From Rhyzopertha dominica (lineage: Eukaryota; Arthropoda; Insecta; Coleoptera; Bostrichidae), in NCBI GenBank assembly GCA_025024175.1, contig QCXZ01000064.1:434001-498000 (forward strand): a stretch of 64,000 bases of DNA, given 5' to 3'. The notes under the pieces are model-generated. The model did no database searches. It saw nothing but the letters and a program-made list of their open reading frames with translations, and was not told the origin of the DNA. Each line of letters starts with the position of its first letter. The stretch's first letter is position 1. The translations under genes and the position numbers were made by a program. Below are positions 1 to 64,000 of this stretch, one piece after another.

Positions 1-1393
1 ATGTATAGTAATATCCGGTACTCAAAAGCGTGTGTTTTCACATTTATAATTGCTTACCAACCCCTACGAAACAAACGGCCGCAGGTAACAGGCCTAACAT
101 CAGGCTTCAACAATAACATGATTAGGGAAGTGCGTTCTGTTCATAAAAACGAACTTCCAGTAGTTCCGTTCTCACTTGATCACTTAAAGTTGATTGAATT
201 AAATTTGAAGTAATTACTAGATATTGGCATACAATAATGTCCAAAATAATCAATGTATACGGTTGGTCGAACTAAAATTTGCACCCTCCAAAATGCCCGC
301 TTTCTAAAATTATTTCTGCATTCCTCTAATGCCTTCAACAGGAGAAACATTAAATTGCTTGAGGCTCAATTAAAATTTGATTATTTAACTTCATTTTTTA
401 TTTCAGGAAATACGGAACCGGCCAGGAATTCTCGTCGTCCCAGTGAAGCAGACGTGAGATGGGAGCAGCGCAATGATAAACAATACTTAATCTAGTTATG
501 TACATTTTACCCATTTTGGACTGCAATTTGTCGTGGGCTGGCGACAAATTGGCAGTTACAAATTTTACTATCAATTACATGTAACATAAAACTAGTTAAT
601 ATAGCGTAGCCATTGTGAATAATTGTTTCGAGATGATGTGTTTCTTATTCTTTCGTCGATGGCTGTACTTCGCACTGCGTTCACATGGACCGGAAGTAAT
701 TCCTGAAGTTTGTACAACTTATTCAGGACCTCCCTTATTTGCAGTTGTCGTTGTATTAATAGAAATAAAAGTCTGATTGGAACCAAACGATGAGTTTTTA
801 TCCACGGAGCGTGTGTAATTTCTAGTCTTCGGGAGTTTGGAAAATTACGTTATCGGCAATTGCAGAGAAGTAGATATTCGGCACCGGCACATGCAAAACC
901 TGAACTAGTAGGTTGTGAAGTGCTCTGTTGGCTAATACCATAAATTTACACAACGTCAATAAAGTCTGAATAATTCTTGATGAATTTACTGGTTTATCAT
1001 CTGATAGAATGGTTTAATGTATTGGCGGATAACTGCCCAAAATCTGAAATGTTTTGTTCTTACGACAAGCACTCTTTAATTTCATGTTTTTATAGTTTCT
1101 TTAGTAAACAAAGGCAAGTATTTTCTAACGCAGATAAGTGATTGCCCAGAAACACAGATATTTAACAACTCGTAGAGATTTTAGTAATTGAATTGTACCA
1201 AACATTAAGATGAATATTACGAAATTATAAGGTCTATCATAGTAGAATTAGAACCATGTTAGCTCAATTCGCTACAGCGAATCAAGCAGTGACAGGTGGA
1301 AAACACATTATCATTACGCACATAGCTATATTCAATTTCAATAACATGCTTAATACAGCTTTTCCACAGTTCTTTCGTTATACTACTTACCTC
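1..1393. other. Intergenic, no gene seen
   Basis: Short open frames occur here, for example at 1-213 and 253-495, but none shows a recognisable domain or convincing splice sites. Bases about 950-1005 resemble a stretch near 54995-55040 (shared words such as AATTCTTGATGAA and TTACTGGTTT), so part of this segment is probably an old dispersed repeat. Confidence 0.5.
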
Positions 1394-2456
1394 TCAACGC
1401 ACTAAATCTACAACACCCGAACATAAACGCGGACGTGTATTGTTTCTTCGTATTCCTTTTTTAAACGTACTCCATACTAATTCAGTTAGGTTTAGGATGC
1501 AATAATACGGTGGCAAACGCATAACTATATGTCCATGTCCTTTCGCTAGTTCATCAACTCGATATTGTTTAGGTATGTTGAGATTTTTTATTATTGTCAA
1601 CAGATCTTTTTCATGTAATCAATTATTTCTATTTTTTGTAGCAGATGTTGGCACCTTGTTCATTAATTTTGAATGATAACTAGCGTTATCCATGACTATA
1701 ACAGATCCTGGTGGTAGCCTTGGCAGTAACTGTTGCTGAAACCAAGTTTCAAAAAGTGCAGAGTCCATGTCGCAATGGTAGTCAGCAGAACAATTTTGGA
1801 TCTGTTTCGCTGACAGTAATAAGCCATTTTCCACCCATCCATCACTTCCTCCCGCACGAAGAATTATAATTCTTTTTCCGTCTCGAAGGTGCTGCTTGCA
1901 GAACGCAGTTATTTGTCTCATCTGTCAGACCTTTTTTATCAAGTCGTGGGTGTCGTACCACGTTTCATCCAAATATACGATATTACGATTTTCTTGGCGG
2001 TACCTTCTGATTTCGTTTATATAATCCCATCTCATTCTTTTTAGTCGAGTTGATTCCATTATGGACGAACGTTGGTTTAATGTACTATAATTAAAACCGA
2101 TGCTCCTCAAGTATTTTCTGAACCACTCTTCGCAATAGCTTGTCATATCCTAATTCTAAAAGTTTTAATTTCAGACTTGCCGTAGTTGGAACTTTATTTT
2201 CCTTATAGATTTGGTAAATCACTTTTTTAATTTCTATCCCAAGCTCTTAAAATATTTAGAAATTTCTCCGAATTGCGTGATTTTCAATAACATCTCTCAA
2301 AGTCGTGTAGGGGACACCAACCGTTTCACTTGTCACTTTTAACGGAGCACTGCACTCTTTTTTTTATTAAAAATTGTATAAATTTTTAATGATTTCTTTG
2401 GCATCTTGGGTAAGGTAACGACGATTCCTCTTGTTTCCTTCAATTTGCACTTCCAT
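1394..2456 (-). pseudogene. IS630/Tc1-like DDE transposase pseudogene
   Basis: A decayed transposase read on the minus strand. One frame carries the three catalytic blocks in order: YLDETW (first Asp), VIVMDNASYHS (second Asp) and NLTELVW, in the position of the usual NPIELVW Glu block. The frame is broken by in-frame TGA codons at 1922-1924 and 1619-1621. Upstream, an ATG at 2456 opens a short N-terminal piece (starting MEVQIEGNKR) that soon stops, so frameshifts separate it from the catalytic part. The second Asp to Glu distance is long, as in a transposase family common in insect genomes. No clear terminal repeats were found. It looks inactive; the family call rests on motifs, the start is approximate. 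Confidence 0.75.
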
Positions 2457-4369
2457 GTCAGCGCCAGCAACTTCATACTGAGCGGTACTTGGAGCAGCTT
2501 TTTCCCAAGGACGGAACATTTTTCGCTTTTCTTGTCTCGCGCACAGAAATACTAAGACTGAATGCTAGTTTTGGCTTGACCGGTAGTGAACTTTAAATAA
2601 TCCGACCCTGCTTAACCATCTTCCGAAAATCGGACCTAAATTTATGGTAATGAGGTTATTTGTGGTAATTTGTGAGGGGCCGCCTGCTGTTCGAGATGAA
2701 AGATAAAGAGATTTGCATTACTATAACACTGAGCAAAAACTCATAAACCTCTCTACAAGAGTTAAGTCAAAATAAATACGAACAATATACAAGGGCGCAC
2801 AAAACATAATTCTGACAACTACATCAATAACATCCAACATAGCAGTTTCATCAGAGCTTATAGGAGGAACCATAGATGCAGTGTAACAGTCATCAACAGT
2901 GTTTCAGTGAAGGCAAGTAAAGACAAGGAGATTTTAATATTAAGTTAGCGAAGCATGTTCATGGATTAACAAAAAAATGTCTAACGACAGATAAACAATT
3001 GTGTTAGTTATGATATTTGAATAATACACTTTTACTCTATTAATTAGTAACGTATGGCTTTATTACACTTCTAACAGTCATACTTCATTAATTGTGAGCC
3101 AACTTTGCAAAAATTAAAGTGTACCTTCCCACTAAAATACCCCGATGCGGCTTCATTACCAAAACAAACTCCACGCAGTTTGCGACAGAGCGATAATTTC
3201 AAACAGCAATGAGGCAACTTTCTCGTCGTTTAACTGGGAACATCAGCAGCTAAAAAGCACTCCGGCTGCCACAGCCACGGGCAAATAAGGAAATATTGCG
3301 CGTGTCGTTTTTAAAATAAAATCCAATTTAAAACACAATGTAACAAACAACTTGCTCATAGTGGTTGGAAATGAAGTGGGCACCTAGCCCTTAAATAGCT
3401 GACTCAACCAGCGGACGTCTGGTAAAAGAGAAATATTTTAGATAAATAGAATGAAAGCCCACAAGGTTCACGTGAACGACTGCTATCTCATGAATGCATT
3501 TTTGCGTAGCATATTTACGTGGTTACCTGGCGACCTGCTGCCTAATCATATTAGGTACCTATATTAAGCAACACGGGAGTATGTGGAATGAAATATATGA
3601 TTAAAGGAAAAGGGCAGGGCAGGGCAGAATACTTTTCGAAAACCCAGAAAAAATCGAGTAAATTCCAGAAATAGGTTGTCCTCCTCCCCTGGCAACTATC
3701 ACGCTTAATTTTTGAATAGGAAAGAGAGATCATTTTCCATTTTTTTGTGATTCTCGCAACCATCTAACCTTGAAGAAATATAATCTCGCATACAAACTCT
3801 TTCCCCAACAACACATTTTTGCTTAGAATTCTGCTTTGGTTCAACCCCTAATCATTTTACTATCTGGAGGCAAAAGATCAAAATGCGGATGTCTCCCAAT
3901 ACCCAATATCAACATTGAAGAAGTAACACCTATAGTTCAATGAGATGTACATCTATAGTCAAACAAAAGATTACTGACCGCAAAATTTAAATCTAAACGT
4001 TTATTCTTACCTGAAGCATTCGACTGATGGTGAAATGATGGCGAGAAAATTTGTTCACTTGGCTTACAACAAACTTGAAATATATGATTCACTCGAGTAT
4101 TTATTAAATCAGATTCAAATATTCACATCGAATCGAAATCTTACTCCAATTCAGTTTTATTGACCTGTATTAGGAAGGACGAAGTTTGTAATGCCCTAAA
4201 ACGATCTAAAGATGCCTTTATTGCCAAAATTGGTAACATACATAGCTTTCTTTTAACGGGCTGCGCTACAATATTCGCAATTCCTCTTTTTCAAATTCAT
4301 AATCTTGCTTTACGTACGTAAGTCTTTTCGAATCACTAGAAGAAAGCGTATGTTTACCCGCCCATAAAA
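2457..4369. other. Intergenic, nothing recognised
   Basis: No coding potential was recognised on either strand. A patch around 3150-3300 is richer in GC than its surroundings but has no open frame with a known domain. Confidence 0.5.
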
Positions 4370-4798
4370 AAACGATCTAACTTAGGTCCACTACTATTTT
4401 TCATTTATGACAATGGTCTTAGATTATTTTCCAATATAAGGAATCTAAATGATTTGCATCGCGTTACAGAATGATCTCGATTCACTGAATCCATGATGTC
4501 TTTCTAATCACTTGAATCTAAATGTTTTGTGCTCCCTTTCTTTCGCAAACAAACTATGCTTAAGCTTGATTATGAAATCAATAGTACTATTTTGAAAAGA
4601 CTGGAGCAGTTCAAAGACCCTGGTGTTACATTTAACAATAAATTTACCTTAAGCAAGTATATCTCAAACATTACTGTCACGTCTTATAAGTCATACGACT
4701 TCATACAGGAGCGCCAGCTTTTAGAAAACCTCGTGGGTGCTCATGCTAACATAATCGTGAAAATAGTATCTATGAATCCGTCCAATAGAACTCAATAG
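4370..4798 (+). pseudogene. Non-LTR retrotransposon reverse transcriptase relic
   Basis: A fragment of a Jockey/CR1-like reverse transcriptase spread over shifted frames. The first recognisable block reads LGPLLFFIYDNGL, matching the usual GPLLF..INDL strand after the GVPQG motif. It is followed by a block like NDLDSLNP..CLSNHLNLNV and then by the longest open piece, whose FRKQ and KDPGVTFNNKFTLS parts match the C-terminal KDLGV region of this enzyme class. The YADD catalytic box is not visible between them. Endonuclease and 5' parts are absent, so this is a 5'-truncated, frameshifted copy. Confidence 0.6.
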
Positions 4799-5383
4799 GT
4801 ACACATGCAATATGACAGAAATATGTATGATGTAAATAGAAAGATACGTAAGAGGAAAAAAATAAGTACAAAAATGCTAGATTTGTCCTAGTGCCTTTGT
4901 TGGTACCAGCATTAGTCATCGACAAACTTTTTTATGAAAGAAACTGTGTTCAATTCACTACAGAACGAGAGGTAGAACATGGAGTATTCTTTTTTGAAAC
5001 AAAAGATATACGAAAAAATTATAAAATAATACTGTATTGGTAACGAAAACCAACCTCATCGGGGAGGTATATAAACTACGTCTCAAATCATTCGACACAA
5101 GTTAAAATAAACTTTGTAAAACAGATGAAACATAGAATTATTAAAATAAAATATTCACAATTTATTGAAAAAAATTTAAAAAATTAGAAAATTTACTAAT
5201 ACACAATTCATACCCGAGAGCGTTGATAAATAAAATCTTCTATTCTACTACTGACTTATCAACACTTCATGTAACGCAAACACAGCTAACGGTAGTATGT
5301 GTAGTAGTAGTAGTGACGTGGGGCAGAGGGTAAATNATNATCCTATGGTTGACAAAAACCTACAAACAGTAGATCATAGAATG

Positions 5384-5708
5384 TATGTATCCCTACCAAA
5401 CATTAATGGATTGACAACAAAATTATTCAGAACGTTTAAAAGATGAAAACATAAAAATTACAATTGAGAACAAGAAGCATGGCTCAACCCTACTCGCAAC
5501 ACTAAAATCAAAAATACCTGCAAAATATCATGCAAATGTTCTATAATATATGTTTGGAATGTGAGGATTGTGAAGGCAAGTACACATAGGACAGGTATCA
5601 CAATGGATGGTTAATAGATTGGCCGTCTACAAAAGCGATATAACTAAACAAAGGGATAGATGCTCACTTACTGAACACATGGACATCATATTAAGTGGGA
5701 TAATGTGA
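5384..5708 (+). pseudogene. Penelope-like element GIY-YIG endonuclease relic
   Basis: The plus strand holds the typical order of the C-terminal region of Penelope-like retroelements. A VSLPNINGLTTKLFRTFK block comes first. A Cys-rich CLECEDCEGKY segment follows, then IGQVSQWMVNRLAVYKSD, and finally CSLTEH. The IGQ is the second half of the GIY-YIG core and the EH pair matches the conserved Glu-His. At least one frameshift lies just before IGQ and another further upstream, so no functional protein can be made. The reverse transcriptase part was not found. Two N bases lie just upstream, at 5336 and 5339. Confidence 0.65.
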
Positions 5709-7056
5709 TAATTTAGGATAAAGAAAGTAATACAAACGAGAGATTAATACTTGAAATGGTTCACATAAATCAAAATTCCAATATAATAAATAAAAAAATC
5801 AGATATTAAAAAACTGAGCAACATTTCCACGTACTTGCTTTCACAAGAAATTCTAAAACAAGGTTGGGTGGGCTTGAATCATCTGACAGCACTGTAGACG
5901 CTCTAATTTGATAAATTTGACAAAGAGTTCTTTTTTTATATCTGTGATAAGTCAGTTTGAATTTATGGTACATGTGTTGAAGCCTATTTGGTCGTGGGTG
6001 CTCCGCACCCACAATTTACTTCTCGTGGGTGCTGGAGCACCCGAGCACCCATGGAGTCGGCGCCCCTGACTTCATATGTTTGTACGTCACAGTTCAACTA
6101 TGTTAAGTGATAAATCTTCAATTCCCATGTAAGTCATCTAGTACATATTTAACAATATTTTAGTTAATCCATTTTTTAAGTTTCTGAAAAATGCGGGTTT
6201 ACAGACTACTAATTTTACAATACTCGAAGGTTGAAGATATTAGTAGCAATTTCGTCTCCATGTTTACACTGTAAGACTTTTCTTTAATCCTGAAACGGAG
6301 GGGGAGAAATAATAGTTGAAGCTAATGAAATGATCAAAATGGGCTTGAAAAAATGTTACTGAAAAATTATACCGTCAAGAAGATGCAGAAGAAAAGGTTC
6401 CATAAGATTGAAGAACAGGAAACTATTGTTAGAGGGCAAAAATACAAAAGAAACTCGACAAACGGAAATGTAATAACAGAAAAAAATCATGTTGCTGGGA
6501 AGATGTACATTTCTAAGAGAAAGAAGACTGAAAACCCGACAGCTGGGCAAAATTTGTAAAGAGACATATAAACTGAAATGTTTTCAAAAAATTCAATATT
6601 GTTGTTAATTGCATGGACATTATTATAACAGAATTTGTTAATTTTATCGGTGGGGTTATTCTTTGATTCTTTTTCGTCTAAAGTTAACTTCTTACAGTGC
6701 GTTTTATTTAAAATAGTTTTCTGTAAACGGGTGTTAACCTGTTAGAAAATAAAGGCTATCATTACTATAATCACATTAGACTAGTTAAACTAGTGCTTAC
6801 GCTTGCGCTTCGAGGTTTGCATTTTATGTTTTTGATGGAAAACCACTCGGAAATAAAGGTCTGAAGATAATTAGGCCATCAAGCGTTTAGGCAGTATCTA
6901 AGGAAAGCTACTTAAATTACCTTTCATCTTTCACTTACCCCAAGTTCTCTCCTCAGCCCCAACAACGAGTCCACATCAAAACTGGCGAGAAAGTAATAAA
7001 ACCATCATGAATTATTAGTCAGTAAAAACCGGCCGTATAACACACCAACCCGCTGT
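5709..7056. other. Intergenic, no gene seen
   Basis: A 68-codon Lys-rich open frame at 6353-6559 has no recognisable domain and is probably chance. Downstream on the minus strand is the 3' flank of the METTL25-like gene. Confidence 0.5.
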
Positions 7057-10000
7057 TTATAGTTTGTTGGCCACCAGAGCGTAACACCTGGGAGAAATAC
7101 GATCATCCGTCACCCTATAAGCGCGACAATCGACCCCTTGCTCCCTCAAGAACACCACCCTGTCCAGCAAAACCACGTTCTCGCACAGGCCCTGAATGGA
7201 AGATTGCAGGGAGTCCAGCAGCTCGAGCAAACGCGATTTTTCTTTGTGCTCCTGCCAGGCGTCCAGGAACTTTTCTTTGAATTTTTGACTGTCGATCAAA
7301 TTGACGTGACCTCCGTCAGCCAGGGAGTGGGTGGCTTTTAGGCTGTCGATGTAGGTTTCGATGGTGTTGCACCCCGCTGTCGGGGCAAAGCGTGATTTCC
7401 GCCTTTTTCGGGACAAGGACCAGTTTTCTGTAACAAAGAAGTGCACTGCTTAATCTCAGGGGTATATTGATATGAAATTTATTCAACATAAAGTCGATTA
7501 ACATTTTTTTTACTTCTGCCTGATTACTTCATAACTGATCAATTTTTCTTCAAATTTAACTCTTTCTCAGCCATGCAATTTTAAAAANTTCACAGTACAA
7601 ACTTTTCAATAAATTTGTTTTGTTTAGCTGATAAATTACATTGAAATGCGGGAAAGACTATTGCGGCAATATTTTTTGGTGATTTATGTGGTTAAAGCAA
7701 AATTTAAACAAATGGCACTAGCAAGAAATATCACAACTCAATAAACAGTAATCTTCCTCGGTACACACAAGACACAAAATAAAAAAGGAATATTTTCCTT
7801 GAATTCTGAAGAAAAGCTAATCAGGATGACGCACTAATTTAAATTTATCTTGCAGATAGAGAAACTGTCTTAAAAACCTGAGGTTGACAATGTAACAAAA
7901 CGTTAGTTGTAGGTAGGTCCAGCGAATGGTTGTGAAAAAAACTGCAGTTGAATGACAAGTTGTATATTTTCGATTTGTAATTACAGAACGTTATAAAACA
8001 GGAAAAAGAAAAAATACTATATATAATATAAAAAAGACGTCGAGGTACGACCAAATTGCACCAGAAATTTTAAAAATTATAGGCCATAATGGAGGAAAGT
8101 GTTAACAATAATATTGAATATGGCATGGAATAAAGAAGCTGTACCAGAGGTACCAATCCATAAAACAGGAGACACAAAAGGATGTGGGAACTATAGAGAA
8201 AATTACATTGTTAAAATGTAAAGTTCTGGGAGAAATAACGAATAATGTTAGCGATTTATTTTTGAAGTTTTGAGCATGCTGTTGTACCTCCAAGTTTATA
8301 CTACTGAGTATCCGATGATACTGAATAAATTCAACCTATTGCTTTTGTCAGACGACATCATTAATGTCGGTTTACACATATAGTAAACCACATATTAGCA
8401 TACAGGGCATTTGCAAAGACTTAAGTACGTCATTTACCACAGTTAAAAGGATTCTTAGAGAAAACACCAAAAGCACCGATATCATATTCCGCTAGACCAA
8501 GCTTCGAAAGAATATTATAATAATCGCAGGTTAAACTTCTGTCATTGGCTGAAAAGTATGATACGAGAAAACCTTAACGACATAAAGATATTTGCGTTAC
8601 ACAGTTACAAGTTGATGCATTTGCGAGAATTAAAAATAACAACATATTAGCGAGAAAGTTAAAATAGCAGACTTTCCCCAAAGAAAAAAAATANCGGCTA
8701 CAGGAAGTTTATGGGAGGAATATTCGTTGTTTGTTTGGTTATATACCTTGCAAAATATATTTTACGTCTCAGTTCTACCAAATAATCCATACAACTGCAA
8801 AACTATATTGACAAATATACGTGTTTTGAAATTTTATGATTTCTCGGAATGTTGCCCTCAATATGAAGGAACTTGTAAACGAAAACACACGGCAACCTGA
8901 AGTATTTATGCGTACCTTAGCCTTATGACACGTTGGGAATAGAACTAGGTTTTATTGGGCCCCCGGGAACATGTAGTCGTTAATTGCATTTGGGGAACAC
9001 TGCTCCGTAACGTTCCCTTTTACCCTTGAATGAAATCGTTAGAATTTAACGTGCAAAGCTTGAACAGTGTTCTTAATGCATGACAAAAATCACTCACGCT
9101 ACAAGAACACTGCAATTAAAAGCATATAGAGAGAATGTCGATAAAATAACGTATAAAATTCAAAATATTAGTAGAAAAGTATAATCTGGATATCAAATCA
9201 AATTATATATACAGGTATTAGTAATATCTCTACTATGTTTTAGAAGAATGAAAGCAGTGGAAGTAGTTAAGAGTGCAACTGACTTCAAAGATTGATTACT
9301 GAAATATTAGTGTACCTATATGTTTTAAAATAATGAAAAAATAGTATGTCTCAACACTTTTTTACAGAATTCTAGACGTTTTCCCTTTTAATAACAAATT
9401 TTACTATGCTATGTTTACTGGCTGTACATAAAACATAATATTTGCAGCCATTTCGAATGCACCGAAATGCGACTAAACCAAACTAGACTGATTTGTAACT
9501 AACTCGTTCTATTATCAGGCCCTGCAACCTCTTCTCAAGAGAAACTCGATTATGTGTAGTATTTAAGCGCTAATTGTTGTTAATTGAATAGAATGTTGTT
9601 CCGGGCACACATGCTGTCGTTCCACGGATATATAATCGTTTAATATAGTGTAACAGACAAAATTATCGTCTCATGACGTTTCCTGGAAATTCTAAAGACA
9701 ACATTCCGAATTAATAGTTTGACTAAAGAGCATGGACACACAGTTTTGCGGCTACTGTCGTACATAAAAGAAAATCATTCTAGTAGTCGAAATTTAAAAA
9801 AAAGGAAACTTGCCGATAAACCATGAACTAAAACGACAGTTTTCATGTGGTTATTTGGTTTGGTAGGCAGATATTTTTATTGAAAATACGATTCACAGCC
9901 ACAGAGAGGGGTCAAAAGATGTTCAACGAACCGTAAAATATTTGCCAAACCCAGATGTAAAGGCAGTTAAACGAACTCGACTTGCAGATATTACTTGTTT

Positions 10001-13000
10001 GTCTTGTAGTAACTCAATAAAATACCGAATTAAGTTATATTCATAAACGGCCGTTTGGTTTGGATGTTTTTCTTCAAGAAAGAACGAGGAAGTATGAACC
10101 TCTGAAACGCCCACACACATAGCTAAAGAGTGTATATACAGGGTGATTTTTTGAAAACTTCACACCTTAAATAACTTTAAATAGAGGAAAAATTTAAAAT
10201 TTTGCAAAAACAGGTAAACTTTTGTTTGCAAGGGGACAACTTTTGAGATAAGTTTTTAATGGATAGCGGGGTAGATACCCCTTCAAAAATTTTAAATAAA
10301 CTACCCATCTTACGATACATCATTTAAAAGCTTATTACACAAGGAGTCTTGCTATGTAATTAGTTTTACTATTTTTTACCCATTGACGGGGTAGTGGGTC
10401 AAAAAGTGCATTGTAGCAAGTGGCTTATAAAATGGAATATTTTGGACTTTTTTTAACAAAATTTATTGTTTAACTTGTTAAAAAATAATTGTTACACCTA
10501 AGCAAAATGTCAAAAATACTTAAAATTTTCTTTCGACATTACTTGATATTGCAACTCGACAGTTTATACTGAATTGGCTAAATAATTATCTACTTTGTGT
10601 TTCCAATTTTTTGTTCCAACTTTTTGGCTACTTCTTTGGCACGACCATCTTTTTGTTCACATTCCTTTTTATAAATCGCGTGAAATTTTAAAGTGAGAGT
10701 CCAAGTGGTAATGGTTTATTCAACTGCCGAAAGGGTAGAAATAATTTATATTTACGGTGCTGAGCATAGCTGTGCTCGTGCGTCAGCAAGGGTGTTTAAC
10801 GAACGGCACCCCGATAAAAATGTTGACGCTAGGTACATTCTCGATCTCGTGCAGAAATTTCAAGACACTGGATCTGTAGTAAACAAAAAAAGGGCAGGGA
10901 ATAGAGTCGTTGATGAAATGGCCCAACTTGAAGTACTAGGTCATTTTGCAATGGATCCAACTAGCTCTTTGCGTAACATTTCTACAGCCACTGGACTTTC
11001 TTATTCATCTGTAAGGAAAGTTACAAAACTGCACAAATTCCATCCCTATAAGATGAAAACTCTCCAGGAACTCGGCGAAGATGACTTCGATAGAAGACTG
11101 CAATTTTGCGAAATTATGACAGAAAAGATTATAGTAAATCCAAATCTAATAAAAAATATCTGCTTCAGTGATGAATGCACATTTTTTTTGAAAGGCTCTG
11201 TAAATAAACATAACGTCGGGTACTGGAGTGACGAAGATCCTTATATTTTTCGAGAAGGTCATACACAAGTTTCTCAGAAGCTGAACGTCTGGGCTGGAAT
11301 ACTTGGCAACGCAATTGTAGGTCCAATTTTCATTGATGGGAGGCTAAATGGGGGAATGTATTTAGAATTACTTGATAACGTTATTGATCCTATAATCACA
11401 GAGCAATTAGAAAACCAACGTGAGCCTGAAGGAAATCCAATGTTGGATGAATACGAATTGTTTTACCAACATGATGGAGCCCCACCGCATTACGAAATTA
11501 ATGTGCGAAATTGGTTAAATCATAGATTTCCTCGTCACTGGATTGGTAGGCGTGGAACAATTGAATGCCCGCCATGATCACCCGATTTGACTGCTTTAGA
11601 TTTCTTTCTATGGGGTCATTTAAAATCTGTGGTTTACAAAACACAACCTACTAGCCTGGACGATCTACGAGAAAGAATTATTAACGAGTGCAGGAGGATT
11701 CCACCTGAAACTTTCCGAAAAGTGCAGCAGGAGTTTGAGAACCGTCTGTATTATTGTATGAAAACAGGTGGTGCACATTTTGAGAATCTATTGTAAGGTT
11801 TGAATTTCTATGGTTTTGTTCACACTGTTTTTGGAGTAATTTTTCTTTTTCGTGGACATGGACTTTCTAAAAAATTACATGATAAATACTTTAATGTTAA
11901 AAGAAAATTTTCAGTATTCTGGGAGTTTTTTAAGTGTCATATTTTTTACAAGTTGTTTGTTTAAATTTTGGGCTCTCGTAAGGACAAATTTTATTTCCGC
12001 TCTAAAATAAAATACATTTTGTTGAAAAGAGTCCAAAATATTCAATTTAATAAGCAACCTGTTTCGTAGGCACTATTAATCTATTACCCCGTCAATAAGT
12101 TAAACGTGGTAAAACTAATTAAATGGCCAGACTCTTTGGGAAATAAGCTTTCAAATGATGTATCACAAGATGGATAGTTCCATTTAAAATTTTTAAAGGG
12201 GTGTCTACCCTGCTCAAAGAGTAAGCGCTATCCATTAAAAACTTATCTCAAAAGTTGTCCCCTTGCAAACAAAAGTTTACCTGTTTTTGCAAATTTTTAA
12301 ATTTTTGCTATATTTAAAGTTATTTAAGGTGTGAAGTTTCCAAAAAATCACCCTGTATATAAGAAATATATGACAAAAACATATGATTGCAAAATTGTGA
12401 AGTAGTGAAACTTTTTTGATCAGTTTGATCTCCGCAACAGTTTAAAAAGCGCACCAACTTATAAAGAACTGTCGACAACAATAGACATTAACTCACCTTT
12501 ATTAGCAACCTCTTCCAAAGTTGCTCGAAGCAGCCAATTTGTAATACGTTCTTCTTTCTTCTCTTCAGTTATATCAACAACTCTAGCGGAAGCTTGCTGA
12601 CACGCCAACCTTAGGAAGTACGAACGTAAAAAATTGTCACCTTCAAATTTCTTGTGCACCTCTTTAAGTGTTTCTGATGCAGGAAAATTAGGAAACTGTT
12701 CTCTATCCCCACTAATTTTTATCCCCTGCAGGCGATGGTAGCAACATGGCATTACAACCAACGCTTTAACAAATTCCAGCTGCAGAAATAGCCTCAATAC
12801 TGTGATACTTAAATCAGCACAAGCGTGTAGCCCAACCAGCACACATTCATCTATTGCGTGGAAGTGTTTTTCTAAAAGAATGCGTATTTCTTCCGCCGAT
12901 TTATCGGTAACAAAGAATTCTTCAAACTTAACATAAGGTTTACTATCGGGATGTAATTTATCTTGTCTAGAGATCGCTAATTTAAACTTGTCTTTGTCAC

Positions 13001-13594
13001 CTTCTAATCCCAAAATGTTATATTTGTAAGATTGGTGCAATAATTCAGGGAGGTAGCCCTAGAAAAAATTACGTCTATTCCTCTTATAATGATGTACTTT
13101 GAAAAGTACTTACGAGTCCTACACCAACATCAATAATTGTATTGATTCCTCTTTGTTCACATATGTCGTCAATAATTGGTGCTAGTTTTAATATTTCATG
13201 TTGTTTCTTTACCCCAACACCTAAACCCTTTTGCAAAAGGTTGAGTGATGATTTGCAAGTGAAAATATTCTGGTCTGGTTTTAAGCAATTCAGTGTATTA
13301 AAGAATTCCCTTAAGCTAATTGGAGTGGTTTCCTAGTAATAAAAATAAGTTAAGTGAAAAATAAACGTCATGAGATCGTTCACATACATCGACGAATCCT
13401 TCTGCAAAATCCTTCAATTTCTCATTAGAAAGATTTTGGTGGTATGATACCCATTGTGGTGGAATTCTTTCTAGAACCTTGTTCACAAATATGTGTGTAT
13501 TTGGGTAATTGTACAGCCAATCGTATTCTTTGAGAAATGATAAGGCCTTTTCGAAATACTCGGTGGCACTGTTATAGTGCAAGGGTAATGTCAT
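7057..13594 (-). CDS. METTL25-like methyltransferase, four coding exons
   Basis: Putative SAM-dependent methyltransferase of the METTL25/METTL25B (RRNAD1) family, substrate unknown. Coding exons on the minus strand: 13594-13388, 13332-13114, 13058-12497 and 7427-7057. Donors are GTATGT, GTAAGT and GTGAGT, acceptors all AG, phases 0, 0 and 1, and the joined frame is 452 aa, close to METTL25B length. Visible blocks are KKQHE (about 111-115), the SAM-binding DVGVGLGYL (137-145, formed across the exon 2/3 junction), GLHACADL (218-225), PCCYHRL (246-252) and the C-terminal RISPRCYALVANK. The last intron is about 5.1 kb and holds a mariner element in antisense orientation plus an older transposase relic. 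The ATG at 13594 lies 17 nt inside its exon (acceptor at 13611), so an upstream non-coding exon is expected. An out-of-frame ATG precedes it. Confidence 0.88.
8430..8650 (+). pseudogene. Decayed mariner-type transposase fragment
   Basis: Shifted plus-strand frames give TTVKRILRENTKSTDI and then RRLNFCHWLKSMIRENLND. This resembles the helix-turn-helix end and the RLxFCxWL block that precede the first catalytic Asp in mariner-type transposases of insects. Frameshifts and stops lie between the pieces and no catalytic motif survives. It sits inside the large last intron of the METTL25-like gene. The call is tentative. Confidence 0.4.
10139..10472 (+). repeat. Left terminal inverted repeat of mariner copy 1
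   Basis: Pairs with 12012-12355 as an imperfect inverted repeat. Shared words include CAGGTAAACTTTTGTTTGC, AACTTTTGAGATAAG and ATGGATAGCG near the outer half, and GAATATTTTGGACT near the inner end. Its inner edge coincides with the point where copy 2 loses homology. Confidence 0.85.
10711..11796 (+). pseudogene. DD41D mariner transposase with one premature stop
   Basis: Transposase gene of mariner copy 1. I start at the ATG at 10711 (MVYSTAERVE) because the upstream in-frame GTG is not a eukaryotic start. The N-terminal part is a helix-turn-helix region of DUF4817 type. Catalytic blocks are FSDEC (first Asp), QHDGAPPH (second Asp) and LTALDFFLWG (third Asp). A TGA at 11575-11577 interrupts the frame just before the third block; copy 2 has CGA there, so this is a C-to-T change at a CpG. 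A neighbouring Trp is also changed to Cys (GTIECPP against GTIEWPP). Without readthrough the product lacks the third catalytic Asp, so it should be inactive. Confidence 0.9.
12012..12355 (+). repeat. Right terminal inverted repeat of mariner copy 1
   Basis: Inverted counterpart of 10139-10472, ending CACCCTG followed by the TA duplication. The equivalent right end is kept in copy 2 at about 48645-48990. Confidence 0.85.
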
Positions 13595-14262
13595 TTTCCC
13601 ATGATTGAAACCTAGAAAAAATAACACTGACAATAAACTGCTTTGAAAAAAACGTTTATTATAAGTTTTTACAGTGTCTACAGTTAGTTTCATTCAGCTG
13701 CCTTCATTATTGATTATTCAGTCAAAATTGTATCAACACGAAATATTTACGTGAAAGATTAAAAGAAATAATTTTAACTTTTGTGTAGCCTAACCAAAAT
13801 CCAAACCTGCAAAGAAAGACTTTGAAAAACTAATGAAGTTTATAATTCATGACTGTATATATCACAAGCAAACCACATTTTTAGTTATGACAGCTGTTGT
13901 GGAAGTCAGCAGTCTGACTAAAACATTACAAAATTATGAAATTAAAAACATAACATATTCCAAATGCTGTGTATTTCTTTTTGTTGGCTTGGTATTTTTC
14001 AGAAGTTTCCAGGTAAATACTTGACTTCCCATATAGGTCTATGTTGATCCAACTGCTGTCATATTTCGAGTTATATCAATTCTTACAAAATTTCAAATGT
14101 TTATTTCTCTAGTTTAATAATTTTGTAAACTGTATAACATCAATTGAACTAGTGTATTTTGTAACTCATGCATAAATACAGGAAGTTAACGTAGGAAACC
14201 ATCCTAATTGTATACCAAGCTATCCAAACTTATGGAATACTGGTTTTTGTAAGGCTTTCTGG

Positions 14263-14294
14263 ACACTGATCTCTAAATATTTAGAGACCAGTGT
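14263..14294. repeat. Short near-perfect hairpin
   Basis: ACACTG and TCTCTAAA pair with TTTAGAGA and CAGTGT, with a single A/C mismatch and a loop of two bases. It is a 32-nt palindrome lying 5' of the METTL25-like gene and 3' of PITRM1. No function is evident. Confidence 0.6.
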
Positions 14295-14520
14295 TCCTGG
14301 AGATTAAAGTATCAGTAAACTTCACATAATTATGTCTAATGAAAGAAGCTTTAGAAATTGTGGAAATACTAATAACTTTAATAGGGATAGTTGGAAATTG
14401 TGATTTAGGTGACATTTGGAAGGCTATTTTGTAGTTTTCTTTTACCAAGTAGTTCATATGATGTCCAGTAGGTACTTACACTGTTTTTGGCGGCGAAATT
14501 AAGCTTTTACAGACTGTTGA

Positions 14521-14573
14521 TAGGTGGCATCTTAAGTGTATGAAATCTTACACTTGTAAGTTGTCGCCATCTA
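14521..14573. repeat. Imperfect hairpin
   Basis: TAGGTGGC, CTTAAGTGTA and their partners TACACTT, AAG and GCCATCTA form an interrupted stem around a short AT-rich loop. It lies in the same gap as the hairpin at 14263-14294. This may be a small fold-back repeat or MITE end. Confidence 0.45.
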
Positions 14574-15509
14574 CCACTGAGATTTGGAACATTTAAGAGG
14601 GCCATTTTTTTGTAGTATGATACGACAGAAGACAGATGGCCAAGATCGTATCTGTTTACTTACTTTTAAAATATTGTTTGAACAATTTTTGGAAGTTCTT
14701 TTTTATTATTATTGGCCCTGCCTGTTTGGCAATTAGCCAGCCCATTATTTTATTCTTTATTGATAAATTACATAATATACATATATAAATGTACATAAAT
14801 AAACATCTATGCCTTAGGAAGAACTCATACTCACCAAGGCTGGTTTTTGGAGGTTCTATTCTTTGACAAAAAGAACGAGGTAAAAGACAACAGGAGGGAG
14901 GGACAAAAAACATGACATAAGTGGCCTCTCCATACAGCCAACTTAGTATACAAAGTCACNAAAGGAAACAGTGCCGGCAAGTGTGATATACACCAACAAG
15001 TTCAAATTTATGATTGAAACATTCATTATTACAAAATTGTTAAAACAATGGTCTTTTTTTACAAAAGTTGCTAAATGCCACCCCAATATGGCTGCCTTTG
15101 AAGTTTGAAGATTACAGGTGTTATAGAAATGTTAAATTAATAATTTTTTGTCAGTGATTTACAGTGACATTTTGTTTGATAATGGGCTTGCAAATATGTA
15201 CAATTGAATAAAAAATGAACCTGAGGACTATGAGTAGATTCCTTGACCTTTTGAAAATACTATTTAATTAAGTAGCTTGTTTCTAAGATAACTAATTAAT
15301 TTAGAATTTTCCACAACGAGTACACCATTCAAACTATTCCATTTGTTCGCACAACTGAATGTAACACAAAAACTTTGCAGTAAAATGAAAATGTGCGACT
15401 TCTAAACAAACACTGAATCATGAAGCCTCACCACTTAAGACTTCATCACATTTGACAGTTCAGATCAGGATTTAGACAGAAAAAAAACCCGTTAATTTGA
15501 AGCTAACAT

Positions 15510-15515
15510 TTTATT
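15510..15515 (-). terminator. Poly(A) signal of PITRM1
   Basis: AATAAA on the minus strand, 16 bases past the PITRM1 stop codon. It implies a very short 3' UTR. Confidence 0.6.
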
Positions 15516-15531
15516 ATAACCAACAAAATAA

Positions 15532-18500
15532 TTATGTATCAACAACAGTCCACAACTCGTCTTGTCTTCCTTTGGTATCGAAGCTCTCGCTCTTAGGACC
15601 CAGCACGACTTTGCTGCATGCCGACGCCAGTTTGCCCGACAAATACTTCTCGCCGACCTGCCTAAGCCCGTTAATATCAACAGCCATCAGTTCGGCACGA
15701 TGCCTCTGCAAGATTTCCGGCGTGAGTCCAGTCACAAATTCCCTGCATCCCTTCCCGCTAGGAGGAATGGGCGCGTCCACTGTTTGGAAGACTCCAAACT
15801 TTGCTTCCAGCAAATCCTGCTGGGTGACTCTCCCCAGTTCCTGCTGCATCCACTTGTAAGAATCGTCAAACACATCCAGGGTCTGCAGGTTTCGTGGGTC
15901 CCTGTAGGTGTAGAAGACGAACACGCCGTCGTCTCTAAGTCTGGCACCTCCACCATAAGCGCCTTGTTTTTCCCTCAGTTCCGGATGTAGGTACTTCGTG
16001 GAGAGCAGCCTGGAGAAGATTCGTAACCTCGCGTAATCTGGGTTGGTGTAAGGAACTGTGAGTATGGCTTTGCTGCAATAGTTGACCGGAAGGTTCAAGA
16101 CGTGATGCTGACAGTTGACGGAGTCAGTTGGAGTCCAGACTTTTGTAGTTGTGTATATGCCAGGCGGGATACTCGGGACATTCCCTGGGAGGCCAGTAAT
16201 GAATTTTTCATAGGATGATACTATGCTTTTCTTATTAGATTCTGTTAAATTCAGACAGCATCTGTAAGAAAAAATACGTGTGTATTAATACAAAAGTGTC
16301 TATCTAAATTTTGCCAGTATATAAAATGTACCCAGTACAATTAACATGTGATTTATGGTGCAAACAGAATGTTAAATCAACAGCATCATCAACAATTACT
16401 AAATTATTTTTTAAATTAGACAAAACATTATGAGACAGTTTGTTGAAACAATTTTTCACCACATTTAAAAATAAAAAAAGTAAAGAAATTAAAAAAATTA
16501 CAATCAATTTCAAAATAACTTCTGAACAAGTTGGAATTCATTTGTTTTCTAAATGGCACATAATTATGCATTAAGTTAATTTTTTTCAAGCATGCTGAAA
16601 TGTGAAGATTTTTAAAAAAGCCTGAGACCATATGTCATGTTAACAAGGTGGTAATGATATTACGTGAGGATTTTAAAAATGTCATAATATACAGGGTGTC
16701 CTATTTAAATTAACATTTTAAATGAAACGAGCCCAGAATGAATTTATAAACTACAAATTTTCAGAAATTCTTAACTAGATTACTTTTTAAATTTCAAACA
16801 TTTTCACTCACCTCATTTTATGCTTGTCAAACAATGTCTTCGCTATATTACTAATCTCCAACAGCATCGCCTTATAACTGGCAGTATGGGCGAGCCTCTT
16901 CATGTAAGCAATGTGCTGCAGACCAGTCAGGAGCTCCTTCTGGTACGCAGACCCGGAAACAAGACCCGCCGCTGCTTGCATAGCGTAAGCATGACCTGAA
17001 TCGGCCAACCCCGAAGTCAGGTTCGTCATGTAAAGCTTGACGAGGGTGGAAAAGCGTTCGACATCGGTCAAATTGCTGATCTTGAAGATCTGCGTCCAAA
17101 GATCGAACATGGCGTCCACGTTTTTGTCCAGGCAGTAGCTGGAGATGTAGATCCCGGACTCGTAGGAGTGCAGCTGGTATAGGCTGTCGCCGATGTGGAC
17201 GCTGAGGTCCAAACCGGCGGTTTTACGGTTAACTAGGCTGTCGAATTCGCGGTAATCGTAAGAGCCGGCTCCCAACTTGTTGATGACATAGCAGAATAGC
17301 GGTAAGAGCATTTGTTGTTCTGGGGTTAGATCCGAGGTGTTCAAGATGGCTTTGAAGTAGGTTATGCCGTTGGAATTGACTTTGTTTATTTGGGTGGATA
17401 CTGGACCTATTTGGATTTTTTCTTTAGGGACTTTTTCGATGTCTCCACTTATATCTTCCATCTTCAGGGTTGGTAGAATGTCGATGTTTTGGGGGGTGGT
17501 CTGTGTCCTCAACAACTCCTGGTTGATAACGAAAATTTTTTCCTTATCATCGTTAGATAAGGATTTAGTTTTCTCCGTAATCACTCCTTTTTCCAACAGA
17601 AGCTGTCTCTCTTCATATTCTTTATCGGCTGACATCGTCAATACAAGACGATGTTTATTGTCTTTAAAATACTTTCTGACAGCTTTCTGCAAGTATTCCT
17701 TGTCATTCTGCATTTCTCGCTTTAATCGATCTATCAAAGCATTCACTTTTAAACCTTCTATGACCGGCCCATCATGATTCAAAATCGGAGCAGCACCAAA
17801 CAACAGATGTAAACCGAAATTCGAAGTTTCGTGTTTGATACCGAGCTCATATCTGTGTAGAACGGATTCAATATGTTTTTCGTCGAATCCTTTCTTGATT
17901 ACTTCATCGATGGTGCTGTCAAAGAGTTCGACGACTTTCCCCATCGTATCCTTCGTTAATCCCTGCAAACCTACCGTGAACATACTCTCTTTTGGTTGGG
18001 TATCAAGCCCAGTAGTTTGGGTGAATCCGCCGGAGAAATTCGGCTCTATCATCGACTTATAAAACGGAGCATTCGGACCTTTTATTAACAATTCGGTGAG
18101 GAATTGCAACAAGAAAGTGTCATAGGTGTCTATTATGCGCGACATTAGTAGACTAACAGACACAAAGTTTTGCTTCTCGATTGGACCACGAACATTCTCG
18201 AATCGACAAGGTATTTCCTGGCTCTGCGGCTTCTCCCAACGTTTCTGATCGGGGATTTCCGTGTGTTTGGGATCTAGAAACTCGTAATGCGAAAGGTATT
18301 CGTCGTTTAAGAATTTCAAAGTAGGCCGGAGAGGGAAATTCCCGTACGAAAAGAATCTAGCGTTGCTAGGGTGATAATGGGTTCTATGGAAGTTCTTTAA
18401 GCCTTCCCACGTCAAATCGGGAATCTTCAACGGGTCACCCCCCGAAATAAAACGATAAGTATGATCGGGAAGTAACACATTCTGTATCTTTTGCTCGAGC

Positions 18501-19156
18501 AGTCGTTCGTTTTCCGCAAACGCTCCCTTCATCTCGTTATAAACCACACCCTTTATGATGAGCTCTGAGTTTTTATCGTTTGGATTGGTATTTTCTAATC
18601 GCCAACCTTCCTGTAGAAAATCCAACTGATTTAAGTTCGGACGAAACACGGAATCACAATAAATCTTCTGCAAGTTTTGGTAATCGGTGAAATTTTGAGT
18701 GCTGAACGGATAAAACGTCAAATCTGCACCTGTCATGGCGTTCATGAACGTCGCAAGTGAACGGTTCAACATTTTGAAGAACGGGTCACGCACAGGATAC
18801 TTTTGGGACCCACACAACACAGTGTGTTCTAAAATGTGGGGAACACCAGTGTCGTCCATGGGCGTCGTGCGAAAATTGATTGAAAACACATTGTTCAGGT
18901 CATTACGATACAAATGCAAATATTTAGATTTCGTCTTGTCATGTATTAACATAACAGCAGTGATGTTGAAATCGGGAACATTTTGCATATCATTTACTTT
19001 GAATCCATGAACAACTTCACCAACTTTGAAACTACTTATGTCTGAAATCCCCTCTTCCGGAACAGTTTTGGGGCTAACTAATTGGGAACTACACTTCACA
19101 AGTTTCTTAATATGACTTCCTGGTTTGATAATACTGGATATTCCTCTCCGCCACAT
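15532..19156 (-). CDS. Presequence protease, mitochondrial (PITRM1/PreP)
   Basis: Mitochondrial M16C metallopeptidase that degrades cleaved targeting presequences and other short peptides in the matrix. Two coding exons: 19156-16812 and 16261-15532, donor GTGAGT, acceptor TTACAG, phase 2, joined across an Arg codon. The product is 1024 aa, close to the usual length of about 1040. The start MWRRGISSII..KK is basic, as for a matrix signal. The inverted zinc motif HILEH is at 107-111 and NEMKGAF at 207-213, whose Glu208 is the likely third zinc ligand. The C-terminal exon contains the conserved KQGAYGGGARLR segment. The frame is intact. The ATG is only about 120 bp from the poly(A) signal of the upstream gene, so the promoter must be compact. 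The 550-bp intron holds a lone transposon-like end at 16692. Confidence 0.96.
16692..16720 (+). repeat. Solo mariner-like terminal repeat
   Basis: CAGGGTGTCCTATTTAAA preceded by TA, in the PITRM1 intron. It resembles the ends near 32160 (inverted) and 58002. No transposase or partner end is visible nearby, so it is either a remnant or one end of a very short deletion derivative. Confidence 0.4.
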
Positions 19157-19276
19157 GATTATATTATCTGAAAACCATTGGATTTAGCCATCTATACACA
19201 TTGTTTCTATTTCATGCGTACTAACCTATAATTCGCACACCTAACCACAAAACTATCACCGGCTCTTTTTAATTTT

Positions 19277-19282
19277 TTTATT
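19277..19282 (-). terminator. Poly(A) signal overlapping a stop codon
   Basis: AATAAA on the minus strand overlapping the proposed TAA of the small Cys-rich gene, about 120 bp upstream of the PITRM1 ATG. Confidence 0.4.
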
Positions 19283-20178
19283 TAGATAACAGCCTTTCTA
19301 CAATCATCGCCTTCAGGACTTGTATAATTCGCAATTTCAATGAAACTGACCATATATATTAAATTCTGTTCAAATCTGTTCTAGATAAAAACACAGGTTT
19401 TACGAAACAATTTTACCAATACGAACTAGTAACTACATACCGGTCCTTCTTGATTAGTTTGCACACAATTGAAGCATTGAAGAACGACTGCCTTTTGGTC
19501 TTCGGTTACTCTTATACTGCACTTTTTGCACTTAAGTTCAGGGGTTACAGGTGTATCTGATGTGTACAGTGCACTATAGGGGCCAGGTGGATGTTCACAA
19601 GTTATGTGAGGATCCTACAAATCATTAAATAATTAAAATTTACTCGCATTCTACTTACAACTTATTACGCAATGTTATATTACGAATACTTTTTGTTTAT
19701 GGATTTTTAACTTCAAAAACGCGTGCTTCCAATACACAATTTGAACTATTCAATAGCGCGGCATTATCTACAGCTGCCAAACGCAGTACCAATATAAAAA
19801 TAATAATCACGATTACTAGCTTTCTTCTTAAATCTTCAAGAGTGTGACCAATTCGTAAAAATGTTTGCTTAGTTAAGATAAATTTTACTAATTAATTTTG
19901 ATTAATGACAGTTTCTGGCAAAAAATAATCTCGATTTGTTTAACGGGCAGCGGCTTGATTTTTAGTATTGGCAAACATGCACGAGCGCGGGAGCTCACTT
20001 TTAAATCACTTGAACTACTGCATCGTTGCGGACAATCGGATTTTTTCCCTTCTTCTCTCTGTTGTCGCACTTCATTTAATTCTGGCTTTTGCAATACGTT
20101 TGTGTTCATTTCTTCATCACCGTAGGGAAAACATGCAGTACCTGGCGGTGCATATTCTATCAAATGTTTTGCGGTCAT
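19282..20178 (-). CDS. Unrecognised small Cys-rich protein, three exons
   Basis: A predicted gene between ced-6 and PITRM1, same strand. Exons: 20178-19999 (60 codons), 19614-19441 (58 codons) and 19380-19282 (32 codons plus stop). Donors are GTGAGC and GTATGT, acceptors TTTGTAG and ATCTAG, and both junctions are phase 0, giving 150 aa. I do not recognise the family. The middle exon has a zinc-ribbon-like pair of CxxC knuckles (CKKC and CFNC, 18 residues between) after a Pro-rich CEHPPGPYSALY segment. The first exon is hydrophilic and starts MTAKHLIEYAPPG. The stop TAA overlaps an AATAAA signal (19277-19282). The third exon is the weakest part: reading through the second donor would instead add only VCSY before a stop. 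Confidence 0.45.
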
Positions 20179-20933
20179 TGCATTGTATTCAATGAGTATC
20201 GCACATACATACCTGTATCTTTCTTTTTATTGTTAGCTACAATATTAAAGTAACTAATTAAAAATGGCTTATTTATGATTTGTTGCTTACCTTCAACTGG
20301 TAAAACTAGGAATGAATAACAGAAAAACCAGCATATTATGAATTCAACAATAAGGCCAAACATGACTAGAATTTTGAAAAATGCCAAATACGAAATGATT
20401 ATGTGTCACTGTCAAGATTTAAATTCCAAAACAATGACAATACAAAAATTTGTTTTTTTTACAAAACATTTTAAATGCATTGAAGCTTTATGCTCATACC
20501 TAATGTATATTATGCATAGTGGTTGAAAATGTTAATGTAAAAGGTATTACTGATTATTTTGAAGCTCTTTGACGTTTCAGAAATGATTCCTATCATTAAT
20601 ATTATTATATTTTTCACCATAAAAAACATTGCAGCAGTTATGTAATTGAATATCATAATTTGGTACCAGTTTCACAAGAAGAAATAAAAAATAAACAGCT
20701 ATGAGTGCAAATATCATATATTACTTACAATAATAACAATCATTAAAGACAAATTAAATACACAACAAAACACACAAATGGAAGTTGTTTTATAATACTT
20801 AGGATGCTAGAGTTTTGAATTTTGATACAAATGTAAAAATATATAATTTTTGATCTAGCATAATGATCACGATTCGAGGCATCTTATATAGCCGACAATA
20901 ATAACAATAATTTTGTACAAAACAATGGGCTAA

Positions 20934-23900
20934 CTAGTTCTTCAGTGGATCCAAGCTTTCCAACGAAAAATCATCATTCCCAAAGCTGATCCCACGGCTG
21001 AATCCGGTCTGCAACAAATTGATTATTTCTTACTTACCAAACTTCCGAAGCCAAAATTTACTTACCTTCATCTCTTCAATTCTTTTATCTAACAATCCAA
21101 TGGCATTTTCGATATCTTGGGGAGTAGCCGCCGAGCTGAAGTCTCCCATTTCAAACGGATCTAATATTTTGGCGCTGGTTATACTGCGCAACAAAAAAAA
21201 AGCAATCTGTCACTACAAATGCCACAAACATAGTTTACTTCTTATTATTTACCTGTTTGGTGATGGTGTTAAAGCGGGCTGCGGGCTGAAGGGTGTCGAA
21301 CCGAAAAGGTCCTGCTCGAAACCACTTTCATTAATGCTATTACTGTTGATGTTAGTACGACGAGCTGCTTTTGGAGGTGGTGCTACTAAAAAACAGATAA
21401 ATCAATTAATTAAAGTTCTGCATCAATCAGGTGCAAAGCATTGAACGGAGTGCCTCAGGGCCCACTCCTGTTTCTTTCTTTTACATTAGTATTAGTATTA
21501 AAAATTGTCTTGGGATAATTAAGAATTGTACCGTTATTGACCGTTCATCTTCGATATTAATTAAATATATTGGGTTTCGGTTTTCTAAATAAAACTCCTT
21601 TTATCTATGCCAAGCTTTCGGAGATCATTTGTCTCCTTCTTCTGGGCCTGTAATATTTTATTAAATAACTACAAATAGTAAGTGATATTCATAATCTTTC
21701 TAAAATTTACACCTATCTTCTCCATTTTAAATCATTTTCGTCATCATAATTTCCTACTTGCACTCTCCAAATTTCTCGTCCTATCTAGATTTCATATTAT
21801 TGGTTGTCAGTTTTTTAATTTTGAAAGATATATTAATATTTGTCAAGATTTTTTGTGATTATTAATAGTTAGCAAAATTTAAAATTACCTATAAGTTTAG
21901 AGTTATTTATATGAAGTTAAGACTGCTGTTCAACTTAGACTAATTCCGTTTCTGTTGTAAGTATTTTCATGTGATTTGTTGTACTCTATTTGGAGTTATT
22001 TAATAAAATATTACAGGCCCAGAAGAAGGAGACAAATGATCTCCGAAAGCTTGGCATAGATAAAAGGGGTTTTATTTAGAAGACCGAAACCCAATATATT
22101 TAATTAACATCTTGGGATAATGTTTAAAACCACTAGCACTAAGTTATGATAGTACTTACGTAGTGGTGGGTTTGCCACGTTTCCATTCATCAAAGTCTGT
22201 GTGGAACTGTTCTCAAATGACCTGGGATCGAAGTCGTTATCTTGCTCGAACTCATTGAGCAATAATCCTTCGAGTTTTGTTCCCACTGCTGGAGCATTTT
22301 CGAACTGCCTGGGAGGCACTGGAGGTGCTGCGGCATAAAAAACTTTTTGATGTATTAATCAGGAAACTCAATTCATTGTTAGTATGACCCATTTTGTACC
22401 ATGGAAACTTATAACCAGCCAAAGATATCTAGTTTTTTTTGAGAAATGGAATAGAAGATATGTTTTAAATGAGCTATTTTTAATTGTAAATGTAAGGATG
22501 TATGTACTTGTGCACCAAAGAGCTACTTTTAACAGGTTGATAGCTCCTGATATGGGAAAGTGCGAATTATGAAAATATCACAAAATCTACTTTCTGTTTT
22601 ATTTCTTAATTAATTAAAATAATTCTCAACTCACCGTTTCCATTAGTATTGCCATTATTAGAACTCAAATCAACAAGCTTTCTCGAATTTCCATTTACTT
22701 GCTCCGTAGTCGACAAATCACTGCTAAAGCTTATGGAATTGGCAGCAGGAATCTCCAAAATGTTGCTGATTTCATTCTTCCTCAAATATGTATCTAACTC
22801 TGGCTTAATTCCTATAAACTGTGACAGCTCCAACAGTCGCTGCTTGTAAATACCATTCTCTTGCTCGAGGCGCTTGATCTTCTGTTGAGTAACCATTGCT
22901 CTGCGCTGCGTTTCCAAATCCTTCCCAGAAGTCTCCAAGAACCTCCTATATGCAAGTTCGAACGCCTGTCCGATCGTAAGGGTGATCTCTTCGGCTAACT
23001 TGTCCGATATGAATACAAAGCATTCGTGCTTGTCTTCCTGTTCATTGTCGACTGGAAAGGAACGGAGTTAAAGGTGTTCTGATTGATTTTATCGATTCCT
23101 ACCTTGATTGGGTTGCTTGGCGATGAAGGAAAAGAATTTCTTCTCCCCCTTGTCATCGGCACAGTAAGATATCCGGTGAAGCGGGAACTGGTGAAGTATG
23201 ACGTGCGTTCGTGGTTCCTGTATGGCTACTCCATCTGCGCTTATCGTTAATTCAACTTTACGTGTTTTGGCACCTGATTCGCTCTTACGCAGCTGCTGCG
23301 AGAATTTTAGTTTGCGGATACCCTCTTTTACTACTTCGATTCCTGAAGTTGGGAAAAAATTATCTTTAATTAAAAGATCCATTATAATCAACTTCAAAGA
23401 CATATTATTATGTAAACAGTCATGACACTTACCTTCACAAAGTATGGTAAGATTTTTTTAATCAATTCAATAACAAAAAAAGACAGTAAACGATATTTTG
23501 TTTTAATTGAATAGAAAACTACTGACTATGGATAGTTAATGGCAGATTTTGGAACAAAAACACTATTATTAATACCTCATCCAGATTATACACACAAACA
23601 GAGGCATCTTTACAGGTAAAAGATAACTAACCAAACCCAATTCTTATTTTTTTAAATCTCAGTATCTAGCAGCCTAGAGAAAACTTTTCATCCATAAATT
23701 ACTGTTTAAAAAATAATAGCTTTCCACGTTTGTGGAAGTTATAGAAGGAAAATTGAATTAGTACTTCACAACTATAACATCCTGTATTTCAAACATTTAG
23801 ATGTTTATTACATGTATTTAAAAGTTTGTTTGTATTGTATAAAATTATCCACTGTAGTTTATTTATAATATTAACTTTCTATTTTTATTTGACTTTCATT

Positions 23901-24717
23901 ACCTGATTTACATATCATAAGCAATTATAAATTTTTATCACTGCTAAGAACACAATATAAATAATTTACTGGCTACAGTATCTAAGCACCGTCTTGTGTA
24001 TGTATTTAAATATCACATGCACTTGAGAAAATTAACTTTGTTGTATGAATTATGTTACAAACATGAAAATGAATCAATATACCATAATATTGAAAACAAA
24101 AAAAAAACTGCATTTTTCAACTTTGAGCTCACTTTGAATAGTAAAAAAGAAAGTTAAATTTCTGCACAAAGAACTCACAATTTTAATGTTTCATTCTGAA
24201 CAGAGCAAATGTGAGATTAGACAGAATATAAAATGGAATATCTAAATAAATATACTGATACTAATCTTAAGGCCTGTGTTAAAAATTAGGTAGCTTTGAT
24301 TGTTTTCAAAGAATGTCAAAACTATACTGAGCACAGATGTGCAGAATTTTGTCTATGTATTCCATTTTTGTGAATTTTTGGTAGAGAGAAAGAAAAGGAA
24401 TTCCTAGGTCTGATACACCTTTGATATTACGGAAATCAAAGTAAAGATGTTTATTTGTTTTAATGTTGGTCTTTGTGATTTAGTTGATTCAATTCGTAAT
24501 TCTTGACAATAAAATACCCGAATTAAGCAAGTATAATATACTCACCTTTTGGTTGGTCTACTACAGTATTGCCTAAGAATTTGACCAGATATGCTATATG
24601 CCCCTTTTGTAGAGCTTCTGGAGGATGTATCCATTTCCTCTCTCCATTTGTCGCGTTGTTTTTACTATTTAATTTGCCTTGCGTCGTATTTTGCGCCCAT
24701 TTGAGTAGCGTTGACAT
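20934..24717 (-). CDS. Engulfment adaptor ced-6/GULP1, seven coding exons
   Basis: PTB-domain adaptor that acts downstream of Draper/CED-1-type receptors in clearance of apoptotic cells. Exons: 24717-24546, 23342-23103, 23051-22635, 22327-22160, 21385-21253, 21183-21066 and 21008-20934. All introns are GT-AG and the phases join, giving 440 aa. The start MSTLLKWAQ matches the family. The PTB domain spans about 30-190, with KGHIAYLVKFLG, VVKEGIRKLKF, ISYCADDKGEKKFFSFIA and CFVFISDKLAEEITLTIGQA. A coiled-coil/leucine zipper follows (QKIKRLEQENGIYKQRLLEL). The tail is Pro-rich and ends GFSRGISFGNDDFSLESLDP. An acceptor 2 nt before the ATG (exon edge 24719) implies an upstream 5' UTR exon. The exon at 21385 has a tandem TAGTAG acceptor that could drop one codon. 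The last intron is only 57 bp. Confidence 0.96.
21557..22107. repeat. 551-bp fold-back element in a ced-6 intron
   Basis: Two 124-bp arms, 21557-21680 and 21984-22107, are inverted repeats of each other with few differences. They surround about 300 bp of AT-rich spacer without an open frame. Both outer ends carry TTAATTAAATATATTGGG. Each arm includes GGAGACAAATGATCTCC followed by GAAAGCTT, a hammerhead-like stem II plus GAAA box. It resembles a MITE or an inverted pair of retroelement terminal repeats, possibly Penelope-like. It lies wholly inside the intron between exons 4 and 5 of ced-6. Confidence 0.75.
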
Positions 24718-27102
24718 GTCTGCAACAAAAATACCATTTTAGTTATGACAGATCATAAACAACAAACAATCTTAGCGGCATTTTAATTAGTTCGTCGTTT
24801 TTCTCCGTGATATAAAGTTGAACGCGATTTCTGCGCTACGAGATTGGCACTTTAAGAATTTGTTACGCTTGGACGGACGTTAGAAAGTATAACAAAAACG
24901 TGATATCATGTCCGCCTGGCGAAAACCCAATCTTTATGAGACAACAAGAAAAATAGCCGAGAATTTTGAACAGAGTGCTCTAGTAGTAAAATGTTTTTTG
25001 TCTGAATATATTCAGAATATATGTGTAAAATTATTAGTGGAGCTATGATCGAGAAAAAGTACACCACTAAAGGTCTGGTTCGACATCAACATTTGTCCTA
25101 AATGCTATCATTGTTTACCAGGTTTTTAGCTAAGTAAATATTGTCTAAGTGTTACAAAACTAGGACGTTACGCTCAAAAAGGAAAACCAAATTAAGTAAC
25201 GACAAGCGCGGTAGGAAATACTACTTGTGTAGCAATACTCAATTACCCAGGCGGTACGTATTCATAACAGAAAGTTTAATGAATTGTTCGAAACAGTTCA
25301 ACGCTGGTTGCTGTTATAAGGGAACAAAGAAAACAATGAACCATTCGTCAAATGCGCGTTGTTGTCTATTTATGTAAGGCAATGAGCTATTCACATGTCT
25401 ATACAAGGCTAACTGGCAAATAATTTGATTAATCGTTCGTATTCACGTGTAACGCTCAGTCCATTTTAAAATTTGCTATTTTTGATACTTAGATGTAAAA
25501 GAGACAGCACTACAATGCATCAAGATGTCAGAAGACACAAAAATTAATTGTAATGGGTTAATAATTGGCTTGTTGCGTAGAAATGTATTCGAAAAGCATG
25601 TAGGTAGGTATGACTAGCGAAATAATTAAGCTTCGTAAATCAGGGATTAAAAAAATCCATTTTTTCGGGTAAAAATTGATCCATGCACAAAAGAACTCAT
25701 TTTATGTACACATTTTCTATCGTAATATCTTTTGTAGATATTCTCTAATGAAATTTGCAATCTGTCTAATCATATACTCAAAATTCTTAGAGAAATGTCG
25801 ATCCCTCTAAATGTTGCGCGACGCAGTTTTCCTGAAAGCGGAACTTGAGTTTTATTATTGCTGGTATCTTTGCTCTACGACTAAAGTAAACTTTCATTTG
25901 TGGTTTTGTGAGAATGTAGGGTAATTCTTCATTCTCAAAAGCTCTTCTCATTGTAGTAGGTGTGAGAACCTGCATGTGGTTTGAAAAAATATTGCTTTTG
26001 TGTTCACACATTTTTTTTACCACACAATGTAATTTGCTCTCACTGCGGAAGTGTATAAATAATTAACCTAGTTGTCGCTGCTTTGTGTAGAAAGGTATAT
26101 GGGAGTATGCATGATTCATCAGTTTATGACCGTAGGTATATTAAGATCGAGAAACGTGTCCCAGCAATCTGTTGGCCTTTTTATATTCTCTGACATGTAC
26201 ACAAAAATTGTATGTGTGTGCTTTCAGTATCCATGTAATTATGAAATATTTAAATATACTGCAGTTAATAATGTAACAATAGGTCTTACTGATTTACCTG
26301 CTTTATGGATTTTGGGGAGAACCTACATTTCAGGCATAGTTTCAAGGCAGGTGTAATAAGATTGTTACATTTGCCAATAACCGTTTTTGTGTGTTGTAAA
26401 ATGTAAGACCTTCGTGGTTTATATCTACTAAAAGTAGCATTTTAATGTTTACAAGGTTTATTACGTCGCTTGTAGGGAGGGATCTGATTTACTCGTCATA
26501 AACCGTGAAATTCTTAGGTAATTACAAAAGGTTTAACGACTTACACGTCAAGGATAATTTACTAGTAATAATAACACGTAATTTTATGTCTGTCAACACC
26601 AAAAAATTAACATGTGCTGACGTTGATATCGAAACCGAAGCTGAATAACTGAATCTTAACAGTATTTACTACCCACTGTAGAGATGTATGTAATAAACAG
26701 CTTCTGTATATGAAATACAGGTAGCTAATTTAGCAATATTCATCAGACATATTGTTCCACAAGATAAAATAGATACCTGAGTAGAGTCTTGATTAAGGCC
26801 TAAACAGAAATATGTAATTTATTTGGTATTATTTCAATATTCGGTAAAAGTGTGCCTGTTGGACTTTTAGTGTCTGTATTTGGATACAAATATTACAACA
26901 CTGTGTTGGCTTTCTTGATTTTTAAAGTATTTACCCAAAAGGAGTTAATCTCTTCGTTCCACCAAACCAATCGTTAAAACGAAAATTCCACGATGCATGA
27001 ATCACCTTAGAAACAAGGTCTCTGACTGATTACACATTTTATCTTTTGGTTTAGGAAACAAACAGAAGTCATGACGATAGAAAGAGGCTGTGCGGTAAAT
27101 CT
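24718..27102. other. Upstream flank of ced-6, no gene recognised
   Basis: This should hold the ced-6 promoter and first non-coding exon, probably within the first few hundred bases. Open frames at 25141-25377, 25787-26023 and 26072-26356 have no recognisable domain. Confidence 0.45.
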
Positions 27103-28745
27103 TTGAATAATTTAACATCTTTTGTTCAAAATAAGAAACGGCGTTCGAGAATTCCTAATGAATGTTTCTTGAATGATGCCGGCAATATAAATGGTTCAAA
27201 TTTAATGAAAGCCAAGGCTTACACACATTATAAAAAACTTTCTGAATCGGATATTCAAAAGTCTATATTCAAATTAAAAAATGGAATGACCTGTGGAGAT
27301 GATCAGATACCTAGCTTTCTAATTAAATCTCACCTTTAAGGTATTTGTTTATCTTATATTGTCTACAGCTTCATTTCCCGATATTTGGAACGTTACAAGA
27401 GTGTGTCCTGTTTTAAAAAGCGGCAATCCCTCTGATTTACAAAAATATCGCCCCATTGCAATTTTATCAAATTCTGCGAAAGTTTTCGAGATGTTATTGC
27501 ACAATATAATTTTTAATGAAATTAAGCATTGCATTTCACCTAACCAACATGGATTCTATCCAAAACGTTCCACTGTAACTAACTTACCACAGTTTATGCA
27601 GTCTACTGCAAATATTATAGATAATAAAGGTGAAGTTGATGCAATGTATACTCAGCTTGGATTGAGTGATTACCTCGTTCAACTAGTAAAATCATATCTC
27701 ACTCAACGTAAATTATATGTTACATATAACGGTTTTAAATCATGCAACTGTTTAGCGACCTCCGGAGTTCCTCAGGGGTCTAACTTGGGGCCATTGCTGT
27801 TTATTTTGTTTATAAATGATCTATAACTTTCGTTAGAATCTAATTATCTGTTTTTTTTTGCGGATAACCTGAAATTATTTTCTGAGGAATCCGGCGAGAA
27901 TGACTGTTTAGTATTGCAAGGGCAGGTTAACCTTGTAGCTAGATGGTGTGCTGTGAATAGATTGCCCCTTAATATTGACAAGTGTAAGGTTTGCACTTTC
28001 ACCCTTAGAAGGCAAGCTTTAATATTTAATTATACAATTGAAGCAGTCGATTTGATGCGCTGCTACAGCGTTAAAGATCTTGGTGTGAGTTATGATTGTA
28101 AATTTTATTTTACTCAACGGTAAAAGCTGCCTATAAAGCTCTAGGTTTTATTATTCGCAACTCAGTAGTATCGTTTAATAATATTAGTGTACTGAAATCT
28201 TTATATTTTACTTTTGTTCGTTCCATGTTGGAATACAGCAGTTTGATATGGTATCCTCATTATCAAATACACATAAACCAAAATGAGAAAAGTTTTTGTC
28301 GTATCGAGTAGACAATTATTATCCGCATAGAGGATATAATCATACACTCCTCTTGCAAAGGTTTGACTTTAATTCTCTGCAAGCTAGAAGGATACGCACT
28401 AGTTTAACATTTTTATTTAAAGTATTTCATAGCGATGTTGACTGTCCTTCTTTGCTGGCATTATTTAATATAAGAGTACCTTGGCTTGGTTCCCGGGATG
28501 GTGGCACTTTTTATTGTTCAAATGCTAGAACCAATGTTAACTCGCCTGTTTTTGTTATGTCGAATAACTATAATAGGATATCTGGGAATTGTGACATTCA
28601 TTGTGATAGTCTGAAAAAGCTATTATTGTTTGTAGTAATTGAGCGGTAGTATATCATATTATAGTGTGTGCTGTGTATTTACTAAAAATGTTGATCCTGT
28701 AAATGGAAATTTCTGCTGGGTAATAAATGCATTATTATTATTATC
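27103..28745 (+). pseudogene. Non-LTR retrotransposon relic (Jockey/CR1-like RT)
   Basis: Broken reverse transcriptase on the plus strand. Successive frames give SDIQKSIFKLKNGMTCGDDQIP and then VCPVLKSGNPSDLQKYRPIA. NQHGFYPKRST follows. The pre-palm block GVPQGSNLGPLLFILF ends at a stop near 27826. Then come FFADN (catalytic YADD box with the last Asp changed to Asn), LNIDKC and KDLGVSYD. The segment with the first catalytic Asp (FLDFSKAFD type) is deleted between KGEVDAMYT and QLGLSDYL. A C-terminal region runs to about 28650 and the copy ends in a short ATT-repeat tail (28731-28743), typical of this retroelement class. Stops, deletion and the changed active site make it inactive. Confidence 0.75.
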
Positions 28746-30439
28746 TTTTGTTGTGCTGGATAAAAATACACACTCACCACTCATCCTATACTCATTTGAA
28801 ATACTGCAGCGTTAGTACAAACGATCTTTTGCGCCAACCCGTATCTAAGGGTTGGCCTTTGGAGGCTAATTATTTTGAACGCAGTGGAGCTAAACATTTA
28901 CAGAGTTAAATCTTTCAAAGTAGGAGCTGTCAAAAATACATTTGCAGTTGATGTAGCCACATCAGGCATGGGGTTTACCCTAAAAATAGCAGCAAACGAT
29001 GTATATAAAAGACGCGTTTGCTTCTTCCTTCATTGAAAGGCCAATTAACAACAAGAAAAGTTCAGGTGCAGTTAGCAACGCGCGGAAAAACGTTAACTGT
29101 TCTTTATTCAATGAATATGACATGTGTTAGTGTTATTTATGAACTTGGCCAAATGCAGCTGTATTTGTATGAGAGATTCGTTGCACGTATAAATACGGTT
29201 TAAACATTGCCGTACACATTCAAATGTTACATGGATTACTTAACGTAAGCGTCGGTCAAAGAGATGACATACATACTAAATACATTCACGGGCAGAATAT
29301 TTCTACTGAAGGCAGATAGTATAAGATGTCATGACAGACTACGTTTCATTTGTCAAAATATGCGTTTTATACCTTTTTGTAATTGTGCGGAAATAATATT
29401 TAATAATAATAGTACTTATAAAAATGTTTGACTATAAGTTTTCCTATAGAATGCCCCACATTTTTTAAATTAAAGGTACGTTTTCAATTAATGAATAATC
29501 TTAATAATCTTTTATGCAAAAATGAGGTCTTTATTATAAAAATCTGCAGTGTTCCTAGAAAGAGTTGAGTTTGATTAAAGTGTTTAAGTAGACTTTCCTA
29601 GATTCTATAGCAATTATAAACAAAATAATTTTGTTGAAATCACACAACTGTTCGGCAACATTTTCTCACAACTTTTCGTTTTTAAAATCACTGCTTTCGA
29701 AATTATTGTCATCAAGAACGTTCTAGAATCGCAATATTTTGCACCAATTGATATATGAACATTTGCAGTAGAAGAAGAAAAAATTACATGTTAAATATAC
29801 ATCGACTTCTTGTTCTAAAAAATGTATCGAGCTCTTTTCTTATGTCATATTCCTACGAAAACGAGCCTTTCTGTTAAGCATAACATTTGACTTCGAAAGC
29901 ACGTATCCACGGACCCTAGCTCCACGTGAGCAACATAAAAATACGGTATCTCACCGGAATTCTTTACCGGCGACATTGTTATCGGACCAGCTTCCGCAGT
30001 AATACAGGGAGGCGTAACAGGCAGTGTAATGTCGATTTCATACGTGGGAAACCTTATTAATTGCGTTGATGTAATTACCAGATAAACTTCTCAAACTCAA
30101 TACATAATTCATGGAAGTGATGGGAATGTGCGATGATAGTTTCTAGAAGTATTTCGTGCTTGATTGTGTGTAGGAAGTAAATAAACGCACTTATCTACCT
30201 GTTGTTACTTTTTATTTTGTTCTAGTGTACTACAGGGACAGTAGATGATGTTAAATTTTTGCACCGTGTAGTCAAACTTGATTGTATCTACGTGGATTCA
30301 ATCACAAACACTAAAAAAATGCAAAAGAATAAACATTCAGTAAAGAAGCTTCATAAGAGAGAAGGTCTTTATATTATTAGAAACTAGCATAACAAAACAA
30401 AGGTCTTTCATCCCATGGGAAGATGTTATGATTATGTTG
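28746..30439. other. Intergenic, nothing recognised
   Basis: AT-rich sequence without a convincing open frame or repeat structure. Confidence 0.5.
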
Positions 30440-30650
30440 TTCCATGATGGCTATGATATTGTGGATAGATTAGTGTGTCTAGCATATCGAGATACAAGAT
30501 TTTCCTCAGGGAAAAAATTATCACTTAATGTACCAGCCCACACGTTAAATTTTTTACTAGTCTCTGAATGTGTACTTTGGGCTTCAATTGGGATTAACAT
30601 CGCTCCAGTATTAGCAGTTATGCTGAATAACGTAGCCATTAAAATGATAA
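30440..30650 (-). pseudogene. Possible transposase fragment
   Basis: A short minus-strand frame contains THSETSKKFNVWAGTLSDN. The NVWAG word, preceded by H-S-Q/E-like residues, is characteristic of mariner-type transposases between the first and second catalytic Asp (compare LNVWAGILGN in the DD41D copies here). Nothing else of the enzyme is readable. Confidence 0.3.
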
Positions 30651-31699
30651 GAAAACGTGGATTACGGGAGAGCTCCAGTCATCTGTCAACATAGTCTTCA
30701 TATAACTCACTCTCAAGTAATTCAACCAAATCAATATAAACACTGTAAAAAAGTAGCCGAATCAACTAACGAAATATAGAGAGATTTCAGTGTGTTGCCA
30801 CTCATAAAGTCACGAAAATTTCTATAAATATAATCAATCAACTGAAATACCTTAACAACAGTTCAGAGGCAGGCGAACTCGAAGTGGACCCTCCTGCAGA
30901 AGACGACAGGCATGAACATAGTTAATGTCACGATATACTTCCAAGTCATCAGCATAAAGCAGCTTATTACTATGAATGACACAAGCGATATCGGTCATTC
31001 GTTTCAAACGTTTTTGCAAAGTTACATAGAATGGAAACGGGTCTGTAATTCTCTATAGCCCTTGCAGAGACCTTCTTAGAGACAGGACATATGTAAGCAA
31101 CTATATCAACAGAAGGAACAAGCCCCAAGATCCTTGAAAAGTCAAGCTGAAAACGTGGTTGTTTCTGACAGCAAGCTATGAGAACTCCTCCACCCCTAGA
31201 AAACCTATCATTTCAGAATACGCGATAATCCTGACGAAACAATTCACTATCCAAAATATCGCCAGATAACCGCATAACAGACCTAAGAAGATTAAGAATA
31301 CTGGCGACAACAGTGGTCGAAAAATTGGAGAACGCTTCAGCAATAAAAACCTGTTGTATTTACAAAATGGAGTAGCTATTAGAAAATCAGAAGAACAAAC
31401 CAACCCCAAAACTATACAAATCTCAACCAGCATTCGCATATTGCACATCACATGAAGAAAACAAACGACACCTAATATGACAGTATTGAATTGACACACG
31501 TGTATTATTAATTCAAATGCCATTCCTTAGGAAGCCCATAATGCAACCGAGGCTTCTATTTTTGTAACACCTATCGCCCCAGGTGCCGGTTACATAACTT
31601 TTGCGATTTTTCCGACCAATCCCAAACGCTTCTTCGAAACAACCGCCTAGATATATACGCGTCGGCAAATTCCACCTTTTTTCGATGCGCGCTGGAATG

Positions 31700-32160
31700 T
31701 ATCCATCAAGACCACTGCTCACCTTGAGTATCGGTGTGGAGAGCAACAGACGACAAATCAGGATACAACTTGTTTGATGAGAAATTACCATTTTGTGATG
31801 AGAAACCGGATTTTTTTTTGTTCGTGCCGATTCGACGACCTTGGGATGTGCAATTACATTGTGGAGTAAGATTGTTCGTCTGTGGAGGTGTTGTAATTGC
31901 AAACCAGCAGTGACAATAGTCGTTAAATACATTTTCAGTGGTAATTATAAAGACGAGGTTGGGGTTAAGATGACAACGCAACATGCTGAAGGAAATGGCA
32001 CACTTAATCAAATAACTACTGAAAAAAAACCATCAAACTGTTATTTCGATTACTCCTCAAGATAGAACCGAAAAAGTTTTGTATCAAGAGGTTATGGGTT
32101 CAAGTCCCACCTAGGGCATGTCCAAACACACAAACTTCGTTATTTTAATAGAACACCCTG
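31700..32160 (-). pseudogene. Possible mariner relic with a terminal repeat
   Basis: Minus-strand frames give TILLHNVIAHPKVVESARTKK and, in a neighbouring frame, LYPDLSSVALH. These resemble the second catalytic block (LLHDNAxxH) and the SPDLxPxD block of mariner transposases, at roughly the right spacing and separated by a frameshift. At 32150-32160 the sequence GAACACCCTG followed by TA is a typical mariner end. There is too little room between them for a complete N-terminal half, so the copy is internally deleted at best. Confidence 0.35.
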
Positions 32161-32162
32161 TA

Positions 32163-35100
32163 TATTACTGGATTTTTAAATTTGTCGTTTTGTTTTTAAT
32201 TCTGACTTTTACAGTGTGTAAGTGAAACGAAAACAGAAAATAGGGCAATCATTTGCAGACATTTAAATACAATGTATCCCAATTTTTGCTAACAAACAAG
32301 AATAATAATGTTTATCATTCCTCAGTAAGATGCAGAATTAAAAACTCTTCCTAATATCGGTATCTGTTACTGGTAGTTTCTGAAATATTTAGTTATTCCT
32401 GGTGCTTGGTTGGAAAAGGGTATGTAGTCCAGAATGTCGATGAATTGTAGTTTTACTATTAATGCAAGACAAGGACTAAGGGAAGTAAAACAACTATTTT
32501 CTAAATAAAAACTATGAATTGCCCCTTTGGAAGAAGACAGAAATCTACTAGGTACTTGCTTGATAAAAAAGGCATAACATAGATGACCGATGTGAAACAA
32601 TGTTTAAAGGTAGTAAAGCACAATTTTTTGCCATTAACAAATAACAAATAATTGAAACAAATGACTCTTTGAGTGAACTGTCTTAATATCTCTTGGCATT
32701 ATTTGTATAGTGTCGAGAATGTAAATGATAAGGTAAACTTTTTTAATGACTATGTGCGATTTCAAATAATTAGCAGAAAATTTTGCAAATTTGCAACAAG
32801 GAACATCAATCCTAATATTAGTTTTATGGATTAAGTACATATAAAATAATTAATAACAGTAAAGACTTTGAAGTGAAATTTGTTTGAAATTCAAACCCTT
32901 TATAAAGGTTATATCTTTATACAAAGAGTACAAGAATAATTGTGTCGGTGTTTCCGTAAACAAACATAACATTTTTATTTCTAAACTTAACTTTTTTTAA
33001 GTTACAACTCTGGTTACTTTAAAGCCAAATAAAAGGTGCTATAGACACCACCGAACCTTCTAATGCGTTTTGACTTCGTATAATAAGTTATATATTTCCA
33101 GTTTGTTCCAAATACTTTGTCGCAATTATGTCATATTTGTCTGGAAAACTGTAGCAAGAATCAATGTCAGATTTTGCTAAGCGTTACACAGCTTGAAACT
33201 GCTAACCTTCCAGCTTTCGGAATACTAACTTTAAACCATTCTTATACAACCTACTGACTCGTATCTACAATTAAATTATTGTTGAGTTGCTGTAACTAAT
33301 TCTTAATTGTTAAAGAACCCTCACTAATGCAAATTTCCAACGAATAATTAAAACGTAATGCTCTTTCTAGTGTTTGAACATTTTCCATTGTATTTAGCAA
33401 TCCTTTTACTAATATCTCTTTATATCTCCTTTTTTTTATTTGAAGACGTAGCCCTTAGGAATAGTAGTAAGTTCTTAGCACGATAAAACATAATCTAGAA
33501 CACGAGTTTACGTTTACTTAATTAAACTCTAAGTTCACATATATTCCATCCATCAGGGAAGAAACACCAAACATGGACATAAATTTTTACTGCTTGTATT
33601 GCACTGTTTTAGTAACAGTACTCAAGAATTTTTCGGTTTATTCAATAACTTGTCAGGTCGAACACAACTTGGTGACACGAAGTTAAAAAGAAAAAAAATT
33701 TGAGATCAAAAACTTCTGTCAGTTTTGAACTACACTCAGATATTTATTCTGACTCCTTAATTCGGATTTTTAAGCTTGACCAGTTAATTAAAGTCTACAT
33801 ATAATATTCCAGTGTCACTTTCTAACACCAACAATTATTATTTAGACCGTGTTGAATTATTTATGAAAAATACTGCGCCAGTGGAGTGGAACTCCAAAAT
33901 ATTGAAAGTTGTAGTAACAGGTGGAATTTCCATTGAAAAAAAACAGGAGCTATTTATTTACAAACGCCATGATCTCCAGATTGCGACGTAGTATGGCTGA
34001 GATTACTATGGTAATTTATGCATACCAATACGTACATCACCAAAACAAATAATACGTGGCTATGGTTCATTAACATTTAGAATTTTGGTGATCACTCTCA
34101 TAATGCCAATATCAGATGGTTTTATTATAGTTAATGAGAAAGGCATATATCTCTAGCAGTAGATATTTTATTTATATTACTAATTTCTCTTGGTACACAT
34201 AAGTAAGTAAATTAGGTAGCTGTAATATGGGATCGCCAGAGTTAGAATTTTAAACGATAAAACACTCATTATCACAAAATACTATCAATATTTGGAGATG
34301 TAATCTTAAGAATCCTGTACTATAATTTAAGATGATTGCAAGTGTTTTCTAGCCGTGCCAATAATATAATATTTTCTTTTCAACTATACCAGCCTGGGTC
34401 ATATTCGGAAACTAGAGAATCTAGGCCGCAACATACTTTCACTCGCTGCTAAAGCGTTTGGTTTTAAGACAAATCTATCTTCGAAAAACGATGTTCATAA
34501 TGTGCGGTAATGACAGGTTTTTCTAATACGATTTTTTGAGTAAAAGGTCTTGCAAAATACAAATAATATTTATTAAACTGATGTGACTTTTTTAAAGTTA
34601 ATTTTTAGTAGTAAAATACAATGTTATTTAGATGTTTCTAATTTTACTTAATAATAATAAGCTCTTGGAAAAGCTCACTTGTTAGACTATATAACAAAAG
34701 AAAAACAAAGTAATAAATCCAAAATAGGCGCTGTTGTTACTCGAAAGTAAAAAACGATACCTGTAAGCAACCAGATTATTAGTTCATCTGTGAAAAAAGT
34801 AATTATTCATTACGATGGAGAAAAGTTTGTTTACAATATAATTTTAGCTTTTTAGCGACAGCTGTTAGTGCATATCAGGATATGCATTTATTTGCAGCGA
34901 GCTATGCAAGATTTTGTTTTATGATGGCGATTTTACGAGTTTTTTACGCTTGTTATCTGTCCGAAACCATGATAAAACACCATATAAAATTGATTCCGTT
35001 GTTACATAAGCACCAAGCGTAACAAATTGTCAGATACAATCGTTTAAACATTGAAATACGAGGTTCACTGACTGCTTGAACAACGCGAAATGGATGCAAA

Positions 35101-35323
35101 GTGTATATACCAAAGTGATTGGCAAAAATAATCTTCACTTAGTAATTGTTTCAGTTATACTAAAACAGCGTGGGGGATTAGCAATTGGTTTGCTTAATCA
35201 AAATAATATAGGTACAAGTTTTGAAGTTCTTTTAAGTTGAATATTCTTTCGAAAGGCTTGAAATAAGCACTGATAGTGATGAGCCAAAGTTACAGTTTAC
35301 ATCGCGATATCTAATAAAGTAAA
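32163..35323. other. Intergenic, no gene seen
   Basis: AT-rich and without a recognised coding frame. Bases about 32757-32805 resemble 55045-55090 (shared TTAGCA, AAATTTTGC and AACAAGG), so a dispersed repeat passes through here. Confidence 0.45.
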
Positions 35324-35601
35324 TGATAAAAGTAAGAATTTAGGATGGCAATGCCATCTGTCAGCATTACACTGACATGATGACAAAGCCACCTAGCTGC
35401 CTTAACGGGTTCTTGCCCGTTAGCATAAAGTGCCGTGGGGGCCTGCTGTCAAATTGAAGTGTGCAGTTGCATGCCAATTTGTCAGGCTACAGGTCACTTC
35501 CTTTAGGAAGTAGTACCCGTTAAGGCAGCTAGGTGGCTTTGTCATCATGTCAGTGTAATGCTGACAGATGGCATTGCCATCCTAAATTCTTACTTTCATC
35601 A
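35324..35601. repeat. Near-perfect 87-bp inverted repeat, 104-nt structured loop
   Basis: Arms 35324-35410 and 35515-35601 are inverted repeats with a single mismatch visible near the outer end. The 104-nt loop contains smaller hairpins: AACGGG with CCCGTT (partly shared with the arm edge), CAAATTG with CAATTTG, and CTTCC with GGAAG. As RNA it would be a long, almost perfect hairpin. As DNA it could be a palindromic MITE or the end of a larger element. It is followed 14 bp later by TATATAAG and then by a hammerhead ribozyme fold. Confidence 0.9.
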
Positions 35602-35615
35602 TACCATTGCTTTGG

Positions 35616-35623
35616 TATATAAG
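35616..35623 (+). promoter_or_regulatory. TATA-like box before the ribozyme
   Basis: TATATAAG on the plus strand, 18 bp before the outer strand of the hammerhead helix. A transcription start about 30 bp downstream would fall in the first helix strand. Suggestive only: TATA-like strings are common in AT-rich DNA. Confidence 0.3.
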
Positions 35624-35633
35624 GAAAATCAGT

Positions 35634-35739
35634 TCTATGCCGTGTTGTCTACACTAGACCTAAACTGCACTGATGAGCTGTAATGACAGCGAAATAGTAC
35701 TATCTGCAGTTGGTTGAGGTGTAGACAGCACAGCATAGA
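35634..35739 (+). ncRNA. Type I hammerhead ribozyme
   Basis: All conserved core parts are present in order on the plus strand. CTGATGA is at 35670-35676. Stem II is GCTGT/ACAGC (35677-35681 with 35686-35690) with an AATG loop, and GAAA follows at 35691-35694. Stem III is ATA/TAT around GTAC (35694-35703), and the cleavage triplet ATC is at 35702-35704, so cleavage is predicted after 35704. Stem I opens with AACTGCA (35663-35669) pairing with TGCAGTT (35705-35711). Across an 8-by-7 internal loop it continues as a 21-bp helix of 35634-35654 with 35719-35739, with one mismatch and one G-T pair. Stem III is minimal and self-complementary, as in hammerheads known to work as dimers. Family knowledge: type I hammerheads occur in Penelope-like elements, retrozymes and animal satellites. 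Confidence 0.85.
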
Positions 35740-38700
35740 CATGCATTTTAATGTAAATGATAGTTACAATGGTATGCACCAGCGAAATATCTAAATTAGT
35801 ATGTAAGGTCCACACAAGCGAATGCTATAAGGCTCTACATTTTGTGATTTATAAATATTGGCGTAACAAGCAGTACTTTTGTTTAATTAAAATGAAGAGA
35901 AAAATTAAAATAATAGTACGACATTGTGCTTTAACTTGGCAGTGCTGTTTGGTCTAGTTTCATAAACTGTAGATTTTCAACGAAAATTGACATTTTAAGC
36001 TAGTAGAGAGGAGAAAACGAAAATTTTTACGAGCAGGGTTCGAATTCGTAAATAAAAATTTCAGACATGCGTTTTTATGGTTCCACCCTAGTAGATAGGT
36101 GCACATATTTGCTTTACCTGCTATTTGAGGAACTGATATTTAATACATAGTTTGTAGTAACAGTACTGTATAGTGTATACCAACTACTCAAATCATTTCA
36201 TTGTCATGATTGCAAAACGCTTCCAGCACAATACTGCAATTCACAACAGTCGTTATCGACTTTAATATTGAATATGATGACATAATCATTGCTAGCAATA
36301 TTTATTATGGCTAGGTCTACCGGACCGGAGGCAGCGCGAAACATTCCACGGAAATCCGCTAATTAGCAAATTGTTACGCAATGAAACAATAAATGTACGC
36401 TTAGTGGTAATGGAAGGGAAAACAATGAAACGGTGTTTCCTAGACTATAGCTCATTTAGCAAATGTTTCAACAGCAACGAAATAGTTAACAGCCGTAAAC
36501 GCCAAATGCAAGTGAGCGTATAAAAGTAATAATGCAATGGGTCAGGGTCGGACCCACAGTCGTGTAAGTATAATGTTGCTGCATTCTCTTCTTAGGTGGT
36601 ACCCAGTATTTGAGCGATAGCAGCGTTGGTATTATGGTAAAATACGCCTACAGTTCATCGGGTAATAGCAATACTTCTCATGAACCTTCAATTAAAAAAC
36701 TATGCAGCAGCTGTAATAAGTTCATGTAGAAAAGAAAAGCAAATCCAAGACATTATTGGTACAGGGGTAAGTTTTAGAGATAGTGGTGTACCAAGTGTGG
36801 AAAACCCTAATTCTTTCCCTGCCTGAGCATTATCCTAACGTCATGAGACGTAGGACTTTGGAGCAAACAGATACCTAGAATGGAAGGGTTGTATTCAGGT
36901 AGTTTTCCCTTACTTAAGCTAGCACATACAATGAGTTACTTGTATCTAATAGTTTTTAGACTTTTAAATACTAAATCGTGATGTGTAGATTAAAATTACG
37001 GGATATATCTCAGAAGATAGGGGTAGAAATCTCCCTAAACTTCGAGTAACTGTTAAAGACATTTGAAAAAATATAACCATTCCATTGTATCATGAAAAAT
37101 AAACGGGAAACAGAGTTAAATCAACCCTTAAAGGACCTTTCTGCTGCTCTGGTGGCTGGTTCAGTCAGTCAGGTTTAAAAAACGAAGTCAGTGCAAATAT
37201 AATATATATTTTCATATTTTTGCTTTCATCTAGCCCCATGGTGATCCTATTTGGAAATTAACGTTTTTAAAGGCAAATTTTTATCTAGCCCCAGCACAGG
37301 GCTACTTAAAAATAACGAAAAATTATTTTTGTGGACTAGTGAGACCATTTTTTTTCCTATTTCCGCAAGAACTTCCTCAGATGCCAAAGTTTTCTGTTCT
37401 TCTGCTGAAGAAGAAAGTTTTAAAAGATCTTTATCGAGTAGTCCTGTTTTATGGTGAATAAAGAATTATGTTTTTGAAAAATTAAACTACACTTTAGAAG
37501 ACCAAAAAGCAAAAAATCAGTTTCCAAATACTTATGTGTGCAACCGTAATTGAATTAAAAATATTTCATGAACGAATAGATAATACACTGTTGTAAATGT
37601 ATTACATAACAAAATGTGGCAAGTAGACTGTGTGCATGCTGATTTCATTGCTACTTCAATTAACACGAACAGACTAGAGATTCGGCTCTGCTTTAAAACG
37701 AGCTTTAATAGGACAAAAGAAAGGAAAAGCCGACAAAGAAGAAATCTACATGCGGTTGAAGTACAACAGCGTGTAATTTTTGAGTAATAATACGCAGCAC
37801 TTTCTAGTGCTGATTTAATCTAACTGCGCAAGACAAATTCGAGTTTTTACATTTTTATTAACGAGATAAACACGACAAAATCAGCTGGGGCTGTTATTAT
37901 AGCTTAGGTGCAATAACACCTACAAGGAGCGAAAATGTCATTGAGAGAGCATGAGACGGCGTGTGGCCAGTCGTACCACGCATCAACTGGTACAAAACGT
38001 GTGTAAAATATATTACCCGGAATTGATAGACAAAAACCAAGCCACGGGCAGACACAGAAAGTGCCCACAAGATAGATATACCATTAACAACCTTGAGAAT
38101 CAATGACGACCGCGTTGGTTAACAACAAAAAGCATTTTATAACGCAAAAAATGTTAACTTTTAATCAGTAAACACCAGGAACGCACTAGAAAGACATAGG
38201 ATGGCGTTTAAAAATTTTGAAATTTGCTATCCTTTCTAGAACGGCGTGCGACTAGAAAGTTGCAAGCCTTTTCCTTTTATGCGACAGCACAGTTAAACGC
38301 AAACAATTAAGTGAAAACCAAAAGTATTAACAGTAAATCTAGCCCACAGGAAGTCACCTGCGTTCTTCTTTAGGTGTGTGTCGCCAATCCAAAAGACATC
38401 GACTCCTTTGCTTTTGTAAGCGCCGCCAAAAATGTAGGTACTTACTCTTATTATTCTCGATGGTCGTTGTGGATGATGCGGTGAGCAGTTGTTTTAAAGA
38501 ATTAACAGTGCGAAACACGAAGCGAACTAAATTACCGGAGCAAAATTAGCAGCCGCCTGCCACGGGCAAGGCGCAAAAACCAACTAAAAACACCCACCTC
38601 TACGGCAACAGGTTTCCAAAGGTGCTGCCGCCCGCGGTCACAAAGACAACATGGACACCTGTTGCTGTGGGATCTAGGTAGGGGAATTACAGCATCAGGA

Positions 38701-40158
38701 GTCGCAAGGAAACTATTGAGTTGAGTTTGTAGTTCTCACCGACGGCAACAGAATGCTCTTCCTGGATTTTTGTGTACAAACGTACGAGGAGAAGTTAAAA
38801 AATCTCCGGCCTAGTCAAGAAAACCAAAAAGTATCGGGTAGCCCCCGTCGAGTTCAATGCACTTGATCGACTTTGTTCAAATATCCAAAAAGGCGGGCTC
38901 GCGATAACACTTAAAAAAACCTTTCAAAATAAACAAAAATGGTACTCTTTTCTCATATGTCTAAAGTGTACTGCATGCTCAGAAAATGAGAACAAATATG
39001 TGTGTGTAATCTTTAAGACAGTGAGGTAAGATTATCGAATATCCGTCTGTGTAAAAAGTTACAATCTTTAAATTGAAGTCACTTATGTACCCTACAAACA
39101 TGCTGAGTTTAATAATAAATTTCGAAATAGTTTCTCAAAAAAATAAAACAAAAGTTGTTGGCTTTATGACACATTGATATCCTGTATCTAGATCAAGCAT
39201 TTATGGGGCTATATTTGTATGAAAAAATCTTATTTTTAGTCATACACTTCACGGTTGAATTGTTAAACTTTGCATGACTATTTGTGGCAGGGTGAAACAA
39301 ATTCTTTTCTTTGCTAATTGGAGTCAATTTTCTTGAATTTTGTCTTTTAGGTTATCAAGTAGGGTAGTTCTGTTAAACCATATAGTCTGTTGCATCTTAG
39401 ATGACCCAGTATAGCAAAAATCAAAATGAAGAAAAAGAAATGGGAATACATTTGGAAAGAAGAAGAATTGGATATAAACACAAAAACTTTATAAACGCTT
39501 TATTTTTGATAAAAGTATGTTGTAGTATTTTAACATAAAAAACAAAGTCTCAAAACAAAACTGGAACACTAAAGTAACTAGTCTGTACAATTCAAGACAC
39601 TTTTAAAACATTTTTTTAACAAACGCATCAAAACAAATCGGTTCTTGTAACAATTTTAATATTCTACATATTATCTAGTATTGCTTAGTATTGCAACGTT
39701 TAATTCACATAATTTCTTAAGAAACACACATTTAAAAGCTGTCCTCTTCTTTGAAGAAAAAATAACTTTATCTACTAAAGCTGAAATGTAGCTACCTATT
39801 TATAAAGGATTTACATATAGTTATATATTGATTTCTTCTAATTTGTACTGCAGTAGCAAATAAATAAATAAATTTGACTAGACATTAAAAAAATCTCACT
39901 AACACAACTCAATTCCTGTTGTAAAGGAATATACAATTTGGTAATACCATTGGGACAGATAAAAGTTATAAAAAACGTTTTTTAAAAATCTGTTCTTACA
40001 CAGATTAGTTTTATACAAGAAGAATACATCAATAAAATAATCAGTCTAGATTTTTTTAAAAACTGCCTTTCGCAGCTGTAATAAATAATTCTGCTGTGAT
40101 GATTCCAATTTCCCATTAACCCCATAACACGATAAAACACATTGCGTGGCAGGAAATC
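35740..40158. other. Gene-poor stretch 3' of SH3BP5
   Basis: No coding gene recognised. A GC-richer patch at about 38500-38720 has no open frame with a known domain. The 3' UTR of SH3BP5 probably occupies part of 39500-40158: a minus-strand AATAAA lies near 39500. Confidence 0.45.
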
Positions 40159-43056
40159 TTACTTTGCACTTTGGTTTGAGCTAGTTGGATCACATGGTAG
40201 ATTGACAACTTCGGCAATGGGTGTCCCCAATACTTGTTCACAAATCTCTGCTTTGTCCAACATTAAGAGGTGTATTTGATCTTCGGTGAGCATATCCACG
40301 CTAGAAAAGGTGTATTTTCATTTAGACACTGAGCTAAAGAGTCTAGTAACTATTATTTAGTAACTTGTTAGTAATCACACAACTGTCACAACTTAATTCA
40401 AATTTGTGGTCCACTACAAATAATATTCAGGTGTATTTGTTAGTTACACACGCATACAAAGTCTTACCAATGCAGATCGTATTTAATTAAGAAGAGTGAG
40501 AAATATCCAAAAAACTGTACAGACAAATACATTTGGTAACAATGGACGGACATGCATAGTATACAATCTGATGAATTTAAAATGCAGTGTACGTACCTTG
40601 AAAGACTTTCGGTATCAGAACTATCCTCCTCGGCATTAAGATATGTCATAGTTTTCTCGAGTGGACTCGGTATCTTTCTAGTTTTCACCTTTTCATCGCC
40701 TACATCTGGCCTGTTTGGTTCGCTACTTCTCCTGTCAGACAAGGAGCTTATATTGAGCATCATCATACCATGAGAAAAAATTTCTTTGACCTTCTCCCCT
40801 GTTGGTCCCAAAATATTATCGAGACTTTGCCTTCTACCTACAAAAGTAAAAAGCTAACATTAATTTACAGCTTATTTTATTACTGGGATGAAATGTAATT
40901 AAGTAGGTAGGTTTCTCTACATCAAGATACTAGCACTTACCAGAATTCAAGCAATTGGTGTCTGATTTTGCTGAAGACCTAGATATCCAGTTAGAAATTG
41001 TCGATTCCAGCTTGGCCTTCCCCTTAATTGAGCTGTACTCGTTCTCTATCAACGGATTTGGTAAAGTCTTCTGTTTGAGCAGCCTTGGTTTCATATCACT
41101 CTTTTTCACTTCTTCTTCAGGACTGGAAACATCCAAGTTAATGTCCGTCCATTCGCTTGAATGGCTCTGTACGATTCTATCTTCAAACTGTGGAGTAATA
41201 GTAGCCAGAGATTTATAACCATCAACATCTTCTTGTTTTGAGATAATCGGACTGGCTAGACTACCCAGTTTTTGTGGAAGACTTTTATAATCACTCTCTA
41301 CATCCAGATCACCATCTGCGAAGGATTCGTTTGATTCTACACTCGCCTGTTGTAGAGTAGATGCCAGCTGTGATGTTCTGCTTCTTGTTTGATGGATTTC
41401 ATCGGAGATTTTTTCCAAGTTCCGAAGGGCGTCGGCGTAGGTTAACTTGGCATTGACTACTTGGGATTCTAAACTTTGGACTTTTAATTTTTGATTCTCT
41501 AACAACTGGTTGAAGTGCGCTTTCATTTCATAGTAAGGCCTACAATTAAATTGGAGGTAGATGCAATCTCCTTTGCAGTATATACCTACTTAATATAATA
41601 TTATTATCCTATGTGAAATGAGATGCAAAGCATACAAAATATCATACATGAAGAAAAATGCCATACATAAATATTTTTCTACATCCAACTTCATATTTTT
41701 AAAATAAAATCAAAAAACCAAAGAAAATCTACCACTATTTTGACCTACAAGTGTTCTTTTTTTTAAAGAAGCAAAATCAAATCCAATCATATGCATAGAA
41801 TTAAGCCTACTTCAACTATACTAAATCTTCATGAGATCATATAAAACGAAATTGGAAATCCAACATTTTTTGGAGCATTTGCTGTACATGAAATACCCCA
41901 GCTGGTAAAATTTCTTACATTTTGATTTGTTGTGCATATAAGCTTGCCTCTATAACAGCTGTCTGAACTAGAGATACCATTTTTATTTCAGTGTGCTGAA
42001 ATGTCAAATTCTCTAACTTAAAGGAATAAGATAATATTTCAATTAAAAAAAATAGGCCATTTTTGAATATATAGAAAACGTTTAGCTGAAATTCTTCATT
42101 AGTGGAATATATCTACCGTAGAAACAAAATGCCATAAAAATTATCTGTGATTAAAGCAGAAAAAACATACAATACAATAATAAATTGTGAAATTATCAAA
42201 TTTTTATTATTGATGCCTGTAAACACACATCAAACAAACAAAAATTAAAAGTGTTACTTACAAGAGTGCCAATTCGTGTTGGTAAGCAATGCTACTCATT
42301 TGCATGAGGGAGCGCCGTACGGATAAACTAAACACAGCAAAAATTCAAAACTCAAAATAAACAACTGTGTAAACGAAAGCGATTAGTCTTCTCTTCTAAC
42401 CTGCTTTTTGATATTGCTCGCTTTAAATCCTTCTGTAAGGCTTTCACTTTACTACTGGCTACTTCGTGCTTCAGACACGCAGTTTTGTGCTCAGTATCGG
42501 CTACAGTTCTGTCCCTTTCGGCGTCATTGACCCTTTGCGTTGCATGGTTCAGCATTTCCTGCCACGCAGGATCTGAAATATTGAAAATTAACAACTTAGG
42601 AATTGAACCCAGGACCTCCTGATTACTAGTCAAATGTGCTAACCAAATTATTCACAAGAATAGAAGATATATATATATATAGAAAAATAGAAGTATACCT
42701 AATGTCCTTCCTCCTAAACCTTGCTCGGCCAAATACACCATCTCCCTGGCAGCGCTGTGAGCGCTGTTGGCTCTCTCGTACTTCATAGCGGCTGCCTGTG
42801 TCGCCTTGAGTGCCTCGTTCGCACAGAACCTCGCTTCATAGTATGGTTTCGCTCTTTCGATGCACATCCCCAATTTCAAGCGTAACTGGTCAACCCTGGC
42901 TGTGCTATCGCATAACAGCTGCCTGAACGATGCCCTTGCTTCGTCCAGATCCACTTCTAACTTGTTTATTTCGTCTGTGGCACTGTTCAAGCGTTCCAGT
43001 TCAATGTGGACCCTGGGATCGACTGTGTCTGCATTGTCTGACCCATTCTCGTACAT
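40159..43056 (-). CDS. SH3 domain-binding protein 5 homologue (SH3BP5/parcas)
   Basis: Coiled-coil protein. Vertebrate SH3BP5 binds Btk and JNK and acts as a Rab11 exchange factor; the fly homologue is parcas. Exons: 43056-42699, 42572-42401, 41539-40941, 40837-40597 and 40300-40159. Donors and acceptors are GT-AG (GTATAC, GTTAGA, GTAAGT, GTACGT) and the phases join, giving 503 aa. Visible blocks are VHIELERLNSATDEINKLE, the ERAKPYYEARF segment, NSAHSAAREMVYLAEQG, DPAWQEMLNHAT, KALQKDLKRAISKSR and YADALRNLEKISDEIH, all typical of the family's N-terminal coiled coil. The C-terminal half is Ser-rich and hydrophilic. A possible cassette exon lies at 42327-42262. I chose the ATG at 43056 because the frame upstream offers only a GTG. 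The first intron (126 bp) contains a tRNA-like relic. Confidence 0.94.
42262..42327 (-). other. Candidate in-frame cassette exon of SH3BP5
   Basis: 66 nt between an AG (GTGTTTAG) and a good donor (GTAAGTAAC), open throughout, entering and leaving in phase 2. It would insert 22 residues including LSVRRSLMQMSSIAYQHEL between SKSR and PYYEMK. Skipping it also keeps the frame and gives the standard family sequence. Confidence 0.6.
42595..42655 (-). repeat. tRNA-Thr-like relic (tRNA pseudogene or SINE head)
   Basis: Minus strand: D-arm/A-box TGGTTAGCACATTTG, an anticodon arm with loop CTAGTAA (anticodon AGT, Thr), a T-arm with loop TTCAATT and the B-box-like GGGTTCAATTCC. No intact acceptor stem is seen, so it is not a working tRNA gene. 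It takes up half of the 126-bp first intron of SH3BP5 and ends 22 bp before the acceptor edge. Confidence 0.55.
42668..42681. repeat. (TA)n microsatellite
   Basis: A run of AT dinucleotides in the first intron of SH3BP5, next to the donor end. Confidence 0.7.
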
Positions 43057-45234
43057 TATACACGATACAAACACCTTAAAAAACGATGAATTGTTTAATT
43101 TGTATTCGTTAATTAATGCAGTTATTTACAAAAATTAAATTATGTGACTTTAATAACCTACCTCCTCCTATCATCGAATTGACAACCACTGACAATCATA
43201 TGGGTTTGACATAACCTTAAATGTCTTTACTGCTGCCACATGTCACCTGTCACTGTATTACATTGCTGGGTTGCCATATCTACGAGACCATTCCGTTTAG
43301 ATTTGAACTATTTTAAAATTGAAAAAAGTCAAAACTGTTCAAGTAATCTCGAGGTGAATGTTATAGATTTACAGTTTTACTTGTAAATTACACCAGTATT
43401 GAAAATGGGGATGCAAATAAATTGAACTTCAATTTTTATAGTATTCATTACAACAATACAATTATATGCCATAATTTAGTAAATGTATAATGAAAACTGA
43501 AAACATTTGTAACATTTTATCTTGTAACAATACATTAGAATATATAGAAAAGAGATACCCTCTATATATTGAATTTTGCGTAAGGGCTTAAGCTAGATAG
43601 AGCAATATAAATTGAATAAGCAGTGTCGTTAAGTAATTAATTACAATTACTTGAAAAAGTCATCGAATTACTTTCGCTGTAATAGAAGCAGTAACTAATT
43701 ACTTGCACTACAACTGTAACTGATTTGTGATTGAATTTTATTGCAATTACAATTATATTTTCAGAATTGCTTTGGACAGAACCATTTTTAACATTTTCAA
43801 TATGTGGAACTCCGTTAAAATGTGTCTTTTGGACAAAAAAGAACCACTGTTGGGTAGCTAACAAAGCTGACTATGGCGTCATATTTGAGATTAGATGACA
43901 ACTGGGGAAGCCAGGGCCGTATTTATCGAAGACCGTATTCTTTGTGCGCGAAAATAAATCGTAAGAGAATAATGCATCCAGATATGACGATGGGGTCATC
44001 GACAGACCGATTCAAATTTTTTTTTGACTGTGAAGAAGAATAAATAAATCTTAACATTAAATACTGCATTTCTGAAATGGCTTAATATTTCAACATAACT
44101 TGTTAACTGTTAATTCTCGCATTGTAGACATTATTTTATTATTATAGATCAATGAATAGAAAAAGAGATGTGGGAATTATGGGAGGATATTTTCGAGGAA
44201 GGAACTATCTCTGCTAAATGAGGAGGATTCCATAAACCAGCTCACGAAAGATATTATCTGTATGTTTTTAATATTTTCAAAATATTTGATACAAGGAAGT
44301 GTTTTGGGGTGAAACATTGAAACCTGCTTTCATCTTCATCGTGAAATGTAGCTGGCATTAACAATCGCATACTTCAGTATTCAGTGTAAATAATGATAAT
44401 GATATGCAAGATGCAATCTGGCTGCAACGGTNGGCNAAGTAAATTCCGTCATTTCANTAACAAAGAAAGTTCGACTGTACGCTATTGCCTACACCACGGA
44501 GTAAGCCAGCAGCAGAAGAAAGTACGTGAAAGTGTGTCCTAGAACTTGTGCTGGTTGTCGTGGACGGGCGATTATATTACGATGTTATTGTCAAGGCCAA
44601 ATGTTTCAGGCTGTCAACCCGTTTTTGTCACCTACAGCTTTTTTTGTCGGCATTTTCTAGACTACATCAGACGTTTACGTGTGCGCAAGTTTCTAACCAG
44701 TTCAGTGCTCACAACGTGCATGTTTCTATCACTATGAATGCTTATAATCAAAACCAAAGAGGTAGACTACGTGTACATAGAACTAACATGCAAGGAAAAC
44801 ATCAACAAACATGCCCTAGAACCCTAAGTAACAAACCCCCAAATATGTATCTTTAGAATTCCTACAAATGTAGCTATTTTGTTGTTTTCCAACGATTTAA
44901 GACCATTTGACAGAAAAGCCCTGGTAATAGTGTAATAATAATATAATCTTAGAACTATTTTGTAGTCTCGGGAGTACACTTAGATTACTATTACATGCCC
45001 CCGTTCCAAGCAATGTCCGCGTAACTGATCATGCTGGTGAAAATAAAATAAAAATATTCATAAGATTGTTTGTGGGCTTCCTCTTTCCCAATTTAGAAAA
45101 ACAAAAGTTAAACATTTAGTTTCGTTTATAATGCTTTCAATGTTTCAATATGTTTATCCCACTTTATTTTGTAATCCATAACAATCGCCAGATACCAAAG
45201 ATCATATAACGTTCAAAGATAATTTATTAACAAC
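43057..45234. other. Upstream flank of SH3BP5, no gene seen
   Basis: The SH3BP5 promoter should lie in the first few hundred bases. Overlapping frames at 44546-44856 encode no recognised domain. Three N bases occur between 44430 and 44460. Confidence 0.45.
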
Positions 45235-45470
45235 TGAGTCCGCCTGTAGACCATTCGTTTACATAAAGAATGAAAAGTAAATGTTCCAAAATCGTTCCCT
45301 GCGGTACTCCTATTACTATAATACCATCGTCAGTCTTTTGGCTGTTGACCCTCTGTTGTCCATCAGACAGATAGCTAATAAGCACGATTATAAAGTTTAT
45401 CTAACGTGATCAACTATGGCAAAGGTTTTGGCTAAGTCCAAAAAAGCTATAATTAATTCTTCCAATTAAT
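45235..45470 (-). pseudogene. Non-LTR reverse transcriptase relic
   Basis: The minus strand reads AFLDLAKTFAIVDH, matching the first catalytic Asp block (FLDLxKAFDTVDH), then ISYLSDGQQRVN and GVPQGTILEHLLFILYVNEW in another frame, matching the GVPQGxxLGPLLFxxYxNDL block. Frameshifts separate the pieces and the YADD box is not seen. It is a short, dead fragment. Confidence 0.6.
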
Positions 45471-47100
45471 TAGTCTTTTTTACGTGATATTCAAGATGCT
45501 ATTGAGGCATGTGGAAAATTTTACGAAATCCGTTACAGTACCTTTGAGCGAAGTACACCCAAAATGAATTCTGTACCAAAGCGCAAGTTTAGATTATAAT
45601 TATACCTATACCCTTATTTAGATAGTATGTACATAGGCATAATTTTTTTGCTTTTACATTTATGTTATCACTCCACCATATTATTCTTTTTATTTCTTCA
45701 TTATTGGTAGGTTTTATGGATATGTGCTGTCAGATTTTGGCAGAGTTGGTCTAGCATTAGTAAGCAGATTAAGCTGGCTCAATTTTATATCTACCAATTT
45801 AACAAAAATGAGTATTAATAAAATATGCAGTTTCTTAGGTTCTTTAAATTTAATTTTACTATAATCAAGAATTGAATCTGTATTTATATTCGTATTTTTG
45901 ACCAATTTTTTATTAATTTAGGTAGTTACATAATATAACTGTCCAGCACGAAATTTATTTGGCATCTTTAACGATTATTTTATCCAAAATCTTTGTATTC
46001 CTTTTTAGTGTTTCATTATCTGGATCAGTAAAAAGAAATACCTAAATAGAGCCTTTTTAGAAGGGTGTTAATTCCGCCTCCAGTTTGAAATTGCCGATTG
46101 GAAACCAGAAGGAAAGTTTGGCTTTATTCTTAACGCAGGTTATTGAATGCAAAAGTAGCTGTGATCATATGAGTAAATTAACGAATAGAAACGAGCGTAT
46201 AGCGAGGAAAGTTTTGCTTTAAAACTTATTCTCTCTCATTAGCAAAACACGTACGTACGGGAAAGTTTGAAAATATCGCTGCGTACCTCCTGAATAGAAC
46301 CATTAATTAAATTAAATCTGACAAACTTTCGATCGTTCTGATTTTGTAATTCTTCGGTTCCATTGTGGGTTTGTAATAAAAGCCCGCTGCCATTGAAGAT
46401 ATTTTTAAATTATGGAAGTTTGGCGTTTTTGGCAGCTGCCCCCCCCTGGACCTGGACTACCAACTCTGGGCCCTTTCCACCTTCCACACATTTAGCTGAT
46501 TAATTAAGTACGTATTTACGAAATTATTAATGAAGTAAAATTTATAGATAAGCGTATTTCATAATTTTCATGCAGAACTCATATTTGACCTATGAAAATG
46601 ACATTCAATAATTCATAATGTGTACAAAATCGTCGTCGAACATTGAGATGTAATACGCTATCATTTTAGTGATGTGTTGCGGTGTCTGGTTATTATCTCG
46701 CATTTATATAATCGACCCATCACCACTATTTCCGATTTATGCTCTGGTCATTATTTTAGCCAAAGCGCAAAAAGAAGTATTCAAATTTGATCTATTTAAA
46801 ATATCAGATCAATGCGATCACGGTTTTTAATCCAAAATTTGCTNATATCCAAGTTCAACGGAGTATTATCGATGTGCTCATATTCAGTTTCAGATGACGA
46901 TATTAGGCCCTTTAAGCACATAAAATATGCATTTATGATTAACGTTAAAAACATAAATTACTATTATGTCACATACAAACTGCCGCAGAAGTAATAATAT
47001 AACTTACATTGCCATCATAAGATTAATTGAACTTAAGAAATACCTACATTTATTGTCTTGCAGTTACAATAAAAGTTGTCCTTACTTAAGCCTAAAAAAC
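45471..47100. other. Intergenic, nothing recognised
   Basis: No domain-bearing open frame. A run of eight C residues near 46440 interrupts AT-rich sequence. One N lies at about 46844. Confidence 0.45.
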
Positions 47101-48990
47101 CTTGTTAAAAAATAATTGTTACACCTAAGCAAAATGCCAAAAATACTTAAAATTTTCTTTCGACATTACTTGATATTGCAACTCGACAGTTTATACTGAA
47201 TTGGCTAAATAATTATCTACTTTGTGTTTCCAATTTTTTGTTTCAACTTTTTGGCTACTTCTTTGGCACGACCATCCTTTTTATAAATCGCGTGAAATTT
47301 TAAAGTGAGAGTCCAAGTGATAATGGTTTATTCAACTGCCGAAAGGGTAGAAATAATTTTTATTTACGGTGCTGAGCATAGCTGTGCTCGTGCGTCAGCA
47401 AGGGTGTTTAACGAACGGCACCCCGATAAAAATGTTGACGCTAGGTACATTCTCGATCTCGTGCAGAAATTTCAAGACACTGTATCTGTAGTAAACAAAA
47501 AAAGGGCAGGGAATAGAGTCGTTGATGAAATGGCCCAACTTGAAGTACTTGGTCATTTTGCAAGGGATCCAACTAGCTCTTTGCGTAACATTTCTACAGC
47601 CACTGGACTTTCTTATTCATCTGTAAGGAAAGTTACAAAACTGCACAAATTCCATCCCCATAAGATGAAAACTCTCCAGGAACTCGGCGAAGATGACTTC
47701 GATAGAAGACTGCAATTTTGCGAAATTATGACAGAAAAGATTATAGTAAATCCAAATCTAATAAAAAATATCTGCTTTAGTGATGAATGCACATTTTTTT
47801 TGAACGGCTCTGTAAATAAACATAACGTCAGGTACTGGAGTGACGAAAATCCTTATATTTTTCGAGAAGGTCATACACAAGTTCCTCAGAAGCTGAACGT
47901 CTGGGCTGGAATACTTGGCAATGCAATTGTAGGTCCAATTTTCATTGATGGGACGCTAAATGGGGGAATGTATTTAGAATTACTTGATAACGTTATTGAT
48001 CCTTTAATCACAGAGCAATTAGAAAACCAACGTGACCCTGAAGGAAATCCAATGTTGGATGAATTCGAATTGTTTTATCAACATGATGGAGCCCCACCGC
48101 ATTACGCCATTAATGTGCGAAATTGGTTAAATCATAGATTTCCTCTTCACTGGATTGGTAGGCGTGGAACAATTGAATGGCCGCCACGATCACTCGATTT
48201 GACTGCTTTAGATTTCTTTCTATGGGGTCATTTAAAATCTGTGGTTTACAAAACACAACCTACTAGCCTGGACGATCTGCGAGAAAGAATTATTAACGAG
48301 TGCAGGAGGATTCCACCTGAAACTTTCCGAAAAGTGCAGCAGGAGTTCGAGAACCGTCTGTATTATTGTATGGAAAGAGGTGGTGCACATTTTGAGAATC
48401 TGTTGTAATGTTTGAATTTCTATGGTTTTGTTCACACTGTTTTTGGAGTTACAAATAAATAATTTTTCTTTTTCGTGGACATGGACTTTCTAAAAAATTA
48501 CACGATAAATACTTTAATGTTAATAATAATGTTAAAAGAAAATTTTCAGTATTCTGGGAGTTTTTTTAAGTGTCATATTTTTTACAAGTTCTTTGTTTAA
48601 ATTTTGGGTTCTCGTAAGGACAAATTTTATTTCCGCTCTGAAATAAAATACATTTTGTTGAAAAGAGTCCAAAATAATCAATTTAATAAGCAACCTGTTT
48701 CGTAGGCACTATTAATCTATTACCCCGTCAATAAGTTAAACGTGGTAAAACTAATTGCATGGCCAGACTCTTTGTGAAATAAGCTTTTAAATGATGTATC
48801 GTAAGATGGGTAGTTCCATTTAAAATTTTTAAAGGGGTGTCTACCCCGCTAAGAGGGTAAGCGCTATCCATTAAAAACTTATCTCAAAAGTTGTCCCCCT
48901 GCAAACAAAAGTTTACCTGTTTTTGCAAATTTTTAAATTTTTGCTATATTTAAAGTTATTTAAGGTGTGAAGTTTTCAAAAATCAACCTG
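47101..48990 (+). mobile_element. Mariner-type DD41D element, copy 2, lacks left TIR
   Basis: Closely similar to 10474-12355 from its first base to its right end, which reads AATCAACCTG followed by TA. Homology starts at CTTGTTAAAAAATAATTG (47101), so the copy has lost essentially the whole left inverted repeat and nothing more. Small differences include a 15-bp deletion near 47274 and a short insertion after the gene. Without a left end it should not be able to move by cut-and-paste. Confidence 0.88.
47323..48408 (+). CDS. DD41D mariner transposase, intact reading frame
   Basis: Transposase of the IS630-Tc1-mariner superfamily, 361 aa from the ATG at 47323 (an in-frame GTG 18 bp upstream is not used here). 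The N-terminal third is a DUF4817-type helix-turn-helix region: MVYSTAERVE, ARVFNERHP, then a second DNA-binding helix set ending in HKFHPHKMK. The catalytic Asps are D154 (FSDEC), D255 (QHDGAPPH) and D297 (TALDFFLWG). There are 41 residues between the last two, the DD41D spacing reported for the rosa-type mariner lineage. The frame has no stop. One change next to the third block, SLD where copy 1 has SPD, might affect activity. The element around it lacks its left end, so the gene is stranded. Confidence 0.88.
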   Translation: MVYSTAERVEIIFIYGAEHSCARASARVFNERHPDKNVDARYILDLVQKFQDTVSVVNKKRAGNRVVDEMAQLEVLGHFARDPTSSLRNISTATGLSYSSVRKVTKLHKFHPHKMKTLQELGEDDFDRRLQFCEIMTEKIIVNPNLIKNICFSDECTFFLNGSVNKHNVRYWSDENPYIFREGHTQVPQKLNVWAGILGNAIVGPIFIDGTLNGGMYLELLDNVIDPLITEQLENQRDPEGNPMLDEFELFYQHDGAPPHYAINVRNWLNHRFPLHWIGRRGTIEWPPRSLDLTALDFFLWGHLKSVVYKTQPTSLDDLRERIINECRRIPPETFRKVQQEFENRLYYCMERGGAHFENLL

Positions 48991-50821
48991 TATAATACAT
49001 GAAAATTTGATTTGAGTAAAATTAGAGGTATGGGTCAAAATTGTTAGAGATAAAACGACCATCAGTTTAATGCTGATTGGTGGAGTTTGGCCAGCTGACG
49101 CATAATGCTGGGGCTTATAACTTGTATTTTGAAGTTCAACTAAGATTAGCTAAACCAGCAGCTTAAATCATTACAGTCTTAGGTACTGTTTCACAACCAG
49201 GTTGTTTCCTCATTCTCAGTTTTGATATTTTTTTTATCTATACTGCTAGCTACCTATTCACTCCTAACTTAAATTTCTGAAGCTTCTAATGCGAAAAGTT
49301 GAAACCAAAAAGCGCATTGGTTAATTAATTATTTGATATGTGCAAATTCCAAATCGTAAAACGTGGTTCTTTTAGTAGATGCTTAACTGAATGCGCTAAA
49401 TATCGCCCAACTGAGATCAACAATAATTGGGTTAGGAATAAACGAGCTTTTGAGAACAGTATATAAAAAAAAACATAAAAAACTTAGGCCTTCACAGAAG
49501 ATCTTTTAAGTCGCCTTGCAGAAAATTAACGAAGATTGTTCATGAAATAAATACTTCGTTAATTACTTAGGTACACAATCCGATAAAGGCACATTTTACT
49601 TATGTTGAATTATTCAGTAAGAGAAATTTCTGCTTTGCCCCCCTTAGACCAAAAGCTGGGTACGCCCATGTCTACGATTGTTTTATCAAGAATGTTGCAG
49701 TTCCTAATGGGTACTCTAAAGAAACAGTTGAAAATTTACTTATGAATATACAGTACAAAAAGGTTGTAGATGCAACCACATTGTCTTTGCAAACCAAAAA
49801 TTCCTTTGGAATTTCGTTTAAAACTGGCTTTTACTGACTATATAATACTATCAAAAATCTTTTAGATACTCCACTTACTTACTTAATGCAGAAAAAATCA
49901 ACAACTTTGTTTGAAATTAACGCAACCACGAAAACGCTATGTTAACACGCCCACGAGATCGAACAAAGGATAATTAGTAGAACGTAACAGTTTCTCACTT
50001 CTAGCTCGATTCACGGATCATCCCATCCTCTAAATTCCGCAGTGAAAGTTTTCAAGATCACGCGATAAAGTTTTCGACTTAAACACGCGTAATGTTCATC
50101 AAACAAATCACATGGGTCACGAAATGCTTAGAAAGTGAACGCTTATTGTATTCCTAGAGCGTCTGCTGGTCATTATAATCGATGCAAGAGTGAAAATGAA
50201 CATGCTGACATGTCTCTACGTCCAAAAGTCCTTTTCAAACGCTGCTTTCTTGTTATGGTAAAAGCGACGGGGAAAATCGCGTGCGACTAGGGCGCGGAAA
50301 ATTGCAGTGCATTTTAAAATTGCAACATTTCGCGACGTCGCCTGCTTACATTATGTTCCTGGTGATTGACAGACGCGTTTGTTACGCAACAATGCTGGTA
50401 TTACGCGCAATTAGAAAGGGGACTGTCGATATGCTCGGCAGTTAGAAGCAATCAGGTTAAATATGGGTGGAAAAGCAGGAAACAAGCTTTTGAAATTCAT
50501 ACAACTGGAGAACGAGTTCAGTTTGAGAATTTCTGTGCTTGATAATAAAAAAAAACGCATCCATATGCGAGAGAAATAATGGATTTTATTTTTGAAATGT
50601 TTCGAATCCACCCATAACTACTGTACCTTTGTGTTGTTCGAAAAACATTGCAGGTTNCAAACCCAACTATGTTCCCCCCAAAATCCATAAAACAGGTAAA
50701 TCGGTGGGACCTATTGCTTGAAGTATTAACTCACCCACTTATCTACTGTCAAAATGGTTGACCAACAAGTTTATTAGCTTATCTAGACCTCCAGTAGATT
50801 TTTCGATTAAGAATTCTATGG
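48991..50821. other. Intergenic, nothing recognised
   Basis: No domain-bearing frame found on either strand. One N lies near 50657. Confidence 0.45.
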
Positions 50822-52330
50822 AGACGAAATTTAAAAATGGCTTTTACTGCCAATAACATAGCTACAACATATAGAAATATCAATAGTAAACTAAATCTCA
50901 ATAATTTTCGAAATATTTTGAAAAATACAAAGTGGATTGAGGTCCAAAGTAGGAAGGCTTTGGAGGATAGGTTTAACAAATTTCATGGTCTGTTTGGCGA
51001 TGCGTTTAGCAAAGCTTATCTGCTAAAGACATGTACAAAAAAACGCTATCGTAAATCGGAGCCATGGTTTACACCTGAAATTCGGGAGACCTGTAGGTAG
51101 TGCTGTCAGAGACCTTTATAAAATCTATAAAGCAACCAATAGTAGAGTTATTCTTGAACGATACAAAATTCTCAAAGTTTTTTGTAAATTCTGTAGCTGA
51201 ATTGGGTGACAATTATAACAATCTAACAGCTAACAGTACACAATCATGTGGTTTTGATAGTGTCCTATGCCTTCTCTTTAAACATGTTATTGATCTAGTC
51301 ATTGATCAGCTTTTGGATCTTATAAATATGTCTTTTGAGCATGGAATTTTTCCATCGACACTGAAAACGGCTGTCGTTATACCGGTTTATAAGAAAAACT
51401 CTAAACATGATATTTGCAATTACCGCGGAATCTCCTTGTTCTCGGTTATTTCGAAAATTTTGGAGAAAGTTTTGAACTTTGTAGAAAAGAATAGCTTCAT
51501 TTCGGGGCAACAGTCGGATTCCGCAAAAATAATTCGACGCAGGATGTTGTCTCGAGTTTTTATAACTGCATCGTAAAGCAGGGTTCCCTTGTTGCTGGGA
51601 TATTATTTGATCAGAAGAGGGCATTTGATGTAATTAATCACAATTTACTATTGTCTAAGTGTTATAAATATGGTATTAGAGGTACGCCATTGGATTGGTT
51701 GCGATCATATCTTACAGGGAGACATCAAAGTGTATCTTTGTATGCGAGCCGCTAGCAGTATCACAGGGTGTTCCACAGGGCAGTCTGCTAGGCCCTCTAT
51801 TATTCATAATTTTCAGTAACGACTTCGTCAAAAATCTCGACACCTTCGCAGTTCTTTATGCTGGCGACACCAGTGTAGTCGTATCCGGAAAACATATTTC
51901 TCACCTGAGTGCTAGTGCATGCAGTGTAGTTACAAAAGTGCAGGAGTATTGTACAACCAATGGCTTGCTTCTTCACTAAGAGGATTGATAAAAGTCTCCT
52001 TATCAAAATCAATAGTACTACAATTGAGCAGAAGGAGTCGTGTAGGTCCTTGGTCTTACAGTTGATTCGGGTTTGTCCTGGACTTTCCACATTAACAACA
52101 TTTTAAAAAGCCTAGCTATTGAGTGTTTTATTATTCGTCAGTTGAGGGACAGGACAAATTTGTATCACTTGAGACTATACTATTATAGTTACGTTCAGTC
52201 CTCTCTTAATTATGGAATTCTCTGCTGGGGAAACGCGCATGGATTTGGTCGGGTTGTGCGTGGTCAGAAAGTGATTCTACGTGCGATGCTAGGCAAGAAA
52301 AGAAAGGACTCTTGCAGACCTTTTTTTTAA
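50822..52330 (+). pseudogene. Non-LTR retrotransposon relic, second lineage
   Basis: Broken reverse transcriptase distinct from the copy at 27-28.7 kb. In order along the plus strand are EPWFTPEIRETC (linker before the RT), AVVIPVYKKNSKHDICNYRG (finger), SVISKILEKVL, and a degenerate AGILFDQKRAFDVINH-type block at about 51594-51640 split between frames. Next come GVPQGSLLGPLLFIIFSNDF, LYAGDTSVV (the YADD box changed to YAGD), LGLTVDSGLSWTFHI and LNYGILCWG. Several stops and frameshifts separate these parts. The 5' endonuclease region is missing. Dead copy. Confidence 0.75.
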
Positions 52331-52657
52331 ATCGCTGGGAATGCTGATTGTATTTGCTTTGTACATGCTAGCTTCCGTTCTTTATATTAAAACATCTGGT
52401 TACTCTTTGGAAAGAGCGGGAACGGACTTCTGTCATATGAGACAAAAAGACAGAATTCTCACGCCTACACATAGATTAGGTATGACTGCTATGATTGCCA
52501 AAGTGTATTACTGTATGTATTATCTGATGCTTGTATACTTATTTATAACGATGTGACGTGTCTCATGTCCTTTTGCAGGAGTTATAGACAAATAAACAAC
52601 ATAAAATCTTTTAGGAGATCCAAAGGATAAAGTAGATGAAAAAGAAAAGCTAGTAGA

Positions 52658-52797
52658 AGTTGTAATCTTAAATATATTGGGCAGACCAGGCGTTCCATAG
52701 GAGTTAGATTTAAAGAACATTTAGCTCATTTCAGTTTTCGGAGGTTTGACAGGTCAAGTGTCGCCCAATATATTAAGGACACATCTCACCCTAAAAT
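52658..52797 (+). pseudogene. Penelope-like GIY-YIG endonuclease fragment
   Basis: One open frame encodes KYIGQTRRSIGVRFKEH, then LAHF and SSVAQYIKDTSH. KYIG is the YIG half of the catalytic core; the Arg after it, the Glu-His pair and the S-x-A-x-H/Y-I-x-x-T-x-H tail follow the pattern of the endonuclease domain at the C-terminus of Penelope-like retroelements. The reverse transcriptase is not present upstream: the neighbouring sequence belongs to a LINE relic. It is a second, independent Penelope-like remnant besides 5384-5708. Confidence 0.6.
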
Positions 52798-53438
52798 TCA
52801 AGTTCCCACTATTTTAGTAGTTATTTTAACAACAGATACAACAGAAAACAATGCACAGACAAACAAAAGACGACCTGAACGTGAGTTGTTTGCCATGTTC
52901 AACCCGAAAATTTCGGATAGGCTCCAATCACCGGCCATTGTTCTTCCTCAACAATCGGAGTGCCATTTTTGCAGACCTTGAATTTCCACTAATTGCAAAC
53001 AATGCACTGTGGTTATTTGGAACGTGGGTGTTTCTTGGTGCAATCCTCCACGTTTCACTATTATTATATTGGTACTTGTTTGTCTTATTCTCTTATAATA
53101 AGGTGTCACCGTCCCACTTTCGCGTTTGCTGCTTTATCTCAGTCAATAAATTCAGCCAGGCCATCGAACGGGTCAGTTAATTTGTTCGAAGAAAATTCCA
53201 AATAAGCGGCTACTGATGGAAACGTACTAGCAAAATAACGGTGGTCTTGTTTGCGGCAATTTCACTTTGCATAACGCAATAATGATCTCGATAGGTCTTT
53301 GATGCATTTGATTTTACCACTTTGAAAATGATATAAGTTTGTATATAAGAATTGTAATAAACATAATATAATCAGCTATTTGTTGCCTGCATGGATTAAT
53401 ATCAGATAAAATGTGAGATTACCCATACTGGGTGTATA

Positions 53439-54008
53439 CAGGATGTTTCATGATAATGACACTGACGAAATTAAAAATGCAACCCAAAATACATAATGGT
53501 ATTATTTAAAAAAAATAATTGGGAATCCATGTGCGCTATGGTTCCTGTCACTGTATTTATTAAAAGTCAAAATGTTGTATTCAAATGAAAAAACAGATAT
53601 GATTTTGATTTATAGTGAATGCAAGAAAAATGCTGCCCGTTTATACAGACAACGTTTTCCAAAAAGAAGAGCTCCTGCCAATACAATTTTCAAGAGACTT
53701 GAATTAACTTTTAGGGCAAACTGGCCACCACTGAAAAAGTCAAGAGAAAGAACAGCAACAGGCCCTGACAATGAAATTAGTGTATCGGAAATGATTGACG
53801 AAAATCCTCATATTAGTCAAAGGGTAGTCTCAAGAGCAACCGGTATTACTCTGTCTTCAGTACACCGAATAATTAAAGGCAATCAATTTCATGCGTATCA
53901 CTTGCAATTGGTTCAGGCCTTAAAGGAGACAGATTATCCTAAAAGACTGGCGCTTTGTAACTTTTTTCGGGAACACCAAAATTTGAATGTGAGATTTTAT
54001 GACAACAA
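53439..54008 (+). pseudogene. Mariner-type element, 3'-truncated, third family
   Basis: It starts CAGGATGTTTCATGATAATG after a TA (53437-53438), a mariner-like left end. An ATG at 53572 opens a frame of about 140 codons with a DUF4817-type helix-turn-helix region: SECKKNAARLYRQRFPKR, then ISVSEMIDENPHIS, RVVSRATGITLSSVHRIIK and KRLALCNFFRE. It resembles the DD41D copies but is clearly divergent from them. The catalytic domain is absent: homology stops near 54005, where a LINE fragment begins. A deletion or an insertion-linked truncation joined the two. Confidence 0.65.
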
Positions 54009-54197
54009 CATATAGATAATGTCTTTACATCAAAACAGATCATTGAGAAGATATCAGCAATGAACCAGGAAGTTCATATAACATTCATCGATCTCCAAAA
54101 AACCTATGACCCTGTGCCGATAATGATGTTGTGGGAAGTTTTGCACGAATCTAGGAGGAATTTCCTATCTCTCCAACGCTATTTAAAATTTATTTAG
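54009..54197 (+). pseudogene. Non-LTR reverse transcriptase fragment
   Basis: One open frame reads HIDNVFTSKQIIEKISAMNQ, then VHITFIDLQKTYDPVP and a WEVLHES helix before a TAG. FIDLQKTYD is the first catalytic Asp block of an R1/Jockey-type reverse transcriptase. It abuts the truncated mariner element directly and is itself cut at both ends. Confidence 0.6.
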
Positions 54198-56232
54198 CCA
54201 AAACCTTTTACGGAATGGTGACAGAACTAAAAGACACATGTGTATACGCCTTACAGATGCTCAGGCCATAATGACATGGTGCGAAAAATAATTAAGCAAT
54301 ATAAAACATTTTTTATATGCGTCTGTTTAAAGGAAATCCTCATGACCTAAACAATTTTCTTACACTTATAAACTATCTACATACTTCAACAAATTTCAGT
54401 TATGAAACAGAAGTTTACAATCAAATTTCCTTTTCAGATTTATTACGTAGCAAATCTTCTTACTTGTCTTTCCAAATTTTTGAAAAATCAACATGCACAG
54501 GCAATGTATTCGTATTTATTTTTTTACTCTTATACACAAAAATTAGCTGTTTTTTTGTTTTTGTAAAGAACTTTCGTCTTAGATTCTTCGTGCTCTAACA
54601 AATAACGTCCATATAAGACTATTCTTTTGAGTGGGAGGGTGGTGAGATGTGGCATGTAAATATCTGTCTGTGTGTGCGGGTTTTCTGTAAAACTTGTTTC
54701 CTAACTGTCTAGTGTTTACTCTGTAAATTTTGGATATCCAAGAAAGTTAACTACCATTGTTTTCTAATTCCATGGTAAATTTTATGTCAGGATTTTGACT
54801 GTATAAATGATTTCGAAACCTACCTAACTCTTCTATACAAATAAGTTGATTTTAAACAGTGCTCAGATCAGATATCGTGTAACCTAGATGATCTCTATTA
54901 AGCTTGTAGTTGATAATATTTATCGTTTATCGGTATGGGTATTTTCGTAAGTACAAAAACCATGTCAAAACTAACTAGAAAATGTCAGCTTCTGAAATAC
55001 TTGAACGTCTGAAGAATTCTTGATGAAATTACTGGTTTTTCCTACATAAGATTTTAAATAGTTAGCACGAAATTTTGCCAATCTGTAACAAGGATTGGCA
55101 ATCGTATTGACGATCATTAAAACCTTTGATTGCGTTGCTGACATGTTTGACTTTGTTTGGGGTCAAGCCTGCTAGCTTAGATTTTGACGTCAGATTTCCT
55201 TGCAAAATTTATTTGAATGATTGTATGTAAATGATGATGGCTTTATATTAGTCGAAAGCGCTTGACTATTTATTTAATAAAGTAGGTGTTTACTTGGAGC
55301 TGTTAATATAAAAGAAAAACTCGATTTTGAACCATTTAGGTAGCTTGGAAGTAATGCTTCGTTTCGCGAGTTTTATTAGTTAACTCTGAAGATGTGGTGA
55401 AACAGAACCTAAAAAATAAGGATCGTTATTGTGACATAATAGAAAATATGACGTGATTTTTTGAAAGGGGATGTAAATACATTTACGCCTTCAAAAGATG
55501 TTCTGAATTTTTATTATCATTATACAAAGACGTCTATATTTTACTAGTATTTTATCCTAACAATAATACAACGTACCTCTAATCCCATTATTCATAATTT
55601 CTGCATACCTCGTGGCCAATACAACGAGACCTATAAAACCCGCGCGTTTCCGAAGGTAAATATAGTTATCAACCGAATTAAGCAATTACAACAAAGACCA
55701 TTCTGTTTCCTTAATTTCAAAACGCGCCACGCAAACTCACGCATTATGAAATTCTCACAAACAATGTCCGACCGTCTGTTAAAATTGCAACACAAATTTT
55801 CGCTAATCAGCGCCGGCAACAAAGCTGCCTCCCGAGAAAAAAAAGCGTCGGCCACGGGCCAACATTCAATTATCAGGTCCTCGCCGCACATTATTATTAT
55901 TCAGTAGTTAAAATCGCCACGGAGGATGCGAAGTGTTTGTGTATGGGGAACAAAGCCCAAGTCCAAGTGAAAGTGGCGAGTGTGTGAAAGTTAACTCTCT
56001 AGCCAGGCCAACCGGGATGCCAGCAGTCGGCCTGTGGCGTCCAAGGCTGGCTGTGATGTTAGTGTTTTGGTGTTTTGCTCCAAAAGTGCCGACTCCACCC
56101 TTGAAAGTGCGCTAGAAGACGATGAGGTAGCCGAGGTAAGAGAGGCTTAGGATGCTGTGACGCAGTAACGACGTGATAGAGGACAGAAGTGCAATACTAG
56201 GGTAGGGAAGACGGGAAGAAAATGCAGACAGA
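54198..56232. other. Intergenic and 5' flank of the secreted-protein gene
   Basis: About 54990-55300 carries a repeat shared in part with 950-1005 and 32757-32805. Near 55230 there is a hammerhead-like string. An initiator-like TCAGTA lies at 55901. The leader before the gene at 56233 contains upstream ATGs, including 55926-55970 (a 14-codon frame) and 56222-56236. Confidence 0.4.
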
Positions 56233-56236
56233 ATGA
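56222..56236 (+). promoter_or_regulatory. Four-codon upstream ORF overlapping the start codon
   Basis: ATG CAG ACA GAA TGA: its stop TGA overlaps the main ATG at 56233 as ATGA. Such an overlap can couple translation by termination and reinitiation, or simply lower output. Confidence 0.5.
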
Positions 56237-59200
56237 ACATAATCCACTCAGGAGTGTTAGCTATCGTTTTAAGCATTTTTCTGATCCATGCTGCTGATCC
56301 ACCCATCGAGCAAGTGAAGACCAATTTCCTGCAACAATCCACCATCAACGTGCCAGAGATAACGTTCACTACGACAGAACCTTACCTAGAAGTCAACACA
56401 GAGTCTTCCCAAGCTATACAAGAGAACATAGAACGATTGGAAGTCTTACAACTCTACCTAAACAATATTAAGACGGAGACGAAAGGAAGGCATAGCGTAA
56501 CTCCTAACACCAGTCCATCACCCCATCAAATCTTGAACAGTTTCTTGCAGAGGGAAGGAAAATCCGAGTACGAGAGATTATTGGAGAAGGATTTTGTGAG
56601 ACCGCTGCTTCGATTGTACGAAAAAGAAAATGAACAGAATCAGTTTAGGAATAACGGTAGCAGTGGTAGGATATCTAAGGAAGACAGTGTGGAGGAGATA
56701 CAGAGCTTGACCAAGGAGGAATTAGAGTTGTTTATGAACCAAGAAGGTTACTATCAAAATAATGACAGACACGAAGCACCCAGTGATCATGTCGCTTCAT
56801 CTGAAAACAACAATAGTTTAGATATCTCGGGGAGCAGAGAGAAAGCCTCCCACATCCGAAGAGACGATAACATAGAAGATTTGAACACAAATGGTAACGA
56901 CGAACACATAGGAGAGATCTTACCGTCAGATTACAAAATAGAAGCGAAAAAATCCGCTGTAAATCCCTTCTTAATCAACCATCCACGCACTCTTATATCC
57001 AGAAAACAATCTTACGATAACTTCCGTCCCTCTCAACCGTACCCGTTAGAAAACACGGATCAGAGGTATCGCAAACCAATCCGATACGGTGGGGAAAGGT
57101 TCAGACCAGAATACGAACCCACGTTTTTCTCCACTGAAGGTCAAGACTTCCATGTCGAACAGGCAGACACCAAGGAGGAAGTTAGATTTGTGCGACCGAA
57201 TCGTGAATATCCCGGTTACAGACCGCCTAGACGACTCAGGGGATTCCCAGATGGCAACCAGGGATCGCCTTGGAATGGACGGAGACCCAGAGTGATATTT
57301 CCCTCAGACCTAGTGGCGTTTCGGGAACCAAACGGGAACGAGGAACCCGACTGGTTAGCGGGAGAGTCGAACCTTCAGGACATCCAGGAGCAGGACACCA
57401 ATGACAGAGGTAATTTTGGGCGTTGTCGCTTTTAGTTTCGCTCGCAAATTTCTCCTTGACTTTCTCGTTTTGTGTTTGATGACCGTTCGATATTAATATT
57501 AATGCGTGTTGAATAATACAGACGTTGTAACGCGAAGTTTCGTTTGTAAGCGTCTGAACTGTTTAGAATTAAAATTGCACTTTCCATGCGAGTTTAATTG
57601 CTTAGAAATCTGAGTCAGTGTATTAGAAATTTGATTGGCTGTGTCTAGTTTTGTTTTCTTGACCTCTTACTTACGGACAGTGGTAAAGACGGAAGATAAT
57701 GACTACAGTCAAGTTCTCGAAAACTTTTACTCCTGATCACGAATTTAAATTGACAACAAACGTTTATGTAATAAACGGTAGTTAGGAGCCCGTATAATTC
57801 AAAATAACGATAGATACCGTTATGTGGAATTTACGTAGTTGCTTTATTACGAAACATCCGCTTGTCGTGTTGTTAATATTAACATGCTGGTCACGAGTAC
57901 CTAATAATTTTTTCCATATCTGTCGGTTAAAAGCAATTTAGAGACAGTTTATGGTACAGACTGTCCTTTAAAACTACGGCTATGTTCTTGTTTTAACTGT
58001 ACAGGGCGATTCTATTTTATTATACACCCTTACGAAATTTAGTATCATTTTATTTATCCACCACCATTCTACTTTTTGTAAAAAATGCGTGGCACAAAGA
58101 TGCTTTTACGTCACACAAAAATTGTAAATCATGTTTACCTTTGAACACAAATGATTACTAATTACTGTTAGTACAAAAAGTATACAATAGTAAGTAAAGT
58201 CCGAAAAAAGTCACTGTGATTGAATAAATACATTCAAAGTAACGTGATATTATTGTCATTGCTTCTTAAAGTATTTCTGGAGCAACAGTTGACCTAGGTC
58301 TCAGGTTTAGTTAAAGAAGTAGTATCAGCTTTTCTTTAGATAATCATGACTTATAACCTTCAGGTCTACTACTCTATCAAACATTCTAGGTTTACTGAAA
58401 AGATTTCCTAATTATGAAAGTTTGAATTATGTTTATTCTCATGTAATTAGTAGCTATTAATTGTTTAGATGATAGATTTGTCAGTTTGCTATTGTGTCCT
58501 CTTTTTAAAGTGTATCTTTTATTTATAAACCCAATACTAAATATTCATTATTGTATCCCTTGTAATTTTTAGGTGATTTACCACATTCTCAGAAATTTGA
58601 CATCGTTTTTAAGCCGCACAACCATTAACAAAGCTAAATGAAAAAAAGTTTATTTTGCTTTTGATCGCAGCATTTAACTTGAACAAATCATGTTACTGGC
58701 CTTCCCAATTCAAAGTTTTTGCTATAAGCGAAAGCATTTTCATATTTCTTGGAATAGCGAAAGTAATACTCCTCTTTTTTGTGTTGGTATGCGTTACAAT
58801 CCTCGCTTTTCTTCAAATAACCTCAACTATTAGCACGTTGCCTCCTACTGTTAAGTAATTAACTAATGGATACGCTGATGAGATACGCTGTAAACAATTG
58901 CTTTTCTACTTTTAAACGGTTGGCATTTTATATCTATACAAATAGTGTAATAGGACCCATTTGTAATGGAGTTACATGAGTAGTTACTCGAATTATAATA
59001 TTTGGTAATAACAATCACGTGTTGGTCGAATTAAATAGATAATTAATAACACAATAAAACATTTATCGTTCAACTGCGCTTACAAGATGATCTGTCGTTT
59101 AAGTTTTCTAGCTAGTAGTATATTTCATTTTTTAGACATCATTTCATGAGAACTTTAAAAGTGTTTGGGGGTAGTTGCGTAGTGTAGAACACACATTTCT

Positions 59201-60588
59201 GTAATGGGTAGCATATAAACAGTAGACATTGACTAGAACTCTAAAGGTGTAAGTTTACTGCAATATTCTATGGATTTAACCTTCAGAGAAAATTGGTGTA
59301 GTGAAATAGTTCTTTCTTTCTACGTTTAGCGTTCGCAAACTATCTTAATGAGTAGAACACAAAGTTTTTAGTTTCAACTTCAAATAATTTTAGCTTTTGA
59401 CGCCTATAGTACACTCTCTTGCAATAATAACTGTAGTTTACTGCTTCAAGTTTTAAAGAGGTCACCCTTCTCAGATGCTGTTTACACACCGTGCTTAATT
59501 TTTTTAATTGAAGCTGTCAGTATGGTTAAAAAATATCCTTGAAGAGCCTTTTATTGATGCTTTAGTCCGTTTTCATGATTTGCTTCGAAAATATCGGGCG
59601 TTATGGTTTTCTCTCTTACACTAAAGGAGAGACTGATTACGTTGGTCTGTCTTGCAATTTAGCATAGTAAAAAAACTTTAGTGTTCTTAAGAATATGAAT
59701 GATACCTAACCTTTGTCTAAGATTTTCATGTTCAGGGTGTCGCATTTCGGTTATTATTAAAGCTAGAGGCTATTTTAACCAATTAATAGAAATACATATT
59801 TATATTTATTACAAGTGCTGCTCAAAATGTTGCCCGTTTAGTGGAAAGGGCTTCTATTGAAATACATAGATACATATATAGGCCTAAGATGTAGTTCTTC
59901 AAAGGCTCTTCTAGTATTTTGCATTAACACCTCTAGCGTTTCGTGAGGTCTTTAATAATCAATATTTTTTATGTATCCCCAAATAAAATAATTTAAAATA
60001 GATAGATCTTTTGGATCTCCGAAAATAACAGGTTTAAAAATAAGCTGGAGCTCGTTCTTTGATCAAAACTTTATCTCGTTAGAGTCGACGAAAGCTAACG
60101 GGAGTGGGTAAATTTAAATTCTTCGTAATGCTTCTGTAATGTTTTTGTTTTAAATGTTAAATTTTGACAAAGAAGTCGAAAACCAAAGACGATAGCTCTT
60201 TTTTTAAACCTCTCGTTTTGGGAGATCCAGTCCAAACGCACAGTGCTGAACAGCAACGAGAAAACCTCTTAAACTAAACACAAACGCTGCTTGCTCGCAT
60301 TTTCCGTAACTAAGAGGTCAGGAACCCCACGAATCCCTTTCCTAACCCGCTGTTGCTTGGAGGCAGACTCCGACGACGCTGTTTGCGGTCCTGGGGCTAC
60401 CTGCGAATTTTTCTTGGGTTGCTGGTTGTCCGGTGGGCTGCTCGAGGGACCGTGCGAAGGTCTGTTGCGCGGTTGCTGCCAAAGACGGCACTCTAAAGCC
60501 GGCCAGAGTCCGACCCTGGCCATTGGAACCATCGAGGCGCCTCCAGAGAGCCCCAAGGCGCAGGCTGGGCTCCTAGATGCTGGCTTAC
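56233..60588 (+). CDS. Secreted protein, first two coding exons (partial)
   Basis: Exon 1, 56233 to the donor at 57410, encodes about 393 residues and begins with a signal peptide (MNIIHSGVLAIVLSIFLIHA). The rest is hydrophilic and rich in Asn, Glu, Arg and Pro, so probably disordered, ending DWLAGESNLQDIQEQD. The likely donor is G|GTAATT in phase 1. Exon 2, about 60367-60588, has the acceptor GGAGGCAG after a CTAAC branch-like site and the donor C|GTAAGT, also phase 1. It encodes a Cys-rich module with VCGPGATCEFFLGCWLSGG and GPCEGLLRGCCQR. I recall such a module before the trypsin domain of some large insect serine proteases (CG8170 type), but no protease domain is in the window, so this is a guess. 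The gene runs off the right end. Confidence 0.6.
58002..58030 (+). repeat. Solo mariner-like terminal repeat
   Basis: CAGGGCGATTCTATTTTATT preceded by TA, in the long intron of the secreted-protein gene. It resembles the end at 16692 and, inverted, the one at 32160. Confidence 0.35.
59733..60045 (-). pseudogene. Mariner-type transposase C-terminal relic
   Basis: The minus-strand frame reads DLSILNYFIWGYIKNI, matching the third catalytic block (SPDLxPLDFFLWGYLK) with the last Asp changed to Asn, followed by RPHETLEVLMQ and AFEELHLRP, matching the C-terminal helices. On the plus strand the copy ends at CAGGGTGTCGCATTTCGG (59733), a mariner-like end. The N-terminal two thirds are missing. It lies antisense in the intron of the secreted-protein gene. 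Confidence 0.55.
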
Positions 60589-63500
60589 GTAAGTGCGGCT
60601 TGAGTTTTATACGTCCTTGAAGCAAATGATGCCGTCGGATTATAAAAAACTACATCATTGATATCATTATATGAAACTGCTCCCGACAATCCAATCTGAT
60701 CATACGCCTCTGAGTTTCGTCTTTGTTTCGACCCTTCAGATAAGAATACAGCATGAATTGACGAACGCAAACATGAGAGCTGACTGAATATAATCATTTT
60801 TTATTAGGAAAACAAAACTTACTTATGCTAGAAAAAACGTTCCGTCATTTCCACTGTCAAAGTTTCAAACTATACTAAAAATATTTTACTAGGTTTAGGA
60901 TATTAAAAACCGCATGCTGAAAGTGTTTCTCTCCACGTTACTAAACCTAATTTGCTCAGTGTTTTCTTGCCATTTTTGACAATTGTACAGCCATGTTTAG
61001 TCGGATTTATTGACAATATTAAGGTGGCTTACCATACCACACGTACTGCATCATTCATCTACTAGATATATTTTTTTTCTGTAGCTCGATTTGCAATTAA
61101 TGCTGTGATTATCTGTCTAAGACACCTACACTGTCATGATGGTCTTTCCACATTCGCTACGGTTTTATTATTGGCAAAAGTAGAAAACTGTTAGGTTGTT
61201 TGAAAAGGTGGACTTCTGATTTTAAGGACGTTAGAGCGAGCTTATTATTTTACAACTCTTTTAGTCGCCCTGCTACCTTACGCAAGATCTTTTAAAATTT
61301 GCTAAATTTAAGTTAGAAAAAAAAAGCAATGTTTATTTCCATGTTATCGATCTTGTAGCAAAATGAATTATTTATGGAAAGGTGTTGTCAAGAGCCTGAT
61401 AAAATTAGTACAAATGATCTAATTTTGGGGTTAAAAATAATCTAGTTTGCAATGTTTCTTCATTCTTTGTAGTACAGTATTTGGCTGGATTTTGTCTATT
61501 GGAATATTTCTTCAAAGAAGTTAGAAGCCTATAATGGAGCACATAGATGTACAAAATTATAAGGGTATATTTTTTGGTATACTTTAGTTTTTTAATAACT
61601 TGCTTAATAACAATTTCAACTAAATTTACTACAGTTGTGATTGAGGTGAGATCTTTAAGGTAGTACTTGAGAATTGTTTTAATAACTTACTAAAGGCAGT
61701 AACAGGTAAACCTTTTTTGTTTTGAAATAATGTGCGACGCAGTAAAATAAATAAATCACACTTTGGGATGGATGCTTTCAGGTACTATAATTATAAAGAT
61801 TGATTCCAAATTATTTTGATAAGACGCGTAACTATTCTTCTTCTGGAAACAAGGAGGTCATCTTCTAATNCCAGAGAGGTTAGTTATTTTCAAGATAATA
61901 TCATTTATATGGACATTTGCTCTTAGTCGGAGTAATTTACTTTCTTTAAGGTACCTATTCTTGATCATTTAGACGTATTGAGCTCTAAGAAAAATAGTGA
62001 AAACGAAAGAAGCTAAAACGTATCTTGCTGGAGTGACTTTATCTTTATTGATTCCTTAAAAATTTATGGAGCTTCAATAGCAAGGGATAACTTACCTAAA
62101 ACAGTAACTGCGGGTAGCTCAAAATATCATCTTCTTCGAGTTACTGGCCATCAAAGTCTTCTGGTTCCATATTGCTTTCTCACATGGCGCCCATATAGCA
62201 GCTTTCTTTTGGGAACGGCGCTGGATAACAGATTTAATTTTGTTTGTCGCTGGAGGCATCTGTGACCATCATTTGGGCTGTTGTTTTGGGCGACTTTCAC
62301 TCTCTGCAACCGGAGCTGAAAGTGATTGGGACTTCCAAATCGCACCATGACGCATGCCAAGAGGGAAGGTTGGATAAGAGATCCGCTTGGTTTTGTTTAT
62401 CTTCGCTTGCTGTTATAGTTTGGATTGCTGAAACGATTGCGGATTTCGAAGTATGCTAAATCCTGGTTTCGCGATTTCTAACATTTATCAGTTTAGTAAT
62501 TTGTTACACAATCAAATGTTCAGTCTTTTCTCATAGTTCCGTATGGGTTTTTAGTTTGTTGAGTTAGTTTAAAAGTAATTCAATGCATGTATTACTGATA
62601 TTAAGGATTTTGCTTGAAAATTTGTGTAAATACTAGATAGACTAGACAGATACCTGCGCCTCTGCAACAACAAATGTTTAATACGTGTGAACAATATGAA
62701 TGATACCCAGTGAATGCTCGATATATATTTCCCATACCTATATAATTAGCTAAACGATCATGTAAAAAGTTAAATGTTAAAAAAGTAACTAAGTACTTTC
62801 GAATAATTTATATAAATCCTTAAAATGCATATTGTAAGTAAACCAAACATATAGTTGATAACTAAGACCGTATTGAAAATCGACAGGTGCATGTGCTGTA
62901 AATAGTTTACCTAGATCCGGATAGATTCATTCAAAATATTCCTCAACTGTACCTTTCGTCATTGCTGGGATCTAAGTTAAATCGTTGAAGATTTAGGGAC
63001 AGATTTCATTAAATTTGTGGGGTATTTCATAAAAAAATGTGCTATCGGAATTGTTAGAAGACTTGCTCATTATATTATGTCTTTGAATGTGATATAAAAA
63101 TGACCGAAAATGGTGCTTGAAAGGTGATGATGAATATGATGAGTGCAAATTGTAAATTAACTACGTAACAGTATTGTAGGGCGATGTGATGTATATACGT
63201 AACGCATTTTTTTATGATTTACTTAGACAGAACAGAAACTATTGGTATAAAATAAAAAATGAAACTAAAAAACTGAATTAAAACTTATGATTTCAGTTTT
63301 TTTATGATAGTGACTACCTATTTTATTAATCTATCACTCAGGTCTTTAATTGAAACTTAATTAAAATGCGGCTTGAAGTTATTATTATTATTATATACAG
63401 TTAAAATTCTGTATAATTTTCAAGAGTGTTCTATTGTAGGAAATTTGTGTCAACGTCTACAATTGATCAAATTGGCATATAGCAAGCCTTTAAATGGATT

Positions 63501-64000
63501 CTACGAGTTCCACAATATAAAATTTGCTATCTAGATTAATCATATTTTGAGAAAGCTTTAAAGTGATTAATCTCTTTGGTGATATGTTAACGAATTTAGG
63601 TAATAGTTTGCAAATTTATTAAATGTTTCAATGTTATAGTTTGACTTGCAGAGCTACCAAGGATTCAATATGTTGTGTAATTGGCATCATATACATGTTT
63701 AATTCACAATGCTTCTTGTTATCCGGACTTGTAAAATACCATGTTATGATCATTATAAAGTACGTATTCCAGAGTGGCGCTAAGTTTTTGCAGGAAGGCA
63801 CAGATAAAAAGAAACATGAACGCTTTTTTTTTGAAATGATGAATGGTATAAACATGAATGGTTTTAGTAGGTTCCGGCGATAGTCATATTTGGTTTAATC
63901 ATGTGTATTATTTATATTTACTTTGATTATCTTATATGGTGCTTTATATTTAAGCTGTAACTTTCTAATTAACTAGCTAGTTATTTATTTATTTTCTAGA
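60589..64000. other. Intron or intergenic, nothing recognised
   Basis: Probably intron of the secreted-protein gene. A GC-richer patch at 62140-62460 has short open frames on both strands, but I recognise no domain and cannot place an exon there. One N lies at 61870. Confidence 0.4.

Follow-up and report, generated by a model that had tools for sequence, protein, structure and literature searches.

The hammerhead and the insertion that carries it

The window, by which we mean the whole 64,000-nucleotide stretch of Rhyzopertha dominica DNA that was analyzed, holds a hammerhead ribozyme between two minus-strand genes; with respect to coding exons, its position is intergenic. One neighbor is a PTB-domain gene with its first coding exon near 24.6 kb (presumably ced-6/GULP, by its motifs); the other is an SH3BP5 gene with exons at 40.2 to 43.1 kb, of which the one at 40.2 kb was presumptively assigned by motif. 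An association of the ribozyme with an intron or gene was considered and set aside because the coding exons of both neighbors lie apart from it. The organism-labeled matches closest to the presequence-protease gene at 15.5 to 19.2 kb were beetle proteins (best, 63 to 64% identity), and other matches reached 75%. The window also contains two copies (10474–12359 and 47101–48994) of a DNA transposon that has inverted ends and carries a frame of the DUF4817 transposase type; they share 95% identity along 1.9 kb. A 126-nt inverted repeat (97%) is present as well, and its halves, at 21553–21678 and 21986–22111, are 307 nt apart.

The hammerhead occupies 35634–35739 on the plus strand and is of type I. 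All of the parts that an earlier note on this DNA had named were found where it placed them, and the core was canonical when read base by base and when every pair was rechecked by script. Its parts are as follows.

35634–35669, plus strand: stem I, 5′ strand, with a UA bulge at 35661–35662 (pairs checked by script)
35670–35676, plus strand: catalytic core CTGATGA (sequence and 60-copy alignment)
35677–35690, plus strand: stem II, 5 bp (35677–35681 with 35686–35690), with loop AATG; pair 35680–35687 shows compensatory change
35691–35693, plus strand: core GAA (sequence and 60-copy alignment)
35694–35703, plus strand: stem III, ATA/TAT around GTAC, 3 bp (35694–35696 with 35701–35703); a 10-nt palindrome that would form a 10-bp stem in a dimer
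35704, plus strand: C17 (u297 on the unit scale given below), with cleavage predicted 3′ of this base
35705–35739, plus strand: stem I, 3′ strand (pairs checked by script)

Stem I consists of 7 bp, the 2-nt UA bulge, 4 bp, a 1 × 2 internal loop, 14 bp, a C·A mismatch, and 7 bp; the script counted 32 pairs in four blocks (15 A-T, 14 G-C, and 3 G-T). The earlier note had given it as 7 bp, an internal loop, and 21 bp; the long helix is there, and it is longer than described. The features of a type I hammerhead are present, namely, an H at position 17, three helices meeting at the core, and an open-ended stem I; with respect to the contact between the loops of stems I and II, the UA bulge is visible at the sequence level 7 bp up stem I.

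We estimated how often such a motif arises by chance by simulating 6,960 Mb under a first-order Markov model, requiring the core, a stem II of at least 4 bp, and a stem III of at least 3 bp. The simulation yielded 347 such sites, 2 of which also had an inner stem I of at least 7 bp, giving a rough expectation of ~3.7 × 10−5 per 64-kb window on both strands, a value resting on those 2 events. The distal arms of stem I alone fold at −37.6 kcal/mol, a value reached by 0 of 20,000 random pairs, and this helix is independent, additional evidence for the hammerhead. The motif is thus real and far beyond chance, in line with the very small probability that the earlier note had put on a core combined with a long stem I.

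The covariance-model search that the earlier note proposed gave a hammerhead model as the top match by E value (Hammerhead_HH9, RF02275; E = 0.0081 for 64 kb and 7 × 10−5 for 551 bases); its score was 28 bits, below the model's gathering score of 52, and nothing in the window reached an Rfam gathering score. HH9 is, we presume, an amniote hammerhead. It resembles the beetle ribozyme in its core, its short stem III, its inner stem I bulged on the 5′ side, and its distal helix; the two differ in that the beetle hammerhead misses the HH9 gathering score and belongs to a mobile, multicopy element. Elsewhere, a pattern search of viral contigs gave 5 exact matches to CTGATGAGCTGN6CAGCGAAA (L001 to L005), and at none of them did Rfam reach a gathering score.

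The hammerhead lies inside a single 424-bp insertion (35329–35752) flanked by a 10-bp duplication. We mapped the insertion on a circular scale in which u1 is 35408, the ribozyme is u227–332, and the cut is at u297/298. Its features are the following.

35319–35328, no strand: target-site duplication, left copy GTAAATGATA, an exact 10-bp direct repeat
35329–35413, minus strand: left arm, part of a unit in inverted orientation, running from its outer end at start site B (u188) to an inner end near u105
35408–35752, plus strand: right arm, a near-complete unit (u1–u345, mapping as +u1>348); outer end at start site A, with a 6-nt overlap with the left arm
35592–35595, plus strand: start site B (u185–188), read through within the right arm; 45 of 111 arms end outward at B
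35740–35752, plus strand: 5′ half of the start-site-A hairpin and end of the insertion; copies that continue past it read GACATGCAT-TTTA-ATGTATGTY, and 60 of 111 arms end at A
35753–35762, no strand: target-site duplication, right copy GTAAATGATA, an exact 10-bp direct repeat

The interval 35323–35413 aligns to the circular unit as −u195>105 at 98%, its first 6 bases belonging also to the target-site duplication, and BLAST of the surroundings against 30 loci showed that 35408–35755 is one unit. The family unit is 351 to 352 bp, with one type I hammerhead each, and occurs both in tandem, head to tail, and scattered; its G+C content is 43.8%, and its longest stop-free stretch is 67 amino acids. 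Only weak A-box-like strings turned up when Pol III boxes were looked for. The window copy carries one ribozyme, so that on its own it could cut, as predicted, but not release a unit. Judged by its sequence, the interval is the hammerhead of a nonautonomous metazoan non-LTR retrozyme insertion with a unit of ~352 nt. The earlier note saw no recognized retroelement around the motif and supposed that its host element might be undescribed. The undescribed host was borne out; the picture of a solitary motif in gene-poor DNA was not, as the ribozyme sits within the retrozyme insertion and the adjoining 91-nt inverted repeat is the second arm. The neighboring inverted repeat at 35323–35602 had been read as a MITE until BLAST of the 30 loci placed it in the retrozyme unit. 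An outer palindrome (CATACCATTG/CAATGGTATG, 35600–35609/35768–35777) was likewise discarded, given that 255 of 2,000 randomized sequences were as good and that its right half lies outside the insertion.

Insertion ends and ribozymes across the genome

A search of the assembly (479 Mb in 138 contigs, the window being positions 434001–498000 of contig C64) for further copies, as the earlier note had suggested, was productive. With the ribozyme as the query there were 118 first-look candidates, 40 copies of which were scored, and with the rest of the unit there were 487, again with 40 scored; the loci taken were the best-scoring ones, rather than a random sample. Seventy loci resolved into 65 distinct insertions after 5 duplicates were dropped, as was a single far fragment in each of L031 and L062, and the loci were mapped on the circular scale.

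Two arms were present in 46 of the 65 insertions, and in all 46 they lay head to head with their 3′ ends outward. Across the 111 arms, outer 3′ ends fell at site A, near u344, in 60 cases (40 at u343–345), at site B, near u188, in 45 cases (40 at u185–192), and elsewhere in 6; the two sites are ~156 nt apart, with the ribozyme between them. The two-armed insertions combined A with B in 41 cases, A with A or B with B in none, and had one end elsewhere in 5. If sites were chosen independently and at a 1:1 ratio, all 41 pairs would be mixed with a P value of 9 × 10−13. A+B pairs occurred in both samples (22 of 40 insertions drawn with the ribozyme and 19 of 25 drawn with the other half), and because the mapping was done on the whole circle, the ends were not created by the limits of the queries. 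One-armed insertions ended at A in 17 cases, at B in 1, and at another position in 1. Site A is located at the 3′ edge of a 4-nt hairpin loop in the circular fold, and the copies running past it gave 68 hairpin strings, 47 of them of two types. Site B comes after CTAAATTCTTACTT, where the single fold made showed no hairpin comparable to that of site A.

Duplications of at least 9 nt (range, 9 to 17 nt) flanked 43 of the 65 insertions, compared with 15 of 1,284 swapped-flank controls; the 43 comprised 37 of the 46 insertions with two arms and 6 of the 19 with one, and 22 of the 65 had no such duplication. Target sites were AT rich (75% within 15 nt versus 67% further out). At the 46 arm junctions, the arms either overlapped or had no more than 10 nt of other sequence between them, and the overlap was 2 to 6 nt in 35. 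Inner ends fell at u177–220, just before the ribozyme hairpin, in 21 of 111 arms, a number that may reflect a pause of the reverse transcriptase and may be inflated by the choice of the first sample for ribozyme-holding copies.

We then compared the hammerheads, one per insertion. Complete ribozymes were present in 64 insertions, and the aligner was given 61 of these, the length variants L011, L014, and L033 being left out, and pair counts used 60 of the 61, omitting L060 for its inverted core. In L060 (1708–1825), the ribozyme arms are in their usual order, and the core has the opposite orientation, as though it had flipped between the palindromic halves of stem I. The core had changed in 10 of 720 cells versus 218 of 5,633 elsewhere, and alignment cells at paired positions could pair in 2,336 of 2,393 cases versus 21 to 44% in slid structures. 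Pair 35651–35722 was A-T in 46 copies, G-C in 11, and A-C in 3, and pair 35680–35687 was G-C in 52, A-T in 5, and A-C in 3. The hammerhead core is therefore conserved in the family, and two stem pairs covary; uncompensated variation at paired positions, which the earlier note had named as evidence against a ribozyme, was looked for, and these two pairs change with compensation. The motif CTGANGA was kept in 99 of the 105 complete ribozymes and was accompanied by the spaced GAAA in 92; 6 were without the former and 13 without the latter.

Folding did not bear out the idea that the long stem I simply stabilizes an active monomer. In the computed monomer ensemble, the probability of stem III was near 0, and a competing fold was better by 3.7 kcal/mol. 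The companion idea, that a self-complementary stem III permits dimers, fared well. The central bases of loop III were complementary in 60 of 60 aligned copies (T-A in 27 and A-T in 33), and every copy is thus able to pair there with a second copy. The best predicted dimer was an exact double hammerhead at −112.8 kcal/mol versus 2 × −52.1 kcal/mol, an energy that serves as a plausibility check only, since long self-complementary arms favor the dimer in any such calculation. Cutting would probably work best between two ribozymes.

The template and rival explanations

Arms ending at A or B were longer than one unit in 43 of 105 cases (longest, 1,357 nt; up to 3.9 turns), and 86 of the 105 ran through the ribozyme cut site. 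Passes over the unit were closer to each other within an insertion than to those of other insertions in 43 of 50 insertions (means of 3.8% versus 5.4%; Wilcoxon test, P value = 9 × 10−8) and were not closer in the remaining 7; the overall difference was 3.7% between turns of one arm and 3.2% between opposite arms. In four insertions (L051, L057, L058, and L063), the passes were near-identical, with 0 differences at 304 sites in L057 and 0.3% at 1,795 sites in L051, and they were 3 to 4% from other insertions. Furthermore, 8 of 10 closely inspected insertions shared internally one or more bases found in less than 10% of the others. Because passes are alike within an insertion, the turns and both arms appear to derive from one RNA or from near-identical units. 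Stops at the cut site were considered as a sign of a linear template and were uninformative, with 1 of 111 inner ends there against 2.2 expected, too weak a difference to argue from. At least two ribozymes were present in one arm in 18 of 64 insertions, which could yield a unit.

On this pattern, a circular RNA would be the best-fitting template of the turns and arms. We moderately favor a stronger version, in which a single RNA circle would be the obligate template of every insertion, paired Penelope-type reverse transcriptases would start at two fixed sites flanking the ribozyme hairpin, one for each target strand, and rolling reverse transcription would re-create the tandem arrays that yield new circles. 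In the main competitor, which we think unlikely, the template is a linear multimer transcribed from a tandem array already present, and the ribozyme only trims RNA and is dispensable for insertion. Tandem arrays do exist in the genome, the passage of 86 of 105 arms through an uncut site is what unprocessed RNA also predicts, and unprocessed RNA is the dominant substrate in vitro in Anolis (PMC11167929). The near-identical passes of the four insertions, set 3 to 4% apart from other insertions, speak against it, as do the 46 junctions, where the arms overlap or lie within 10 nt of each other and no array-flanking stretch of any length had been copied; a young homogeneous array would also fit both observations, and its linear transcript would likewise yield similar passes over several turns.

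Target-primed reverse transcription of the LINE type, with twin priming to produce the inverted copies, would account for the variable duplications, the fixed 3′ end, the 5′ truncation, and the head-to-head inversion, and reverse-transcriptase remnants are present in the window. In twin priming, however, the second arm begins at a variable internal point, whereas here, in 41 of the 46 insertions with two arms, it begins at a second site that is fixed; moreover, neither poly(A) nor a simple-repeat tail was found at the ends of the 40 loci inspected. The LINE-type reading was already disfavored, and we consider it improbable. Still less probable, to the point of being very doubtful, is a MITE (a short inverted-repeat DNA transposon) that carries the ribozyme by chance. 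The 91-nt inverted repeat (98%) beside the hairpin of the window copy invites that reading, but the arms are of unequal length with ends at different places in the unit, inner junctions are not constant among copies, duplication lengths range widely, and many arms are longer than one unit. The equal terminal inverted repeats and the duplication of constant length expected of a MITE were thus missing, and this reading is refuted for the loci examined. A solitary hammerhead, either arisen by chance or domesticated like the conserved intronic ones of amniotes, has HH9 as the best Rfam match in its favor, yet the copy number of at least 65 insertions, with 487 first-look candidates, refutes it. 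The ribozyme is also intergenic and on the strand opposite both neighboring genes, and the chance expectation is ~3.7 × 10−5 per window, so that we assign this explanation a vanishingly small probability.

A candidate enzyme and the place of the beetle retrozyme

The same genome contains candidates for the enzyme. GIY-YIG elements are abundant, with at least 144 matches when 150 of 2,080 candidates were scored, and neighboring pairs less than 5 kb apart were oriented −/+ in 19 cases and +/− in 0. In one member, a single frame contains a reverse transcriptase (37.6 bits) and, after it, GIY-YIG (33.2 bits), which is the Penelope order. In the Penelope-like family examined, all 9 head-to-head pairs with both ends in hand combined one short arm with one bearing a ~34-nt AC-rich tail, and their duplications were 10 to 15 bp. 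Since these 9 pairs follow a two-end rule and the retrozyme does likewise with its own sites, we infer that a Penelope-type enzyme would be the mover. The two ends of the Penelope-like family are ~34 nt apart versus 156 nt in the retrozyme, and no convincing sequence shared by the two was found (the best local match was 16 nt, and 38 of 1,000 shuffles were as good). Another family may therefore be the partner, and the enzyme class is better supported than the family.

Several other observations were made near such elements. In the window, a short frame at 52640–52981 on the plus strand contains a stretch resembling GIY-YIG (YIGQTRRSIGVRFKEHL), which scores 14.2 bits with Pfam, under the cutoff; the frame is probably a Penelope-like remnant. 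At GIY-YIG loci L076 to L103, a hammerhead-like motif reads TCGACAAA in place of CTGANGA in all 24 occurrences found. C3 and G8 are both changed and could still pair, making this a putative natural U3-A8 hammerhead, and it lies 75 to 77 nt upstream of the short end where measured (23 of 24). A retrozyme fragment (u201–352) lies near one Penelope-like pair (L095, 2605–2756), and a weak hammerhead match (21 bits) lies near another (L091, 2911–2980).

Taken together, we think it probable that the retrozyme, with its ~352-nt unit, is copied by target-primed reverse transcription of circular (or multimeric) RNA with Penelope-type machinery. An insertion with at least two ribozymes in one arm would be transcribed, and the hammerheads, probably dimerized through their palindromic stem III, would cut the transcript into unit-length RNA, which would be closed into a circle. 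A reverse transcriptase/endonuclease, presumably of the Penelope type, would then bind this RNA and cut an AT-rich target on both strands. DNA synthesis would be primed by each of the cut strands, starting at fixed site A for one and at fixed site B for the other, with the ribozyme hairpin between these sites, and the two copies would run for variable lengths around the RNA, sometimes for several turns. They would finally be joined head to head, mostly at 2 to 6 nt of microhomology, leaving a duplication of ~9 to 17 bp.

According to the parts of PMC7229834 covered here, metazoan non-LTR retrozymes (in coral, mussel, and axolotl, with insects listed) carry a type I hammerhead in tandem repeats of ~170 to 400 bp, have a low G+C content (below 45 to 50%) and no long reading frame, and coexist with Penelope-like elements, and circles were proposed there in 2020 as templates, with Penelope-like elements as strong candidates for mobilization. 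The beetle retrozyme resembles them in its type I hammerhead, its 351- to 352-bp tandem unit, its G+C content of 43.8%, and the Penelope-like elements in its genome; it differs in that its ends are defined here, with paired fixed start sites and head-to-head arms, which do not appear in those parts of PMC7229834. In Anolis, a Penelope-like protein cuts and extends both strands, starting at two internal RNA sites, and insertion in vitro does not need ribozyme cleavage (PMC11167929). The 30- to 40-nt tail on one inverted repeat of Penelope elements, as given in the excerpts of PMC3846280, is explained by two internal start sites (PMC11167929).

The retrozyme and the Penelope-like elements thus share head-to-head arms, short target duplications, and two internal start sites, and we liken the two further in that Penelope-like elements have both target strands extended and a hammerhead upstream of a start site. 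In contrast, the retrozyme encodes no protein, its start sites enclose the ribozyme at a spacing of ~156 nt, and its unit is read over repeated turns. Type I hammerheads are also repeat-borne in an Aedes aegypti repeat and in newt and cave-cricket satellites, and in Aedes aegypti the palindromic stem III and loop III give a 10-bp stem in the dimer (PMC3088659); the sections covered of PMC3088659, PMC2837043, and PMC6155905 do not describe insertions built from two start sites.

Retrozymes of metazoans, together with their circles and Penelope-like candidate partners, are already known (PMC7229834, in the parts covered). As far as the literature searched extends, the beetle member and the anatomy of its insertions are new, with paired fixed start sites and a template read round and round. 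No description of paired start sites in a retrozyme was found in the open-license literature, which takes in few subscription papers, and no title among the five open-license papers containing "hammerhead ribozyme" and "Coleoptera" concerned a beetle ribozyme.

The spread of animal retrozymes via circles has so far been a proposal, with no evidence from insertions in the parts covered of PMC7229834. The beetle insertions are a genomic record of the reaction: they supply start sites and an A+B rule, and the genome also contains an autonomous class that matches. The outcome of reconstituting the reaction from retrozyme RNA can thus be predicted base by base. They also indicate that retrozyme repeats can pass for inverted-repeat DNA transposons and be mislabeled as MITEs. 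If other retrozymes share these ends, the beetle element would be a member of its kind displaying a mechanism unseen before.
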